This document shows positions 1-64,000 of a stretch of 64,000 nt of DNA, one piece after another. The position numbers and the translations under genes were made by a program. Source of the DNA: Bdellovibrio sp. SKB1291214 (GTDB lineage: Bacteria > Bdellovibrionota > Bdellovibrionia > Bdellovibrionales > Bdellovibrionaceae); NCBI RefSeq assembly GCF_002209355.2, contig NZ_CP106855.1:1-64000 (forward strand). Direction: 5' to 3'. The notes under the pieces were generated by a model. That model was not told the DNA's origin, searched no databases, and saw only the letters and a program-made list of their open reading frames with translations. Position 1 is the stretch's first letter. Each line of letters begins with the position of its first letter.

Positions 1-25
1 AAAATTCGCTGCCTTTCGGCAGCGC
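1..25 (-). terminator. Hairpin terminator-like element
   Basis: A 7-bp perfect stem (CGCTGCC / GGCAGCG, 8-14 with 19-25) closes a four-base TTTC loop. Read on the minus strand it is followed by GAATTTT, so it could end transcription coming from the tRNA gene. The bases after it (26-60) hold a second, looser inverted repeat (GAGGA ... TCCTC). The T-tract is short, so strength is uncertain. Confidence 0.45.
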
Positions 26-112
26 GAGGAACAGATATTACTCTGTATTTTGTCCTCGTCAACCTCTTTTTTATTTTTTCATCATTTCGACGAAAGTCCT
101 AAAAAAGGAATT

Positions 113-188
113 TGGTGGAGGTAACAGGGATCGAACCTGCGACCTTCTGAATGCAAATCAGACGCTCTCCCAGCTGAGCTATACCCCC
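113..188 (-). tRNA. tRNA-Ala (anticodon TGC)
   Basis: Read on the minus strand this 76-nt sequence starts GGGGGTATAGCTCAGC, has the anticodon loop TTTGCAT with anticodon TGC, a T-arm ending GGTTCGATCC, and an acceptor stem GGGGGTA / TACCTCC with encoded CCA at 113-115. The acceptor pairing and the invariant D- and T-loop bases are intact. A TTGACC box on the minus strand (231-226) about 37 bp upstream is a possible -35 element, but no good -10 box was seen. It decodes GCA-family alanine codons. Confidence 0.96.
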
Positions 189-275
189 GCAAAGTGGGAC
201 TGGTTTTCGCTCAGACCCCGAAAAAGGTCAATAGCTTTTTTTCGAAAACTTAATGCAGGCCTAATTCTGCCTAAT

Positions 276-305
276 AAATAAACGAGGTTTGCACCTCGTT
301 TATTT
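276..305 (-). terminator. Rho-independent terminator of the 342-857 gene
   Basis: A perfect 12-bp stem (AAATAAACGAGG with CCTCGTTTATTT) around the loop TTTGCA lies 36 bp past the stop codon of the minus-strand gene at 342. Both arms carry A/T runs at the base of the stem, as in a bidirectional terminator. Confidence 0.75.
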
Positions 306-341
306 CGAAAAAACTACTTAAATGTATGATTTTATTGAAAC

Positions 342-857
342 TTAGGCAGAAGCCTTAAGTTTAGACGCGAGAAGTCGGTTTAACCACTTACGTTCGGCCA
401 TTAAATCGAAGCCAACCTTTTCGCCACCGGTAATAATCGCCAAATATACCTTTTTTAGGATTTCAACTTCGGTGTCATTGCCATTATCGGCACCCATCGA
501 CTCTTCCAACGCATCGTAAACGCTTACTAGGTCTGGAGTTGTCACTACTTTCGGAATACGAGACATGTCTAAACCAAGAGTTTCAACCGGCTTAAAGCCT
601 ATCAACGTCTCAGTTAGCAGAATTTTGGAACCATTTTTGAAGTTCACTTGCAAGAAAGCTTTACCTTCGGAGTCTGCTCTGTGAAGCACTTCGTTCACAT
701 CTTGAGAGCTAAAAGTAAATAATTTTCCATCAAGATCCTGGCGCAATTGGACTCTGCCAGTATCGTTCATTTTCGCGCGAAGCCCTTTTGAGGAATCGAC
801 AAAATTCAGGATGTGATCAAGTTCAGCGTGTGTCGATTTCGACTTAGAATTGCTCAA
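342..857 (-). CDS. Conserved-looking hypothetical protein, 171 aa
   Basis: Function not recognised. The open frame could begin at 887, but a TTG at 857 is preceded at ideal spacing by GGGGAGGG, so I place the start there and the protein at 171 aa. It is soluble, with no signal peptide or membrane segment. The middle has alternating strands around an ILLTETLIGFKP stretch and the C-terminal third is helical and rich in Lys and Leu (ERKWLNRLLASKLKA). It has its own terminator and no close co-directional neighbour, so it is probably monocistronic. A PilZ-like fold was considered, but the diagnostic RxxxR and DxSxxG motifs are missing. Confidence 0.7.
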   Translation of the reverse strand: MSNSKSKSTHAELDHILNFVDSSKGLRAKMNDTGRVQLRQDLDGKLFTFSSQDVNEVLHRADSEGKAFLQVNFKNGSKILLTETLIGFKPVETLGLDMSRIPKVVTTPDLVSVYDALEESMGADNGNDTEVEILKKVYLAIITGGEKVGFDLMAERKWLNRLLASKLKASA

Positions 858-887
858 GTTTCCCTCCCCTATATAGGGCCTTTCCAT

Positions 888-1142
888 ACAATGAAAGTAT
901 CGACATCCCAGGGAGGGACTTAACAGCTACTTTTTTAATTACTAAAGAACCGGTCTCTTATCCTGTAGCAATATGATTTTCTCCACAGAAAGATGTTTCA
1001 AGCCGAGTCAATCGCGGCGTGACTTGTTTCTCATGTTCCGATTTGAGATAACTTAGGAGTGCCCATCACGCCACCTATCAAGAAACATTGAGAGGGGCTG
1101 TGAGATTGCACACGGCACGCAAGTGCAAAGAAAGGCATTTTT
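888..1142. other. Intergenic region with a nested hairpin
   Basis: No gene seen. GGCGTGA (1016-1022) can pair with TCACGCC (1066-1072), enclosing a second stem TCTCA / TGAGA (1030-1050). This could be a structured 5' leader of the plus-strand cupin gene or the edge of a promoter region shared by two divergent genes. No convincing -35/-10 pair was identified. Confidence 0.3.
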
Positions 1143-1448
1143 ATGATCATCACACGTTGGCAAGCGCCGTTGGTACCAAGCAAATCACAGGTTCATATGA
1201 TTCTTGAAGCAGAAGGTTTAGAACCTTATGATGAAGTGTACGCTCCGCAGACTAAAATTCCAGATCACCGTCATCCGTTTGCAGAAGTTCGTATTATTGT
1301 AGCTGGAGAAATGCTATTTAATATCTCTGGAAATCAATTTGTATTGCGCCCTGGGGATCGCGTGGAAATTCCTGCAAATACAAAGCACACGCATACATCA
1401 CAAGGCTCTGCGGAGTGTATTTGCGTTTGTGCTCAACGTGCGATTTAA
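1143..1448 (+). CDS. Small cupin-domain protein
   Basis: A 101-aa single-domain cupin. Cupin motif 1 is seen as H42-x-H44 followed by E48 (DHRHPFAEV) and motif 2 as PGDRVEIPANTKHTH with H82/H84, so the usual 3-His/1-Glu metal site is complete. Gly and Pro spacing (RPGD, IPAN) fits the double-stranded beta-helix. Cupins of this size bind a metal and act as dioxygenases, isomerases or sensors, and the sequence does not show which substrate is used. The C-terminus has a Cys-rich ECICVC strand. A weak AAAGG lies 8 nt before the ATG. It stands alone, divergent from its left neighbour and convergent with rarA. Confidence 0.85.
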   Translation: MIITRWQAPLVPSKSQVHMILEAEGLEPYDEVYAPQTKIPDHRHPFAEVRIIVAGEMLFNISGNQFVLRPGDRVEIPANTKHTHTSQGSAECICVCAQRAI

Positions 1449-1475
1449 ACCTTTAATGAAATTCTAAAAAAAAAG

Positions 1476-1500
1476 AAGGACCCTCGCGAGGTCCTTTTTT
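1476..1500. terminator. Bidirectional terminator between the cupin gene and rarA
   Basis: AAGGACC (1476-1482) pairs with GGTCCTT (1490-1496) around a 7-nt loop. A run of nine A on the left (1467-1475 region) and T on the right lets it serve both convergent genes, and it abuts the rarA stop codon. Confidence 0.8.
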
Positions 1501-2816
1501 TATTCCTTGTTTTCTGAACGCCGCTGTTTCATCCAAGCCAAATACTCTCGGATATTTTTTTCGAATCCATGCGACGTCGGCTCGTAGATTTTTTCTGCCT
1601 GAAGTTCTTCTGGAAGGTAAGATTGCTCAGTCCAGCCGGAGGGATAGTCGTGAGGGTATTTGTAATCTCTGCCGTATCCCATTTCCTTGGCCAATGCAGT
1701 TTTAGCGGACCTTAAGTGCAATGGGACTGGCAGTGTCTTGGTTTGCTCGACCAAGGCGCGCGCTTTATGTAGAGCCATGTAGGAAGCATTCGATTTTGGA
1801 CAAGAAGCCAGATAAGTCGTCACTTGAGACAGCGTGATGGCACCTTCCGGAAGACCGATTGCTTCGACGGCTTGAAGGCCTGCTATCGCAACGGAAATTG
1901 CGCGCGGATCGGCGTTACTGATGTCTTCTGAGGCGAGGATGATCAAGCGACGAGCGATGAAAATAGGGTCTTCTCCACCGTCCAACATGCGGGCTAAGTA
2001 ATAAACAGCAGCGTCTGGATCACTGCCCCGCACGCTTTTGATGAAAGCGGAGATCAGATCGTAATGCATTTCCGAGTTTTTGTCGTAGCCGATCGGATTC
2101 TGCTGAAGAAGCTCACGCATATCATTAGTCGAAAGAGGGGCTTCCTGGCCATCTTTCATGAAACTGTAAAGAATCTCAAGGCTGTTAATCAGCCGACGAG
2201 CATCTCCATCAGAAAATTGCAGAAGGTTTTCGATGGCCTCCGGCTGTAACACCTCGGACATCGGTTTTTTGTATTGTTTTTCTGCACGAGCAACAATGTG
2301 GCGCAGATTATCTTCGTTGAGACGCTCAAAAACTACGACACGACAGCGACTTAAGAGGGCGCGATTCAGCTCGTAGCTTGGGTTTTCAGTCGTGGCTCCC
2401 ACCAGAACTATGTCGCCCTTTTCCACAAAGGGCAGAAGAACATCTTGCTGACCTTTATTGAATCTGTGGATCTCGTCGACGAAGAGAATTGTTTTTTGCT
2501 GGTACTGAAGACGGCGATCATGCCCTGCCTCTCCGATTTCTCTCAAAACTTTTGTACCCGCCTCGGTTGCGTTGATATTTTCAAAATGAGCTTTGAAATG
2601 CTGCGAGAGCGCTAACGCAAATGTGGTTTTACCGGTTCCGGGAGGTCCCCAGATAATGAGACTTGGCAAGTAGCCTTTTCGAAGCATCTGGCCCAGTTTA
2701 GACTGAGAACCAATCGTCTTTTCCTGACCTATGATTTCGTCCAAGTTTTTGGGACGAAGAATCTCGGACAAAGGAGACGTCGATAAAGCTGCGGCAGATG
2801 AGGAAAACAAATCCAT
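1500..2816 (-). CDS. rarA: Replication-associated recombination protein A (AAA+ ATPase)
   Basis: RarA/MgsA belongs to the clamp-loader-like AAA+ family and acts at stalled replication forks with SSB and the replisome. The 438-aa length is normal. Walker A GPPGTGKT is at about 57-64, Walker B ILFVDE at 110-115 followed by the family hallmark HRFNKGQQD, and the sensor 1 stretch GATTENPSYELN and arginine finger region (LLSRC) follow. The C-terminal tetramerisation part carries the typical GYGRDYKYPHDYP motif. The ATG at 2816 has only a weak ribosome binding site. It is divergent from the small exported-protein gene at 2881. Confidence 0.96.
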   Translation of the reverse strand: MDLFSSSAAALSTSPLSEILRPKNLDEIIGQEKTIGSQSKLGQMLRKGYLPSLIIWGPPGTGKTTFALALSQHFKAHFENINATEAGTKVLREIGEAGHDRRLQYQQKTILFVDEIHRFNKGQQDVLLPFVEKGDIVLVGATTENPSYELNRALLSRCRVVVFERLNEDNLRHIVARAEKQYKKPMSEVLQPEAIENLLQFSDGDARRLINSLEILYSFMKDGQEAPLSTNDMRELLQQNPIGYDKNSEMHYDLISAFIKSVRGSDPDAAVYYLARMLDGGEDPIFIARRLIILASEDISNADPRAISVAIAGLQAVEAIGLPEGAITLSQVTTYLASCPKSNASYMALHKARALVEQTKTLPVPLHLRSAKTALAKEMGYGRDYKYPHDYPSGWTEQSYLPEELQAEKIYEPTSHGFEKNIREYLAWMKQRRSENKE

Positions 2817-2880
2817 GCTGGCATCTATAGTTCATTTGGCTTTTGAAATCACCAGTATTGTTAAAATCGACGGAGGAGCT

Positions 2881-3141
2881 ATGAAAATACAATTTATGAC
2901 CGGAGTCGTTGTCGGAGCACTTGTTGTTGCTGGGGCTGCTTATGCGCAGATGAGGCCTCAAGGTGGCGTCAGTGACACCTACACATTTCCAGACGGTACC
3001 GAGGTGCGATCCGCATTCATTGGGATTGCCAACTCAGGGGTCGCCAATGTGATTCAAGTCAAAAAAACGAATGGTGATGACTGTTATGCGATCTTAGGCA
3101 CAAGCGGACAATCTCCAGCGATTGACTGCGGTCCTCAATAA
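2881..3141 (+). CDS. Small exported protein, 86 aa
   Basis: Function not recognised. GGAGGAGCT sits directly before the ATG at 2881, so this start is preferred over an in-frame upstream ATG at 2731 that lies inside rarA. Residues 1-23 form a signal peptide (MKIQ, then a hydrophobic Val/Ala/Gly core, ending AYA before QM). The mature part is about 63 aa, with a threonine/glycine-rich beta-like region and two cysteines (DDCYA and IDCGPQ near the C-terminus) that could form one disulfide in the periplasm. It has its own terminator and appears monocistronic. Confidence 0.8.
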   Translation: MKIQFMTGVVVGALVVAGAAYAQMRPQGGVSDTYTFPDGTEVRSAFIGIANSGVANVIQVKKTNGDDCYAILGTSGQSPAIDCGPQ

Positions 3142-3169
3142 AAAAAAGCCATCATAGATGGCTTTTTTT
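3141..3169. terminator. Bidirectional Rho-independent terminator
   Basis: AAAAAAAGCCATC pairs with GATGGCTTTTTTT around a 3-nt ATA loop. It closes the 2881-3141 gene on the plus strand and the 3192-3764 gene on the minus strand. Confidence 0.9.
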
Positions 3170-3191
3170 CAAGTTTACTTTAGGCTAAACA

Positions 3192-3764
3192 TCAATACTG
3201 ACTTCCATAATTAAAAAACGACGTCGCCGTGAATCCAACAGTATCGTCGGAATTGTTAGGATCTTCGGTATAACCGTAAACTTTGATTGTTCCAGTTGCC
3301 GTAAAGTTTTGCACATCCACATCTATTCCACCGCAGTAGATAGCACAATCCGTTACCTTATCCGCCTCTGCGGCATTTGCTGGAATCTTTGCGACCTTAC
3401 CCCCGGACCACCATGATTGCTTTAGAGCTGCTAGTTGCTCCCCCCCTAATGCACAAGTCTGTTGTGTGCCACCAGGAGGAGTGTAATATATCTTGATTGC
3501 GGAAATATATGTATCTCGGGTTGCATCATTTAATTTGAAGGTGACCTTGGGGATCGTAAAGTAGGCCTGTGGGATATCTGGGGAAGCCGCTGTGCCCGCT
3601 GCTAAAGCGGATTTCGTCTCATAACACGAAGTTCCAGCCGCAGGAATGGCAAATCTTAAACTACTAGAGACCGAAATCTCAACCGTGCCCCCGCTCTCGC
3701 CCCCTGAGCAAGAAGTTAAGCTGAAAATTGATAAAGCCGTCAAAAATAACGTTATATGTTTCAT
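3192..3764 (-). CDS. Putative lipoprotein, 190 aa
   Basis: Function not recognised. A lipoprotein signal peptide is clear: basic start, hydrophobic core and lipobox LTSC with the acylated Cys at residue 19, followed by a flexible SGGESGG linker. The mature domain has paired cysteines (SCYET, QTCALGG, DCAIYCGG) and a beta-rich composition ending in a Tyr-rich C-terminus. GGGAGG is placed 4 nt before the ATG. It follows pilQ by 13 bp and is probably the last gene of the pilus operon, so a role as a pilus or secretin accessory is possible but only inferred from position. Confidence 0.75.
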   Translation of the reverse strand: MKHITLFLTALSIFSLTSCSGGESGGTVEISVSSSLRFAIPAAGTSCYETKSALAAGTAASPDIPQAYFTIPKVTFKLNDATRDTYISAIKIYYTPPGGTQQTCALGGEQLAALKQSWWSGGKVAKIPANAAEADKVTDCAIYCGGIDVDVQNFTATGTIKVYGYTEDPNNSDDTVGFTATSFFNYGSQY

Positions 3765-3777
3765 TTAGCCTCCCACT

Positions 3778-6012
3778 CTAGTTGTTTTGTGCTGACATTC
3801 CGTTAACTTGAGCCGCGTTTGCTCCAAATTGACCAGTCACTCTTGGTGTCAAGAATACCAAGAGTTCTGATTTCTCTTTGCTCGAGTTTTGAAGTTTGAA
3901 AAGGTTCCCGATAAAAGGAATTTCTCTTAACCAAGGCACACCTTCATCACCTTCCGTCGCGTCACTCACGTAAATGCCCCCGATAACCGCAGTTTGACCA
4001 TTTTTAACCAAAACGCGCGTATCTGCTTCACGAGTATTCGTAGAGAATGACCCATCGGCTTGCGTTGCACCCTGAACCTGACGCGCAACCTTTACTTTCA
4101 TCATAACAGAACCGTCCGCAGTTACCTGAGGAGTAACATCCAATCTTAACGAGAGTGGCTTAAATTGATACGTTACTTGACTGGAATTCCCAGTAATAGT
4201 CACCTGTCTGACTGGCACTTCGGTCGTCTGAGTAATGTATGCAGGCTCATTAGACATCGTCATGATTCTTGGAGAGGAAAGGGTTTTAACTTTCGACTCC
4301 GCCTCTGACAAGGAAAGTGCCGCTGAAATACTTCCGAAGATATCCAAGGTACCCACATCAACGTTAAAGTTGAAGTTCCCCCCCTGAGCCATAGCAGGGT
4401 TGATATTGAATCGTGGAGTCATGTTGACGGGCCCACGTTGAGTGTTACCCAAACTGATCGCTTGACCTGAAACATTCCAATTTACACCCACGCTGCGAGT
4501 GAATCTTTCGGAAGCTTCGACAATTTTACCCTCAATCAAGACCTGAGGTGGCTGTGTATCTAGAGAAAGAATCAACTTAGCTGCCCGATCCAGGTTTTCA
4601 GCGATGTCCGTCACAACCACAGAGTTTGTACGAGGATCACCCACGACCCGACCACGTTCGCCCAAGAAGTCCTTAAGCTTCTTTTCCAAATCTTCAACAC
4701 GCGCGTAGCTAATATTAAACATTCGGACTTTAAGGGGTTCCGTGTTTTTACGAGCCAGTGCCAATTTAGCAGCGTCATCCTCTTCAGTACGTAAGTCATT
4801 TAATTGAGCAATCCGCAGAACATTACCTTGGCGAGTGTAACCAAGTTTACGGGCTCTCATAAGAACCACGAGAGCTTGGTCCCAAGGAACCTGACGAAGC
4901 TTAAGGCTTACTGCGCCCTTTACGTCGTCAGAGATGACCATGTTGACGCCGCTTTCTTCTGTGATGAAGTTTAGGGCGTCACGGATGTCCATGTTGCTTG
5001 TCTCGATAGAAATCTTTTTACCGTAGAATTGAGTATTTCCTGTCAAAAATTCCGTCAAATTTTGATTCGGTAGAATTTTTCCATCGCCAGCAATGGCATT
5101 TGTATCATCAGCAGGAGCGCTTTGCGGACCCGATGCCACACTTGTTGGGGCAGAACCCGCTGCAACGATCAGAACAGCGTTACCCTCATTCTGAACTGCT
5201 GGCTCAGATACTCCTTCGCGCAACTGAACAACGATACGTGCCTTTGTTGATCCGGGGTTTTGGTAGGCATCGATAGCTCCTACTGCTCCACGAATATCTT
5301 TTGTATTCAATGAACGCTTCAAGCGATCTGGTAAAATCGCGTTATCAACTTCCACAATATACTGGTGCAAATCGGGATTTGAGCGAGTTGTAAACGTAAG
5401 AGGGCGATTACCCTGAACGATAATCGTTCCACCGTTATCGTTGGCTTTAAATTGCAAATCCGTGATTGTCGCTGGAGCCGACTGATTGGCTGCGACCGGA
5501 GTTGAAGGCTGAGTCTGTGGAATTTCCTGTGCTGGTGCAGCTGGCTCTTCCATTGGAGGTTGTTCAGGGACATCTGCAACTTGCGGTGCACCAGTTTCAG
5601 TGTCAACGATTGGTGGCATTTCAACGGGGCCCGCATCTGCAGGAGCCACTGGTTCTTGAGAAGCTTGTTGTGGAGTTGAACCTTCGGCTTGATCGAACTC
5701 ATCTTCCAAATTGCCACTTTGCGGTTGGGTTTGACCTGCTTGATGAGCTTGGTCTTCCGGAGAGTTGTCGAAGTCGGCGAATTCATCTGTTGCACCAGAT
5801 TCAGATGGAGTGGCTTCAGCTGAGGATGCAGAACTGTCGTCCGCTACAACATCTGAACCATCACCACCACTGTCATCCAGGCTTAAATCAGCACCCGCTG
5901 ACGAGTCCATTGTATCATCCAATGAAAGATCGTCCTGCGCAGGTCGGCTTGCACACGAGGTAAGTGATGCAATCATTGCAGCTACGATCATAAATCTAAT
6001 GAATCCGTTCAT
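3778..6012 (-). CDS. pilQ: Type IV pilus secretin PilQ
   Basis: The outer-membrane channel through which the type IV pilus passes. At 744 aa the order is: signal peptide with lipobox LTSC (Cys at 20), a long acidic Ser/Asp/Gln-rich linker (about 25-175), an AMIN domain that binds peptidoglycan (about 180-285), an STN/N0 domain (about 335-405), an N1-type secretin domain with VVGDPRTNSVVVTD (about 425-490) and the secretin beta-barrel with KTLSSPRIMTMSN, VLVKNGQTAVIGG and VPWLREIPFIGNLF. The C-terminus ends beyond LLVFLTPRV. AAGGGAGG precedes the ATG. It is the last core gene of pilMNOPQ. Pili are known to be required for prey entry in Bdellovibrio. Confidence 0.97.
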   Translation of the reverse strand: MNGFIRFMIVAAMIASLTSCASRPAQDDLSLDDTMDSSAGADLSLDDSGGDGSDVVADDSSASSAEATPSESGATDEFADFDNSPEDQAHQAGQTQPQSGNLEDEFDQAEGSTPQQASQEPVAPADAGPVEMPPIVDTETGAPQVADVPEQPPMEEPAAPAQEIPQTQPSTPVAANQSAPATITDLQFKANDNGGTIIVQGNRPLTFTTRSNPDLHQYIVEVDNAILPDRLKRSLNTKDIRGAVGAIDAYQNPGSTKARIVVQLREGVSEPAVQNEGNAVLIVAAGSAPTSVASGPQSAPADDTNAIAGDGKILPNQNLTEFLTGNTQFYGKKISIETSNMDIRDALNFITEESGVNMVISDDVKGAVSLKLRQVPWDQALVVLMRARKLGYTRQGNVLRIAQLNDLRTEEDDAAKLALARKNTEPLKVRMFNISYARVEDLEKKLKDFLGERGRVVGDPRTNSVVVTDIAENLDRAAKLILSLDTQPPQVLIEGKIVEASERFTRSVGVNWNVSGQAISLGNTQRGPVNMTPRFNINPAMAQGGNFNFNVDVGTLDIFGSISAALSLSEAESKVKTLSSPRIMTMSNEPAYITQTTEVPVRQVTITGNSSQVTYQFKPLSLRLDVTPQVTADGSVMMKVKVARQVQGATQADGSFSTNTREADTRVLVKNGQTAVIGGIYVSDATEGDEGVPWLREIPFIGNLFKLQNSSKEKSELLVFLTPRVTGQFGANAAQVNGMSAQNN

Positions 6013-6033
6013 TAGTACCTCCCTTATAAGAGA

Positions 6034-6762
6034 CTATTTTTTAAATTCCATGATGCGAGATTCTTTAATGGGTTTGTCTTCATCGTATCTAGTCTCGATG
6101 ACAACAACCTCGCCTTCACGAATTGCCGAAATATATCCATCATTTCGGCCTACTCGAGAACTCTTCGTTACTGTGTAAACTCCACCGTCAGGATCTTTGA
6201 TCATCGCTCGTGGTGTCTTCACATCCCAAAGAATACCAATAATTTGCAAACGTTCCAAATCCCAACGTTGAAGAGGCTCGAGCTGATCGGCCGGAGTCTC
6301 TTTTCTGGTAACTTTAATGATTTTGAACGGCTTAAACGGGTCACGCTTTCCGTTCGGATCATAAATGTAATTGTCTTTAGACAACATGTCTCCGATATCT
6401 GAGGAAGGCGCTGTTACGGCGTCCCCCATAGGAGGTGGCCCTGCATTCGGCACACCTTGCGGCGGCGGCGGTATGCTTGGGGGTGCTGTTTGTGCAGAAC
6501 CCGCCGGTGGTGGCGGCACTGCCTGAGGAGGCGCTCCACCCGGCTGCGCCTGATTTACTTCATTCATAAACTCCGGAGGCAAATCTCCGTTGCTGGGACC
6601 ACCCGCTGGTGGGCCCGGCGGGACCTGTGATTGAGGTGGTTCTGCTGGCGGAGGAGTCTGTGAATGAGCTGGTGCCATGAACTTCGCGCTGACAGCAAAT
6701 GCCAACCAAAGCCCTAATGCAGCAACTATAATGTAAGACATCATCCATCTTACCGACTTCAC
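6034..6762 (-). CDS. pilP: Type IV pilus assembly lipoprotein-type protein PilP
   Basis: PilP links the inner-membrane PilNO dimer to the secretin PilQ. This 242-aa protein has an N-terminal membrane anchor (about 8-27) but no lipobox Cys, unlike many PilP proteins, then a very Pro/Gly/Gln-rich linker (about 33-120). The folded C-terminal beta domain begins with the family motif GKRDPFKPF (about 138-146) and contains LQIIGILWD and a VGRNDGYI stretch typical of PilP. Its start overlaps the pilO stop by 4 bp, pointing to translational coupling. Confidence 0.93.
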   Translation of the reverse strand: MKSVRWMMSYIIVAALGLWLAFAVSAKFMAPAHSQTPPPAEPPQSQVPPGPPAGGPSNGDLPPEFMNEVNQAQPGGAPPQAVPPPPAGSAQTAPPSIPPPPQGVPNAGPPPMGDAVTAPSSDIGDMLSKDNYIYDPNGKRDPFKPFKIIKVTRKETPADQLEPLQRWDLERLQIIGILWDVKTPRAMIKDPDGGVYTVTKSSRVGRNDGYISAIREGEVVVIETRYDEDKPIKESRIMEFKK

Positions 6763-7349
6763 TGAGGATTCTCCACTTTAGGTTTTTCGGGTGCTAGCTT
6801 GTAACCCACAACCTGACCTTCAAATTTTAAATTCTTAGTCGGGTCGCTGTTATCTTCGGCATTGATAACTATATTTTTCACACGAGCCATACGTTCTGAA
6901 GATGAAACCAAAGAAACAAATTGTGCTAGTTGGGCATAACTGCCTTCTAACGTAACATCTACAGGAACTTCTTCCACAACTTCTCTTTTTATATTTTCAG
7001 CTGGCTTTTTAATTTTTACGCTGACGCCTGCTCCGCGCGCAAAACTATCGATCGCCTTATTGATATCAATTGAAAAAAGAACCGTTGGAAGTCGGCGTGA
7101 TATTTCTTGATACTGCTGGCTAAGGCGGCCGAGTTTCTCGCGCATCTCGTTCACCTGTCTTAAGGTTGCATCTGTATCTTTCTTTTTCGCCTCTTGCTCT
7201 TGAACCTGCTGCTGGACAGCCGCAATTTGAGCTTCGACCTGTGAACCATCGTCATAAAGAGTAAAGTAAAACACAGCCGCAAAAACCAAGCCTACGCCAA
7301 GAGTTTTTCCGTAAGTGAAACCAGCGAGGGTATCAAACAACTTATTCAT
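6759..7349 (-). CDS. pilO: Type IV pilus inner-membrane protein PilO
   Basis: A 196-aa bitopic protein of the pilus alignment complex. It has a short cytoplasmic start, one membrane helix (about 15-31), a long coiled coil (about 37-85, Gln/Glu/Lys-rich) and a C-terminal ferredoxin-like periplasmic domain that pairs with PilN. The stretch VPVDVTLEGSYAQLAQFVS is a typical PilO signature. It overlaps pilN by 4 bp and pilP by 4 bp. Confidence 0.94.
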   Translation of the reverse strand: MNKLFDTLAGFTYGKTLGVGLVFAAVFYFTLYDDGSQVEAQIAAVQQQVQEQEAKKKDTDATLRQVNEMREKLGRLSQQYQEISRRLPTVLFSIDINKAIDSFARGAGVSVKIKKPAENIKREVVEEVPVDVTLEGSYAQLAQFVSLVSSSERMARVKNIVINAEDNSDPTKNLKFEGQVVGYKLAPEKPKVENPQ

Positions 7350-7957
7350 TGTGTTGTAGTCCTCTCTAGCACGGCGCTAATCTCAAATTTTTTGAGGATC
7401 ATGTTATCAACTGTTACCTCAGTTGAACTTACCAAATTTACATCCATCAAAAACACACTCTTAGTCAGTGCTTCCAAAAATTGGGATACTTCAAAGTCAC
7501 TCATCCCAAGGCCTTGGATGTTAATCCTCTCGGGAGTGAGACTGACTTTAGTTAACCAGGCTTTTTCTGGAATCACTTGTTGCATGAGATCGATGACGCG
7601 GATTTCACGTGACCGGTCTCGAGAAATTTTGTCGAGAGCTGAGATACGCGCTTCAATGACGGCTTCGTCCTCTTTGAACTTTTTAATTTCGGCAACTGAG
7701 GCAGCTTGCTTTGAATTATAGTTCTCAAGTTCAGATAAGGTTGCTTGCAGGCTGCCAAGTCGGGATTGCAACTCTGGGACATGTTGTTCCTGGTACGCAT
7801 AGAGACAAATCGCTGGAATTAAAATGACGACAATTCTCTTTAATGCTTCCTTACGGGCTTCTTCGGAAACGAAGCTATCTTCGGTGGAAATTTCGCCGAA
7901 TTGGATGCCGCTGGAGGCGGGGCTTGATTTTGTCGAAGCGAGGTTGATTTTAATCAT
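7346..7957 (-). CDS. pilN: Type IV pilus inner-membrane protein PilN
   Basis: PilN binds cytoplasmic PilM through its N-terminus and dimerises with PilO in the periplasm. The first residues, MIKINLA, are the conserved PilM-binding INLL-type motif. A membrane helix at about 42-58 is followed by a coiled coil and a C-terminal domain containing PEKAWLTKVSLTPERINIQG. Length 203 aa is normal. The N-terminal cytoplasmic tail (about 40 residues) is a little longer than in Pseudomonas. It overlaps pilM by 4 bp. Confidence 0.94.
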   Translation of the reverse strand: MIKINLASTKSSPASSGIQFGEISTEDSFVSEEARKEALKRIVVILIPAICLYAYQEQHVPELQSRLGSLQATLSELENYNSKQAASVAEIKKFKEDEAVIEARISALDKISRDRSREIRVIDLMQQVIPEKAWLTKVSLTPERINIQGLGMSDFEVSQFLEALTKSVFLMDVNLVSSTEVTVDNMILKKFEISAVLERTTTQ

Positions 7958-9009
7958 GTGCCGTCACCATCTTGGCGGAGGGCCAAGCCTGTTACGACGC
8001 CTGCGAAATTTTTGATTTGCGCAAGATATTCTGGAGAGAACTTCTTCGGATTCGCTTTGATTTTTGCAAATGGATTGAAGGGTTCCATCGGAATTCCCGC
8101 CACACGCGTGATGGTTTCAATCAAACCAGATGTTTGCGAACTGCCACCTGTATAGAAGCAGCGATTGAGTGTTAATCCATTTGTAGTAGCACTTAAGAAA
8201 TCCAAGCTGCTGCGGATCTCTTCGGTCACGGCCTCATTCGTGGCGCTGATCACGCTGTGAACTTCATCCGGAACGTCGCGCTTCGAAACTGCGCTCAATT
8301 TAAGTGCTTCAGCTTCGCCTATTGTAACACCCATCGCTTTGTGAATTTCATTTGTGTAGTTTGCACCGCCAACTGGGATATCACGGCAGAAAATAACTTC
8401 ACCATATTGAAGAACCACAAAATTTGTGATTGAAGCACCGAAATTTAAAATACCAATAACTTCGCCGGGGAATTTTCCGTAATTCATTTCAAATGAATTC
8501 GCTAGGGCGAAACCGCTGACATCTAATACCGAACATTTTAGTCCGTTGAACTCAATCACTTGCGTATACTGGGTAACAAGTTCGTTTTGAGCAGCGATCA
8601 ACAAAATATCCATCGTATCCGGACTGGTGCTGGTCGTTAAGATGTGATGAGCGAGACTGATATTGTTGATGTCGAATGGAATGTATTGTTCTGCTTCGAA
8701 ACGAATTTGATCGTTAACGAGTTTTCTATCCATTTTAGGAATCGTGATCTTCTTTACGATCACGGCCGTTCCCCACATAGCTGTTGCGATGTTCTTACGT
8801 TTGGATTTTGCTTCGTTGATGAGTGATTGCATAGCAACACCCACGGCTGCGATATCAACAATCTCACCACCAGAAACAGAATTAGGAGGTGTTGGCGCAA
8901 AACCAAACGAGAGAAGCTGGGCCCCCTTACCACTGACATCCATTTCGGCTAATTTAATTGAACTCGATCCGATGTCGAGTCCGATTACTTTTTTAGATTT
9001 AAAGAACAT
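7954..9009 (-). CDS. pilM: Type IV pilus actin-like protein PilM
   Basis: Cytoplasmic actin/FtsA-like ATP-binding protein that organises the pilus inner-membrane platform. The phosphate 1 loop is IGLDIGSSSIKLAEM (about 9-23), phosphate 2 is ILNFGASITNFVV (about 187-199) and the adenosine region is the FYTGGSSQTSG stretch near 287. The Glu/Asp-rich middle (RFEAEQYIPFD) is characteristic. The 351-aa length is standard. It is first of pilMNOPQ and follows a 125-bp leader after pilD. Confidence 0.95.
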   Translation of the reverse strand: MFFKSKKVIGLDIGSSSIKLAEMDVSGKGAQLLSFGFAPTPPNSVSGGEIVDIAAVGVAMQSLINEAKSKRKNIATAMWGTAVIVKKITIPKMDRKLVNDQIRFEAEQYIPFDINNISLAHHILTTSTSPDTMDILLIAAQNELVTQYTQVIEFNGLKCSVLDVSGFALANSFEMNYGKFPGEVIGILNFGASITNFVVLQYGEVIFCRDIPVGGANYTNEIHKAMGVTIGEAEALKLSAVSKRDVPDEVHSVISATNEAVTEEIRSSLDFLSATTNGLTLNRCFYTGGSSQTSGLIETITRVAGIPMEPFNPFAKIKANPKKFSPEYLAQIKNFAGVVTGLALRQDGDGT

Positions 9010-9043
9010 TACTTAGCTGCTTCCCCAGTTGAACCACTTCGAT

Positions 9044-9080
9044 GTCTTTTTAAAGACTTACGTCTTTAGACGCAGGTCTA
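9044..9080 (-). other. Overlapping alternative hairpins in the pilM leader
   Basis: Between pilD and pilM, three mutually exclusive or stacked stems share bases: GTCTTT (9044-9049) with AAAGAC (9052-9057), TAAAGAC (9051-9057) with GTCTTTA (9062-9068), and TAGAC with GTCTA (9067-9080). The arrangement resembles an attenuator or an RNA-processing site in the untranslated leader of pilM. No U-tract follows on the minus strand, so simple termination is not supported. Confidence 0.35.
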
Positions 9081-9134
9081 ATATAAATTATTTCTGCTGG
9101 GGAATAGAATGTCAAACCAGGGGTCTAGGAGGTG

Positions 9135-9926
9135 TTAGCTTAATCCCGGAAGAAAAAGGTCTAGGTACCACAGCGCAATGGTCTGACCGCCGAACAAGTA
9201 CAAGACAGCGGCGAAAGCGAGGTAAGGACCAAAAGGAATTATGGTCTTAAGTCCTGCTTTTTGTTTTCTGGCGGCTACCAATCCGACGACACTTCCAATA
9301 ATGGCTGATGACATAATAACAAAAGGAATTGCCTTCCATCCAAGCAAGGCGCCGATCCAAGCAAGAAGTTTGATGTCTCCCCCACCCATGCCTTCTTGTT
9401 TTGTGAAAATCCAATAGAGGTAAGCCATACCCCACAAGAATCCGCCCCCCATTAAGACACCATATAAGGAATCCAAAAATTCCCGGTGCGGATTCAGAGC
9501 TGCGCCAACAAGACCAATAACTATACCCGACAACGTAAATTCATCTGGTAAAATCATATGGTCCAAATCAATAAACGTGCAGACAACAAGACCAAAAATG
9601 AAAATCAAATACTCCAGAAGATCCCAAGATAAACCTGCATAATGGTAGGCCAATGCGAAGAGCGTTGCCATAATCAGCTCTACCAGTGGGTAACGGAAAG
9701 AGAACTTTGCGCCACAGTTACGGCATTTGCCACCAAGAATGAACCAACTTAAAATCGGGATATTGTCGTACCATGCGACTTGTTTTTTGCAGCTATAACA
9801 ATAGCTGCGAGGCTTTACGATACTTTCTTCGCGAGGCAATCGATAGATGACTACATTGCCAAAGCTTCCGAACAAAGCCCCAAACAAGAAAAACACCCCA
9901 TAGTAGAACAAATCCAAATCAAACAA
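9135..9926 (-). CDS. pilD: Prepilin peptidase / N-methyltransferase PilD
   Basis: Inner-membrane aspartic protease that cleaves prepilin leader peptides and methylates the new N-terminus. The 263-aa protein has the N-terminal zinc-binding cysteines C43-x2-C46 and C68-x2-C71 (methylase-associated loop), the first catalytic region DLDHMILPDE (about 120-129) and the second GxGD motif with D186 (GGGDIKLL). About eight membrane helices are visible. Its start overlaps the ABC permease gene upstream by 8 bp. Placement directly before pilM matches the Myxococcus xanthus pil cluster. Confidence 0.96.
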   Translation of the reverse strand: MFDLDLFYYGVFFLFGALFGSFGNVVIYRLPREESIVKPRSYCYSCKKQVAWYDNIPILSWFILGGKCRNCGAKFSFRYPLVELIMATLFALAYHYAGLSWDLLEYLIFIFGLVVCTFIDLDHMILPDEFTLSGIVIGLVGAALNPHREFLDSLYGVLMGGGFLWGMAYLYWIFTKQEGMGGGDIKLLAWIGALLGWKAIPFVIMSSAIIGSVVGLVAARKQKAGLKTIIPFGPYLAFAAVLYLFGGQTIALWYLDLFLPGLS

Positions 9927-10689
9927 TGTCTTTTCTCCTGAAGCTAAAATTCGTCAGCAAAACGTAGATAATAAACCATCCCACCATATGCGCAACCATC
10001 CACAGAACGTCGCTACTAGGCAAACCCTCTTGAAGGAAATACGCGGACTTCCAATTCATACGGTAGAAGTTTGGGACCACCCAATGAATGCCCTTCACAA
10101 TGGTAACAAACATCGGTTCTTGGCTTTTAGCTGCGAAGAAAGCCATATCCCCCAGCCAGTGACCTAACAGAAACAAAACTATACCCGCGCTTAGCGCCAA
10201 AACAGGACGAACCACCAAACTAAACCACATCGTAAATGCTAAAATAACAGCACTCTCAAACCACAGACTCAGGCAAATTTCAAAAAAGGCAAGCCATTGT
10301 CCCGGTTGAGACCAAACTCCCAAAAGGAAAGAAAGGATAATACCTAATAAGGTGATTAAAAGGGTATTCAGCGCGACCACGCCGAAAATTTTACCCAAGA
10401 TAAACTGATTGCGCGTCACTGGTCTGGACAAAATCAACAAGCATGTTTGTTTTTCGACTTCCTTCGCGATCAAATAAGCACCCGAGAAAAGCGAAATTCC
10501 CAACAGGGCTATTTGCACCGCCAGGAATCCAAAGTCTGCCAGAATCTTTCTTTGCTCAGCAAACGAAAGAGCGCCCAAAAGGAAACTCATCGCGATCATA
10601 ATTGCGGCAATAACAATAACGACAAAGAAGATCTTTTCACGAAGCATTTCACGCAACGTTGTTGTTGCTAAAGTCCAAACCTTAGACAT
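9919..10689 (-). CDS. ABC-2 type permease, PilI-like
   Basis: A 256-aa integral membrane protein with about six helices and the ABC-2 organisation: a short basic N-terminus (LATTTLREMLREKIF) preceding helix 1, then SRPVTRNQFILGKI, a usual ABC-2 permease coupling region. It pairs with the ATPase gene upstream, overlapping by 8 bp. In M. xanthus the ABC genes pilH (ATPase) and pilI (permease) directly precede pilD, so position argues for a PilI role in pilus assembly. On sequence alone a generic NosY/GldF-type exporter permease is equally possible. Confidence 0.8.
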   Translation of the reverse strand: MSKVWTLATTTLREMLREKIFFVVIVIAAIMIAMSFLLGALSFAEQRKILADFGFLAVQIALLGISLFSGAYLIAKEVEKQTCLLILSRPVTRNQFILGKIFGVVALNTLLITLLGIILSFLLGVWSQPGQWLAFFEICLSLWFESAVILAFTMWFSLVVRPVLALSAGIVLFLLGHWLGDMAFFAAKSQEPMFVTIVKGIHWVVPNFYRMNWKSAYFLQEGLPSSDVLWMVAHMVGWFIIYVLLTNFSFRRKDIV

Positions 10690-11425
10690 TTTTAGCCTCG
10701 CGATTTTTTAGAACTTGGAATGCTTTTTCCAAGCTTTGGAATTCAGACATGAAGTCTGGCAGTCCGCCTTCATATAGAATTTTACCTTTATTAACCACCA
10801 CCAACCGACTGCAAAGCTCTTCCATGTCCTGCAAAAGATGGCTACTGAAGAATAAGGTCACTCCTCGTTTTTGCTCTTCATGCAAAATATCCTTAACCAT
10901 TGCGCGGCCGTCTGGATCTAACCCTGACATAGGCTCATCCAAGATCAAAAGATCTGGGCGAGTCAAGATGGCCTGAGCAATCCCCGCTCTTTGCAACATA
11001 CCTTTCGAGTATGTTCTTAAACGACGATCTCTAGCTTCAAAAAGATCTACTTTCTTAAGCGCCTCATGGGCACGCTCGACGAAGTCTTTTGTGGAAAGTC
11101 CATAGCAAAGATTCCAATGAAGTTTCAAAAACTCCATGCCAGTCAAAAACTCGTAGAGATACGGGCGTTCCGGCAAGTAGCCGATGCGGGTTTTTGATTG
11201 GCTATTTAGTGGAGTACCAAAAAAGTGGATCTTACCTGAATCAGGACGAATAAAGTCAAAGATGCACTTGATGGTTGTGGTTTTCCCCGCACCATTGCTT
11301 CCGACAAAGCCGGTCGTTTGGCCCTCGGGAAGGTGGAAGGATACGTCTTGCAAAACATGTCGGTCTTTTTCGAAAAGACCACCTTTAAATGTCTTATTTA
11401 ACTTTTCAACATGAAGTACGTACAT
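10682..11425 (-). CDS. ABC transporter ATP-binding protein, PilH-like
   Basis: Cytoplasmic ATPase that drives the permease encoded next. Walker A GSNGAGKT (42-49), signature TYSKGMLQRAGIAQAIL (about 138-154, a variant of LSGGQ common in ABC-2/CcmA-like ATPases), Walker B LLILDEPMSGLD and the H-loop SSHLLQDMEELC are intact. Length 247 aa is usual. The gene order ATPase-permease-pilD-pilMNOPQ copies M. xanthus pilH-pilI-pilD-pilMNOPQ, but no PilG homologue is recognisable next to it. Confidence 0.85.
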   Translation of the reverse strand: MYVLHVEKLNKTFKGGLFEKDRHVLQDVSFHLPEGQTTGFVGSNGAGKTTTIKCIFDFIRPDSGKIHFFGTPLNSQSKTRIGYLPERPYLYEFLTGMEFLKLHWNLCYGLSTKDFVERAHEALKKVDLFEARDRRLRTYSKGMLQRAGIAQAILTRPDLLILDEPMSGLDPDGRAMVKDILHEEQKRGVTLFFSSHLLQDMEELCSRLVVVNKGKILYEGGLPDFMSEFQSLEKAFQVLKNREAKNV

Positions 11426-11433
11426 TGATGCAT

Positions 11434-12330
11434 TTACGGTTTTAGCTCAATATTCAAAGCTTTAACCATCTCCCTAACAGGATCATACTGTTTGGAAGTA
11501 GCTGGCATCAAGTCACGAGATCCTAAAATTTCAGAATAAGTGTTTTTATCTGCACTTTGTTCGAGGATATCGATCAGAGCAAACATCATATCGTGGGTTA
11601 CTTTAGGGTATTCATCATAGAAATCTTGGCGCACACAAAATGGATCGTTTGGAATTGGTGAACTCATCCATACAATTCGCATTTTGTTTTTGGGGTCACC
11701 GAACTTAATCCATGCTCCTTGTTGCCCCTTTTCGTCATCGCTAAAAACTGCGGCCGCATCGACGTCTTTGGCCTCAAGAGCTTTGATGGATGCTTGGTGA
11801 TTCCCCGTGAACTGGACCTTGATGTCCTTTTCTTCGATTTTTTTATTACGTAACGCCACCTTGGGGTACAGATACCCCGAGGATGACTGCTCATCGACGA
11901 AGGCAATTTTTTTACCTTTAAGGTCTTCTAACTTTTTAATTTTCGACGATGCTGGCACGACGATGGCTGAATAATAATAAGGCTCATGCCAAACCTTTTT
12001 CAGTAAGACTTTGGCTTGCGCCTGCTTTTCAGCGACAACGTAGGTGGAAGACGAAAAGAAAGCAAAATCCACTTTCTTGTTTTTCATCGCATCAACCAGA
12101 CCCGCATAATTTTTTGAAATATACATGTTCACCGGAATCTGCAAACGAACCTGCAGTTCTTGAGCTAAAGCCATCCCTTGTTCTGTTTCCCTCTTGGGAT
12201 TCCCACCAGGAATCATCCCAATTGTTAACTGAGCCGGAGTTTTATCAGAGCCCATCGCGAAGGATGAGCTCAACGTCACGGCCGCAAGTGCGCCGCAAAT
12301 GGCTTTAGTGAACGCGCGAAATGAAATCAA
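11434..12330 (-). CDS. PhnD-like phosphate/phosphonate-type solute-binding protein
   Basis: A periplasmic binding protein of 298 aa with a cleavable signal peptide (about 1-27, ending SFAMG). Family signs are [14 protein letters not shown] at the start of the mature protein, [47 protein letters not shown] (spread over about 120-155) and a second lobe with [11 protein letters not shown]. Such proteins bind phosphonate, phosphite or phosphate, yet no PhnCE transport genes are nearby. It overlaps carB by 4 bp and lies 8 bp before the PilH-like gene. It may serve as an orphan sensor or binding protein. Confidence 0.85.
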
Positions 12331-15300
12331 AAGACCTCCATTGAAGGCAACGCTTCAACTGATGATGAATCATTTCTGGTATTTTTCAAGGCAAGAACAA
12401 ACGCCTCAGCAGCGTCACTTTCCGTTAAACATGGGATATTATAGTCGGTGCAGGCTCGACGAATGTCGAAGCTTGCCTCAATGGCCCGTCGACCTGACGT
12501 TGTATTGATCACAAATGCCACTTCGCCCGAACGAATCTTGTCAACGCAGTGAGGACGTCCCTCGTCCACTTTTCTTAAAGATAAACAGTTCACGCCTTTC
12601 TCGTTAAAGAACGCAGCTGTCCCTGTAGTTGCAGAAACTCCATAACCCATGCGCTGCAGTTCCTTTACCAGTGGCAACATGGCGTCTTTATCTTTATCAC
12701 GCAAAGAGAAGAAAACCTGACCTGTCTTTGGAAGTCTTATGTTACTTGAAAGGAATGCTTTGCAAAGAGCTTCGGAATAATCTTTTCCGCGGCCCATACT
12801 TTCCCCGGTTGATTTCATTTCAGGTCCCAAAATCGAATCGGCCTCTGGGAATTTTTTGAACGGGAAGACAACACCTTTCACGGAAACAGTGTTGGTTTTT
12901 CTCCATTTTAAGTTGTCCAGCTTCAACTCGGCTGCTTTCTTACCCACCATTGCAGCGACGCCCAAATCAATCAGTGGAATTCCTGTTGCCTTGGCTACAA
13001 AGGGAACCGAGCGAGAACTGCGCGGATTTGCCTCGAGCATATATACAACATCGTTTTTAACAGCGAGCTGTAAATTTAAATGACCAATGACACCAATACG
13101 ATTAGCCAACTGGATACTTAGTTGTTCGATACGCTCGCATGTTTCTGGTTTCAAGCGATGCGGAGGCAATACACCCATCGAATCACCCGAGTGAACTCCG
13201 GCCGCTTCAATATGTTCGACAACTCCACCAATCAAGGTCCAATCAGTCCCGCGGATCAAATCGACGTCCACCTCAAGCGCGCCCGCCAAGAATTGATCCA
13301 TTAAACATGGCTTTTCGGCAGAAATATAATCCCCATGGCGTTGGAAGTAAGACAACAGCTCATCGCGGTTTTCAATAACCTCCATACGACGCCCACCCAA
13401 CACATAGCTTGGGCGACAAATCATGGGATACCCGACTTGCTTTTCTGAAGCTAGGGCTTCTTCTAACGATCCTGCCATTGCCGAGTTTGGAATTTCGAAG
13501 TTTAGCTCACGGCAGATTTTCGTGAACAAACCGCGGTCTTCCGCCAGATCGATTGTTTGCAACGATGAGCCCAACAGCTGATAACCAGCGGCTACCAATT
13601 CTGGCGCCACATTAATAGGAGTTTGACCACCTAATTGCGCCACGAACCCGCGGGGTTTCATGAATCTCATGATTTCAATCAAGCTTTCTGAAGTCAGCGG
13701 TTCAAAAAACAGAACATCGGAAGTGTCATAGTCCGTGGAAACCGTTTCAGGGTTGGAATTAACCATAATGACTTTATTGCCATTTTTTTGGAATGCCTTC
13801 ACTCCACGAACACAGCTGTAATCAAATTCGATACCTTGACCAATTCTGTTCGGACCACTTCCGATAATCACCACTGCATCTTTAGCAGTGACTTTTGCTG
13901 ATTCACCCGCCCAGTACGATGAATAGAAATAGGGTGTTGAAGATTCAAACTCACCCGCGCAAGTATCCACTTGGGAGTATTTTGGGAAGAGCTGATGTTT
14001 TTCACGGAGCGTTTGGATGTATTTTGCATTTTGTCCCACCAAATGAGCCAAACGCGCATCCGTGAAACCTTTGCGTTTTGCATTTTGCAATAATTCTAAG
14101 TTGCTTTCGTTGAATTCAGATTTAAATTTACGCTCAAATTTAACCAAGCCCTCAACTTGCTCCAAGAAATAGGGGATGATACCTGTCAACTCTTGAATTT
14201 CTGCGACGGTTTTTCCTTCGCGGAAAGCTTGAAACAGATGATAGATGCGATGGCTATTTGGATAAGAAATTTTACCTGTTTCAAGTTCAACTTCGGGAAT
14301 GGCTTGAGGGTTGCTTTCCAAGCTTGCCAACGCTTTCATCATTGATTCTTGAAGCGTGCGCCCGATTCCCATGACTTCGCCAACACTTTTCATTTGTGTC
14401 GTCAAAGTGTCTTTCGAGCCTTGGAATTTTTCAAAAGCAAAGCGAGGAATTTTAGTCACAACATAGTCAAGTGCGGGCTCGTAACAAGACGGCGTAACTT
14501 GAGTGATATCATTCTTAATTTCTTCAAGGCTATACCCAATTGAAAGCAAGGCAGCAATTTTAGCAATTGGGAAACCCGTCGCTTTACTTGCCAAAGCAGA
14601 AGAACGACTAACACGAGGATTCATTTCAATAACGACACGCTCTTGAGTTGTCGGATGGACTGCGAACTGAATGTTAGCACCGCCAGTTTGAATTCCCACT
14701 TCATTGATGATTTTACAGGCCTCATCACGCATCGATTGATATTCACGATCGCTCAAAGTTTGCTGTGGTGCTACAGTTATACTGTCACCTGTGTGAACCC
14801 CGCATGGATCGAAGTTTTCTATACTACAAACCACAACGAAAGAGCCTTTGTAGTCACGCATGACTTCGAGCTCGTACTCTTTCCAACCAAGAATACTTTC
14901 CTCGACAAGAACTTCCGAAGTGGGGCTTTCGTGAAGAGCTCCCACCAGCATCTTTTTATATTCTTCGGGAGAATAAGCGATACCGCCTCCCCCACCACCC
15001 AATGTGTAATTCGGACGAAGAATCATTGGGTAGCCCAAGTCATCGGCGATTTGCATGCCGTGTTCAAATGTACGAACCAAGTGACTTTTCGGATAGCGTG
15101 CACCGATTTTATCTAAAAGGCCTCTGAAGATCTCGCGATCCTCTCCGGCTTTGATCACTTCGGGTGTGGCACCTAAAAGCTGAACTTTATATTTTTGCAA
15201 AATGCCTTTGCCATGAAGATCTAAAGCAAGGTTCAAAGCTGTTTGACCACCCAAGGTTGGAATAACTGCATCGGGGCGTTCTTTGTCTATGATTTTTTCC

Positions 15301-15521
15301 AGGTATTCAACCTTTAAAGGCTCGACATAAACTCGTGTCGCGATTTCTGGATCAGTCATAATCGTCGCAGGATTTGAATTGACCAGAATGACTTCAAGGC
15401 CTTCCTTCATCAACGCCTTACAAGCTTGAGTGCCCGAGTAATCAAACTCGCAGGCTTGTCCAATTACGATCGGCCCTGAACCAATAATCAAAACCTTTTT
15501 AATATCGGACTTACGTGGCAC
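12327..15521 (-). CDS. carB: Carbamoyl phosphate synthase large subunit
   Basis: Makes carbamoyl phosphate from ammonia (channelled from CarA), bicarbonate and two ATP, for pyrimidine and arginine synthesis. The 1064-aa protein has the two duplicated ATP-grasp halves: the first opens [18 protein letters not shown] and the second [19 protein letters not shown]. The C-terminal allosteric domain (about 935-1064) includes [12 protein letters not shown], where UMP or ornithine would bind. The GTG start is preceded by GGGGGAGAGC. A terminator-like hairpin separates it from the upstream gene. Confidence 0.98.
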
Positions 15522-15582
15522 GCTCTCCCCCTTGCAAAAAACAAAACATCAATTTCATGTGCACTTGTACAGAGCGCACCTC

Positions 15583-15609
15583 AAAAAAAACTCCGGATGC
15601 CCGGAGTTT
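15583..15609 (-). terminator. Hairpin terminator or attenuator before carB
   Basis: AACTCCGG and CCGGAGTT pair around ATGC; on the minus strand the stem is followed by eight T (complement of 15583-15590). It lies 15 bp past the stop codon at 15625 and about 60 bp before the carB start, so it can end the pyrB-carA transcript and may attenuate carB. Confidence 0.8.
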
Positions 15610-15624
15610 AAAAAAACTATAAAT

Positions 15625-16272
15625 TTAAATACCGAGCTTTCCTTCGTTGGAATAGATCATCTCGGGTTTCACGTGCTTGTACTGCTCGAACTTGTATCTC
15701 ATCTTTATCAGACGAAGCATCATCAAATCTGGATCCAAATCCGGGTCTTTACGATGGCGCTTCACTTCACTCAAAATAAATTTCTTAGCAGATTCAGGGT
15801 GAAAGCAAAAACCGCGTGTAAAGATGTAAGACTCCCCATGAGGAATCAAACGAACTTCAAACAACTCGTCTGGATCAAAACCAAATACATAGGGGGACTC
15901 CTTAACGACCAATTTTTTATTGGCCATCAGGTCTTTGATGTAAACGTCGCCATTTTTGATTTTAATAAATTCAAACATCGAGTGGCGGTGGCTCTTCAAC
16001 ACTTCAATCAATTGCATTTCTTCTGGTGTGAAACGAAGTTCGCGAACGAGGTGGCAAGCATCCAATGGAGTTTGACCGAAACCTTTAAGCTCACGAGTAA
16101 AGAAATACCAATCGTAAAATTGCGCCATACGAGATTCAAAATGCTCGGAGTTCTCATCCAGAGTACCGGCATTTTCAAAGAATTCCTTTTTGGCCATAGC
16201 CAATTCATCTTTGAAGGCATCGCTTACAAAATGATTGAGAATCTTTTCGATTAACTTTTCGTATTCGTTCAT
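15625..16272 (-). CDS. Unknown soluble protein encoded between carA and carB
   Basis: Function not recognised. A 215-aa protein without signal peptide or membrane helix, highly charged and helical (many Glu, Lys, Phe, Tyr). Notable stretches are QFYDWYFFTRELKGFGQTPL (about 71-90) and a central strand pair DVYIKDLMANKKLVV. The start overlaps the carA stop by 4 bp, so it is translationally coupled to carA. A role connected to carbamoyl phosphate or nucleotide metabolism is suggested only by this position. It could equally be an unrelated passenger gene. Confidence 0.75.
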   Translation of the reverse strand: MNEYEKLIEKILNHFVSDAFKDELAMAKKEFFENAGTLDENSEHFESRMAQFYDWYFFTRELKGFGQTPLDACHLVRELRFTPEEMQLIEVLKSHRHSMFEFIKIKNGDVYIKDLMANKKLVVKESPYVFGFDPDELFEVRLIPHGESYIFTRGFCFHPESAKKFILSEVKRHRKDPDLDPDLMMLRLIKMRYKFEQYKHVKPEMIYSNEGKLGI

Positions 16273-17333
16273 ATCATCCGCTCTACAAAATAACTAAACA
16301 GGCCACTCGCTTCATGCGGGCCTGGGCAACTTTCAGGATGATATTGTATTCCTAAACACTTTCTTTTTTCACTATAAAAACCTGCCACAGTGCCATCATT
16401 TAGATTGGTGTGCGTCACGTTGACGTCATCGGGCAAAGTTGCCGGGTCCACAGCGTAACCGTGGTTCTGGCTGGTCATATAAATTTGATTTAAAATGACG
16501 TCTTTGATCGGATGATTGCTGCCACGATGACCAAATTTAAGCTTATAAGTTTTGCCACCTAAAGCGAGGCCCAAAATTTGATGTCCCATACAAATGCCAA
16601 AGATCGGTTTGACTCCCAAAAGTTCCTTAACCGTGCCAATCGCCACCTTTACATCCGAAGGATCACCCGGGCCGTTTGTTAACATGATGCCATCTGGATT
16701 GTAGTCCATGATTTCTTGAACAGAGCTGCGGCTGTTGAAGATTTTTATTTCGGAGCAACGATTTTGCAACTCTCGCAGAATATTTTCCTTGCTACCGAAG
16801 TCCAAAACCGCCACGCGCGGGCCTACCATATTATCACCACGGCGAACTTCCGGTTCTGTGCGAGAAGCCAGATAAACCCAATCTTTATCCAATGTTTTCT
16901 TTTTCGCGATCAATTCTTGAGCCAGGGATTTCGCCTGCTCTTCATCTTTAGCATGAACTAAAGCTCCCCAGGGTGTACCGCCGTTACGAAGGCGCAAAAC
17001 CAAATGCCGAGTGTCTAATTCTGTGAGCATAGGAATTTTATTATCTGTCAGACGTTTTTTCCAGGCTTGATCGCGCTCAGTATCTTGAACCTCCAGACAA
17101 ATGAATCCTTCAATCCACAGCTTGCGAGACTCCCAGACAGCATCTTCGATCCCGTAATTCCCCTGCATGGGAGCTGTCATGACAACGATTTGAGAAAAAT
17201 AAGAAGGGTCCGTCGCAATTTCCTCGTATCCAGAGTGAGATGTATTAAAGACGACTTCACCTGCACGATTTTCTCCACCGTGCCAAGCCCCCTGATATGT
17301 TTCGCCCGTTTCTAAAACAAGCCATCCCTTCAT
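16269..17333 (-). CDS. carA: Carbamoyl phosphate synthase small (glutaminase) subunit
   Basis: Glutamine amidotransferase subunit that supplies ammonia to CarB. I use the ATG at 17333 (354 aa), which overlaps the pyrB stop as ATGA; a longer reading to 17408 would run into pyrB. The N-terminal domain begins MKGWLVLETGETYQG, and the class I glutaminase domain has the nucleophile motif GICMGHQILGLALGG and the His/Glu of YHPESCPGPH. Upstream pyrB and downstream unknown gene are both coupled by 4-bp overlaps. Confidence 0.97.
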   Translation of the reverse strand: MKGWLVLETGETYQGAWHGGENRAGEVVFNTSHSGYEEIATDPSYFSQIVVMTAPMQGNYGIEDAVWESRKLWIEGFICLEVQDTERDQAWKKRLTDNKIPMLTELDTRHLVLRLRNGGTPWGALVHAKDEEQAKSLAQELIAKKKTLDKDWVYLASRTEPEVRRGDNMVGPRVAVLDFGSKENILRELQNRCSEIKIFNSRSSVQEIMDYNPDGIMLTNGPGDPSDVKVAIGTVKELLGVKPIFGICMGHQILGLALGGKTYKLKFGHRGSNHPIKDVILNQIYMTSQNHGYAVDPATLPDDVNVTHTNLNDGTVAGFYSEKRKCLGIQYHPESCPGPHEASGLFSYFVERMI

Positions 17334-18232
17334 AATCCCCCCAATACTTCCAGCAAAATCGCCTGACGGATCAAAACGCCATTGCTGACCTGATCCAAAA
17401 CACGACAACGAGGATCTTTCTGCAAAACTTCCGTATCCATTTCAGTCCCTTGATTGATAGGGCCTGGATGCATGATCAAAGATTTCTCAGAAAGATCTTT
17501 TAAATTCTGAACTGTAAAACCAAAATTCTGACGGTAATCTGCAAGCGAGTACTGCGTTTGGTGACGTTCTAGCTGCACTCGCAATGTCATTGCGACCGTC
17601 GCCCACTGCAAACCTTCCGACAACGAACCAAAAGCCTTGACGTCGGAACGTTCCGGCAAAAAGCCCGCGGGTCCGCAAAAGGCCACATCATAATTGAGTT
17701 TTTTGGCGAGCTCGATGTGCGAAGCTGCGACTCTGCTGTGACGAGCATCTCCCACGATCAAAACTTTCTGTCCCTCAACTTTACCGAGATGTTTACGAAT
17801 CGTATATGCATCCAATAGTGCTTGGGTCGGATGACCTTTTTTACCCCAGCCCGCATTGATCACCGGCATGTTTATTTTTTGAGAAATGTCGTTGAAATCC
17901 AACTCATCTCCAGAACGAATGATCACAAAGGCTGGTTTCATCGCGGCTACATTAAGGACCGTGTCTTCTAATGTTTCGCCTTTTTCCAAGCTGCTGCCAG
18001 ATTTCCCGTCGAGCAACAGGGGATGAACACCCAACTGTGCACATGCAGTTTCAAAGCTCATTCGTGTGCGAGTGCTGGCTTCGAAAAATAAAAGGGCTCC
18101 GGTTTTGCCGAAGCCCTTAGAAGGTAAAAATGGATTCAATGCCAACTGATCTGCCGTTGAAAAAAGACGGGCGATTTTTTCTTTTTCAAGGCTAACTAAA
18201 TCAAGAATGGAATGCTGAGTTCTAGATGACAT
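17330..18232 (-). CDS. pyrB: Aspartate carbamoyltransferase catalytic subunit
   Basis: Condenses carbamoyl phosphate with aspartate in pyrimidine synthesis. The 300-aa protein has the carbamoyl phosphate site FEASTRTRMSFE (about 50-61), the HPTQALLD motif, and the aspartate-loop MHPGPINQGTEMD near residue 255. No pyrI regulatory gene is adjacent, so a Bacillus-type unregulated trimer or a dihydroorotase-associated form is likely. The ATG lies inside the palindrome CTAGATG-T-CATCTAG, which may modulate initiation. Confidence 0.96.
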   Translation of the reverse strand: MSSRTQHSILDLVSLEKEKIARLFSTADQLALNPFLPSKGFGKTGALLFFEASTRTRMSFETACAQLGVHPLLLDGKSGSSLEKGETLEDTVLNVAAMKPAFVIIRSGDELDFNDISQKINMPVINAGWGKKGHPTQALLDAYTIRKHLGKVEGQKVLIVGDARHSRVAASHIELAKKLNYDVAFCGPAGFLPERSDVKAFGSLSEGLQWATVAMTLRVQLERHQTQYSLADYRQNFGFTVQNLKDLSEKSLIMHPGPINQGTEMDTEVLQKDPRCRVLDQVSNGVLIRQAILLEVLGGL

Positions 18233-18267
18233 CTAGAAGAACAGCCTAGAAGTCCGCGGGTTTTATG

Positions 18268-18945
18268 TCAATGAACGGTGGAAAAAACTCTTTTCCAACG
18301 CACTGTAGGATAGCGGTCTCCGCCCCATTTTTCCTGCCAATCCAATGACAACCAAATCAAAACGACCTTGCCGACAATTTGCGATGTCGGAACTGTGCCC
18401 CAATAGCGCGAGTCGTCACTCGCATCACGGTTATCTCCTAGAATAAAGACTTCATCGGGCGGAACGACGATCGGTCCGAAATCCTTATTTTCCCGCTGCT
18501 TTTGAAAAATCACTTTCCAAGAGGAGTCTTGAAACTTTTCTTGGAAAATTTCGAACATGTCTGAATTTGGATTATCGCCAGTATCAACAGTCACTTTTTC
18601 ATAGTGAAGGGCCTCATCATTCAAAACAATCCGACCATCTTTGATTTGGATTTTATCTCCAGGTAAGCCGATCACGCGTTTCACGTAAGAAATGCCTGGC
18701 TGATTGCTATAGTTAAAAACGATCAGGTCACCGCGCTCTGGAGATGTGACGTCCCATTTTCTATCTGTGAATGGTAACTGAATACCGTAAGAGAGCCTGG
18801 AAGAAAAAATAAAATCGCCAGGTTTTAGGGTTGGCTGCATTGAGCCCGTTGGCACTTTATAAGCCGTGATCAAATAGCTGCGCACGAACAGCGCAAAAAA
18901 AACCGCGATCACCAAAGTTGTTAAGTATTCTCGCCAACGAGTCAT
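18268..18945 (-). CDS. lepB: Signal peptidase I, copy 1
   Basis: Membrane-bound Ser/Lys protease that removes signal peptides of exported proteins. One N-terminal helix (about 8-28) precedes catalytic Ser35 in VPTGSMQPTL, and the general base Lys89 is in YVKRVIGLPGD. Box E is GDNRDASDDSRYWGTVP. At 225 aa it is the shortest of the three copies here. It is separated from the other two by the small exported-protein gene at 19005. Confidence 0.95.
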   Translation of the reverse strand: MTRWREYLTTLVIAVFFALFVRSYLITAYKVPTGSMQPTLKPGDFIFSSRLSYGIQLPFTDRKWDVTSPERGDLIVFNYSNQPGISYVKRVIGLPGDKIQIKDGRIVLNDEALHYEKVTVDTGDNPNSDMFEIFQEKFQDSSWKVIFQKQRENKDFGPIVVPPDEVFILGDNRDASDDSRYWGTVPTSQIVGKVVLIWLSLDWQEKWGGDRYPTVRWKRVFSTVH

Positions 18946-19004
18946 AAAAAAATGTTAACCAACTTTTGGGATCGCGGATAGCTTTTTTGAGAAAGCGACA
19001 ATTA

Positions 19005-19430
19005 CTAGTAATCGTATTCGTTGATCGGAGACGGATCTTTATTTTCCATATAGATGACAGCGCGAGTATTGTTCAATGACGGATGAAGAATCGTTACAGA
19101 GCAACCACTGTTTTCATTGCCTGGAGTCCAAACAACTTGGATTTCGTAAGCTTGCGTGAATTCTTTTTTTGCGGAATCGTAAGCGCTCTCCAACAAGATT
19201 GTTTTGATAACCTTACATTGGAAACCACCTGCTTGAGTCTCAACAACAGCATTAGGAACAACTGTCGTGCTGCTGTTAACAACAACACGCAAAGCGATAA
19301 CTCCGTCTTGGTTAGAAGCTGCAACGGCTTCTACGTCGGTTCTTTTATCTTGAAGGTTTGTGTAGTTATTGCTGTACGCGAATGTGCTTAAGGACGTTAA
19401 AAGTGTGACTACGAAAGTAAGCAATTTCAT
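19005..19430 (-). CDS. Exported protein of unknown function, 141 aa
   Basis: The ATG at 19430 is chosen because AAGGAGATATCA precedes it; a longer frame to 19487 lacks such support. A signal peptide spans about 1-19 (MKLLTFVVTLLTSLSTFAYS). The mature region is about 120 aa, beta-rich, with two cysteines (FQCKVI, SGCSVTI) that could form a disulfide, and an acidic tail ending NEYDY. Family not recognised. It interrupts the signal peptidase series but has its own leader with a 15-bp palindrome, so it may be regulated separately. Confidence 0.75.
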   Translation of the reverse strand: MKLLTFVVTLLTSLSTFAYSNNYTNLQDKRTDVEAVAASNQDGVIALRVVVNSSTTVVPNAVVETQAGGFQCKVIKTILLESAYDSAKKEFTQAYEIQVVWTPGNENSGCSVTILHPSLNNTRAVIYMENKDPSPINEYDY

Positions 19431-19491
19431 TGATATCTCCTTGGATTTACTAATTGATGGAGTAGGGATATCACAGCCGTCACCCACCCTC

Positions 19492-19506
19492 TAATGCATT
19501 GCATTA
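19492..19506. promoter_or_regulatory. 15-bp perfect palindrome, possible operator
   Basis: TAATGCA-T-TGCATTA is a perfect inverted repeat centred on one base, 62 bp upstream of the ATG at 19430. The position and symmetry fit a binding site for a dimeric repressor or activator. No matching copy was noticed elsewhere in the window. Confidence 0.4.
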
Positions 19507-19561
19507 GCAGTGTAAAATGAACCCGGCTTTTATCATTTGTGAATGAACTAAATAGCTGAAA

Positions 19562-20275
19562 TTAATGGAGGGTTTTAAACAAGCGAGACCAGCGCATTTG
19601 GGCCGGATCACACATAAATGTCATGGTCGGAAGTGTATTCTCGCAGGAAAGCCAAATCGCCCACGCGCGGCCCACGATATAATCCTTCTTCACAAATCCC
19701 CAGACCCGAGAATCACTTGATTGATCACGGTTGTCGCCCATAAAGAAGAAATGCCCTTCAGGGACTTTAAAGACCTGAGGGCTGACATCCTCATCAAACT
19801 TGTAATCCATGAAACGAATCGCATGAGTGTTCTTATCCATCGTTTCTTCAAAGTATGAAAAACCTTTTTCGTTCTTATCGTCATCAAACTGCACCAACGG
19901 AATTTCACTTCCATTGATTGAGATGCGTCCTGCTTTCACCGATACTTCATCCCCGGGCAGGCCAATCAAACGCTTGATATAATAGACATCAGGATTTTCG
20001 GGATATTTAAAAACAATGATCTGCCCGCGCTCGGGTGACGACCATTGAAACATCCATTTATCTCTAAAGGGAAGATGCAAGCCATAGGCAAATTTTTTAA
20101 CCAAGATATGGTCGTGCACCAAAAGGTTCGGAATCATACTTCCAGAAGGGATCACAAAGGGCTCAAACAAAGCCCAGCGTACTCCCATCACCAGCAGAAT
20201 AGGAAAAAGGAACGTTAGAATCGCTTGATTCCACGTTCCCTTTAGGTTTTTTTCCACTGGCTGTTTTGAATTCAT
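19562..20275 (-). CDS. lepB: Signal peptidase I, copy 2
   Basis: A 237-aa type I signal peptidase with one membrane helix (about 17-36), catalytic Ser46 in FVIPSGSMIPN and Lys101 in YYIKRLIGLPGD, and box E GDNRDQSSDSRVWGFV. It carries an insert of about 40 residues rich in Asp/Glu/Lys between the active-site boxes (DDDKNEKGFSYFEETMDK). It begins 3 bp after the stop of copy 3, so the two are co-expressed. All catalytic residues are intact, arguing against a decaying duplicate. Confidence 0.95.
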   Translation of the reverse strand: MNSKQPVEKNLKGTWNQAILTFLFPILLVMGVRWALFEPFVIPSGSMIPNLLVHDHILVKKFAYGLHLPFRDKWMFQWSSPERGQIIVFKYPENPDVYYIKRLIGLPGDEVSVKAGRISINGSEIPLVQFDDDKNEKGFSYFEETMDKNTHAIRFMDYKFDEDVSPQVFKVPEGHFFFMGDNRDQSSDSRVWGFVKKDYIVGRAWAIWLSCENTLPTMTFMCDPAQMRWSRLFKTLH

Positions 20276-20278
20276 CTA

Positions 20279-21076
20279 TTAATTTACTTGATGGAAAAAG
20301 CGAGTCCAACGAATCGTCAAAGGATTGCAAAGCATCGGAAGCGCCGGAATAGTTTCTTCACAAGAAAGCCATACGAACATCGCACGACCCAAAATATTTT
20401 GCTTAGGCAGGAAGCTCCAAACACGGCTATCCATCGAGTTCATACGGTTATCACCCATCACGAATAAGTGATCTTCAGGAACAACGACTGGACCGAAAGT
20501 TTCGTAGAAGTCCCCTTTACGAAGAAGGATCGCATGATCCTTACCTTCCGTAGCACCTTTACCTGGTGGCAAAGCCTCCGTGAATTCAACGTAATTTGAT
20601 TTTGCATCGTTGACGTTACCATCACGAGTGAAGTCCGCGTCACGCAACCAATTGAACTCGTCCTGGTTTGCAGGAACTTTCTTTTCGACCGGTTTATCAT
20701 TCACGTACAAAGTTCCATTTTCATAATAGATTTTATCGCCAGGTTCCCCCACGATACGCTTGATAAAGAAAGTGCTCATGTCACGTGGATATTTAAAGAC
20801 GATGACTTCGCCACGTTTTGGTTCGTTGAACTTCACCATCCAGTTTTCGCTGAAGGGAACGCGCAATCCGTAAGTCAATTTGTTCACGAAGATATGATCA
20901 TGGATCAACAAGCTTGGCAGCATGGAACCCGATGGAATCACATACGCTTCAACAAAGCCCCAGCGAATGAAAAGAGCAATGAATACAGCAAGAAAAAGAG
21001 AACCCCATCCCTCAGTCCAAAAATGCTTTGTTCTCCAGTCCCAAGGAACCGGTTTGTTGTCTTGTTGTTTTGACAT
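20279..21076 (-). CDS. lepB: Signal peptidase I, copy 3
   Basis: A 265-aa type I signal peptidase: membrane helix about 25-41, catalytic Ser51 in YVIPSGSMLPS, Lys106 in FFIKRIVGEPGD and box E GDNRMNSMDSRVWSFLP. The domain II insert (about 125-200) is the longest of the three copies. It follows lepA by 5 bp, the classic lepA-lepB pairing, so this is probably the housekeeping enzyme and the other two are paralogues. Confidence 0.95.
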   Translation of the reverse strand: MSKQQDNKPVPWDWRTKHFWTEGWGSLFLAVFIALFIRWGFVEAYVIPSGSMLPSLLIHDHIFVNKLTYGLRVPFSENWMVKFNEPKRGEVIVFKYPRDMSTFFIKRIVGEPGDKIYYENGTLYVNDKPVEKKVPANQDEFNWLRDADFTRDGNVNDAKSNYVEFTEALPPGKGATEGKDHAILLRKGDFYETFGPVVVPEDHLFVMGDNRMNSMDSRVWSFLPKQNILGRAMFVWLSCEETIPALPMLCNPLTIRWTRFFHQVN

Positions 21077-21081
21077 GATGC

Positions 21082-22890
21082 TTAGTCCTCAACTTTCAAG
21101 ATGGCCAGGAATGCTTCTTGAGGGACGTCGACAGAGCCGACTGCCTTCATGCGTTTCTTACCTTCTTTTTGTTTCTCTAAAAGCTTACGTTTACGAGAGA
21201 TGTCACCACCATAACATTTGGCAGTAACGTCTTTTCTGATCGCACCTTGAGTTTCACGTGCGATGATTTTTGAACCGATCGCCGCTTGAATATTAATTTG
21301 GAACTGCTGGCGTGGGATCAGCTCTTTCATTTTTTCTGTCAGCTTACGACCCCGAGTTACGGCTTTTGATCTGTGAACGATTAACGACAAGGCATCAATC
21401 GGCTCAGAGTTGATCAAGATATCCAATTTAACTAAGTCAGATTCTTCGAAGCCAATAAATTCATATTCCAAAGACGCGTAACCTTTAGAAATAGATTTAA
21501 GACGGTCATAGAAATCCATCACCATTTCATTCATCGGCAGTTTGTATTCGATGATGACTTTCTTTTCGTTTACATACTCCATTTTCAGCTGAGCACCACG
21601 CTTGTCTTCACAAAGCTTCAGGATACCGCCGATGTATTCAGTCGGAGTGTGCAACGTGACCTTCACGTAAGGCTCTTCGAATTTTGCAATTTTAGATTCA
21701 TCTGGCATGCCTGATGGATTTTCCAACATCATGACTGTGCCGTCGGTCTGGGTGATTTGATAAACAACCGTTGGAGCTGTGGTAATTAAATCAAGATTGA
21801 ATTCGCGCTCTAAACGCTCTTGCACAATCTCCATATGAAGCAGGCCCAAGAATCCACAACGGTAACCGAAACCCAAGGCTGCTGATTTCTCAACTTCGTA
21901 TGACAGCGAAGAGTCATTCAAGCAAAGCTTGTCCAAAGCATCTTTCAAACTTTCATACTCTGAAGCAACGACCGGGAAGATACCGGCAAATACCATCGGC
22001 TTAATTCTTTGGAAACCAGCCAACGGCTCTGCCGCTGGATGTTTCGCTGCCGTTACAGTATCGCCCACTTTAACGTCGCGAATATCTTTGATACCGCAGA
22101 TGATAAAGCCCACTTCACCCGCTTCCAAAGTTTCCTGAGGCGCTGGGAATGGTTTGTATTTACCCATGCGCAAAACTTCGTAATCACGGTCCGTCGCCAT
22201 GAACTTAATTTTGTCGCCTTTTTTAATTGTACCGTCCACCATTCGAACCAGGACGACAACGCCTTGATATGCATCGAACCACGAGTCAAAGATCAACCCG
22301 CGCGGAGTGAGCGTGCGATCTGCTTTTGGTGGCGGAACCTTTTCAACGATGGCTTCAAGAATATCCGTAATACCGATTTTCTCTTTGGCAGAAGCGTGAA
22401 TGATACCTGTTGTATCCAAACCAACGGTGTCTTCGATTTGTCTGGCAACACCTTCTGGGTCGGCAGACGGCAAATCGATTTTGTTCAAGACAGGAATGAT
22501 CTCAAGATTATTTTCCATCGCAAGATAAACGTTTGCGAGAGTTTGCGCTTCCACGCCTTGAGCAGCATCAACAACCAAAATCGCGCCTTCACAGGCTGCC
22601 AAAGAGCGAGATACTTCGTAAGAGAAGTCCACGTGCCCCGGTGTATCGATCAAGTTGATCTGATAGTCGTTTCCATCTTTCGATTTGAAATCTAGACACA
22701 CAGTCTGAGCTTTGATTGTGATCCCACGCTCACGCTCAAGTTCCATGTTGTCCAAGAACTGTTCTTTCTTTTCACGATCGGAAAGAGAACCAGTTACGGA
22801 AAGAAGACCATCTGCCAAAGTTGATTTGCCGTGGTCGATATGAGCGATAATTGCAAAGTTACGTATATACTTAGGATCCATTCGCGCCAT
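21082..22890 (-). CDS. lepA: Elongation factor 4 (LepA)
   Basis: Ribosome-bound GTPase of the EF-G family that influences initiation and back-translocation. G1 is [10 protein letters not shown]2 RERGIT, G3 DTPGHVDF, G4 NKID. The C-terminal LepA-specific domain ends with [19 protein letters not shown] place the start at the ATG at 22890 (602 aa); the ATG at 22881 would give 599 aa, equal to the E. coli length. An apparent TTG start at 22923 falls inside the upstream hairpin and is rejected. No clear ribosome binding site precedes either ATG. Confidence 0.96.
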
Positions 22891-22892
22891 TA

Positions 22893-22931
22893 TATAAAAG
22901 AAGCGCCGAGTTGCTAGAGACAACTCGGCGC
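22893..22931 (-). terminator. Strong hairpin between metK and lepA
   Basis: A perfect 11-bp G+C-rich stem (GCGCCGAGTTG with CAACTCGGCGC, 22903-22913 and 22921-22931) around a 7-nt loop is followed on the minus strand by TTCTTTTATATA. It should terminate metK transcription, yet ends only 3-12 bp before the lepA start, so it may also attenuate read-through into lepA. Confidence 0.8.
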
Positions 22932-22961
22932 AATGATTAATAAATTTGAAAATTCAGCAGA

Positions 22962-24125
22962 CTAAGAAAGTGCCTTTACAGCGCTTTTTAGTTCTTCGAT
23001 CTTATTTAGTTTCTCCCATGTGAAACCTTCTTCAGTACGACCGAAGTGGCCATAAGCCGCTGTATTCGAGTAGATTGGTCTCAAAAGGTCCAAATCCTTC
23101 GTAATGCGAGCTGGACGCAGGTCAAAGACCTGGCGAACTGCTTTTTCAAGCACTTCAGAACCAACTTTGCTTGTACCGAAGTCATTTACAGTAATGGAAA
23201 CCGGTTCAGCAACACCGATCGCGTAAGCTACTTGAAGCAAGCAGCGGTCTGCCAAGCCTGCACCAACGATGTTCTTAGCGATGTGACGAGCTGCGTAAGC
23301 TGCAGAACGATCCACTTTAGAAGGATCTTTACCAGAGAATGCGCCGCCACCATGTGCACCGTGACCACCGTAAGTGTCCACGATGATTTTACGACCCGTC
23401 AAACCAGCATCCCCCATAGGGCCACCCGTTACAAAACGGCCTGTCGGGTTGATGAAGAATTTTGTTTTAGAGTCGATCCACTGAGCTGGGATTGATTTTT
23501 TGATCAACTCTTCAGTGATGAATTCTTTGATTGTTGCATTCGAAACAGAGTCCGCGTGTTGAGTGGAAATAACAACGGCGTCGATGCGTTTCGCAAGGCC
23601 GTTTTCATACTGAACAGTCACCTGAGATTTTGCATCAGGGCGCAACCAGTCCACCTTGTTGGCTTTACGAATCGTCGCCAAATCTTTCACAAGTTTGTGA
23701 GACATCGCGATTGAAAGAGGCATCAACTCAGGAGTTTCATTGACTGCGTAACCGAACATCAAACCTTGGTCGCCGGCGCCTTGGTCGTCAGACAAAGTCT
23801 CTTTAACACCGACAGCGATGTCTGGAGATTGTTGGCCAACTGCAACCGTCACTGCACAAGTTTTGTAGTCAAAACCTTTGTCAGAGTGGTCATAACCAAT
23901 ACGTTTAACAACATCACGAGCGATTTCTGAAAAGTTCACTTTTGCAGAAGTCGTGATTTCACCAGCAACAACGATTAAACCTGTCGTTAGCAAAGTCTCA
24001 CAGGCAACGCGACCTTTAGGGTCTTGAGCCAAGATAGCGTCCAGAACGCCATCGGAGATTTGATCGGCCATTTTATCCGGATGACCTTCAGAAACAGATT
24101 CACTCGTAAAAAGATAGTTTTTCAC
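22962..24125 (-). CDS. metK: S-adenosylmethionine synthetase
   Basis: Makes SAM from methionine and ATP. The 387-aa protein starts at a GTG (24125) behind AAGGAAAAATAAGAA. Conserved segments are [20 protein letters not shown] at the N-terminus, [12 protein letters not shown], and the P-loop-like [18 protein letters not shown]. It has a 270-nt upstream region holding a candidate structured RNA. Downstream the strong hairpin at 22903 separates it from lepA. Confidence 0.98.
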
Positions 24126-24395
24126 TTCTTATTTTTCCTTATCGAGAGGATTGCCACACCCTAACCGGGGCAGAGTGCAACTAGGTTTGATTGAAGACAT
24201 TTTAAGTCAGAATCGGAACCTATCAAACTCGTATTTGGGGGTCAACCAATTGCCGGAACCTTCTTAAGGAAAAGACTGATACGCATTCCTCTCGCCCCTG
24301 CCCAAAGTGCACGTTAAGGCTTCGGCGATCTCCCATGGTTGCAACGCTCTGAGGATCATGAGCACTACCTGAGGTTTTGATGAGGTCATGAAACG
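24126..24395 (-). ncRNA. metK upstream region with a candidate structured RNA
   Basis: This gene-free stretch between the hpf terminator and metK holds, on the minus strand near 24353-24300, the segment CAGAGCGTTGCAACC followed by GCCGAAGCCTTAACG and GCACT. GCGTT can pair with AACGT and an outer AGTGC with GCACT. The GAGCGYTGCAACC string resembles the core of SAH-sensing riboswitches (known from ahcY and metH leaders), but the second conserved block (CCAGGCTCG) and its helix were not found. It could be a diverged SAM/SAH-type aptamer or an unrelated small RNA. Confidence 0.3.
24199..24226 (-). promoter_or_regulatory. metK: Candidate sigma-70-type promoter of metK
   Basis: On the minus strand TTGATA (24226-24221) and TAAAAT (24204-24199) are separated by 16 bp, about 75 bp before the metK GTG. 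If used, transcription would start downstream of the candidate structured RNA, which would then be a separate transcript or act only on read-through RNA. Confidence 0.35.
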
Positions 24396-24423
24396 ACAAA
24401 AGGTGGTATTAACCACCTTTTGT
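24396..24423 (-). terminator. Rho-independent terminator of hpf
   Basis: A perfect 11-bp stem ACAAAAGGTGG / CCACCTTTTGT encloses the loop TATTAA, 26 bp beyond the hpf stop codon; the U-rich 3' arm (CCTTTTGT) supplies the tract on the minus strand. Confidence 0.75.
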
Positions 24424-24448
24424 TAAACGAATATCTATTTAAAATGAT

Positions 24449-24799
24449 CTATGCGGCTTTACGCACGCGCATCAACTGATTCAGGCGCCCTTCCTTTGAA
24501 AGCTCGGGCTTTTTATGATCTTTGACCATTTTGGCAACTTTCAAGAATTGCTTTTCAAGCTTATCCACGCATGAGTCCACTGCTCCGTACGCGTCCACAC
24601 CGAAAGCTGAAGCTTTGAAATACTTCTCGCGGGTGTTTACTGAAATTTCCACGCAAAACTCATTTTTGGTTTTACTAAAGTAAACAGTCCCGTAACCATC
24701 CCTTAGCAGAAATTGACCGATCTCGTCCATGCGCTGCTCTGTGTATGTAACAAGTGAATCGGAGTGATCAAGATGCTTAAAGGTTGTGTTCAATTTCAT
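24449..24799 (-). CDS. hpf: Ribosome hibernation promoting factor (short HPF/RaiA family)
   Basis: Binds the 30S decoding region in stationary phase and prevents or reshapes ribosome dimers. The start at ATG 24799 follows GGAGGAGAGAAA, giving 116 aa; the longer frame is not needed. The S30AE domain (about 1-95) shows the beta-alpha-beta pattern with KASAFGVDAYGAVDSCVDKLEKQF and a basic C-terminus LMRVRKAA. The long-HPF dimerisation domain is absent. It lies beyond rpoN as in many proteobacteria, here separated by apt and the nucleosidase gene. Confidence 0.92.
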   Translation of the reverse strand: MKLNTTFKHLDHSDSLVTYTEQRMDEIGQFLLRDGYGTVYFSKTKNEFCVEISVNTREKYFKASAFGVDAYGAVDSCVDKLEKQFLKVAKMVKDHKKPELSKEGRLNQLMRVRKAA

Positions 24800-24850
24800 T
24801 TTCTCTCCTCCAGCCCCTTTCAAGGCCTTTAGTTTACGGGTGTGTTTCCC

Positions 24851-24897
24851 AAGAGCGCTGCTAGCGCTCTTACTTAGCTTATCGGGTCCGCTGGACC
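24851..24897 (-). other. Two tandem hairpins in the hpf leader
   Basis: AAGAGCGCT-GCT-AGCGCTCTT (24851-24871) and GGTCC-GCT-GGACC (24885-24897) are perfect stems with three-base loops, 52-98 bp upstream of the hpf start. Neither has a T-tract, so they are more likely RNA stabilising or regulatory elements than terminators. Confidence 0.4.
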
Positions 24898-24981
24898 AAA
24901 GATGAGCTCTATATTGAGACCCGGAGAGAATAATTTGCGGTTAATTCAAATTCTCGTTTTGAGAAAAATAATTTTCACGGT

Positions 24982-25575
24982 TTATGCTGGAGCGCCGTCT
25001 TCGGATGCGATCATTTTCTTATAAAAAGTTAATAGCTTCTTGGCACCTGGTAAAAGATTCGCCGCCCAGTCATTGTGAGCGTTGTGATCAGCTCCATCCG
25101 TGATGTACTTCAGAGAGATTAATTGCACACCCATTTTGCGGCAAACCTTGGCGATTGCATATCCTTCCATATCTACAAGGTCACAAGGTAACCTAGGAGT
25201 TCCTGTCTCGAAATTATCACCCGTACTGCACACACCATGGGGAAGTTCTGAAAAATAAGGGATCAAATCGATCACGCCAGGAATCGGATCAAAGGGAGTC
25301 TCCCCCACTTTGAATCCCAATGGCGTGATATCCATGTCTCTTTGGACAAAAGAAGAAACCTCAACAAGATCATGAGTTTTAAATTTCGAACTGCCTGCTG
25401 TGCCCAGATTAATGATTACCTTGCATTTGGTCTTATGAATCACATCCATCGCCGTCAAAGCCGCGTTCACTTTACCTATTCCGGTATAATGAACTGGAAT
25501 GTTTTCGCCTTCGAAAACACCTTGGGATTCATGTGGAAGAGCCATCAACACAGCAACGTCTTTAATATTGAACAA
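24982..25575 (-). CDS. Short MTA/SAH nucleosidase-like protein
   Basis: Member of the purine nucleoside phosphorylase/MtnN fold that splits 5'-methylthioadenosine or S-adenosylhomocysteine, releasing adenine. At 197 aa it is about 35 residues shorter than standard MtnN, yet the catalytic trio appears kept: E16 (MALPHES), M136-E137 (VDMEGYAIAK) and D160 (YITDGAD). Substrate loops near 80-115 are shortened. The TTG start (25575) overlaps the apt end by 14 bp. Adjacent apt would recycle the adenine, and metK lies nearby, which supports a SAM-recycling role. Other nucleosidases such as futalosine hydrolase are possible. Confidence 0.75.
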   Translation of the reverse strand: MFNIKDVAVLMALPHESQGVFEGENIPVHYTGIGKVNAALTAMDVIHKTKCKVIINLGTAGSSKFKTHDLVEVSSFVQRDMDITPLGFKVGETPFDPIPGVIDLIPYFSELPHGVCSTGDNFETGTPRLPCDLVDMEGYAIAKVCRKMGVQLISLKYITDGADHNAHNDWAANLLPGAKKLLTFYKKMIASEDGAPA

Positions 25576-26059
25576 GGGAATAAACCTCTTTGCCGTTAAA
25601 TTTCATTTGATTCAAGAAAGTGAGGTTCACAAGAACCGCCACCGACTGCACGGTATAACCAGCAAGGGTGCTCAAATCAATAGCCGCTTGCAAAGTTCCA
25701 CCTGTCGCCAAAACGTCATCGACGATCATGATGTTGCCACCACCCACTGGAAGCTCAATTTCCGCAGTTCCATATTCAAGTGCATAAGAAATCTTTTTTG
25801 TCGGAGGAGGCAGCTTACCTGCCTTACGAATCGGCAAAAAGCCTTTCCCATGAATGGCCGCCATGTGCGAAGCCAAAATGAATCCCCGAGACTCGATGCC
25901 TGCGAAATATTGAATCTTAGAAAGATCCACACCATTCACCAAGTTTTTAGAAACAAAATTAAGAGCCTCAGGACTTTGCAAAAGTGGAGACATATCACGA
26001 AAAAGAATCCCCTCTTTAGGGAAGTTCGGAACATCTCGAATCAGCTTCTTCAAATCCAT
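25562..26059 (-). CDS. apt: Adenine phosphoribosyltransferase
   Basis: Converts adenine and PRPP to AMP. The start at ATG 26059 has AAGGAGAG 5 nt upstream, giving 165 aa, a little shorter than E. coli Apt. Motifs are the N-terminal IRDVPNFPKEGILFRD, the hood FAGIESRGFILA, and the PRPP loop IMIVDDVLATGGTLQAA. It overlaps the nucleosidase gene, so adenine release and salvage are translationally linked. Confidence 0.95.
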   Translation of the reverse strand: MDLKKLIRDVPNFPKEGILFRDMSPLLQSPEALNFVSKNLVNGVDLSKIQYFAGIESRGFILASHMAAIHGKGFLPIRKAGKLPPPTKKISYALEYGTAEIELPVGGGNIMIVDDVLATGGTLQAAIDLSTLAGYTVQSVAVLVNLTFLNQMKFNGKEVYSLVQY

Positions 26060-26244
26060 GGCACTCTCCTTCTCAAACGGAGCCAAAATAAAACCACTGG
26101 CCCAACAACTCAATGAAAATTGTTATTTCACGCGAAAAGAATGATCCAAGTCACCAGGCGCAGACCTATAATACAGCCTCGAAACCGAGTTCCACAGCCA
26201 AATCTGCCAAGCTGAACAGCGATAAAACAAACATCGAGCCCCTT

Positions 26245-26282
26245 AAAAACACGAAGTCCCCGCACGTTTCCGAGCGAGGACT
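26245..26282 (-). terminator. Terminator after rpoN
   Basis: On the minus strand AGTCCTCGC pairs with GCGGGGACT (one G-T pair) around a 10-nt loop, then TCGTGTTTTTAAG follows. It lies 18 bp past the rpoN stop. The rest of 26060-26244, between here and apt, has no gene that I can support. Confidence 0.7.
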
Positions 26283-26299
26283 GAAATGTTTCCGGGTTT

Positions 26300-27742
26300 C
26301 TAGAAGTATTTCTTCCTTTGGGAAGAAGGAAGTATTTTGAGGACGTCGCGATATTTTGCAACTGTACGACGAGCGATTTGAATGCCGTCGGTTTTTAGCA
26401 AATCCACGATCTTTTGGTCAGACAAAGGATTTTTAGGATCTTCTTTCGCAACCAAATCTTTGATTTTTACTTTGACCGATTCACTAGCTAACGAATCCCC
26501 ATCACCAGAAGCAATACCGGAATTGAAGAAGTATTTCAGCTCGTAAATACCTTGTGGCGTATGAACGTACTTGGCCGTCGTCACACGACTCACCGTGGAT
26601 TCATGCATCCCGATGTCATTCGCGATATCGCGTAAAACCATCGGTTTCAAGTGCTCAGAACCCTTTTCAAAGAAGTCGCGTTGATGTTTTACGATCGACT
26701 CGGCCACTTTATAGATGGTTCTTTGTCTTTGATGGATGGATTTAATCAACCAAACAGCAGAGCGAAGTTTCTCTTGAATATAATCCTGAGTTTTATCGCC
26801 GGTTGTTTTTCCACTCTTAAGCATGTTTTTATAGAAATTAGAAATTTTCAAACGTGGCAAACCGTCTTCATTCAAAGACACCACGTAATCATCGCCGACT
26901 TTGTACACGTAAACGTCTGGCGTGACATAGTGAGTTTCACTAGAAACGAAAGCACGTCCCGGTTTTGGGTCCATGGCATAGATGATCTTACACATATCAA
27001 CTACATCTTCGATATCACGACCCAAGGCCTTTGCGATCGCTTCGTAGTTTTTCTTTTCCAGATCTTTCAAGTGATTATTGATCAAGTTCACCAAATCATG
27101 AGTGTCTTCTTCCAAGTGTTTCGCTTGAATCAATAGGCACTCTTTAAGATCACGCGCACCCACACCTGGCGGGTCGAACTCGTGAATCAACGTCAAAGTA
27201 TCTTCCAAAAGATCTTTGTCGATTTTTTCTTCTTCAGCCAATTGTTCCATTGGCACTTTGAAGTAGCCATCATCGTCAATCGCACCGATGATCGCATCGG
27301 CAGCTCTTTCCTCTTCCTCAGAGAAACCATTCATCTTCACTTGCCAGTATAAGTGGTCATGTAAAGTTTGAGAGGCCGTGATGACATTTTCATAGTTCAT
27401 GATCTCTTCAGAACCAGACATGCCGGACTGAGGAGGTTTTTGATTCTGCTCAATATAGGATTCCCACTCGAACTCATCTTGTTTTTGTGGGTCTTGAGAT
27501 ATTTGATCGTTCGTGGATTCAGCGGAACCTTCGCCCGCAACTTCGTCGGACGCTTCTTTCGTACGTTGCAGATCTTCTTCTTTAAGTTGTTCTGCTTCTT
27601 CTAGAATAGGGTTTTCTTCAAGCTCTGAACGAACCGCAGACTCCAGCTCCATACGTGACATCTGCAACAATTTGATTGCTTGTTGCAGTTGCGGCGTGAT
27701 GACCAGAGATTGACTCAGGTTCATGGTCTGTCGAAGAGCCAT
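26300..27742 (-). CDS. rpoN: RNA polymerase sigma-54 factor
   Basis: Directs RNA polymerase to -24/-12 promoters and depends on AAA+ activators. The 480-aa protein has the Gln/Leu-rich region I (SLVITPQLQQAIKLLQMSR), an acidic region II, the core-binding domain with DDGYF and DPPGVGARDLKECLLIQ, a helix-turn-helix (HESTVSRVTTAKYV) and the RpoN box ARRTVAKYRD that contacts the -24 element. It follows lptB as in E. coli. A probable client, the FHA-domain activator at 46900, is in the same window. Confidence 0.97.
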   Translation of the reverse strand: MALRQTMNLSQSLVITPQLQQAIKLLQMSRMELESAVRSELEENPILEEAEQLKEEDLQRTKEASDEVAGEGSAESTNDQISQDPQKQDEFEWESYIEQNQKPPQSGMSGSEEIMNYENVITASQTLHDHLYWQVKMNGFSEEEERAADAIIGAIDDDGYFKVPMEQLAEEEKIDKDLLEDTLTLIHEFDPPGVGARDLKECLLIQAKHLEEDTHDLVNLINNHLKDLEKKNYEAIAKALGRDIEDVVDMCKIIYAMDPKPGRAFVSSETHYVTPDVYVYKVGDDYVVSLNEDGLPRLKISNFYKNMLKSGKTTGDKTQDYIQEKLRSAVWLIKSIHQRQRTIYKVAESIVKHQRDFFEKGSEHLKPMVLRDIANDIGMHESTVSRVTTAKYVHTPQGIYELKYFFNSGIASGDGDSLASESVKVKIKDLVAKEDPKNPLSDQKIVDLLKTDGIQIARRTVAKYRDVLKILPSSQRKKYF

Positions 27743-27770
27743 TGTTTACCTTTCTAAAAACGCACTAGCG

Positions 27771-28493
27771 TTAAAGCCTAAAATTTTCACCGAGATAGAA
27801 TTTACGGGCAATTTCAGAATTCGTGATTTCATCAGCACTTCCGCTAACCTGAATCTGCCCGTCCTTCAGTATATAAGCATAGTCGCAAATGCCCAAAGTC
27901 TCACGAACGTTGTGATCTGTTATGAGAACTCCTATACCTTTGGCCTTAAGTTCGCGGATGATATTCTGTATATCACCGACCGCAATGGGATCAATCCCCG
28001 CGAAGGGCTCATCCAGTAAAAGGAATTTCGGTTCACCAGCAAGAGCGCGAGCGATTTCAACACGACGTCTCTCACCACCCGACAAGGCATAACCATAGCT
28101 GTCACGGATATGACCAATACGAAGCTCTGAAATCAAAAGCTCCAACCGTTCAGCTCGCTGAGCTCCGCTGAATCCATGGGCCTCCAAAGCAACGGTGATG
28201 TTCTCGGCAACTGTCAGTTTACGGAAGATACTTGGCTCTTGCGCCAAGTAACTTAAACCGACGCGGGCCCTCTTATACATAGGTTCTTTGGTGATATCGT
28301 CTTCATCCAGACGGATGGAGCCACGGTCCGGTTGAACGATGCCAACCACCATATAAAACGATGTTGTTTTACCGGCTCCGTTTGGTCCCAACAAGCCAAC
28401 AACTTGACCTGATTCCACAGAAAATGAGGCACCATCAACGACTTTACGTTTTTTGAAACTTTTTGAAATGTCTTTGATGGTCAAAATACTCAT
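27771..28493 (-). CDS. lptB: LPS export ABC transporter ATPase LptB
   Basis: Powers extraction of LPS from the inner membrane by LptFG. The 240-aa sequence has Walker [11 protein letters not shown], signature [16 protein letters not shown], Walker [13 protein letters not shown] and the H-loop [10 protein letters not shown]. LptB hallmarks are [15 protein letters not shown] and the C-terminal [14 protein letters not shown]. It overlaps the LptC-LptA gene by 4 bp and precedes rpoN. Confidence 0.96.
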
Positions 28494-29515
28494 TTATTTT
28501 CCTTGTTATCCATCTTGGCACGTACTCTCTCAACCTTAACCTTTTTTCCGCCTTCGAGAAAGATGATTTCCTCACCACTCAGCTCGTCATTGTTTTGAAT
28601 TACCTTGGGGCGGCCTTTGAAAACGTATTTATTTGCAAGAAGGTCCAGATTGACAACATCAGCCGTGGCAAATTTGTCAGCATCGCTGACTTTAACGCCA
28701 CCCAAAATGCTGATACTGCTAAGAAGATTTGTACCACGATCATACAGGAAACTCGCTTCAGGACCCTCCAACCGCATTCCATCATAATTCATGCGCACTG
28801 TCCCTAGGAAGCGTGCCATATTGCTTTTGCCACTGAACTCAGCACCATCAGCCACCACATCGAAACGTTTGCCATCATTCATAGCTTTGGTTGCAGACAC
28901 TTTTTCCCGAATAAGCATTTTGGATTGATCAACCAACACCTGCATGCTGCGGCCCTTTACGATTAAGCCGCCGCCAGTTTTATCACGAGGTCCTTCCATA
29001 TAAACCTCTTCGGGACTTAAGATCTCTCGCTTCGTAGCAGCATATGAAATCGTGGGAGTTTTAAATACATATCCATTTTCAGAACGCGTGATGACATTGC
29101 CCTTAATGCTAAGGTCCTTGGAGTTTGCGTCGATGACACCTTCATCACCCGTTGCCGTAAATTCCACTTTTTCTTTGTTATAAAAAAACACGCGAACTTT
29201 TTTAAGCTTCCAGTTACCGCTCCCCTGACTGCCTTCGGCTGCTTCAGAAAACAATTCCCAATCGCGGTTGCCCTTTTGACTTTCAACCAAATGAACGCCA
29301 CCCATGCGTTGTTCCGCCAGGGTACCTGGAGCTTTGTTTGCAGGTGCATTCTCACCAAGCTCTGCCAATTCTTTTTTTCTTTTTTCTTGGAGTTCGACAC
29401 GAGCTTGCACTTGAGCGTCATCGTCGTGTTCGAGTTTTTTAGGAAATACGATTAGAACCTCAACGAACAATAAAACTAAAAGTACTGCAAAGATGAGGTT
29501 CTTGAACTTAGCCAT
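28490..29515 (-). CDS. LptC/LptA-like fusion protein for LPS transport
   Basis: A 341-aa protein with one N-terminal membrane helix (about 6-24), a charged linker and two consecutive OstA/LptC-like beta-jellyroll segments. The first (about 70-200) is LptC-like: [33 protein letters not shown]. The second (about 200-335) is LptA/OstA-like: [19 protein letters not shown] and [20 protein letters not shown]. It occupies the place where lptC and lptA normally precede lptB, and no separate lptA is seen. It may therefore span from the inner membrane into the periplasmic bridge. Confidence 0.8.
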
Positions 29516-29533
29516 GGATCGATTCTACCCAAA

Positions 29534-30133
29534 TTATTGGGTAGAAGTCGACTGGTTAGAGTTTTTGGTCACTGCGAAATTAATTTCGCCAGCGCCCGCT
29601 TCTGTCACCGTGAACATAACTTTCTTCACCGTGAGGTAATCGATACCTTTATCGGCTTGAATAGTTACTTTGCTCCATGCATTAGCATCTTCAGTGTTTT
29701 GACCTTTAGTCTGATCAACAGCATCTTTGATTCTATTTTGCAGTTTTGCTTCGTAATCAGCTTTGCTTTTTGCCAAAGCAGCCGTCAATTGTTCTTTCAA
29801 CTTTGGAATATTCCAGTCATCTGCGCCTGTTGCTTGAACTTCTGCAAATGTTGCTACTGGGTCCTTATCCAAAACGATCTCTTTGTTAGAGATTGTTACG
29901 ACGTGAGCCGGCTTTAATTCTTTAACACTCGATGCCTTCGGAAGCGTCACTTCTTTTGGCATGTAAAGGATTTCGCCCGTCGTATTATAGTTTTGAAGAA
30001 GGAAGATAACGAGAACCGTGAACATGTCGACCATCGCTGTCAAAGACAGAACTGCCGTCACTCCACGCTTCCCTTTTTTCTTACTTAAAATATTGTGATA
30101 ACGATGTCTTTCGCCTGGTCTAAAGATTGCCAT
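29534..30133 (-). CDS. ExbD/TolR-family protein (AglS/AglV-like), longer copy
   Basis: Stator partner of a TolQ-type proton channel. One membrane helix (about 30-48) contains D36, the residue expected to be protonated (LTAMVDMFTVLVIFLL). The 199-aa protein has an extended periplasmic part with an insert of about 50 residues (KSKADYEAKLQNRIKDAVDQ) compared with ordinary ExbD, then the usual VTIQADKGIDYLTVKKVM fold. It shares one base with the second exbD gene. As last gene of the Glt-like cluster it probably energises that machine. Confidence 0.88.
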   Translation of the reverse strand: MAIFRPGERHRYHNILSKKKGKRGVTAVLSLTAMVDMFTVLVIFLLQNYNTTGEILYMPKEVTLPKASSVKELKPAHVVTISNKEIVLDKDPVATFAEVQATGADDWNIPKLKEQLTAALAKSKADYEAKLQNRIKDAVDQTKGQNTEDANAWSKVTIQADKGIDYLTVKKVMFTVTEAGAGEINFAVTKNSNQSTSTQ

Positions 30134-30609
30134 TATTGAGGCGCTCCTGTTGCGACTGAAATCGCACTAAATCCTGCGGTTAAGCAGTTATCCATTGTTT
30201 TGATCAACTGATCGTATGGCAATTCATCTGCCATGGTCAAAATCGCGTCGACTTTCTCAGGGTAAATTTGTTTAACCCTTTGAAGTTGAGCGATAAGGCC
30301 AGCATCGTCAAATTGTCCGCCTTGCATAGGAAGACTGATGACTTGTTTCCCAACAGTTAAAACATAACCAACAGGCTTCACGTCCACCTTCAACACCACA
30401 TCCGCATTTGGCGGAGGAGTCGGATTTGGCTGAGTGTCGGATTTCTTACCGTACAAGGAACTTCCAATTTGAATCATAGAGATCTGAGTCCAAACGGCAG
30501 TGATCAAGAGGAACGTAATAAGTACGCTCATCAAGTCAATAACAGGCACGAGATTCAACTCGATATTTTTCTGCCTGCCACCGGATTTGCCCTCTTCTAT
30601 GTGAGCCAT
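30133..30609 (-). CDS. ExbD/TolR-family protein (AglQ/AglX-like), shorter copy
   Basis: A 158-aa ExbD/TolR protein. The membrane helix (about 20-40) has the conserved aspartate D25 in NLVPVIDLMSVLITFLL, and the periplasmic domain contains the typical VDAILTMADELPYDQLIKTMD. Two ExbD paralogues next to one TolQ-like channel match the AglR-AglQ-AglS arrangement of the Myxococcus gliding motor. Confidence 0.9.
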   Translation of the reverse strand: MAHIEEGKSGGRQKNIELNLVPVIDLMSVLITFLLITAVWTQISMIQIGSSLYGKKSDTQPNPTPPPNADVVLKVDVKPVGYVLTVGKQVISLPMQGGQFDDAGLIAQLQRVKQIYPEKVDAILTMADELPYDQLIKTMDNCLTAGFSAISVATGAPQ

Positions 30610-30635
30610 GCTAACCTCTAAACTTATCTAAAAAA

Positions 30636-31352
30636 TTAATCTCTGATTTTTTCTCTGTTTGCTACTACTAGATTCAAAAGAGACATGCTTGTTTCAACAA
30701 CTTCATTCTCTGTTTTTTGAATACGATGTTGGAACAAACCGTATGCAACGATACACACGATAGAAACTAAAAGACCGAACGCAGTACAGTTTAGGGCATG
30801 CGAGATACCTTTTGAAAGTTCCAAAGCTTTTGTAGCAGGGTCCGCCGCCGCAACTGCACGGAAGGAACCGATCATACCGATGATTGTACCAAGTAGACCC
30901 GCAAGTACCGAGATATTACCGAAAACTGCAAGGAAGGAAACCCAACCTTCAACTTTTGGCATCTCTCTCATAACTGCTGCATCCATTGCCACTTGAATTT
31001 CTTCATCGGGGCGTTTGTTCATTGCTTGTACTAGGCCCGCTTTAACTGTGTTCGTTAAAGCTGCTGGACGAGCATCGCAATAAGAGATTGCTTGGCGAAG
31101 ATCACCAGCTACTACCATGCGGAAGATTTGATCTGTGAATTCTTTTTTATCCACGTTCAAATTTTTAAGTTTCATAATTCTATCCACGATAACGATGATA
31201 GACATGATCGCGATTGCCGCGATGATGTACATCACAATACCGCCTTCAGAGAAAGCGCGTTGGATAAAATTCATATTGTCGCCTGTTGCAACTTGCATTG
31301 CTGCGTTAGTTGCTGACTGTGTTGCTGCTGCTGCTGCGTCTGTTGGGTTCAC
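30636..31352 (-). CDS. MotA/TolQ/ExbB-family proton channel (AglR-like)
   Basis: A 238-aa inner-membrane protein with three helices (about 33-53, 135-158, 190-212). The conserved TolQ/ExbB segments are present: GWVSFLAVFGNISVLAGLLG and GISHALNCTAFGLLVSI, which line the proton path. It lies directly upstream of two ExbD genes and downstream of the FHA-AgmX transducer gene, giving the same cast as the AglRQS motor plus its transducer. Confidence 0.92.
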   Translation of the reverse strand: MNPTDAAAAATQSATNAAMQVATGDNMNFIQRAFSEGGIVMYIIAAIAIMSIIVIVDRIMKLKNLNVDKKEFTDQIFRMVVAGDLRQAISYCDARPAALTNTVKAGLVQAMNKRPDEEIQVAMDAAVMREMPKVEGWVSFLAVFGNISVLAGLLGTIIGMIGSFRAVAAADPATKALELSKGISHALNCTAFGLLVSIVCIVAYGLFQHRIQKTENEVVETSMSLLNLVVANREKIRD

Positions 31353-31397
31353 GAAAACTCCTCCTGTAGAGTAACTTTAATTCTTAATTTATTAAAT

Positions 31398-33719
31398 CTA
31401 TTGTTGGTTCAAAACGAATGGATAAGCTTCGATCACTGCCACTAAACCTGCTGGAGGCTCAGGGAATGTCCAACTTGCCAAACGATCTCTGATACAGTTT
31501 TCAACACCTTTATCACCCAGTGTTGAGCTCTTCACTTTCACGTTGCGGGCCTGACCTTGTGCTACGATTTCCCATCCCAAGATAACTTTACCTTCAAGAC
31601 GAGTTCCCTTAGCTTTCGTATTCAAAGCTCTTTCGTAACAGCTTTTTACTTCGTGAAGCTTCGCGCGAATAACACGACGAATAGCTTCTTTGTCGATAGT
31701 ACCGTCGAAAGATTCTTCCATACCGCCACCTTCGATGGCCACTTGGGATTTCGAACAGAAACCTTCAGAGGCACCGTAAGCAGATTGACCTGACCCACGA
31801 CCTTTAGTTCCGACACCCGCGATACCTTGTGTCGCAGTTCCTTTACCGCCGGCACCTGAATCTTTGAACTTAGAACCTAAGTCGTCACCGGCTCTGTTTT
31901 CATTAAAGCCTGACGTACCGGTCGCCTTGTCGGCCATACCTAATACTTCACCTTGGCCAGAGTAAGCTTGATCAATCTTCCCACGGTTACCACCGCCACC
32001 GAAGGCGCTGAATAGACCCACTTTAGAAAGGTCTTTGTTCTTGGATTGAGCATTCGCACTTGCCGTCTCACCCATTTTCACTGCGCCACCTTGGCGAGTT
32101 GATGTGAACTTTTTAGTACGATCTTTAGTTTCTTTAGGCGCAACTTCACTAGCTTTTGCTGCTTGTTGAGCTTTTTGAGAAACCTGCGGCTTGTTCTCTG
32201 GCTTTTTCTCTTGTGCCTTCTTATCGTTATCGTTCACCACCACTTTTTTAGGTGTTGGTGTCGGAGTCGGCTGCTGCACCGGAGTTGGTGATGGAGCCGG
32301 AGGCGTTGGAGTTGGAGACGGTTTCGGCGGAGGCGTTGGTGTCTTATCAAAGATCACCTGTGCGATACGCTGAACTTCCTCTTGCTTGTTTGTCTCCCAA
32401 TCTTTCGGAGTTGTTGCAGAGATGTACAATGCAAGCAAGCCCACGATAACCAAAGACATAACCATACCCGTCATCTCTGAGCCCGAAAGCATCACAGATG
32501 TGATAGGCACCACCGGAGCCTGAGGCACAAAGCGGATATACAAATTCATGTATCCACCCGGCAACGTCAGACAAAGCATTTCATTTTGATCTACACGAAT
32601 AGAATAACCACCCCCCGCTCTTTGCGCGCGGCCGTTCTTCTCTAGATCTTCGATGGCTACCAAACCTTGGGATGCCACCATCTCAATTTTCATGTCCGCT
32701 GCAGTGTTAACTTTCAAACCACCTGCCATATCCAGAATTTGGAAGCCTTTTGGCATGATTCCATCTGGTAAAGCGATACTGTTTGGTTTGTCTTCACCCA
32801 AGTTAACATGAACAGATTGATTCCCTTTAAAGTTGTACGTATTCAGGATGCGCTCTTTCCAAGCAACTATCACTTGAACCGTAGGGCCTTTTCCAGGTTT
32901 CAAATAAGTTTTCAAATCTTGAATTTCACTTGCAGGAGCGAAAGTTTTAACTTTCTTTTCCTTTTTAAACGAAACCTTACCCGTGCGAATTTCCGGACGC
33001 GCTGGAGATGCTGCGGAAGTAACTCCACCCATCGCTGGAGTTGCCGTAACAGGAGCCACAGAAGTGGTTGACGTCGAAGGAGCAACTGATGCCACCGGAG
33101 GTGCAATTGTCGCAGGTGCTTTCTCGTCAATTTTAGGAACTTCAGTCGGAATCGCTATCTTAACTTCTTCCTTCTTCTCGATGACAGGTTCAGCTTTTTT
33201 CTCAACCACTGGTTCTGCTTTTTGAGCAGGTGGAGGAGTTGCAGCTGGCGGCGTTGTCACCGGTGCTAACTGAGCTGGAATCGAAGTCAAAGTTTCAGTG
33301 GAAGTGGGTGCTGGAGGTGGGGCAACTGGCGCCGCCACCGCCGGAGCTGGCACTATGCCTGCAGCTGTGTCTTCTAACTTGTCTGCAGCCTCTTCGCCTG
33401 GAGGCGGAGCTTTAGGCTTTGGCACTCCTAAGAAGAACACGATCTTGAATGGACCTACTGTCACTTCGTCACCCGAAGCGATGCCTTCATCAAGAACGGC
33501 TTGGCCGTTTTTGAATGTTCCAGTCTGTGAACCAAGATCACAGATATAGTAACCAGAGTCACGTCTTTCTAATAGACAGTGAATTGGCGATACTCCATCA
33601 CCATCAAGGTCGACGTGAACTTCTTCAGAGTGACCAATCACGATCTGATCTTGATCGAACTGCTTCACACCGATAAGTTGATTATCTTTAAAAATTCTGA
33701 ATATTAACGGCGATCTCAA
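31398..33719 (-). CDS. FHA-domain, AgmX/PglI-type envelope transducer (GltG/GltJ-like)
   Basis: A 773-aa inner-membrane protein that probably couples a cytoplasmic phospho-signal to periplasmic work. Order: FHA domain (about 1-97, with SPIHCLLERRD and DLGSQTGTFKNG), a Pro/Ala/Glu-rich linker (100-240), a second FHA-like fold (about 278-400), a membrane helix (about 417-434), a TonB-like Pro/Thr then Gln/Lys-rich periplasmic stretch, a Gly-rich segment (about 570-640) and a C-terminal AgmX/PglI domain (about 655-773: IDKEAIRRVIRAKLHEVKSC, LEGKVILGWEI, TFPEPPAG). Start TTG at 33719 overlaps the upstream gene by 4 bp and follows GAGG. Comparable proteins are GltG and GltJ of M. xanthus. Confidence 0.87.
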   Translation of the reverse strand: MRSPLIFRIFKDNQLIGVKQFDQDQIVIGHSEEVHVDLDGDGVSPIHCLLERRDSGYYICDLGSQTGTFKNGQAVLDEGIASGDEVTVGPFKIVFFLGVPKPKAPPPGEEAADKLEDTAAGIVPAPAVAAPVAPPPAPTSTETLTSIPAQLAPVTTPPAATPPPAQKAEPVVEKKAEPVIEKKEEVKIAIPTEVPKIDEKAPATIAPPVASVAPSTSTTSVAPVTATPAMGGVTSAASPARPEIRTGKVSFKKEKKVKTFAPASEIQDLKTYLKPGKGPTVQVIVAWKERILNTYNFKGNQSVHVNLGEDKPNSIALPDGIMPKGFQILDMAGGLKVNTAADMKIEMVASQGLVAIEDLEKNGRAQRAGGGYSIRVDQNEMLCLTLPGGYMNLYIRFVPQAPVVPITSVMLSGSEMTGMVMSLVIVGLLALYISATTPKDWETNKQEEVQRIAQVIFDKTPTPPPKPSPTPTPPAPSPTPVQQPTPTPTPKKVVVNDNDKKAQEKKPENKPQVSQKAQQAAKASEVAPKETKDRTKKFTSTRQGGAVKMGETASANAQSKNKDLSKVGLFSAFGGGGNRGKIDQAYSGQGEVLGMADKATGTSGFNENRAGDDLGSKFKDSGAGGKGTATQGIAGVGTKGRGSGQSAYGASEGFCSKSQVAIEGGGMEESFDGTIDKEAIRRVIRAKLHEVKSCYERALNTKAKGTRLEGKVILGWEIVAQGQARNVKVKSSTLGDKGVENCIRDRLASWTFPEPPAGLVAVIEAYPFVLNQQ

Positions 33720-33988
33720 TTACTACCTCGAACTCGCTGAATGTCTTCTGCTGATTTTCTCATCTCAGGGATGAAATTCTCTCTGAGTTTGATCAGTCTT
33801 TTATAATTGAAATTCTTTTTCTGGAAGAGATACGACAACTCAGGCTTCTGAGTACCACCCTCTACCAACTCATCTTCGAAGTTAAGCGTTGCTTTACGCT
33901 CTTTTTTCGCAGCTTCTTGCGCGTTAGCAAAATTGCAGGCCAAGGAGATAAGTCCAAGCAATGATATGTATTTTAAAACTCGCAACAT
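33716..33988 (-). CDS. Small exported protein of the Glt-like cluster, 90 aa
   Basis: Function not recognised. A signal peptide covers about residues 1-23 (ending NFANA before QEAA). The mature 67 residues are charged and helical, ending with FIPEMRKSAEDIQRVRGSN. GAGGGAG precedes the ATG. It is coupled to the FHA-AgmX gene by a 4-bp overlap, so it is likely a periplasmic accessory of that complex. GltF, another small member of Myxococcus clusters, is a positional comparison only. Confidence 0.75.
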   Translation of the reverse strand: MLRVLKYISLLGLISLACNFANAQEAAKKERKATLNFEDELVEGGTQKPELSYLFQKKNFNYKRLIKLRENFIPEMRKSAEDIQRVRGSN

Positions 33989-34011
33989 GATGCACTCCCT
34001 CGAGGATTCAC

Positions 34012-34866
34012 TTATTTTAAACCTGCTTTGGCCTTGTTCTCCAAAGCATTTATTCTATTACTCGACCCTGTTGGCCCGCCTACAAACTTTAGTCTGCTTA
34101 TAACTTCTAATCCGTCTTTATATTTTTCCATTTTATCGACCAGAAGAATAGCATAGTTCAACATTGCTTCGCGGTTGTTGCTGTCTTCCTTAACGACTTT
34201 CTTGTATAGGTCGGCGGCTTTCTCGTAACTTCCTGTAGCGGTAAGTGCGATTGCATAATTGTTTAACACACGTGGATCACGCACGCCTTTGCTATAAGCC
34301 ATCTCAAGCGCCAATAGACCTTTTTTGTAGTCTTTCTCTTGAACATAAATCGAGCCAACGTTTGCGGATGCAACTGGCTCCATCGCATTTACGGAGAGCG
34401 CTTTTTTAAAGGACTTAATGGCTTCACGTCGTTCATTTTGAGACATATAAACCACGCCCAAATTTGAATACAACTCAGCAGCACCCGGGTTTGCCGCGAT
34501 ACCTTTGCTTAAAAGGTATTTCGATAAATCAAAACGCCCTTTTTTGTAGTGGTACATCGCTAATGCGTTCAACGCGCGAGGATCGTTACCGTTCTGAGCA
34601 AGAATATCAGTCGCCGCACGGTAAATGCCTTCGTCACTCTGAGACTTAATCGCCGCGTTCAAGTTCGAATACTGGGACGAAGCAACAGGGGCCGCTTTCA
34701 CTTCCGGAGCTGGCTCGTCACGCTTTGCTTTTGGAGACTCTTCCTGAACTGTCGGAGCGTCAGTCACCCCGTCCAGGCCAATTGAATCTTCCGAACTTTG
34801 ATTCGACTTCGGAGTCGAAGAACATGCGGCAATAAATAATACAGTAAGCAATAAATACTTTTTCAT
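34012..34866 (-). CDS. TPR lipoprotein (GltE/AglT-like)
   Basis: The ATG at 34866 overlaps the previous stop by one base; the longer frame is not used. The 284-aa protein has lipobox FIAAC with Cys15, a Ser/Glu/Lys-rich linker to about 75, then at least five tetratricopeptide repeats (for example ALNALAMYHYKKGRFDLS, ELYSNLGVVYMSQNERREAI). It resembles the outer-membrane-attached TPR lipoprotein GltE (AglT) of the gliding machine and likely provides a protein-binding scaffold in the periplasm. Confidence 0.85.
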   Translation of the reverse strand: MKKYLLLTVLFIAACSSTPKSNQSSEDSIGLDGVTDAPTVQEESPKAKRDEPAPEVKAAPVASSQYSNLNAAIKSQSDEGIYRAATDILAQNGNDPRALNALAMYHYKKGRFDLSKYLLSKGIAANPGAAELYSNLGVVYMSQNERREAIKSFKKALSVNAMEPVASANVGSIYVQEKDYKKGLLALEMAYSKGVRDPRVLNNYAIALTATGSYEKAADLYKKVVKEDSNNREAMLNYAILLVDKMEKYKDGLEVISRLKFVGGPTGSSNRINALENKAKAGLK

Positions 34867-37800
34867 TATTGACCCATCCAATTAACAAGACGAAGCTCAG
34901 AACCCGTTTCACCGTTGTTGTAATAGTTCACAGGATCCACTTTGCTCATGTAGTCCAAGGCGCCGTGGTAAGCTTCGTTGTAGGCTTCAAGTTCCCACGC
35001 ACGATCAACACAGGCTTTGTAACTGTCTTTTGCTTTCCCTACAAATGGAGCAGCAAACTGTTCAACGCCCGCCTTATATTGTTTTGTCTCTTCCGGATTC
35101 AAGCCTGGAGGAAGTGGCGCATTTTGGATGGCTTGGGCCATATTCAAATTCGCATCACCTAACAACGCCAAAGAACTTACGATCTCGTCAGCACTGTCGT
35201 ACTTGATCACCTCAACCAATTCACCTGAAAGCTTCGTTACCAATGCAAGTTTTCTGTCAGCAGCTGCTTTTTGTCTTGCAGGGTTTGCTGGGAAATTGAT
35301 TGATTTCATTTCCTTAAACGTTGCTTGAGCATCTTGGAACTTCAACTTAGCTGCATAAGAAGCGCCCGGGCCTTTTCTATTCGGAGCGAAACGTTTTTGA
35401 ATCGCCAAAGTTTTACCCGCCCATTCTTTCGAACGAGTGATTGCGTTTACTTCCTTCGACAAAGAATAAACCCAGTAAGCACTTTCAACGACTTTCTCTT
35501 GATCACGACCACCTGTCTCCACGTATTCCATATAGTTATGGATCGCAGCACCCTTTTGACCGGCCTTGCGATGAATCGTCGCGATGTTATAAAGAACTTC
35601 CACATTCTCACTGCGTTTTTTGTTCATTTTCGTGAACTCAGTGTAGGCACGGATAGCTTCATCACCACGGCCTAATGCTTCGTACAGAACCGCAGCATTA
35701 AACATCATGTTCGCAGAAAGTGGATCTTTTGGATTCTCTTGCGCTAACTGTTTGTACAATCTAGCTGCTTCTTCGAACTGTGCGGAATCTTGATACTGTT
35801 TCGCCAAGAAACGACGCACTTTAGGTCTTAGTTTCTCAGCCTCTGGATCTTTAGAAGCGATCACACCTTTGTATGCAGCAATGGCCATACCGTTTTGACC
35901 GGCACGTTCATAGTTGATACCCGCATTGTACAAGGCTGTCGTTGCCAGATTCGAAGTAGGATTCTGTTTCGCAAAAGCCTCATAGGCTTGAGCAGACTCA
36001 GCAAACTTCTTTTGGCCCTCAAGATCTTGACCCTTTTTGAAGGATGCTTTTTCCATGATACCGCGGATGTCTTTACCCACTGGAGACGCTGCGATAGAAG
36101 GTACGGCTAACATTTCGGCGCCAACTTTTTCCAGACCGGCATAGTCTTTCTTCAAGTTGTAAACGTCCAAGATCAAGTTCGCAGAGTATTCAGAGTACTT
36201 AGATTTCGGATGAGTTTTAACGATATCGCGGAACACCTTAACTGCCTCATCGAAATGATTCGATTGATAGTACAAGCGACCAATACGGAATTTGATTTCC
36301 GGAGTCTTTTCAGAATTCGGGAATTTACTCACGTACCATGTTCCAGCTTTGATGAAACGATCCACTTTTGGATCCAATGGAATCGGATCCAACGAGTTAC
36401 CCACACGTTTTTGCATTTCTGCGTCGGTTGGGATCGTTTTTTCTACTGCCAAGATCAAGTTCTGCGCCGCTTTTGGAGCAAACTTGCTGTTCGGAGCTTT
36501 TTCAGCAACCCATTGGTATTGAACGAAAGCCTCGTCGTAACGTTGCATATCGTACAACAACTCCCCGTAGTAGAAGTGCATATCACCTGCTACCGGAGAA
36601 TCGGAGAATTCAGCTAAATAAAGCTTATAACCTTCGTTTGCTTGCGTTTGAGAGAATTGCGCACGAGAGTTTTGAGCCGTTTGATGTTGCTGCAAGATAT
36701 AGTTACGCAGTGTCGTTTCACGCAACTTATAAGAGCTATCCATCAACTCTTTATTTTTATTATTCGCTGCGTACCAGTCACTGCCTTTGCCGTAATCTTT
36801 CACCCAGCCATAAAGTTCATCTTTAAAGCGCGCTGTATTCTTAGCATAAAAGAAGTTTTGAACAACTTGGTATTGATACTCAAATGCCTTAGGAGAGGTC
36901 GGATTACGCGCGATCAAAAGCTTAAAGATGTCACGAGAAGCATCTTTATTACCACGAGACTGATATTGATAAGCTAGTTTTTCCAAGTAAGCATCACTGC
37001 CTTGACCGATCAACCCGTCAAAGTAGTTCGCAGCATTCGCAGGATCACCACCCTCAGCATAGAAAATAACCAAGTCGCGCATTGCTTCGCCTTCTAGGCG
37101 AGTGCGGTTAACTGATTTACCCGCGACTTGTTCAGCTTCTTCCTGACGGCTGCTTTTGATGATGTATTCAAGATACGCAAGACCTTGTTGAACTTTGCCC
37201 AAGCGGAACAAGCACCAACCGCCTTTGTACATCGCGAACGTGTGCAAACGGTGCTTTTTTTGCTTGATCAAGAAAGTGTATTCTTTGTAGGCATCAGCCC
37301 ATTTTTCATTTTCAAAATAGTATTCACCCAAAGCAAAGTGCGCTTCACCCACGAAGCTTGAATTTGGATAACGCTTTGTTAGATCTTCATAGTATTGAGC
37401 ACCTTTTTTGACGTCGCCCAACTCAAAGTAGTTATAACCCAAGAAAAACAATGCTTGTGGCATTTTTGAATCTTTAGGGAAATCACGTTGGAACCATTCG
37501 TACAATTGGACTGCTTTACGGTTATAGTCGCGAGCTTCCTCAAGTTCCAACACTGGCTTACGATTCGTTTTCTTTTCATTGTAAGCACGAAGCTTTGCAT
37601 CGTACTCGTCCTGTTTACGGGAGTCGACCAAGCCTGATTTTTCGACGTAAAGCTCTGCCAAACGCAGCCACAACTCACCACGGTTAGGGCTTGTTTTAAA
37701 TCTCTGTGTCAATTTGTAAAGTTCTTGGATCTGTTGATCCAAAATCTTTTCATACTGAGCTTTTTGGTCGCCACTTTTCGCTTTGCTCATCATGATCTCA

Positions 37801-38081
37801 GAAGAACGTGGCGGTTTGACCGCCGACAAGTTCACTTGATTCGCTTGAGCGCCGAAACCCATATTAGCATTAGCTGTCGGAAGTGCCGTCGCGTCTTTTT
37901 TAGCTTTAGCATTATCACGATCAGCTTGAGCCAATAACTCACCCACAGTTTTTGCGCGTGATGAAACCGCTGGCGCTGCCTTGCCTTTTTTTGCAGGGGC
38001 AGCAAGCACTGGTTGTAAAGAACCCGAAACCAGTGTCGTGATTAAACTCGTAACAAGAAGCTTATGCCTATTAAATTTCAT
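34866..38081 (-). CDS. Large periplasmic TPR protein (GltD/PglI-like)
   Basis: Start at ATG 38081, giving 1071 aa. A signal peptide (about 1-27, ending VLAAPAKKG) leads to an almost continuous array of tetratricopeptide-type repeats, such as PQALFFLGYNYFELGDVKKG, FVGEAHFALGEYYFENEKWA and TTALYNAGINYERAGQNG. Size and neighbours agree with the long periplasmic TPR protein GltD of Myxococcus. It probably forms the trans-periplasmic scaffold between the inner-membrane transducer and the outer-membrane barrels. Confidence 0.85.
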   Translation of the reverse strand: MKFNRHKLLVTSLITTLVSGSLQPVLAAPAKKGKAAPAVSSRAKTVGELLAQADRDNAKAKKDATALPTANANMGFGAQANQVNLSAVKPPRSSEIMMSKAKSGDQKAQYEKILDQQIQELYKLTQRFKTSPNRGELWLRLAELYVEKSGLVDSRKQDEYDAKLRAYNEKKTNRKPVLELEEARDYNRKAVQLYEWFQRDFPKDSKMPQALFFLGYNYFELGDVKKGAQYYEDLTKRYPNSSFVGEAHFALGEYYFENEKWADAYKEYTFLIKQKKHRLHTFAMYKGGWCLFRLGKVQQGLAYLEYIIKSSRQEEAEQVAGKSVNRTRLEGEAMRDLVIFYAEGGDPANAANYFDGLIGQGSDAYLEKLAYQYQSRGNKDASRDIFKLLIARNPTSPKAFEYQYQVVQNFFYAKNTARFKDELYGWVKDYGKGSDWYAANNKNKELMDSSYKLRETTLRNYILQQHQTAQNSRAQFSQTQANEGYKLYLAEFSDSPVAGDMHFYYGELLYDMQRYDEAFVQYQWVAEKAPNSKFAPKAAQNLILAVEKTIPTDAEMQKRVGNSLDPIPLDPKVDRFIKAGTWYVSKFPNSEKTPEIKFRIGRLYYQSNHFDEAVKVFRDIVKTHPKSKYSEYSANLILDVYNLKKDYAGLEKVGAEMLAVPSIAASPVGKDIRGIMEKASFKKGQDLEGQKKFAESAQAYEAFAKQNPTSNLATTALYNAGINYERAGQNGMAIAAYKGVIASKDPEAEKLRPKVRRFLAKQYQDSAQFEEAARLYKQLAQENPKDPLSANMMFNAAVLYEALGRGDEAIRAYTEFTKMNKKRSENVEVLYNIATIHRKAGQKGAAIHNYMEYVETGGRDQEKVVESAYWVYSLSKEVNAITRSKEWAGKTLAIQKRFAPNRKGPGASYAAKLKFQDAQATFKEMKSINFPANPARQKAAADRKLALVTKLSGELVEVIKYDSADEIVSSLALLGDANLNMAQAIQNAPLPPGLNPEETKQYKAGVEQFAAPFVGKAKDSYKACVDRAWELEAYNEAYHGALDYMSKVDPVNYYNNGETGSELRLVNWMGQ

Positions 38082-38086
38082 AATTC

Positions 38087-39661
38087 CTACTCGCAACTTT
38101 GTTTGCCCAGATAGTGATAGTTACCGATTTCATCCAACCAGAATTCGCCTTGGAACGGATAATACTGGAAGCCGTTTTCGATGTAGAACTTACGGTTTAC
38201 GTTATCGTCAATTTGCTCGCCCAAGTCTTTGCCAGCAATTTTCTTTTTAACGCTTTCTTTTCTGCCGTTGATCATTTCGTAACGGATAAAGCCAGCTTGT
38301 TCATAAAGATCGTGAAGCTCAGCTCGCATGTTCAACAAATGGGCTTTCATCATATCGCCCACCGCAAGTTTCGTGTTTTTCATACGATTTGCGATGATTT
38401 TCAAAGAGTACTGACCCAAAGCCGATGCACGGAATGTGGGGCTGCCTTCAACACGCGCTTTTTCTTGGTTCAAACGAGCCAAATAGTTCATCGCACGTTT
38501 CACGTCGCCTTGATCCATGATGTTTCTAAGAACAATGTAGGGAAGGTGAAGATTCGCCGACTTATCAGTCGTTTTGATGATCTTCGCTTTCTCTAGCTCT
38601 TGATAGTAATACGTATTGTCGTTCGTGCTCTTGATGAAATTACCGATTTTTGCGCGAATAGGACCGTAAGTCGTCTCGAACAAATTCAAGACTTTCTCCA
38701 TTTCATCGTATTTACAGATGTAAAGGTAAACAATGGAACGAAGAAGTAAACTCTCCGGCATATAGAAGTCTTCGTAATATGCCGAGTGGAGAGTTTGGAA
38801 ATTACTCATCGCTGAACGGAAACGAGCTGCACGCAACATAGCCCAAGATTGCTCAAAGACTGCATCATGCCAAGCCAAAGTATCGCGAGGGACTTGAGAG
38901 TAAGCTTCGATAGCTTGATCCCAATCTTTCTTTTGATAGAAAGCACGAGCCAAAGCCAACTGCGCTTGAACTTTGTTTGTGTCTGTGACGGGCGCGGCAC
39001 CACGTGCCTCGATCATGTTTTGGAAAACCGTGATCGCTGCTGGAACTTCATTGGCTTCAAGTTCAGACAAACCACGGTTGTACAATGCTTGGAAGTAATA
39101 GCTGCTGTTGGCACCTACACGACCGAACATATCGATCGCCTTTGCAAACTGACCGTTACGACGCTGGATTTCTCCGAGGCGATAGTAAACCATGTCTTTT
39201 TGGCTTGCTGGAATCGAGTTCAAATCCACACGTGAAATCGCGTAGTTTAGAATCGTGTCATCGCCCAAACCATCGGCCACGATAGAAAGTTTTTCGATCG
39301 CAGGTTTAGAATAACGAGGATTTCCTGAGCGAATCACATCCACGAATTGGAAAGCCGCCGTTTGATACAATTTCAATTGCATCAACATCGTACCCAAAAT
39401 GTATTTAATTTGAGGACGTTCTGCTGCCAGTTCTGGTTTTCTTGCCAACGTGAACAAGTTATTCGCGGCCGCTGCATACTGACCGTTTTGAGCCATTTGC
39501 AATGCTTTTGCCAATTGCTGTTTCGCATTTGGAGGAGCCACTGCTCTGCGAGCCGCAGGTTGAGCCGTACGTTTTGCCGGTGCTTTTTTTGCCGTCTGCG
39601 CTTCAGACACGACCGGCATGATCATACTTGTTGCGATCAAGAGTAAAAGTTGTTTTCTCAT
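38087..39661 (-). CDS. Periplasmic TPR-like protein (GltC-like)
   Basis: A 524-aa exported protein: signal peptide about 1-21 (ending SEAQT), a basic Ala/Pro-rich linker, then helical repeats of TPR type between about 45 and 330 (AKALQMAQNGQYAAAANNLF, YRLGEIQRRNGQFAKAIDMF, ALARAFYQKKDWDQAIEAYS). The C-terminal part is mixed and ends in an aromatic stretch (FQYYPFQGEFWLDEIGNYHY). M. xanthus GltC is a similar periplasmic TPR protein encoded beside two barrel proteins, as here. It overlaps the barrel gene by 4 bp. Confidence 0.82.
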   Translation of the reverse strand: MRKQLLLLIATSMIMPVVSEAQTAKKAPAKRTAQPAARRAVAPPNAKQQLAKALQMAQNGQYAAAANNLFTLARKPELAAERPQIKYILGTMLMQLKLYQTAAFQFVDVIRSGNPRYSKPAIEKLSIVADGLGDDTILNYAISRVDLNSIPASQKDMVYYRLGEIQRRNGQFAKAIDMFGRVGANSSYYFQALYNRGLSELEANEVPAAITVFQNMIEARGAAPVTDTNKVQAQLALARAFYQKKDWDQAIEAYSQVPRDTLAWHDAVFEQSWAMLRAARFRSAMSNFQTLHSAYYEDFYMPESLLLRSIVYLYICKYDEMEKVLNLFETTYGPIRAKIGNFIKSTNDNTYYYQELEKAKIIKTTDKSANLHLPYIVLRNIMDQGDVKRAMNYLARLNQEKARVEGSPTFRASALGQYSLKIIANRMKNTKLAVGDMMKAHLLNMRAELHDLYEQAGFIRYEMINGRKESVKKKIAGKDLGEQIDDNVNRKFYIENGFQYYPFQGEFWLDEIGNYHYLGKQSCE

Positions 39662-40491
39662 CGGTATGTTGCCTCCGGAAAGAACCAGCTCACGCCTACA
39701 GTTAAGAACAAGTTATTGAAGTTGTTATCGGACTTAGTTGTGCCCGTCACATTCCCCATATTGTCTTTAATTTTGTTGGTGACTGTCGCATTGTAAAAGT
39801 TCCAGCTGAAGTCCCAGCGGAATGCTACAGATTTCGTCAAAGAGAAAATCTGACCAGCAGCCACGTGAATTGTTCCGCAGCTTTGACCCGTTGAAGCTTC
39901 CGTCATCCCGTAACCACCAGAAAAATACAAATCGAATGGAACGATCCGGTTATTGAACCAAGTCATTTTACCGTAGATCGGCACCCACATTAAATCGGCA
40001 CCCATATAGGATTTCGGATAAGCCAAGCTTTCCGTGGAAACACCGTTATTTGTTTCAAGTTCACGTGTCGATTCACGTTGAGTTGTCGTCAAACCAAAAT
40101 AGTTCAACTCCACACCCCACGTTTCAGTCAGGAAATAACCGGCTTTTAAAACGCCACCCATCGTATTAAAGAACGGATCGTTCGTTACGATAGTACCGCC
40201 ACCGAACAACTCGAAACGACCTGTCTTAGGCATGAAACGTTTTTGGATAATCGAGATTTCTTGGAAAGGCGCAAGGTTCGCAAGTCCTTTGAAATCAGTC
40301 GTATTTTTTTCTTCGTCAGTATTATAGCTCTTTGCTGCAGCGGAATTTTCGATAGTCGGCTTTTTAGGAGCAGACTTATTCATTTCAACTTCGATGACAT
40401 CCACATCGTCACCAGCCTCCTGGGCGTTCGACAACCCCGGAGTCAGCATCGCAGCGATCAGTAAAAATGCGATTAGTTTTCTGTTCAACAT
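39658..40491 (-). CDS. Outer-membrane beta-barrel protein (GltA/GltB-like), 277 aa
   Basis: A signal peptide (about 1-23) is followed by an acidic linker and, from about residue 85, alternating amphipathic strands of an 8-10-strand outer-membrane barrel (RFELFGGGTIVTND, TWGVELNYFGLTTTQ, MTWFNNRIVPFDLYFSGGYG). The TGSS linker and C-terminal strand TVGVSWFFPEATYR lack a terminal Phe. It belongs to the outer-membrane group of the Glt-like cluster. Confidence 0.82.
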   Translation of the reverse strand: MLNRKLIAFLLIAAMLTPGLSNAQEAGDDVDVIEVEMNKSAPKKPTIENSAAAKSYNTDEEKNTTDFKGLANLAPFQEISIIQKRFMPKTGRFELFGGGTIVTNDPFFNTMGGVLKAGYFLTETWGVELNYFGLTTTQRESTRELETNNGVSTESLAYPKSYMGADLMWVPIYGKMTWFNNRIVPFDLYFSGGYGMTEASTGQSCGTIHVAAGQIFSLTKSVAFRWDFSWNFYNATVTNKIKDNMGNVTGTTKSDNNFNNLFLTVGVSWFFPEATYR

Positions 40492-40504
40492 CTTTCAACC
40501 TCGC

Positions 40505-41248
40505 TTAAAACAAGTAAGACAAACCGACATCGAGGTTTGTAGTGTAAGTGAGTCGCTCTTCGAATGAATCTTTAGCTGGAATAGGATTCGACGTATTCCC
40601 TGTGGAGCCGTCGTTCATCGAATTCTTTTTAAATGGAATAGGTGCTTGATTCATGTACAAACGAAGATCAAAACGCAAAGCCCACTGTGGGCTAAAGTAA
40701 AACTTTTGACCGATACCCAACGCCAACGCCGCATATGATTTGTTTTCAAACTTAACCATACCTAATGCGCCAGAACCGAACAGCATCGTATTAATAACCA
40801 TCGATTTCGTCAGAGACATTTTTCCATAGAAAACCTTGACGTTATAGTCAGCCATAATCGTCATCTCTGGTTTTGGTGCGCGGTTGTAATCAAGACCATA
40901 CTCTTTATGCAATTGATTGGAATATGTTGAAAGACCCGAAGAGTTCTTAGCAAACAACAATCCGATCGCATTGTCTTCGTTCCAGTTGTAGTAAGCCGAA
41001 GCACCAAATTTACTGACGTCATAAATCGGTTCTGTCAAAGCCATACCGTAAAACAAGTTCGCATCTACGCGGCCTGCGGTCACAACACGACGGTTTTTAA
41101 CACTCACCGATTTATCAAAGATCGGGAGTACGGACTCTTTGGCCAGCTCTTCTACTGGCAACTCAACCAACTCAGCCGCGAATGCTGTCTTATGAAGAAG
41201 CAAAGCTGCACCAATGATGATCAAGGCTTTCAAACCATTCTTTAGCAT
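40505..41248 (-). CDS. Outer-membrane beta-barrel protein (GltA/GltB-like), 247 aa
   Basis: Signal peptide about 1-24 (ending AFAAE), a short linker, then a barrel of amphipathic strands ending in NLDVGLSYLF, which has the terminal Phe recognised by the Bam machinery. It is likely a paralogue of the next barrel gene, as GltA and GltB are in Myxococcus. It is the first gene of the Glt-like block and starts 4 bp after the kdsC stop codon. Confidence 0.82.
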   Translation of the reverse strand: MLKNGLKALIIIGAALLLHKTAFAAELVELPVEELAKESVLPIFDKSVSVKNRRVVTAGRVDANLFYGMALTEPIYDVSKFGASAYYNWNEDNAIGLLFAKNSSGLSTYSNQLHKEYGLDYNRAPKPEMTIMADYNVKVFYGKMSLTKSMVINTMLFGSGALGMVKFENKSYAALALGIGQKFYFSPQWALRFDLRLYMNQAPIPFKKNSMNDGSTGNTSNPIPAKDSFEERLTYTTNLDVGLSYLF

Positions 41249-41251
41249 GAT

Positions 41252-41755
41252 TTACCTACCTGAGGAAAACGCCCCATATTTATAAATGTAATCACAAACT
41301 TCACGAACTGCTCCGCAACCGCCTGGTCGCTTCGTCACGTAATCTGCAATCTCAATCACTTCATCAACTGCTTCAGGAACTGTGGCCCCGAAGGACACTG
41401 CTTGCAAAAGTGGGATATCGAAAATGTCGTCGCCCACGTACGCCATTTCATTTGGTGAAATGCCGGATTCTTTTTGCAGCTGTAAGAAAGAAGGCTCTTT
41501 GTCGAGAGCACCTTCATAGAAATAATGAATACCAAGGGACTTTGCGCGAGCTCGCACATCCTCTGCCTTTGTGCCAGTGATGACCGCGATCTTGTAACCC
41601 GCTTCTGTCAAACGTTTGATGCCCACGCCATCGCGGATGGAGTAAAAACGGCGCCACTCGCCGTTTTCAAACCATATGCGTGTGTCGGTCATGACGCCAT
41701 CGACATCGAGCACCAACATCTTGATATTTTTAAGTTTTGATATTTCTATTGCCAC
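41252..41755 (-). CDS. kdsC: KDO-8-phosphate phosphatase
   Basis: HAD-family phosphatase that releases Kdo from Kdo-8-phosphate for LPS inner core. The nucleophile motif is MLVLDVDGVMTDTRIWF (about 13-29), motif II is IAVITGTKAEDV, and the metal-binding motif is AYVGDDIFDIPLL. At 167 aa it lacks a cap domain, as KdsC tetramers do. The GTG at 41755 is taken as start. A weak hairpin (41810-41835) lies upstream. Confidence 0.95.
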   Translation of the reverse strand: MAIEISKLKNIKMLVLDVDGVMTDTRIWFENGEWRRFYSIRDGVGIKRLTEAGYKIAVITGTKAEDVRARAKSLGIHYFYEGALDKEPSFLQLQKESGISPNEMAYVGDDIFDIPLLQAVSFGATVPEAVDEVIEIADYVTKRPGGCGAVREVCDYIYKYGAFSSGR

Positions 41756-41960
41756 GAAATCATTGTGGGAAATTATTACTACAGGAGCAAGCGCCGCACC
41801 TTGATACAGGACCTTTGTCTCACTAGAGAAAGGTCTGGTTTGAACTCAAGGAAAGCTGAAATTTGTTAAAGGAAACGAAAACACTCAGGTAAAGTATGTT
41901 CCCTTTTTAGAAACTAGACCCCAAGGCGAGTGACTGTTATTGGACAGTGATGAAGCTGTG
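41756..41960. other. Intergenic region between kdsC and the TonB-like gene
   Basis: No gene is supported here. GACCTTT (41810-41816) and AAAGGTC (41829-41835) form a 7-bp stem about 55 bp before the kdsC start, possibly a weak terminator or leader structure. No clear promoter boxes were seen. Confidence 0.35.
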
Positions 41961-42614
41961 CTACTGCAAAGAATATTCGATAGGAATTTCTAGCCGCGCA
42001 GAAGTTTGTGCAAATTCCTGAGGCAAGGGTTTGTATTTTCCAATACCAGCAATCAGGGTTTTTGCAGCCTCGTTCAATCGCTCAAAAGCCGCGGCCTGCT
42101 TGATTCCTACGGCCGTTATAGAACCATCTTGTTGAACCGTAAATTCAACTAAAACACGACCCGTTTCGCGAAGTCTTTTGGAAGTCACGGGATAAACTTT
42201 GCGACCTTCAATCAAGATGCGCAGCTCATAAAGATAACGTTCTTTGATGGTTGCAGAGTGGCTGCCATTGGCTTCACCCAGTGGACCTGAAGTCAGAATT
42301 CCATCGGCATGCCCCAAAGTTTTAGCTCCTGCAATTTCAGCATTTTGTGGAGTCACTTCTGTCGGTTTGATTTTCTTTTTTTCGAGCGCAATATCGCCCT
42401 CATTAGAAACTACGGGCGCCGCAATTCTATTCGCTGCTGTTGCAACCGAAGGCAAAGACTCAAACTCAACAACTACCGCACCACCCTTTTTGTAAGCACC
42501 AAAGGGTGCCAAAACTTGGGGCTTCATCGCAATAATCGACATCCCTGCAAACACTAACAGGTGCAGAAAAAGAGAGATTGCGAAGGGTGGTAATTCTTTA
42601 TATTTCGAGTTCAA
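41961..42614 (-). CDS. TonB-family C-terminal domain protein
   Basis: A 217-aa inner-membrane protein with one helix (about 11-29) and a variable periplasmic linker, ending in a TonB/TolA-type C-terminal domain (about 125-217: ERYLYELRILIEGRKVYPV, GRVLVEFTVQQDGSITAVGI, LIAGIGKYKPLP). TTG at 42614 behind GAAGAGG is taken as start. The ExbBD-like proteins encoded 10 kb away may energise it. It lies inside the LPS/Kdo block, separating kdsD from kdsC. Alternative role: transducer to an unidentified outer-membrane receptor. Confidence 0.85.
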   Translation of the reverse strand: MNSKYKELPPFAISLFLHLLVFAGMSIIAMKPQVLAPFGAYKKGGAVVVEFESLPSVATAANRIAAPVVSNEGDIALEKKKIKPTEVTPQNAEIAGAKTLGHADGILTSGPLGEANGSHSATIKERYLYELRILIEGRKVYPVTSKRLRETGRVLVEFTVQQDGSITAVGIKQAAAFERLNEAAKTLIAGIGKYKPLPQEFAQTSARLEIPIEYSLQ

Positions 42615-42713
42615 AAATGCCTCTTCCAGTAAGTATAGCAGAGGGTTTAGTAGACCCCTCTAGAAAAGTCACCACGTGGGGGCTTAAATGAAAACTAATG
42701 GAAAATGAGAGGC

Positions 42714-42733
42714 GGGGTTTCAGTTGAAACCCC
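42714..42733 (-). terminator. Hairpin after kdsD
   Basis: A perfect stem GGGGTTTCA / TGAAACCCC with a two-base GT centre lies 7 bp past the kdsD stop. The T-tract on the minus strand is weak (GCCTCTCATTTT), while four T follow on the plus strand, so terminator strength is uncertain. Confidence 0.5.
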
Positions 42734-42739
42734 TTTTAA

Positions 42740-43720
42740 TTAGCGTACACGTGCTTTCAAAAGATCTTGAACATGCAGAATACCAACTGGTTTCAATGGC
42801 TGGCTGGACTCTTTATCTAGGACGAACAACATATTGATTTGAAACTGCTCCATGACGAACAAGGCTTTTTCAGCCAATTCATTTTTGTCAATCGTACGTG
42901 GATTGGTCGTCATCAGGTCCTTTGCTTGGCCCGTGAATGGATCATTTGATTTATCCAAACGGCGACGAATTTGACCGTCAGTAATAACTCCGACCAAGTC
43001 ACCTTTTTCATCGACGATGCCAGCAGCGCCACGAACATCTTTATGAGTCATGATCGAGAACACTTCCTTCAAAGGAGCATTTAAACCCACTGTCGGTAAA
43101 GCATCTCCGATATGCATGACGTCTTTCACACGAGTCAAAAGACGATAGCCTAGACTTCCACCTGGATGGAATTCTGCAAAGTCTGCAGAACTAAATCCTT
43201 TTTGAGCCATCACACACATGGCCACAGCATCACCCATAGCTAAAGTCGCTGTGCTGCTAGCAGTGGGAGCAAGTCCCAAAGGACATGCTTCCTCTGACAC
43301 GGCGATATCCAAAGTGACTTTAGCTGCCTTAGCTAGTGAAGAAGACGGCTTACCCGTAAGAGCAATCATCGGAATCCCCTTACGAGCAACAAAACTTAAA
43401 ATACCGGAAAACTCGGGAGACTCCCCGCCATAGGATAAAGCCATAATTATATCGTCATTTGTAACGAGCCCTAAATCGCCGTGGTTGCCTTCAGCAGGAT
43501 GCAAAAAGACGGCAGGTGTCCCTGTCGACGAAAAAGTACTGGCAAGTTTACGAGCAATCTGTCCCGACTTCCCCATACCAGTTACTACAAGCTTTCCTTT
43601 GCAGCCGCTGATCATTTTAACGACTTGTTCAAATTCAGCACCAATACGGGGTTTCAATGCCAAGACAGCTTGTGCCTCAACATCCAAAACTTTCAATGCC
43701 TGCTCAACAACTTTAGACAT
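42740..43720 (-). CDS. kdsD: Arabinose-5-phosphate isomerase
   Basis: Interconverts ribulose-5-phosphate and arabinose-5-phosphate, the first step of Kdo synthesis. The SIS domain (about 40-170) has GMGKSGQIARKLASTFSS and HPAEGNHGDLG, and two CBS domains follow (about 205-320; IMTHKDVRGAAGIVDEKGDL). Length 326 aa is normal. It is 8 bp from pyrG. Together with kdsB and kdsC it gives three of four Kdo-pathway enzymes; kdsA is not in the window. Confidence 0.95.
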   Translation of the reverse strand: MSKVVEQALKVLDVEAQAVLALKPRIGAEFEQVVKMISGCKGKLVVTGMGKSGQIARKLASTFSSTGTPAVFLHPAEGNHGDLGLVTNDDIIMALSYGGESPEFSGILSFVARKGIPMIALTGKPSSSLAKAAKVTLDIAVSEEACPLGLAPTASSTATLAMGDAVAMCVMAQKGFSSADFAEFHPGGSLGYRLLTRVKDVMHIGDALPTVGLNAPLKEVFSIMTHKDVRGAAGIVDEKGDLVGVITDGQIRRRLDKSNDPFTGQAKDLMTTNPRTIDKNELAEKALFVMEQFQINMLFVLDKESSQPLKPVGILHVQDLLKARVR

Positions 43721-43728
43721 AACTGATC

Positions 43729-46162
<2,434 letters not shown>

Positions 46163-46178
<16 letters not shown>

Positions 46179-46735
46179 TTCGCGTAAATATAGTCTTCAA
46201 CTTCCTCTTGCCCTGTTTTCTTTAAAGCAGAAGTTGCAAAGACAGCACTTAGACCCGTTTCTTTTTTTAGCTTGTTCACGGCTTGCAGCATTTGTGAACG
46301 GGACATTTTATCGGCTTTAGTTAAAACCACCGCCAACGGGAATCCCTGAGTTTCAGAGAAACGGCGAAGAAGATCTTCATCTTCACTCCACGATCTGCGG
46401 ATATCCATAACCAAAATTAAACCAACAAGACTTTCACGAGAATTTAAATAAACTTCGATCATCTTGTGCCAATCACGGATCTCATCACCCGAGCGTGCCG
46501 CAAATCCATAACCCGGCATATCCACAAGGACGAAAGAATCCATATCAAAAAAATTCAACAAACGAGTTTTACCCGGAGTCGAACTGACTTTAGCGATCTT
46601 ATTTGTAGCTAAACCATTGATGAAGGAACTCTTGCCCGCATTAGATCTACCCGCGATAGCCACTTCGGCTTTTTTATGGACGGGATAGTCTTTTTCAAGA
46701 ACTGCACTTTTAATGAATCTGATCTGTTTTGGCAT
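46163..46735 (-). CDS. engB: Ribosome-biogenesis GTPase EngB (YsxC/YihA)
   Basis: Needed for 50S subunit assembly. ATG 46735 is preferred to a TTG at 46750. At 190 aa it has G1 GRSNAGKSSFI, G3 DMPGYG, G4 TKAD and the basic C-terminus typical of EngB. It is first in the engB-kdsB-pyrG-kdsD block, and its divergent neighbour is the sigma-54 activator gene. Confidence 0.96.
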
Positions 46736-46855
46736 AACGTAGGCTACCAATTTTTACAGCGATTCTCAATTCTCAATTCTTGGAAACCTATCTTAGGCTC
46801 AATACATCAAAGACCTAAACTGGGGTCCTGGATGAGGTATATTCGAATTGAGCTG

Positions 46856-46871
46856 TGGCAACCCCTTTGCT
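46856..46871 (+). promoter_or_regulatory. Sigma-54 (-24/-12) promoter of the FHA activator gene
   Basis: TGGCAACCCCTTTGCT contains the -24 element TGGCA and -12 element TTGC with GG-to-GC spacing exactly as in the consensus TGGCACRNNNNTTGCW. The predicted start at about 46882 would leave roughly 18 nt of leader, holding the GAAGGAG ribosome binding site before ATG 46900. Because the downstream gene encodes a sigma-54 activator, the promoter suggests autoregulation. Confidence 0.75.
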
Positions 46872-46899
46872 TGGGCACTCCTCGCGAAGGAGACAAAAT

Positions 46900-48135
46900 A
46901 TGAACCAAGCAATATTGAAACTAGTAAGTGAAAACCCGAAAACCTATCAAGTCAGTGACTTTCTGACCATCGGCAAAGACGCCCAATGTCAGATTCAACT
47001 CAGCGGTGAAGAACTCGCTGAAAGACATTTCCGAATCGAACGTCGCGAGCAAACCTATTATATCCGTGACTTGCGAAGCCCCCATGGCACATTCGTTAAT
47101 AACGCTCGTATCATGGAAGCCATTCTACAGGAAGGCGATCTAATCCGCGCCGGCAATCAAGAATTAGTATTTACCTACAAAACAGGCGAACAACCCGTTT
47201 CTCAATTTCCCCTGAAAAGCCGCAACGAAGTTTGGAATGAAGAACTTCAAAGTCTACGTCACGTAGCGACCACTGACTTCCCCGTCCTTATTTTGGGCCC
47301 ATCAGGTACTGGTAAAGACGTCATCGCCCAAGCCATTCACAATGAATCATTAAGAAAGAACGCAACTTTTATGAGCGTCAACTGCAGCGCTTTGTCCGAA
47401 ACGCTGATCGAAAGTGAACTATTCGGTCACGTGAAAGGAAGTTTTACGGGCGCTATTTCAGATCGCAAAGGAGCTTTCGAAGCGGCTCGTAACGGAACCT
47501 TATTCCTAGACGAAATCGGTGATCTTTCCTATGCCTTGCAAGCAAAACTTCTGCGCGCCTTGGAAAATGGCGAAATCCGTCCGGTGGGAGCTGATCGCAA
47601 CATCAAGACAGACGTGCGCATCATCGCGGCCACTCATCAAAGCTTGCCAGAGAAAATTCGCGAAGGAAGTTTCCGCGCAGACCTATATTTCCGTTTGAAT
47701 GTGGTTAGCGTAACTCCTCCGGCGCTTCACAATCGCATGGAGGACTTTGAAGACCTGCTGTATACTTTTGCTAAAAAAATGCGTGTGCGCTTTTCATTCG
47801 GTGCCATTGCTCGTCTGAAAAAACACCCGTGGCCAGGGAATATTCGTGAACTTAAGAACTTGGTCACTCGTGCTGCAGCCCTTTACCCCCGAGAACACAT
47901 CGAAGAAAAACACATTGAAAAGCTTTTGGATAAAACGATGCTGTCTCCTGCCGAGGTCGATACTCCGAATGATATTCCGGTGATCAAAGAAATTGAAAAA
48001 CAAATGATCATTAAACGCTTAACTGCTAATCGCGGAAACCAACGTCGTACGGCCGCGGATTTGGGAATGCCAAAATCAACTCTGCACGATCGCTTGAAGT
48101 ACTACAATATTCAGGTGGAAAACTTTAAGGTTTAA
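46900..48135 (+). CDS. Sigma-54-dependent activator with an FHA sensor domain
   Basis: A 411-aa enhancer-binding protein; ATG 46900 follows GAAGGAGACAAAAT. Order: FHA domain (about 5-95: FLTIGKDAQCQIQLSGEELAERHF, RSPHGTFVNN) that recognises phosphothreonine, then AAA+ domain with Walker A GPSGTGKD (133-140), L1 loop GSFTGA (180-185), Walker B LFLDEIGD (201-208), and a Fis-type HTH at about 378-406 (NQRRTAADLGMPKSTLHDRL). The L1 loop normally reads GAFTGA, so Ala is replaced by Ser. FHA-EBPs are frequent in Myxococcus, and the sensor would respond to Ser/Thr kinases. The end overlaps the convergent gene by 11 bp. Confidence 0.93.
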   Translation: MNQAILKLVSENPKTYQVSDFLTIGKDAQCQIQLSGEELAERHFRIERREQTYYIRDLRSPHGTFVNNARIMEAILQEGDLIRAGNQELVFTYKTGEQPVSQFPLKSRNEVWNEELQSLRHVATTDFPVLILGPSGTGKDVIAQAIHNESLRKNATFMSVNCSALSETLIESELFGHVKGSFTGAISDRKGAFEAARNGTLFLDEIGDLSYALQAKLLRALENGEIRPVGADRNIKTDVRIIAATHQSLPEKIREGSFRADLYFRLNVVSVTPPALHNRMEDFEDLLYTFAKKMRVRFSFGAIARLKKHPWPGNIRELKNLVTRAAALYPREHIEEKHIEKLLDKTMLSPAEVDTPNDIPVIKEIEKQMIIKRLTANRGNQRRTAADLGMPKSTLHDRLKYYNIQVENFKV

Positions 48136-49105
48136 TGACTGCGGTTTTATAAAAGATCCTGCGAACTTTGCCTTTCGTCAGGATCTTGTTAATTTCCTTA
48201 CGAAGACGTTCACACAGCATTTGCTTACCTTCAACCGAAGACAGTTGATCGTAGTTCATGTCTTCGACAACTCTTAAAAATAAATCCTTCACTTCAGGTT
48301 CGCGGTCTTTGATTTCAACGACCACATCTGCATCTGTCCCCTCTACGAAAAACTCAAGAGCGGCCATTGGATTAGAACCTGACTGTGAAGATCTACGGAT
48401 ATTCGCAAAAATTTTCGAAGTACTAAAAATATTCTGAGACACACGGGTGGAATCGTAAAACGGTTCAACTTGGTCCGCTTCGAAAAATTCCTTTTTATCA
48501 GCCCAATCTTCTAATGTTGGCAGAAATAATTCTTCTTTATGCGGGATCAACTTATTCGTGGCGATTTTATAAAGGACCACCCCACCCACACCAGTTGCTG
48601 CAACCAAGACCAAAACACCCAGCTTTTGAAGGATTGAAAACCCTTTAAACGTCGTCCCTAATTCTCCCAGCCACGTTTTGAAATTTCCGATCTGATCAGA
48701 AAGCCAATGCTTGAGTGATGGACCCAGATTTTTTAAAAAGTGGACGGTTTGCTCTTTGGATTTTCTCCAAGTCAGACGCAAAGCCATGTGTTGCAGACGA
48801 GCATAGTAAGTCACGCGCGGAATGAATGGTAAAACCTTCACCAATTTTTGGCGCCAACCTTCTTGGCGTTGCCAGTACTTAATCTCGTGCTCTAGTCGGT
48901 ACTCAAGATCGGATTCTTCAATCGCAATGGGATTCGACGGATCGTCGGGACCGATACTACTCAGAGATTTCGCAAACTCTGGATCTTCTTTTTCCAAAAT
49001 AGAATCTAAAGATTCCAGTGATAAAAGATCTTCCGAACTTTCCTCTTCTGGAGTGCCCTCAGGATTTGCGGACTCTACTTTGGTCGTGTTTTCGTTATCA
49101 GCCAA
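48125..49105 (-). CDS. Membrane protein with FliL-like C-terminal domain
   Basis: The start is placed at TTG 49105, five to six bases after GGGAG, giving 326 aa (a longer frame to 49141 exists). The N-terminal 65 residues are acidic and disordered, then a basic amphipathic cytoplasmic region, one membrane helix (about 165-185) and a periplasmic C-terminus. The last 75 residues (AALEFFVEGTDADVVVEIKD..., VEGKQMLCERLRKEINKILT, FYKTAVIKP) resemble FliL, which binds flagellar stators. No flagellar gene is adjacent. It could be a stator accessory for a motor encoded elsewhere, so this is only a partial match. Confidence 0.65.
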   Translation of the reverse strand: MADNENTTKVESANPEGTPEEESSEDLLSLESLDSILEKEDPEFAKSLSSIGPDDPSNPIAIEESDLEYRLEHEIKYWQRQEGWRQKLVKVLPFIPRVTYYARLQHMALRLTWRKSKEQTVHFLKNLGPSLKHWLSDQIGNFKTWLGELGTTFKGFSILQKLGVLVLVAATGVGGVVLYKIATNKLIPHKEELFLPTLEDWADKKEFFEADQVEPFYDSTRVSQNIFSTSKIFANIRRSSQSGSNPMAALEFFVEGTDADVVVEIKDREPEVKDLFLRVVEDMNYDQLSSVEGKQMLCERLRKEINKILTKGKVRRIFYKTAVIKP

Positions 49106-49207
49106 TGGTTGCTCCCAAGACGATTGTAAGAAAAGAACCAAATACCCCGCAAGAACAATTTATAAACAAGCCCTGATCCATTAGAATAAAAGCTTAGGAG
49201 TTCATGC

Positions 49208-49837
49208 ATGAGAGTTTTGTTAGTCGCATCTGTTTTGGGCTTATCCTTGTCAGCTTGTACAAATATGCAAAGATCAGCGGGAAGCGGCTATGCTTCTCCA
49301 GAATTTGCCAATCGCGACTCACGTGATTTAGTCCGTGATCGTTCCGTTCGTCAAACAGCCTATGAATTAGGTAAAGATCCGGCCAATTTAAATGCCTCAG
49401 ATATCCAAGAAATCCAAGATCGCCACACTGTTCGCCAAATGGAGCGCACTCTGCGTTCAAACAAAGAGAAAGAACAATACTCTAAGATTTTGCCATGGCT
49501 GCAATCAGATGCGGAAAAAGTAGAGTTTTTATCGATCCCGTCCATTGAAGGTCGTCAGGCGTGGATCAATAAAAACAAAATCTGGAATCGTTCCGCTGCT
49601 CCAAAAGCGGAGATGAGAGACCTGGTTGAAACTCAAGACATCGCCATGGGCATGCCCCAGGAATACGTCAGGAAATCATGGGGTGACCCCACAAGCATCG
49701 ATGTCTCAGGAAATCCCATCTATAAAAACGAACGCTGGCGATACGAACGCCAAAGCTCAAGCACCTCCGGCTATCGCAAAGAAACTCGCTTTGTCTATTT
49801 CGAAGGCGGCCGAGTAGTAGGCTGGGAAACCCAATAA
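49208..49837 (+). CDS. Lipoprotein with BamE/SmpA-like tail
   Basis: A 209-aa lipoprotein: lipobox LSAC with Cys17, then a Ser/Gly/Asn-rich linker, an Arg/Glu-rich helical middle (about 40-110) and a C-terminal domain (about 130-209) with GMPQEYVRKSWGDP, which resembles the GM-x5-V-x2-x-G-x-P core of BamE/SmpA-type lipoproteins. TAGGAG precedes the ATG. It is monocistronic with a terminator shared with polA. Exact role is not known. Confidence 0.75.
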   Translation: MRVLLVASVLGLSLSACTNMQRSAGSGYASPEFANRDSRDLVRDRSVRQTAYELGKDPANLNASDIQEIQDRHTVRQMERTLRSNKEKEQYSKILPWLQSDAEKVEFLSIPSIEGRQAWINKNKIWNRSAAPKAEMRDLVETQDIAMGMPQEYVRKSWGDPTSIDVSGNPIYKNERWRYERQSSSTSGYRKETRFVYFEGGRVVGWETQ

Positions 49838-49855
49838 CCTCAAATAATTCTTTAA

Positions 49856-49888
49856 ATAAAAAGGGGCCAGCAATTGGCCCTTTTTTTT
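49856..49888. terminator. Bidirectional terminator before polA
   Basis: AAGGGGCCA and TGGCCCTTTT form a G+C-rich stem with loop GCAAT, followed by eight T on the plus strand; AT-rich bases flank the left side. It serves both the lipoprotein gene and polA. Confidence 0.85.
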
Positions 49889-49892
49889 CGTA

Positions 49893-52478
49893 TCAATGTG
49901 CTTCGTCCCAGTTATCGCCAATCGAATAGTTTACTTTCAGAGGCACTCGCAGCTGAGCAACGTTTTCCATGATGTTCACTAGTTGCGGAGTTAGCTTCTC
50001 TAGGTTTTCTGTGAAGTCTTCAAAGATCAATTCGTCGTGCACTTGTAGCAGCATGCGCACGGGAACTGTTTTATTTACTTCGATCATGGCCTTTTTCACC
50101 AAGTCACTGGCAGTTCCTTGAATCGGGGCATTAATAGCTGCACGTTCACCGAACTTTTTCAGCATAGCATTACTTGATTTCAGTTCATCGATATAACGTC
50201 TGCGACCAAAAAGAGTTTCCACGTATCCTTGTTCATGGGCAACTTTGACCGTGTTATCAATATATTCACGAACATTTTTAAATCGCGTGAAGTAACGGTC
50301 GATAATTTCTTTACCCTCAGTTCGGGAAATACCCAAGGTTTCTGCAAGACCAAATGCTCCCTGTCCATACGCGATACCAAAGTTCACAGCCTTGGCAGTA
50401 CGACGGTGTTCCGCATTCACATCTTTCAACTGAATATTAAAGATCTCAGCTGCTGTAGCTGAGTGGATATCCAAGTCTTCCTGGAAGGCTTTGGTTAAGT
50501 TAGGATCTTCAGAAATATGGGCCAAGATTCTAAGTTCAATTTGCGAATAGTCGACAGATAATAACTTCATGCGCGGATTTGCGATGAACGCCTTACGAAC
50601 CAGCTGTCCACGTTCAGTACGAATCGGGATATTTTGTAAGTTTGGTGACGTACTCGACAAGCGACCTGTTGTAGTCAGGGCTTGATTAAAGCTTGTGTGA
50701 ACACGGCCATCCTTTTCATTCACCATTACCGGCAACGCATCAACATACGTAGATTTTAGCTTAGAAAGTTCACGCCACTGTAAAACTAATTTAGCGATGG
50801 GATGATCCAAGCTTTCAAGGACGTCTTCGCCTGTCGAATAGCCAGTTTTAGTTTTCTTACCTGCCGGCAGGCCTAATTTTTCAAACAAAATCACACCCAA
50901 TTGCTTAGGGCTTCCCACATTAAAGGATTCCCCTGCTGATTCGTGAATTTGCTTTTCAAGAGACGCAATTTCTTTTTCCAGTTCCTGACTTAGATTATGT
51001 AACAAATCCGTATCAATTCTGACGCCCAGATTTTCCATTTGCAGAAGAACTTTTACCAACGGAAGTTCTAAGTCGCGGAAAACTTTTTCCCCATGAATTT
51101 CGTGAAGCTTTTTATCTAAAGTCTTAGCAAGATGCAGATGCGCATTATACATTTGAGACGGCGATGCCATTTCTGGAAGCGCTTCACCCATGTGCTTTTC
51201 ATAGATCTTACTAAAATCGGAAGTATCAGCAGCCTTTAAAACATATGCCGCCAGCATTGTATCCCAGTCAGCGATGGGATTCTTGGCTCCAATTTTATGC
51301 CACAAATCTTTTAGATCATGGCCCTTCCATTGTACTTTGAATGTATCCGTCAGCTTACCCAGGAATTCGGAATCAGAAACGGAGATGATATCAGAATCAG
51401 TACCGATGAATACACCACGAGTATCATGAAAACCCCACAACCCTTGGCCTGGAGACAACATTTCTGTTAACTCCTTCGTCGTCACAGTTTTTTCATTGAA
51501 CTCTTTTGTTTGGTGATCTGCCAGCATGGGTGTTGTCATAGCATCTGGCGCCGGTGCTGCTGCCGGCTTTGCAGCCTCTGCGTAATAAGCCTTACCTGCT
51601 TCAGCAGATGTCATTGGAGCAGACCCCGCTTCTCCGAACAGATTTTTTTCGAATGTTTTGAAATTGAATTCACGTAAAAACGCGCGAAGCTCGTCGTCCT
51701 TACGAGGACGAAGTTTGTAAGATTCAAGATTGTGATCCACTGGAATTTCAGTAGCGATGGTCACAAGTTTTTTTGACAGCAAGGCCATCTCTTTGGCGTC
51801 GATTAATTTTTGCTTAACACTTTTGCTTTCGACCTTATCGATGTTTTCATAGATATCTTCCAAAGACTTAAACTGTTCTAAAAGTTTAATAGCGCCTTTT
51901 TCACCGACACCTTTCACTCCAGGAATATTATCGGATGTGTCCCCCACAATTGCCAAATAATCGATGAATTGATCAGGGCGAACGCCCCATTTTTCGACGA
52001 CACCTTGGGATGTATATTTATGGTCTTTCATCGTATCGTATAAAATAACACCGTCTTCGATCAACTGACCGAAGTCTTTATCGCCGCTGACGATGACAAC
52101 TTCAACGCCGTTCTTTTTTCCAACCTTGGTCAACGTTCCAATGATGTCATCGGCTTCGTAACTTGGAACTTCGACAGCAGGAATACCCATGATGTCTGCA
52201 AGTTGTTTGATGTAAGGAATTTGTACGGCCAAGTCTTCTGGCATTTCTGTGCGGTGAGCTTTGTACTCGGTGTACATATCATGACGGAATGAAGGCTCTT
52301 TGCGGTCATAACAGAAAACCATATAATCTGGTTTTTCTTCCTTCATCAATTTTGTGATCATTGAAATAAAGCCATAGATGGCATTAACGGGCATGCCCTT
52401 TGGCGATGTCAGTTGGCGGATCGCAAAGAACGCGCGAAAGAACATTGAGCTGACATCAATAAGGTAGATTTTTTTCAT
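49893..52478 (-). CDS. polA: DNA polymerase I
   Basis: Repair and Okazaki-fragment polymerase. The 861-aa protein has the FEN-type 5' nuclease domain (about 1-280; YEADDIIGTL, SGDKDFGQL), a 3'-5' exonuclease fold (about 340-490) and the polymerase domain (about 500-861) with motif A SVDYSQIELRILAH, motif B RRTAKAVNFGIAYGQ and motif C LLQVHDELIFE. In the exonuclease, motif I reads FHDTRG instead of DTE and motif II GHDLKDL lacks the final D of NLKYD, so proofreading may be lost. Its ribosome binding site lies in a hairpin (next feature). Confidence 0.96.
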   Translation of the reverse strand: MKKIYLIDVSSMFFRAFFAIRQLTSPKGMPVNAIYGFISMITKLMKEEKPDYMVFCYDRKEPSFRHDMYTEYKAHRTEMPEDLAVQIPYIKQLADIMGIPAVEVPSYEADDIIGTLTKVGKKNGVEVVIVSGDKDFGQLIEDGVILYDTMKDHKYTSQGVVEKWGVRPDQFIDYLAIVGDTSDNIPGVKGVGEKGAIKLLEQFKSLEDIYENIDKVESKSVKQKLIDAKEMALLSKKLVTIATEIPVDHNLESYKLRPRKDDELRAFLREFNFKTFEKNLFGEAGSAPMTSAEAGKAYYAEAAKPAAAPAPDAMTTPMLADHQTKEFNEKTVTTKELTEMLSPGQGLWGFHDTRGVFIGTDSDIISVSDSEFLGKLTDTFKVQWKGHDLKDLWHKIGAKNPIADWDTMLAAYVLKAADTSDFSKIYEKHMGEALPEMASPSQMYNAHLHLAKTLDKKLHEIHGEKVFRDLELPLVKVLLQMENLGVRIDTDLLHNLSQELEKEIASLEKQIHESAGESFNVGSPKQLGVILFEKLGLPAGKKTKTGYSTGEDVLESLDHPIAKLVLQWRELSKLKSTYVDALPVMVNEKDGRVHTSFNQALTTTGRLSSTSPNLQNIPIRTERGQLVRKAFIANPRMKLLSVDYSQIELRILAHISEDPNLTKAFQEDLDIHSATAAEIFNIQLKDVNAEHRRTAKAVNFGIAYGQGAFGLAETLGISRTEGKEIIDRYFTRFKNVREYIDNTVKVAHEQGYVETLFGRRRYIDELKSSNAMLKKFGERAAINAPIQGTASDLVKKAMIEVNKTVPVRMLLQVHDELIFEDFTENLEKLTPQLVNIMENVAQLRVPLKVNYSIGDNWDEAH

Positions 52479-52481
52479 AGA

Positions 52482-52524
52482 ACTCTCCCGTGATTTCCAA
52501 GCAGAAAACCTACAACGGGAGAGT
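52482..52524 (-). promoter_or_regulatory. polA: Hairpin sequestering the polA ribosome binding site
   Basis: A perfect 10-bp inverted repeat ACTCTCCCGT (52482-52491) and ACGGGAGAGT (52515-52524) is separated by 23 bp. On the mRNA the right arm nearest the gene contains GGGAGAG, the Shine-Dalgarno sequence 6 nt before the polA ATG. The stem would block ribosome access unless opened. Confidence 0.6.
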
Positions 52525-52543
52525 CAGAATGTCGATTATTCGA

Positions 52544-52846
52544 TTATTCGAGATCAGCTTTGACGCGTGAGAAGTCGACTTGGCTAAGTGCATTTTTATC
52601 GCACTCGTTTTCACATGCAGGTGTAAAGCGAACTTCATCAGAGCATGCATCCGCTTGACGATGAATTAATGCCAATTCACCTTTGATGTGAGGATTAAAA
52701 AGAAGTTCACCACGGCCTTCTTCCCACGTTTCAATGTCTGTCAACGTACACTTCAAACGGCGAGCCATATCAGAACGGCTCCAACCTAAACGAAGGCGAA
52801 GAGCGCGCAGACTATCTTTATTCCAATCACTTGAGTTTTCGATCAT
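52544..52846 (-). CDS. XRE-type helix-turn-helix protein, 100 aa
   Basis: A small DNA-binding protein: residues 12-42 (LRALRLRLGWSRSDMARRLK) form an HTH of the Cro/C1 type with the typical W-S-x2-DMAR turn, followed by TDIETWEEGRGEL. The C-terminal half has three cysteines (ACSDE, PACENEC) that might bind metal or form disulfides. GGGGGT lies before the ATG. It sits between ftsB and polA, co-directional with both. Target genes are unknown. Confidence 0.82.
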   Translation of the reverse strand: MIENSSDWNKDSLRALRLRLGWSRSDMARRLKCTLTDIETWEEGRGELLFNPHIKGELALIHRQADACSDEVRFTPACENECDKNALSQVDFSRVKADLE

Positions 52847-52946
52847 AAGCGTAAACCCCCGGTATCACTCTTAAATAAAAATGATTTAGAGCTGAGATAC
52901 TATTGCTAGTATACAGGAGGGACATCAAATAACTACTTGCGTTAGC

Positions 52947-53252
52947 CTATTGTTCAGGAAAAACGAAGACGAGATCATGCTCGCCGGCCAAGTCTAATTT
53001 ATCGCGCGCCTGGCGTTCGATAAAGGCTGGATCTTTAGCCTGTTTAAGCTGGACTTCAAGGTCCAGTGTGGCTTTTTTGCTATCACTGATTTCGGTGGTG
53101 ATACGGTCGAAGTCCCGGTGAAGTCCCCACAGACGCCATAAGTTACCGTTCAGAACGATAGAAACACCGAAAATAATCATGCAAATGAACGCGACTCTTC
53201 CCGGGTGATTTAATAGGCGACGTAATCCAACTGCGAAACGACTGTAAGACAT
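52947..53252 (-). CDS. ftsB: Cell division protein FtsB/DivIC-like
   Basis: A 101-aa bitopic protein with one membrane helix (about 20-38) and a periplasmic coiled coil (about 45-75), ending with the FtsB/DivIC signature DPAFIERQARDKLDLAGEHD and LVFVFPE. FtsB joins FtsL and FtsQ to activate septal peptidoglycan synthesis. ATG 53252 is used, as the TTG two codons earlier lacks support. In many proteobacteria it lies beside eno; here a plus-strand island separates them. Confidence 0.88.
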   Translation of the reverse strand: MSYSRFAVGLRRLLNHPGRVAFICMIIFGVSIVLNGNLWRLWGLHRDFDRITTEISDSKKATLDLEVQLKQAKDPAFIERQARDKLDLAGEHDLVFVFPEQ

Positions 53253-53329
53253 ATACAAAAAGTCTAAGGCTGGGTTTGCTTTGTTGGTAGTCCAGATCGA
53301 CTCCTAAGGTATCCTCCACATTCCGAGAA

Positions 53330-53335
53330 TATAAT
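53330..53335 (+). promoter_or_regulatory. TATAAT -10-like box upstream of the island
   Basis: A perfect TATAAT lies 129 bp before the peptide start at 53464, in the gap between ftsB and the island. No convincing -35 hexamer is found at 16-18 bp, so it is only a possible promoter for the peptide/oxygenase/transporter operon. The gap 53253-53463 has no other gene that I can support. Confidence 0.3.
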
Positions 53336-53463
53336 CCGCAATCCGAGACGGAATTCCACCAGCCCCCTTTATATTCTTTATGGCAGTCCACGCTATCTGG
53401 CGCCTTCCTTGCTTTGATGGATCGGCAAGAATCAATGTCGATTCCAAAACAAAAGGACCATTA

Positions 53464-53601
53464 ATGAAAGCCGCAATTTTTTTCGAATCAATTTTGTCTG
53501 AACGCAACCGATCCGGCCAAGGCGTACAAAGAGATCTTTCTGCGAATGATATCCCTGCTGAGATCCTTTCTTTGCTCCAGACACCATCATCTCAAAAATA
53601 A
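53464..53601 (+). CDS. Candidate 45-aa precursor peptide of an exporter/oxygenase locus
   Basis: ATG 53464 has AAAGGA six bases upstream and an in-frame stop at 53599. The peptide MKAAIFFESILSERNRSGQG... is 45 aa, with no Cys or Trp, a helical N-terminal half and a Leu-rich C-terminal region ending SLLQTPSSQK. It lies directly before an Fe(II)/2-oxoglutarate oxygenase gene and an ABC exporter on the same strand, the usual position of a RiPP precursor. Possible hydroxylation targets include Pro31, Pro41, Asn and Asp residues. No cleavage motif (such as GG) is seen. An in-frame upstream ATG at 53380 would make a 73-aa form but has no ribosome binding site. Confidence 0.5.
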   Translation: MKAAIFFESILSERNRSGQGVQRDLSANDIPAEILSLLQTPSSQK

Positions 53602-53611
53602 AATACCATAA

Positions 53612-53635
53612 GGGGGCATTCTAAAAAATGCCTCT
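53612..53635 (+). other. Hairpin between peptide and oxygenase genes
   Basis: GGGGGCATT and AATGCCTCT form a nine-pair stem (with G-T pairs) around CTAAAA, without a T-tract. In RiPP operons such hairpins protect the precursor mRNA and reduce read-through to the enzymes, which would suit this position. Confidence 0.45.
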
Positions 53636-53653
53636 CACTACACAGGATTCTGT

Positions 53654-54202
53654 ATGCAACATCTTACGCCCTGGCCACACTTTATCTTCGACGACTTCTT
53701 ACCTGATGAAAGTTTAAAAAGACTTCAGGCAATCCTGCCGGAGCACCAAAACGGCTTCCGCCAGGATGATGACGATGACATGGAGATCCGTTACAAATTT
53801 CTGCCCGATCTCCCTCTCGCGAAATATTTTCTTGGACCAGAATTCAAAGCATTTTTACAAACAACCACGGGGCTTTCACTCAGGATCAACGAAAAGAGCT
53901 TAGTGCAATTGCGAGTCATGACTCCTGATTCACCACCTATGCCTGCACATGTCGACAACCAAGAGCAGAAATCCTTGGTCTGCCTCTTATATGTGTCCCC
54001 TGACTGGAAGGAAGAATACGGAGGCGAACTTTGCCTGCTTGAAAATAAGTCAGCGCTCGAGCAATCGAGCTCTTCGAAATTGATCGCACCACTAAGTAAC
54101 CGCATGGTTCTTTTTTGTTCAGAAGACTCTTATTGGCACAGCGTGAAACAAGTAAACCACTGGCTCCGCTATTCCATCATTATGGAATGGATAATTAACT
54201 AA
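53654..54202 (+). CDS. 2-oxoglutarate/Fe(II)-dependent oxygenase
   Basis: A 182-aa enzyme of the prolyl/peptidyl hydroxylase-like cupin superfamily. The metal ligands appear as H99-x-D101 (PAHVDNQ) and the distal H162 (SYWHSV), and R172 (WLRYS) should bind 2-oxoglutarate. LLYVSPDW and YGGELCLLE form the typical jellyroll strands. Members hydroxylate or epimerise amino-acid side chains in proteins or peptides. It has no signal peptide and is probably cytosolic. The neighbours (short peptide upstream, ABC exporter 14 bp downstream) suggest that it modifies the peptide, which is inference. Confidence 0.85.
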   Translation: MQHLTPWPHFIFDDFLPDESLKRLQAILPEHQNGFRQDDDDDMEIRYKFLPDLPLAKYFLGPEFKAFLQTTTGLSLRINEKSLVQLRVMTPDSPPMPAHVDNQEQKSLVCLLYVSPDWKEEYGGELCLLENKSALEQSSSSKLIAPLSNRMVLFCSEDSYWHSVKQVNHWLRYSIIMEWIIN

Positions 54203-54216
54203 AACTGGATAATAGA

Positions 54217-55557
54217 ATGAAACACCTCACACACTACATTGAAAAGAAAAAGCTTTTTTTCGCTTTCTTGTTAATCACTATTCAACAACTATTAAATGCT
54301 TTAGGCACCTACGCCCTCGCAAAAGCCGGTCTTTCATTCGAGAATCGCGAAAAATTCGTTCTCTGGACACTTGCCAGTATTTTGCTTTTTATTTTATCTC
54401 CCGTTATCAACATCTTTATCCGCCGTATAGAAAGCATCTTGAGCTTCGACGCCTACAGAATATTTTTAAGCGAAAATTTATTCTCAAAAAGTGGGAATTC
54501 ATCTCTGTGGCAAAGTAAAAATTTAAAAGATCGCTTCCTTGCCTCCATTGGGTCAGATGCAAGCGACTATCTGGGTCTCGTGCTATTTATCAGCATGGAC
54601 ATTTACTCTTTTGTACTTTCAATTGTTCTAGGTGTTCTTACTCTGAGCTTTACTATCGATATGTCTTTACTTCCAGCGTTCACATGCTCGGGAATCTTGA
54701 GTTTCCTGGTTTATCGCAAATTCAGCAAAAAGGTCGAAGCTCTCTACCACGTTGATCAATCTGCGCGTACAGCACTTATCGGTCACCTTTTGAAATCTTG
54801 GGATAATGTACTTCTGAGAAATTCCAACATTTTGCAAAACTATCAAAATAGCTTCATCCAAAAAATTTCATCCGCCCAATCCCGAGCGATTAAATCAGCG
54901 ACTGCGAGTGAGCTTTTGATTTTCGTACTGGGATTAGCCACCGGCCTGCCAGTCCTCCTATCAGCTAGCTGGATTATCTGGAACTCCGTCTCGAACACAC
55001 AAGTATTGATCGCTCTGTTAGCAACTTTACCAAGACAACTCAACATCCTGGGAGTATTTCGCAATGTATTTCAAAGCCTGACAAGCTTGCTCAGTGTTGA
55101 AGCCAAATTCAGTGTATTATGCGAAGGCACGGTTATTCCCGGAAGAAAACTAGAGGAAGCAATCAAAACGGACTTAATCACAATCAATCAGAACTCATTT
55201 TCTGACATCAAAGAGATGATGGAAAAATTTGAAGAAAATCCGACAGGTCGATTTGAAGTCCGAGGAGCCAATGGTGCAGGCAAATCAACATTCTTGCTGC
55301 ACCTGAATCACCGCCTGGATAACTCAGTCTACTTACCAACCCATCCAGATCTAATGATCGGGAGCGAAACCTTTTCAACTCGTTCATCAGGAGAAAACCT
55401 ACTGGCCCACATCGAAGCACTGGCAAGTGCAAAAGAAGAAATCATTTTACTAGACGAATGGGACGCCAACCTCGACGCAGAAAACCTTCAAATCGTAAAC
55501 ACCCGAATCAACCAAATAGCCAAAACAAAAACCATCGTCGAAGTTCGCCACCGATAA
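54217..55557 (+). CDS. ABC exporter (half-transporter) with a minimal nucleotide-binding domain
   Basis: A 446-aa fused exporter. The N-terminal part (about 10-300) has six candidate membrane helices (about 13-33, 49-70, 118-138, 145-166, 232-253, 262-281) of the exporter type. The C-terminal ATPase part (about 320-446) has Walker A GANGAGKST (350-358), a signature-like STRSSGE (387-393), Walker B IILLDEWDANLD (409-420) and an H-loop His445 at the very end. Only about 30 residues separate Walker A from the signature, versus roughly 80-100 in ordinary ABC domains, so the Q-loop and helical subdomain are essentially missing. It is likely a dimer that exports a peptide or another product made by the locus. 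A terminator follows the stop codon. Confidence 0.82.
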   Translation: MKHLTHYIEKKKLFFAFLLITIQQLLNALGTYALAKAGLSFENREKFVLWTLASILLFILSPVINIFIRRIESILSFDAYRIFLSENLFSKSGNSSLWQSKNLKDRFLASIGSDASDYLGLVLFISMDIYSFVLSIVLGVLTLSFTIDMSLLPAFTCSGILSFLVYRKFSKKVEALYHVDQSARTALIGHLLKSWDNVLLRNSNILQNYQNSFIQKISSAQSRAIKSATASELLIFVLGLATGLPVLLSASWIIWNSVSNTQVLIALLATLPRQLNILGVFRNVFQSLTSLLSVEAKFSVLCEGTVIPGRKLEEAIKTDLITINQNSFSDIKEMMEKFEENPTGRFEVRGANGAGKSTFLLHLNHRLDNSVYLPTHPDLMIGSETFSTRSSGENLLAHIEALASAKEEIILLDEWDANLDAENLQIVNTRINQIAKTKTIVEVRHR

Positions 55558-55585
55558 AAAAAGCCACTCCCCAGAGCGGCTTTTT
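55558..55585 (+). terminator. Terminator of the peptide/oxygenase/exporter operon
   Basis: AAAAAGCC-a-CTC pairs with GAG-c-GGCTTTTT around CCCA directly after the exporter stop codon, with the U-rich tract on the plus strand. Confidence 0.8.
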
Positions 55586-55634
55586 AGAAAGCGAGCGCGG
55601 AACGCGCCAGCCAGAATATTTAACCGTGAAACAA

Positions 55635-55761
55635 GCACGCTTCAAAAGTGTGCAGATCCAAGGCGGGCTGGTTGAAAAAGCGCGCAGGCGTACTCCCAGT
55701 ACGTCGGAGCGATTTTTCAATCAGACCAACGCAGGAGATGCGCGCTTTTCAAGCGTGCGCC
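55635..55761. repeat. Cluster of nested palindromes downstream of eno
   Basis: The gap between the island terminator and the eno stop is filled by inverted repeats. A 57-bp imperfect palindrome centred at 55696 has inner arms CGTACT / AGTACG, outer arms TTGAAAAA / TTTTTCAA and partial GCTG / CAGAC pairing. On each side is a related hairpin: GCACgCTT-CAA-AAGtGTGC (55635-55653) and GCGCGCTT-TTC-AAGCGTGCGC (55739-55761). The set resembles a REP/MITE-like intergenic element. The one nearest eno may act as its terminator. Confidence 0.6.
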
Positions 55762-55764
55762 TTC

Positions 55765-57025
<1,261 letters not shown>

Positions 57026-57033
<8 letters not shown>

Positions 57034-58087
57034 GATGAATACCTTCTTTCTCGGAATGCTTAGAGTTTATTTTTTTAACAAGTTCCATGGATTTGAAAAC
57101 AGTGCGCGGATATTCGGTTTTAACGAACTCCCAGTCCACACGTCTCATCGCTTCCTTCACTGCGGGATTTGTTTTCCCCTGGGAGGCAAGCATGGTGATC
57201 AACTGCTGAGCGCGCACCATGTAGTCATGCATACGAGCCAGGTTTTGATTCAAAGAGTATGCAGGCGATTCCACATCAAAGCTAAGATGAGACAACGAGC
57301 CTTCGTTAGGGATCAATGAAGCTTTACCTTCAACTGTGTCCTCAGCTTCAATTTGTGCGACTTGCTGCAATCTTTGTTTTTCGAATGTACGAATTTTGTC
57401 TTCAAGGTCGCCAACGTATTTTTGCAAGTCCTCGCGCTCGCGCTGAGTGCGTTGCAAATCGTTGAGCAAGCTTTGGAACAAATCAGGACTCACTTGATGG
57501 CCGACGTTTTCACTCTCCGTGAAGATCGTTTGCTGTTGAGTGGCCCAGCTTAATTTCAAAGTGATGCCGGACCAATCACACTTGGCCAAAGGTTGACCTA
57601 CGTACACTGGCAAGGATTCAAATGCGGCATTCAAGTATGCCGTCACCAACGGGTACTGCTCTGCTGGAAGTGGCAAATCGAAAGAGATGCTGACTTCGTC
57701 TTTGCGAAGATTATCAATCGGTGGTTTCGGAGAAATGAAATAACCCAAGAAATGTTCAGGCTGATTAAAAATTTCCTGCGGACGAGGCATCATGCGAAGG
57801 ACGTTATCCAACACTCCCCACGCGCGCAGCTCGGGTCCGTTGTGACCTGCACGAGTCAGAACATCACAATCTTTTTTGAGTGGAAGTCGCAAACACATTT
57901 CAAGGAATTGCTCCATGTCCGGAGCACTGATCCAGTAAGAAGAATCTCGCAACAGTTCAACTGGCAGATGAATTTGTTCATAGAGAGGCGTAAGGTCTTC
58001 ACCTTGCTCTTCTAGAACCGTCAAAACTGAGTTGGAAATCTTACAACTAAAGTGCACGCAAAAGTGATAGCCCAAAAGCGAAGCCAT
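57026..58087 (-). CDS. Conserved-looking coiled-coil protein of unknown function
   Basis: A 353-aa soluble protein. The N-terminal 200 residues form a mixed alpha/beta domain with [40 protein letters not shown] and [21 protein letters not shown] coiled coil (about 205-245, [20 protein letters not shown]) follows, and the C-terminal region is helical. It was not matched to a family; the layout suggests a regulatory or sensor protein. The gene starts about 6 nt downstream of the predicted start point of a TATAAT promoter (58105-58100), so the message is nearly leaderless, and it is coupled to eno. Confidence 0.7.
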
Positions 58088-58099
58088 TGAAATAACTAT

Positions 58100-58202
58100 A
58101 TTATATCAAAACACGATAGCGCAGCGCTTCCCCGAAAACCCGCAAGTCCGCCGGAACCTTTTTGGGGAATGCGGCGCATCCGTAAACAGGACCTGGCACC
58201 TT
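58100..58202 (-). promoter_or_regulatory. Promoter and long hairpin between CpaF-like gene and the eno operon
   Basis: TATAAT on the minus strand (58105-58100) is a consensus -10 with no obvious -35. Between it and the CpaF-type stop lies a long imperfect stem: TTCCCC-g-AAAA (58128-58138) pairs with TTTT-t-GGGGAA (58159-58169) and outer GCGC arms (58119-58122 / 58174-58177). It may end CpaF-type transcription. The sequence also holds an AGGTGCCAGGTCCTG block after the stop, of the kind often repeated in intergenic DNA. Confidence 0.5.
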
Positions 58203-59309
58203 TTAGGCGGCTTTTTGGAATTTGGATTTTGGGAATGGGAGCTTGTTATCGATGATTTCTTCCATGAAAGTCGGCACGTTGCCCGTGGCTTCGAGCTTAC
58301 CATCAAGAGTGCCGTCGGGACGGCGCACCAAGCGACCCAATTCAAAGATTGGAACTACGTCGTACGAACCATCTGGGAGGAACCCTCGCACTTCACTGAT
58401 CGCACCAATACGACGCGATCCATCACCATAACGCGAAATTTGAACGATTAGATCAATGGCCGACGACACCTGTTGGCGCAAAGCCCGCTCGCTGATCTTA
58501 GCGTCTCCGCCTTGAGCTAAGGCCTCCAAACGTACGATCGCATCCTCAGGTGAGTTCGCATGCACAGTACCCATACAACCTTTGTGACCCGTGTTCATCG
58601 CATTTAATAATTCAAGAGCTTCGCCGGAACGAACCTCCCCGACGATAATGCGATCAGGACGCAAACGGAGCGCACTCTTTACCAGATCTTTGATAGTCAC
58701 TTCGCCTTTGCCTTGGGCATCGGCCATGCGAGTCTCAAACATCACCAAGTGTTCATAATCGACCTGCAACTCTGAAGAGTCTTCGATGATCAACACACGC
58801 TGACCTTTGGGGATACGTGAACACAACAATGACAACAACGTCGTCTTACCTGAACCAGTACCGCCACTCACGATAATGTTTTTTCCTAAGAACATCGCGA
58901 TATCCAAAAAGCGAGCGCCGTCCTCGGAGATTGTGCCCATTTTAATGTAATCGTTAAAAGTAATCTTAGTGCTCGTAAATTTACGAATAGAAAGAGTGGT
59001 CCCTTTGCGTGACATCGGAGGGATCACCGCTGCGATACGCGAACCATCTGGCAAACGTGCATCCAGACGCGGATTTTCATCATTGATACGACGACCGACC
59101 GATTGTGCAATGGAGTTCACGGCTGCGCGCAGGTCATCTTCCGAAGGGAATTTCTCGCTCACCTTTTCAAGCTTACCTTTGCGTTCTACGAAAATTTCGC
59201 TGGGACCGTTCACGAGGATTTCAGAGACGCCCGGGTCATCAAGATACTTAACAACAGGACCGAGGTTCTGCTGAATAGTCTGCTTGAAAACGTTCGACTG
59301 ATCCGACAT
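58203..59309 (-). CDS. CpaF/TadA-type secretion ATPase
   Basis: A 368-aa PilT/VirB11-superfamily ATPase that powers Tad/Flp pilus assembly or type II/IV-like secretion. The N-terminal domain carries VSEILVNGPSEIFVERKG, then Walker A SGGTGSGKTTLL (about 148-159), the Asp box LIIEDSSEL, Walker B RLRPDRIIVGEVR and a His box MGTVHANSPEDAI. The N-terminal membrane-binding region of classical CpaF is reduced. No tad pilin or TadBC genes lie nearby, so it is an orphan subunit or works with genes elsewhere. The hairpin at 58119-58177 follows its stop. Confidence 0.92.
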   Translation of the reverse strand: MSDQSNVFKQTIQQNLGPVVKYLDDPGVSEILVNGPSEIFVERKGKLEKVSEKFPSEDDLRAAVNSIAQSVGRRINDENPRLDARLPDGSRIAAVIPPMSRKGTTLSIRKFTSTKITFNDYIKMGTISEDGARFLDIAMFLGKNIIVSGGTGSGKTTLLSLLCSRIPKGQRVLIIEDSSELQVDYEHLVMFETRMADAQGKGEVTIKDLVKSALRLRPDRIIVGEVRSGEALELLNAMNTGHKGCMGTVHANSPEDAIVRLEALAQGGDAKISERALRQQVSSAIDLIVQISRYGDGSRRIGAISEVRGFLPDGSYDVVPIFELGRLVRRPDGTLDGKLEATGNVPTFMEEIIDNKLPFPKSKFQKAA

Positions 59310-59327
59310 GGGCGCACCTAACGTTGA

Positions 59328-59846
59328 TTAATTTGAAGCGGGTTTTCTGCCACCTGGAGCAGAGTTCGCATCAGAATAAATAATAAATTTACCTTGAACA
59401 GCTGTCTCAGGACATTGGTAAGAAAAAATACCATCTGTCTTAGGCATCACCTTGAAAGTTTTCTCTTCACCAAATACTGTGTTGTGGTGTTCTGAGAAAG
59501 CATCCAATACGAAGCTGACGTTTTTTTCTTTACCATTCACATTCACCACGTGAATGCGATAGTTGTTGCCCTTTTTCAAGCGCACAGTTTCAGGTACAAA
59601 ACCTTTTTCTGTATTCATGATGACGATGTCTTGAGTCGGCTCAACAGAGTCAAACACGTTACTCAAAATACTTACTGATTGATCTTCTTTGATGCTTGCA
59701 GGCAGGCGATCTTCGTTCGTCACTTTGTTGAAATCAACCTGACGACGAGAAAAATCAACTTCCCATGCATTTGCCACGCTGGTGATGAAAAGAGCCGTTA
59801 CAAGACTAGTGCAAATCTTTACGGTCTTGGAATTCACAAAACTCAC
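59328..59846 (-). CDS. Exported cupredoxin-like protein
   Basis: A 172-aa exported protein. GTG 59846 has GGAGG six bases upstream and lies inside the end of the previous gene. Signal peptide about 1-27 (ending VANA). The mature domain looks like a cupredoxin fold: IVIMNTEKGFVPETVRLKKG, YRIHVVNV, KNVSFVLDAFSEHH, IFSYQCPET, GKFIIY. One Cys is present, but the usual His-Cys-His-Met copper set is only partly visible (EHHNT near 122 may supply His). A C-terminal disordered tail ends GGRKPASN. It might bind copper or have lost metal binding. It overlaps the 59806-60084 gene by 41 bp. Confidence 0.72.
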   Translation of the reverse strand: MSFVNSKTVKICTSLVTALFITSVANAWEVDFSRRQVDFNKVTNEDRLPASIKEDQSVSILSNVFDSVEPTQDIVIMNTEKGFVPETVRLKKGNNYRIHVVNVNGKEKNVSFVLDAFSEHHNTVFGEEKTFKVMPKTDGIFSYQCPETAVQGKFIIYSDANSAPGGRKPASN

Positions 59847-60084
59847 GAGCGACCTCCATAGCGATATAACTTACGGATCTTTGATCCATCATGTGCAGCT
59901 TCTGGATAAGTAGGTCTTTGTTTCCACGGCAACCATTGATGTTTTGGAATGCTTCGCTGAGCAAGTTTGGATTAGCCATCATCTCTTTAGTTACTTCAGC
60001 CCAATCGAGCTTAAGCACCGGATCAATAGCACCAATTGCATAAAGCGCATCAAACATCACTTGCAAATCGCCTTGAAGAAACAT
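59806..60084 (-). CDS. Small helical protein of unknown function, 92 aa
   Basis: Start at ATG 60084, behind ATGGAGGATTCG. The 92-aa protein is soluble and helical, with FQGDLQ-like acidic start and a Cys pair region (INGCRGNKDLLIQKLHMMDQ, EFCEFQDRK). No family recognised. It overlaps the start of the cupredoxin-like gene by 41 bp, which suggests co-translation. It may be regulatory. Confidence 0.68.
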   Translation of the reverse strand: MFLQGDLQVMFDALYAIGAIDPVLKLDWAEVTKEMMANPNLLSEAFQNINGCRGNKDLLIQKLHMMDQRSVSYIAMEVAREFCEFQDRKDLH

Positions 60085-60238
60085 CGAATCCTCCATCTGC
60101 TTGCACCTTGATTTGCGAGATCAAAGCGGAGAGCGTCCTGCTCCCTTACCTGTTGTTTCTATCGGTAGGAGTTCGTTAGAACTTGAGTCAATTTGAGGCG
60201 ATTTTTCGAGAGTTGAGGAGGTCTTTGTTTTGACGCTA

Positions 60239-60264
60239 GTCTCTGGTCAGAAAGTACCAGAGAC
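60239..60264 (-). other. Perfect hairpin in the 60085-60318 gap
   Basis: GTCTCTGGT (60239-60247) and ACCAGAGAC (60256-60264) are perfect arms around CAGAAAGT. There is no T-tract on either side. It separates the gene ending at 60319 from the one starting at 60084 and may be an mRNA processing or stability element. Confidence 0.45.
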
Positions 60265-60318
60265 CAGTCCGGTCGAGGGAAAAAATTGCCGATTCTTAGA
60301 ATGAACCGGCTAGATAAA

Positions 60319-60936
60319 TTACTTCTTTTTCTTTTTATCTGCTTTAGGCGCATCTTTAGCGGCTACGGGGTTCTGATCAAGCACGCGTTTCGCTAGATCC
60401 GACGGAGAATCCCCCACCTTCATGCCACGAAGGCTACGCTCATTTTTTGCCTCTTTAGTCAGTTCAATTTTCGCATCGCGGATTTTTTCAAGAAGTTTGC
60501 GCTCGAAACCACCGTTTTTGGCATAAGGTTTTGATTCCGCAATGAAGTTTTCCAGAAAGATAGAGTAAGTGTTTTGAACGACAGGTTTTACACCTTTTGG
60601 ATTCTTCAAAGCATCCACCGCTTCATCCACCAAAATAGTAAAAACATTTTCCCACTGGTCTAACTCATCCAGTTTGGTGCGCAAAGGACCTACGACTTTG
60701 TCGATCATATCGTCAGTGCCATCCGGACGAGAAAATACAGCCTGCAATGCTTCCTTCAACGGGACGTATTTTTCGTCGTGCATTTGCTCGGACTCTTGAA
60801 TCTTCTCATTCACGAGTTCATTCATCTGATCGAGATCTTTCGTCGCCAGAGTGGCATAGTTTGCGATAAGACCGGCTTGTGCGTGAAGGCAAAAAGCGGT
60901 CACGAATGTTGCTAAAATAAAATTTGGTTTTTTCAT
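60319..60936 (-). CDS. Exported protein of unknown function, 205 aa
   Basis: ATG 60936 is used. Signal peptide about 1-22 (ending HAQAG). The mature protein is helical and charged, with Leu/Asp/Glu-rich segments (LDQMNELVNEKIQESEQMHD, DMIDKVVGPLRTKLDELDQW), and a Lys-rich C-terminus (KADKKKKK). No family recognised. It may be a periplasmic helical-bundle protein. Divergent from the DsbA-like gene. Confidence 0.7.
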   Translation of the reverse strand: MKKPNFILATFVTAFCLHAQAGLIANYATLATKDLDQMNELVNEKIQESEQMHDEKYVPLKEALQAVFSRPDGTDDMIDKVVGPLRTKLDELDQWENVFTILVDEAVDALKNPKGVKPVVQNTYSIFLENFIAESKPYAKNGGFERKLLEKIRDAKIELTKEAKNERSLRGMKVGDSPSDLAKRVLDQNPVAAKDAPKADKKKKK

Positions 60937-61108
60937 AGTTTCCAGTCTAAACACACAGAAACTTCACGCAAGTCCAATCACTTCATGCGGCACGGCATGA
61001 TTCTTAGGCTAGACGTAAGTGCAGGATTTTTTCCTTCCCTCGGTCAAAAAACATGGCACAATGGGAGGGCTTTTGAGATTTAACAAAATTCCCTTTATGG
61101 AGGCGACA

Positions 61109-61894
61109 TTGAAAGCAATTAAATTGGCAGCAGTTTCTGCGTTGGCACTTTCCCTAGTGAACTGTGCTCCTTCAGCGAAACAACTTAAAGAAGCAGTAGA
61201 AAAAGACCCAAGCATCGTTTTCGCAGCAATCGAAAAAGATCCTGAGCAATTCATTGAAGTAGTTAACAAAGCTGCTCAAGGTGCGCAAAAGAAAGCTCAA
61301 GAAAAAGCAATGGCTGAAGAAGGCAAAAAGCGTGACGAAGAGTTCGCAAATCCTTTGAAAGCAAACATCGAAGACGGCCGCGTTGTTTTCGGTCCTAAAG
61401 ACGCGAAAGTGACTATCGTAGAATACACTGACTTCGAATGCCCTTACTGCGCAAAAGGTCACGCGACGGTTGCTGAAGTAATGAAAGCTTACCCTAAAGA
61501 TGTAAAAGTTGTTCTAAAGCACTTGCCTTTGGATTTCCATCCTATGGCTATGCCTGCAGCTCGTTACTTCGAAGCAATTGCAATGCAAGACCATGCGAAA
61601 GCTGAAAAGTTCTACAACATGGTTTTCGAAAACCAAGGTGAACTTCGCACTAAAAAAGAAGGTTTCTTGAAAGACACGGCTAAAAAAGTTGGTGCTGACA
61701 TGAAACGTGTTGAAGCTGATTTGAAATCAGAAAAAATCACTAAGCAAATCGAAGCTGACATGGAAGAAGCTAAGAAATTTAACTTCTCTGGTACTCCAGG
61801 CTTCTTGATCAATGGTGTTTCACTTCGCGGTGCTTACCCATTCCCAGAATTCAAAGACATCATCGATCGTCATTTGAAAACTGCTGCTAAGTAA
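61109..61894 (+). CDS. DsbA-family thioredoxin-like lipoprotein
   Basis: The TTG at 61109 is preferred because GGAGG ends 5 nt upstream, giving 261 aa. Lipobox LVNC has Cys19. After an Ala/Lys/Glu-rich helical linker (about 25-85) comes a DsbA-type thioredoxin domain with active site C111-P-Y-C114 (DFECPYCAKGH), the inserted helical part, and the cis-Pro loop NFSGTPGFLINGVSLRGAYP. Such proteins form or isomerise disulfides in exported proteins. Lipidation would hold it at a membrane, and the spacer lifts the catalytic domain away. Confidence 0.92.
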   Translation: MKAIKLAAVSALALSLVNCAPSAKQLKEAVEKDPSIVFAAIEKDPEQFIEVVNKAAQGAQKKAQEKAMAEEGKKRDEEFANPLKANIEDGRVVFGPKDAKVTIVEYTDFECPYCAKGHATVAEVMKAYPKDVKVVLKHLPLDFHPMAMPAARYFEAIAMQDHAKAEKFYNMVFENQGELRTKKEGFLKDTAKKVGADMKRVEADLKSEKITKQIEADMEEAKKFNFSGTPGFLINGVSLRGAYPFPEFKDIIDRHLKTAAK

Positions 61895-61920
61895 TTTGTC
61901 TTTTTATAGATAAAATATTG

Positions 61921-61952
61921 AACCCACAATTCGAAAGGATTGTGGGTTTTTT
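61921..61952 (+). terminator. Terminator of the DsbA-like gene
   Basis: AACCCACAAT and ATTGTGGGTT form a perfect 10-bp stem around TCGAAAGG, followed by TTTT, 27 bp past the stop codon. Confidence 0.85.
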
Positions 61953-62011
61953 ATTTCCTAAACCGACCTATTCGGTTACAGTTTTATGTAAATACCAAAC
62001 AAGGGGACCTC

Positions 62012-62398
62012 ATGAGCGTATCAACAGCGAAATCTATGATCTTAAAGGCACAAGACAATCTCGATATCGCTCAAAAGTCGCTTAACGATGAATCCCAACA
62101 CGACATTGTTGGGTACAATCTAGCTCAAGCTTGCGAGCTGTATCTAAAAGCGATGATGTCCTTGCGTGACCTTGAATTTCCAGAGGGAGAGGACGCCCAC
62201 GATCTAGATTACCTGATGACAACGCTTGAAGAAGAAGGTTTTGCAGAGATCTCTTCCCATGCCGACGTTATCGAACTGACTCAATATAACAACCCCAGCG
62301 CGCACATCCGTAAGGACGAGCGTTTGGATTTGGATGAGTACTTGGGTTACGTAAATGACCTTAAGAAATTGGTCGGCGAACAGCTAAAATTGTTCTAA
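62012..62398 (+). CDS. HEPN-domain protein
   Basis: A 128-aa protein. ATG 62012 follows AAGGGGACCTC; a longer frame is not supported. It is a four-helix HEPN fold: AKSMILKAQDNLDIAQKSLN, YNLAQACELYLKAMMSLRD, EDAHDLDYLMTTLEEEG, then NPSAHIRKDERLD with His and Arg near the usual RxxxxH site. HEPN proteins act in toxin-antitoxin, RNA processing or nucleotidyltransferase systems, but no MNT nucleotidyltransferase is adjacent. Role unclear. Confidence 0.78.
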   Translation: MSVSTAKSMILKAQDNLDIAQKSLNDESQHDIVGYNLAQACELYLKAMMSLRDLEFPEGEDAHDLDYLMTTLEEEGFAEISSHADVIELTQYNNPSAHIRKDERLDLDEYLGYVNDLKKLVGEQLKLF

Positions 62399-62414
62399 AA
62401 AAAGAGCTTTAAAT

Positions 62415-62444
62415 AAAAAAAGCCACCCCGAAGGTGGCTTTTTT
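62415..62444. terminator. Bidirectional terminator after the HEPN gene
   Basis: AAAAAAAGCCACC pairs with GGTGGCTTTTTT around CCGAA, between the HEPN stop and the convergent L,D-transpeptidase stop. Confidence 0.88.
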
Positions 62445-62461
62445 ATTTAAAGGTAAATTTG

Positions 62462-63232
62462 TTAGTTAGTCGCAGAAGCGTAGATGATAGAGCCACCCTT
62501 AATGGTGTCGATCACTTTTGTTCTAATGCTCATCGCAACCGCCGGACATCCCCAACTGCGCCCTTGAGTTACATTGGCTTCAGAAACATAGTCTGCACCG
62601 TGAACAACCACGGCTCTTGCACGAGCATTGCTGTTGGTAGAAGACAATCCATCCAAACGTAATGAATAACCATGCGAACCAGAGTAAGTTTCAGCCGTTT
62701 TATAAATGCCTACTGAACTTGCATTGGAACCGGATACGTTGCTAAAAGAATTGGCGTAGCCATCGTGATCCGGGTCTGAACCCTTCCCGTGTGCCGCGCG
62801 CACACTCCATACCTCACCGGTTTTCATATTGATAATATGAAAACGTGGTTTGCCAGAGTATTTGCTGAAATCCAGAACAGACAAGACGTCCGTATTCTTA
62901 ATTTTCGCCAAATTTTTATGATAATAAAGAACTGCATTTTTCAGCATCGTCTGGTTAATAGTCTTGGCCGTATCAACGTACGCATATTTCGCAAGGATCT
63001 GAGCATCAGTTAATGTGCCACTGGCAGAACTGTCACTGCCGGAAGAGCCCGAGTTGGGTGTTTCAACTTCTGCGGGTGGAATTGTTTGAGCAGTATCGCC
63101 TGCTGATTGTTCTGTGTCTGGATCGTCAGGTAAAACGGTAGAAGAGCTTTCGAAACCGCCTTTTGCGCAGGCTGCCATTAGGAAAGTGACGGATATGAGT
63201 GCCAGAACATTCTTCGCTTTTTTGAATGTCAT
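62462..63232 (-). CDS. L,D-transpeptidase-type lipoprotein
   Basis: A 256-aa lipoprotein (lipobox MAAC, Cys22) with a Ser/Gly/Glu-rich linker and a YkuD_2-like L,D-transpeptidase/carboxypeptidase domain (about 100-256). Catalytic features are FHIINMKTGEVWSVRAAHGK, VVVHGADYVSEAN (His211) and GRSWGCPAVAM (Cys229). These enzymes exchange or trim peptidoglycan stems. In predatory bacteria L,D-transpeptidases modify the wall of the prey, so a role in bdelloplast building is possible. CGGAGG precedes the ATG. A cis gene is the DsbA-like lipoprotein nearby. Confidence 0.9.
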   Translation of the reverse strand: MTFKKAKNVLALISVTFLMAACAKGGFESSSTVLPDDPDTEQSAGDTAQTIPPAEVETPNSGSSGSDSSASGTLTDAQILAKYAYVDTAKTINQTMLKNAVLYYHKNLAKIKNTDVLSVLDFSKYSGKPRFHIINMKTGEVWSVRAAHGKGSDPDHDGYANSFSNVSGSNASSVGIYKTAETYSGSHGYSLRLDGLSSTNSNARARAVVVHGADYVSEANVTQGRSWGCPAVAMSIRTKVIDTIKGGSIIYASATN

Positions 63233-63461
63233 ACTAGGAACCTCCGTGTTGGTTACAAGGAGGTCTTCGGTGCGCTCATATTTATTCTTTAAACTTTTTT
63301 ATTATGTCAGTGTTTTCTACACGAGACTTTCGGGAAGTGTGCGGGCACTTTTCACGTTCATCACAAACCGAAGTATGGAGTGGGGCCTCCAGACCAGAGA
63401 TTTCTGAACAAATCGGACGTGGCATTGCAAATGCAATGAAACCCATGATGGGAGCTATGAA

Positions 63462-63845
63462 ATGGCAGTAAAAAAACGTACAGAACCTGTTAGATACAAG
63501 GTTACCTTGAAAACGAAAGAGAGATTTGCGATTCCTGAAATGCTGATTCCAGCAGATTTCGCGAACGCCCTGAAAAGCTTTTTTAGCGACGAATTGATCG
63601 TTCGCAAAGCAGCCTACGTATTAGTCGAACGAAATCACGAGTTTAGTTATTTAGTCGCGGTGGACCTGAAGGTATATCCCGACGAAGCCTCGGAACAGTT
63701 AGCGAATCTAAAGAAGCGCCTGTGGCAATTTGTAAAAATTCAATATCAAGGTAAGTGGCCCTTAGATTTTGGAGTCTGGTCTGATGGTGTTATCGACTTC
63801 GCGGTCAGCAAAAAACCGGAACTCCTTCTGTACTCTAAAAAATAA
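63462..63845 (+). CDS. Hypothetical protein, 127 aa
   Basis: ATG 63462 follows GGGAG at about eight bases. The protein is soluble: basic start (MAVKKRTEPVRYKVTLKTKE), then alternating strands and helices (EFSYLVAVDLKVYPDEAS, KRLWQFVKIQYQGKWP). No family recognised. It is divergent from the L,D-transpeptidase gene across a 229-bp gap without further genes. Confidence 0.65.
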   Translation: MAVKKRTEPVRYKVTLKTKERFAIPEMLIPADFANALKSFFSDELIVRKAAYVLVERNHEFSYLVAVDLKVYPDEASEQLANLKKRLWQFVKIQYQGKWPLDFGVWSDGVIDFAVSKKPELLLYSKK

Positions 63846-64000
63846 CAATTCACGGCTCTTTTCTGGAAGATAATTCAAGATGTGCCACCAGTGTCTATAG
63901 CTTCACGGGAAGTGTTGTTTCAGATAATGTTGCCTCTGTTGGAGTAAGATCAACGAGGAATGGGGAAATTTTAAGCCCCTTCGTCGATGCCTCACGAAGC
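63846..64000. other. Window end without a recognised gene
   Basis: This 155-bp edge has no supported open frame, hairpin terminator or promoter. A gene may begin beyond the window. Confidence 0.5.

Follow-up and report, generated by a model that had tools for sequence, protein, structure and literature searches.

Organisation of the cassette

The window analysed here comprises the first 64,000 nucleotides of the 3.68-Mb single-contig genome of Bdellovibrio sp. SKB1291214. Between the minus-strand genes ftsB and eno it carries a plus-strand cassette of three genes located one after another (53464-55557), which encode a 45-aa peptide (53464-53601), a 182-aa Fe(II)/2-oxoglutarate (2OG) oxygenase (53654-54202) and a fused ABC exporter of 446 aa (54217-55557). 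A preliminary description of this DNA had recognised the same three-gene unit among minus-strand genes, and its open reading frames were confirmed. It had also credited the peptide gene (MKAAIFFESILSERNRSGQGVQRDLSANDIPAEILSLLQTPSSQK) with a good ribosome binding site, and the Shine-Dalgarno sequence AAGGA (53453-53457, plus strand) is indeed located six nucleotides upstream of the ATG; the oxygenase gene is preceded by AGGA (53644-53647).

Two RNA hairpins were predicted on the plus strand. The first (53612-53635), which was absent from the preliminary description, is located between the peptide and oxygenase genes, where the gap folds with a minimum free energy of -13.6 kcal/mol (z -3.2) and none of 200 shuffles folded as well. 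A hairpin separates the precursor and maturase genes in most related loci, and this one is probably a partial terminator or an mRNA stabiliser. The second, a terminator-like hairpin followed by a T-run (55558-55586; -13.9 kcal/mol for that stretch), is located immediately downstream of the ABC gene. The proposal that the unit ends in its own terminator is thus backed by this structure, although it is absent from the results of a consensus terminator scan.

No immunity gene, protease, receptor or regulator was recognised alongside the cassette. The possibility of a defence system was dropped, as the PADLOC matches were only partial ones to an ATPase or generic ones to a 2OG enzyme. Transfer signalled by anomalous composition was dropped as well, because the GC content is uninformative (cassette 0.426, whole window 0.448, polA 0.429). 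The gap between the ABC gene and eno contains a repeat-like intergenic sequence (55600-55765), diverged copies of which, with about 70% identity, occur in two other places in the genome.

Genomic site and turnover

The cassette was originally thought to part eno from ftsB, and this is so in the window. The two genes are adjacent (48-161 bp) in 7 of 24 genomes of the same genus; most of the others carry different inserts, often a pair of catalase-like and ankyrin-like genes (named by eye), so that the interval is a variable site across the genus and is not peculiar to the cassette. Among loci L139-L153 it was found to be empty or to contain the catalase-like and ankyrin-like pair, a VOC-like protein or other inserts. 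In relatives the cassette is located downstream of polA, beside an mpl-like ligase gene or at other sites, and a dedicated eno-ftsB island was rejected on these grounds. Three genomes (G016, G018 and G023) have ftsB 93-98% identical to that of the window, yet their exporters share only 36-40% identity with the window exporter and their cassettes occupy other sites, suggesting quick turnover of the cassette.

Precursor peptide

The start of the peptide was placed at 53464, and not at 53380, where a 73-aa reading frame begins, because it is here that the homologues begin, with MNK. Hydrophilic and charged, the peptide lacks a GG site. A homologous short ORF was found upstream of the oxygenase in all eight 2OG-type loci detected in the genus (the window and seven others, one of these with a decayed oxygenase). 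Invariant Gly, Leu and Ile-Pro residues correspond to G20, L25 and I30-P31 of the window peptide, and Pro31 is the sole proline common to all eight precursors. As to a possible division into leader (or follower) and core, the segments kept are the N-terminal one, most of which is missing at L030, and I-P-x-E.

Profile searches strongly separated these peptides from chance matches. When held out of the profile, the window peptide scored 42.1 bits, whereas 20,000 shuffles reached 13.0 at most, and it alone was significant (E 3.5e-11) when the 1,863 six-frame segments of the window were searched. In leave-one-out searches the 2OG-type precursors scored 27.8-68.4 bits, while 20,000 shuffles of each reached at most 18.3. 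The 35-aa precursor of G026, which lay outside profile training, was found blind with an E value of 1.6e-5, exactly upstream of its oxygenase, and every match outside the loci was weaker than E 0.018. The genome-wide match of the window peptide (E 1.1e-21) involves a sequence that was itself in the training set. In the G016/G018 pair six synonymous codon changes were counted versus one nonsynonymous (dN/dS about 0.04), showing purifying selection on this pair of precursors. The cassette has, as expected of a RiPP, a ribosomally encoded precursor conserved at the protein level. The preliminary description had regarded homologous loci without a conserved short ORF as evidence against a peptide pathway, and the reverse was found in all eight loci.

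An [ILV]P motif with a short helix-like stretch behind it also occurs in methyltransferase-type precursors that have no 2OG gene nearby (L034 and L103). Several 2OG-type precursors were the best non-self matches of the methyltransferase-type profile, although shuffles scored similarly. Homology of the two groups was not accepted: the motif is suggestive, but the profile scores overlap those of the best shuffles.

Oxygenase

The oxygenase belongs to PF13640 (1e-12) and retains the ligand residues H99xD101...H162 and R172, as the HxD...H motif and arginine reported earlier implied. Its AlphaFold2 model (pLDDT 77.9) forms the double-stranded beta-helix, with HxD...H and a 2OG-binding Arg, that is characteristic of PHD/P4H enzymes; it matched PHD2 in Foldseek at about 1e-8 and gave VIA Z scores of 18.7 for PolD and 18.5 for PHD. 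The fold neighbours were mostly prolyl hydroxylases, together with OGFOD1, PolD and the Pseudomonas putida P4H/EF-Tu complex. While the fold and the Fe/2OG ligands are shared with PHD, P4H, OGFOD1 and PolD, sequence identity to them is only 14-22%.

The closest named family is YhhC (NF041706), a maturase of cyclophane RiPPs, with which the oxygenase aligns over its full length (1.2e-7). However, the scores of the window enzyme (31.5 bits) and of its G016 homologue (41 bits, 1.6e-10) are far below the curated cut-off of 150; there is no radical SAM partner, YhhB, in the cassette or, by inspection, among the neighbours of the 2OG-type loci; and the window precursor was unrelated in profile searches. 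The earlier statement that the parts fit no RiPP class thus stands for the window locus, but must be qualified by this distant, sub-threshold relationship of the oxygenase.

The oxygenase profile matched 10 genomes of the order, in nine of which the gene is located at an exporter locus, and the enzyme is missing from most genomes of the genus. An enzyme of a peptide-modifying type adjoins the precursor gene within the same operon. In G025 (L024, 5987-6163) the oxygenase is reduced to two fragments without HxD beside an intact peptide gene and exporter, so the modification may be dispensable there. Searches of viral contigs gave distant oxygenases only and no exporter. Among contigs of named organisms, alignment of the oxygenase found only L100 of Bdellovibrio sp. 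BIN15, apparently the same contig as that of G019, and alignment of the exporter found no match. In G026 a tryptophan halogenase gene (PF04820, 8e-129) is located upstream of the 2OG-type cassette (L030, 4250-5863).

Mini-ABC exporter

The exporter is a fusion of a transmembrane and an ATPase domain, with some six hydrophobic segments, a Walker A motif at residue 350, the signature SSGEN at 390 and the motif LLDEWDANLD; the chain stops at the H-loop. Its family profile matched Sav1866 with 4.8e-13, and the protein has the order of elements known from the type IV exporters Sav1866, BmrA and MsbA: a transmembrane domain of about six helices, followed by Walker A, signature, Walker B and H-loop. 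It differs from them in ending at the H-loop, in its SxG[EQ] signature and in an ATPase domain short by about 66 residues. Residues 388-458 of Sav1866, which we take to be the Q-loop and most of the helical subdomain, have almost no counterpart, so that the complete ATPase domain of type IV exporters is not present. In 21 family members the distance from Walker A to the signature is about 40 residues, and LLDEWDANLD is nearly invariant. Two sequences did not yield a usable structural model (pLDDT 47).

The best NCBIfam match was a weak one to cleave_ABC_plasm, and the fused architecture resembles that of double-glycine peptide exporters. However, Pfam detected no peptidase domain, C39 or other, and the peptide has no GG site, in agreement with what had been described before. 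With an ATPase domain this short, one may ask which parts of the ABC engine export requires.

Relatives of the exporter and their maturases

Genome searches covered the phylum (369 genomes) as well as plasmids. Among 141 genomes of the order, 22 relatives of the exporter were found in 18 genomes other than that of the window; in the phylum, 25 of the 369 genomes contained relatives, and more distant members are encoded on plasmids of Psychrobacter, Moraxella, Methylophaga and Acinetobacter. Most relatives adjoin both a short ORF with a Shine-Dalgarno sequence and a recognised peptide-modifying enzyme. Besides 2OG oxygenases, these were N-methyltransferases of the OphMA/SonM (borosin) type (9e-16), aKG-HExxH hydroxylases (TIGR04267; 50.5, 58.1, 65.0 and 55.0 bits, cut-off 40), radical SAM enzymes, one of them of the ryptide type (5.6e-68, below its cut-off), and DUF6875 haem proteins (1e-25). 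Almost every one of these maturase loci has the short ORF. Four homologues (L031, L032, L041 and L107) had no recognised maturase adjacent.

The short upstream ORF varies with the type of maturase. The final residues of precursors at HExxH loci are MIAFD or nearly so (RMIAYED on an Acinetobacter plasmid), those at DUF6875 loci have Trp-rich endings, PWRW or WGGGWSW, and the one at the ryptide-like locus ends in GGRRY. Since HExxH enzymes are reported to carry out beta-hydroxylation of Asp and His in a RiPP precursor (PMC12636437) and DUF6875 proteins to oxidise Trp (PMC13307353), the Asp of MIAFD and the Trp-rich endings fit the respective enzymes. Maturase types were clustered on the exporter tree, requiring 10 changes versus 17.2 after shuffling; none of 200 shuffles needed as few as 10.

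The window cassette itself differs from the systems represented among these relatives: it has no methyltransferase (TP_methylase) of the borosin kind, and both its maturase fold and its precursor are distinct from those of the aKG-HExxH beta-hydroxylase RiPPs. As mini-ABC relatives occur beside several kinds of maturases, peptides that are yet undescribed may leave the cell by a common export route. We lean slightly towards the view that the mini-ABC exporter without a helical subdomain defines an undescribed guild of RiPPs whose maturases are interchangeable. This guild would extend over Bdellovibrionota and be mobile on plasmids of Gammaproteobacteria, and its Bdellovibrio members would form a new class, probably prolyl-hydroxylated and exported without a dedicated protease. 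The motif LLDEWDANLD offers a precise query with which short precursor genes that otherwise go unannotated can be mined for several types of maturase together.

Proposed pathway and alternatives

The cassette most probably (a probability of about 0.75) represents a compact RiPP-like pathway, best read as a new class, in which the peptide is synthesised, hydroxylated and exported by the mini-ABC transporter, with no dedicated protease. The main argument for modification and export is that relatives of the exporter adjoin maturases with matching short ORFs. Together with the short ORF kept in all eight loci, this supports the original proposal that the peptide is made on ribosomes, modified and exported. 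It would be translated at a high level from its own ribosome binding site, with the hairpin perhaps limiting read-through into the downstream genes. The oxygenase would hydroxylate one residue, most plausibly Pro31 of the I-P motif, and the exporter, presumably as a homodimer, would carry the modified peptide across the inner membrane. As there is neither a dedicated protease nor a GG site, the peptide may leave the cell whole or be trimmed by a housekeeping protease. In such a guild the exporter would be the common part, into which unrelated maturases and matching short peptides are plugged. Conservation, architecture, folds and co-occurrence were established by computation; hydroxylation and export, as well as the site, Pro31, and a competitive role, we infer.

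Pro31 is a plausible target because the oxygenase model matches prolyl hydroxylases. The strongest argument against it is that the proline, with the helix-like stretch after it, is also kept in methyltransferase-type precursors without a 2OG gene. The proline may instead be a helix cap or a recognition element. There is about an even chance that hydroxylation takes place at another residue, for example an Asn or Asp near I-P or an Arg, and that the I-P-x-E helix is recognised by the exporter or maturase; on the side of Pro31 are its uniqueness among the prolines of the eight 2OG-type precursors and the predominance of prolyl hydroxylases among the nearest solved folds.

As to the role of the exported peptide, a bacteriocin-like or competitive function fits better than core signalling, because the cassette turns over rapidly among close relatives and exporter relatives reside on small plasmids, both being more typical of bacteriocins. 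An intercellular signal seems rather unlikely: the lack of a recognised immunity gene and the hydrophilic, charged character of the peptide would agree with it, but neither a receptor nor a regulator travels with the cassette.

That the short ORF encodes a regulatory leader, with the hairpin as attenuator, in an operon handling an unrelated small molecule, is highly improbable: although a short ORF and a hairpin do precede the structural genes, the peptide is conserved at the protein level far above shuffles and with few nonsynonymous changes, it has no run of codons for one amino acid, and exporter relatives are paired with maturases known to act on peptides. Action of the oxygenase on a housekeeping protein (a ribosomal protein or EF-Tu), beside a separate system of unmodified peptide and exporter, is suggested by OGFOD1 and the P. 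putida P4H/EF-Tu complex among the fold neighbours and by the intact peptide and exporter of G025, but is hardly credible given that the oxygenase accompanies the exporter in 9 of 10 genomes and, unlike a housekeeping modifier, is missing from most of the genus.

In the open-access papers searched no Bdellovibrio RiPP was found, nor any in connection with borosins; besides hydrolases, little is known of Bdellovibrio secretion.

Other clusters with related exporters

Two loci of Bdellovibrionota, L033 (G039, 5299-9958) and L039 (G047, 6636-10513), combine the exporter with a borosin-type N-methyltransferase, one or more 2OG oxygenases, an HExxH protein and a short precursor, and possibly direct the synthesis of multiply modified borosin-like RiPPs. 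At L035, L036, L037 and L042 the HExxH hydroxylase gene is followed by one for a conserved protein (about 365 aa, motif HVNVHDHDF), after which comes the exporter gene; the protein appears cupin-like by eye, and its L036 copy had no Pfam or NCBIfam match. Plasmids of Moraxella osloensis and Methylophaga (L167 and L168) carry a DUF6875 gene, a short ORF with a Trp ending and a mini-ABC exporter gene, which might encode a plasmid-borne Trp-modified RiPP.
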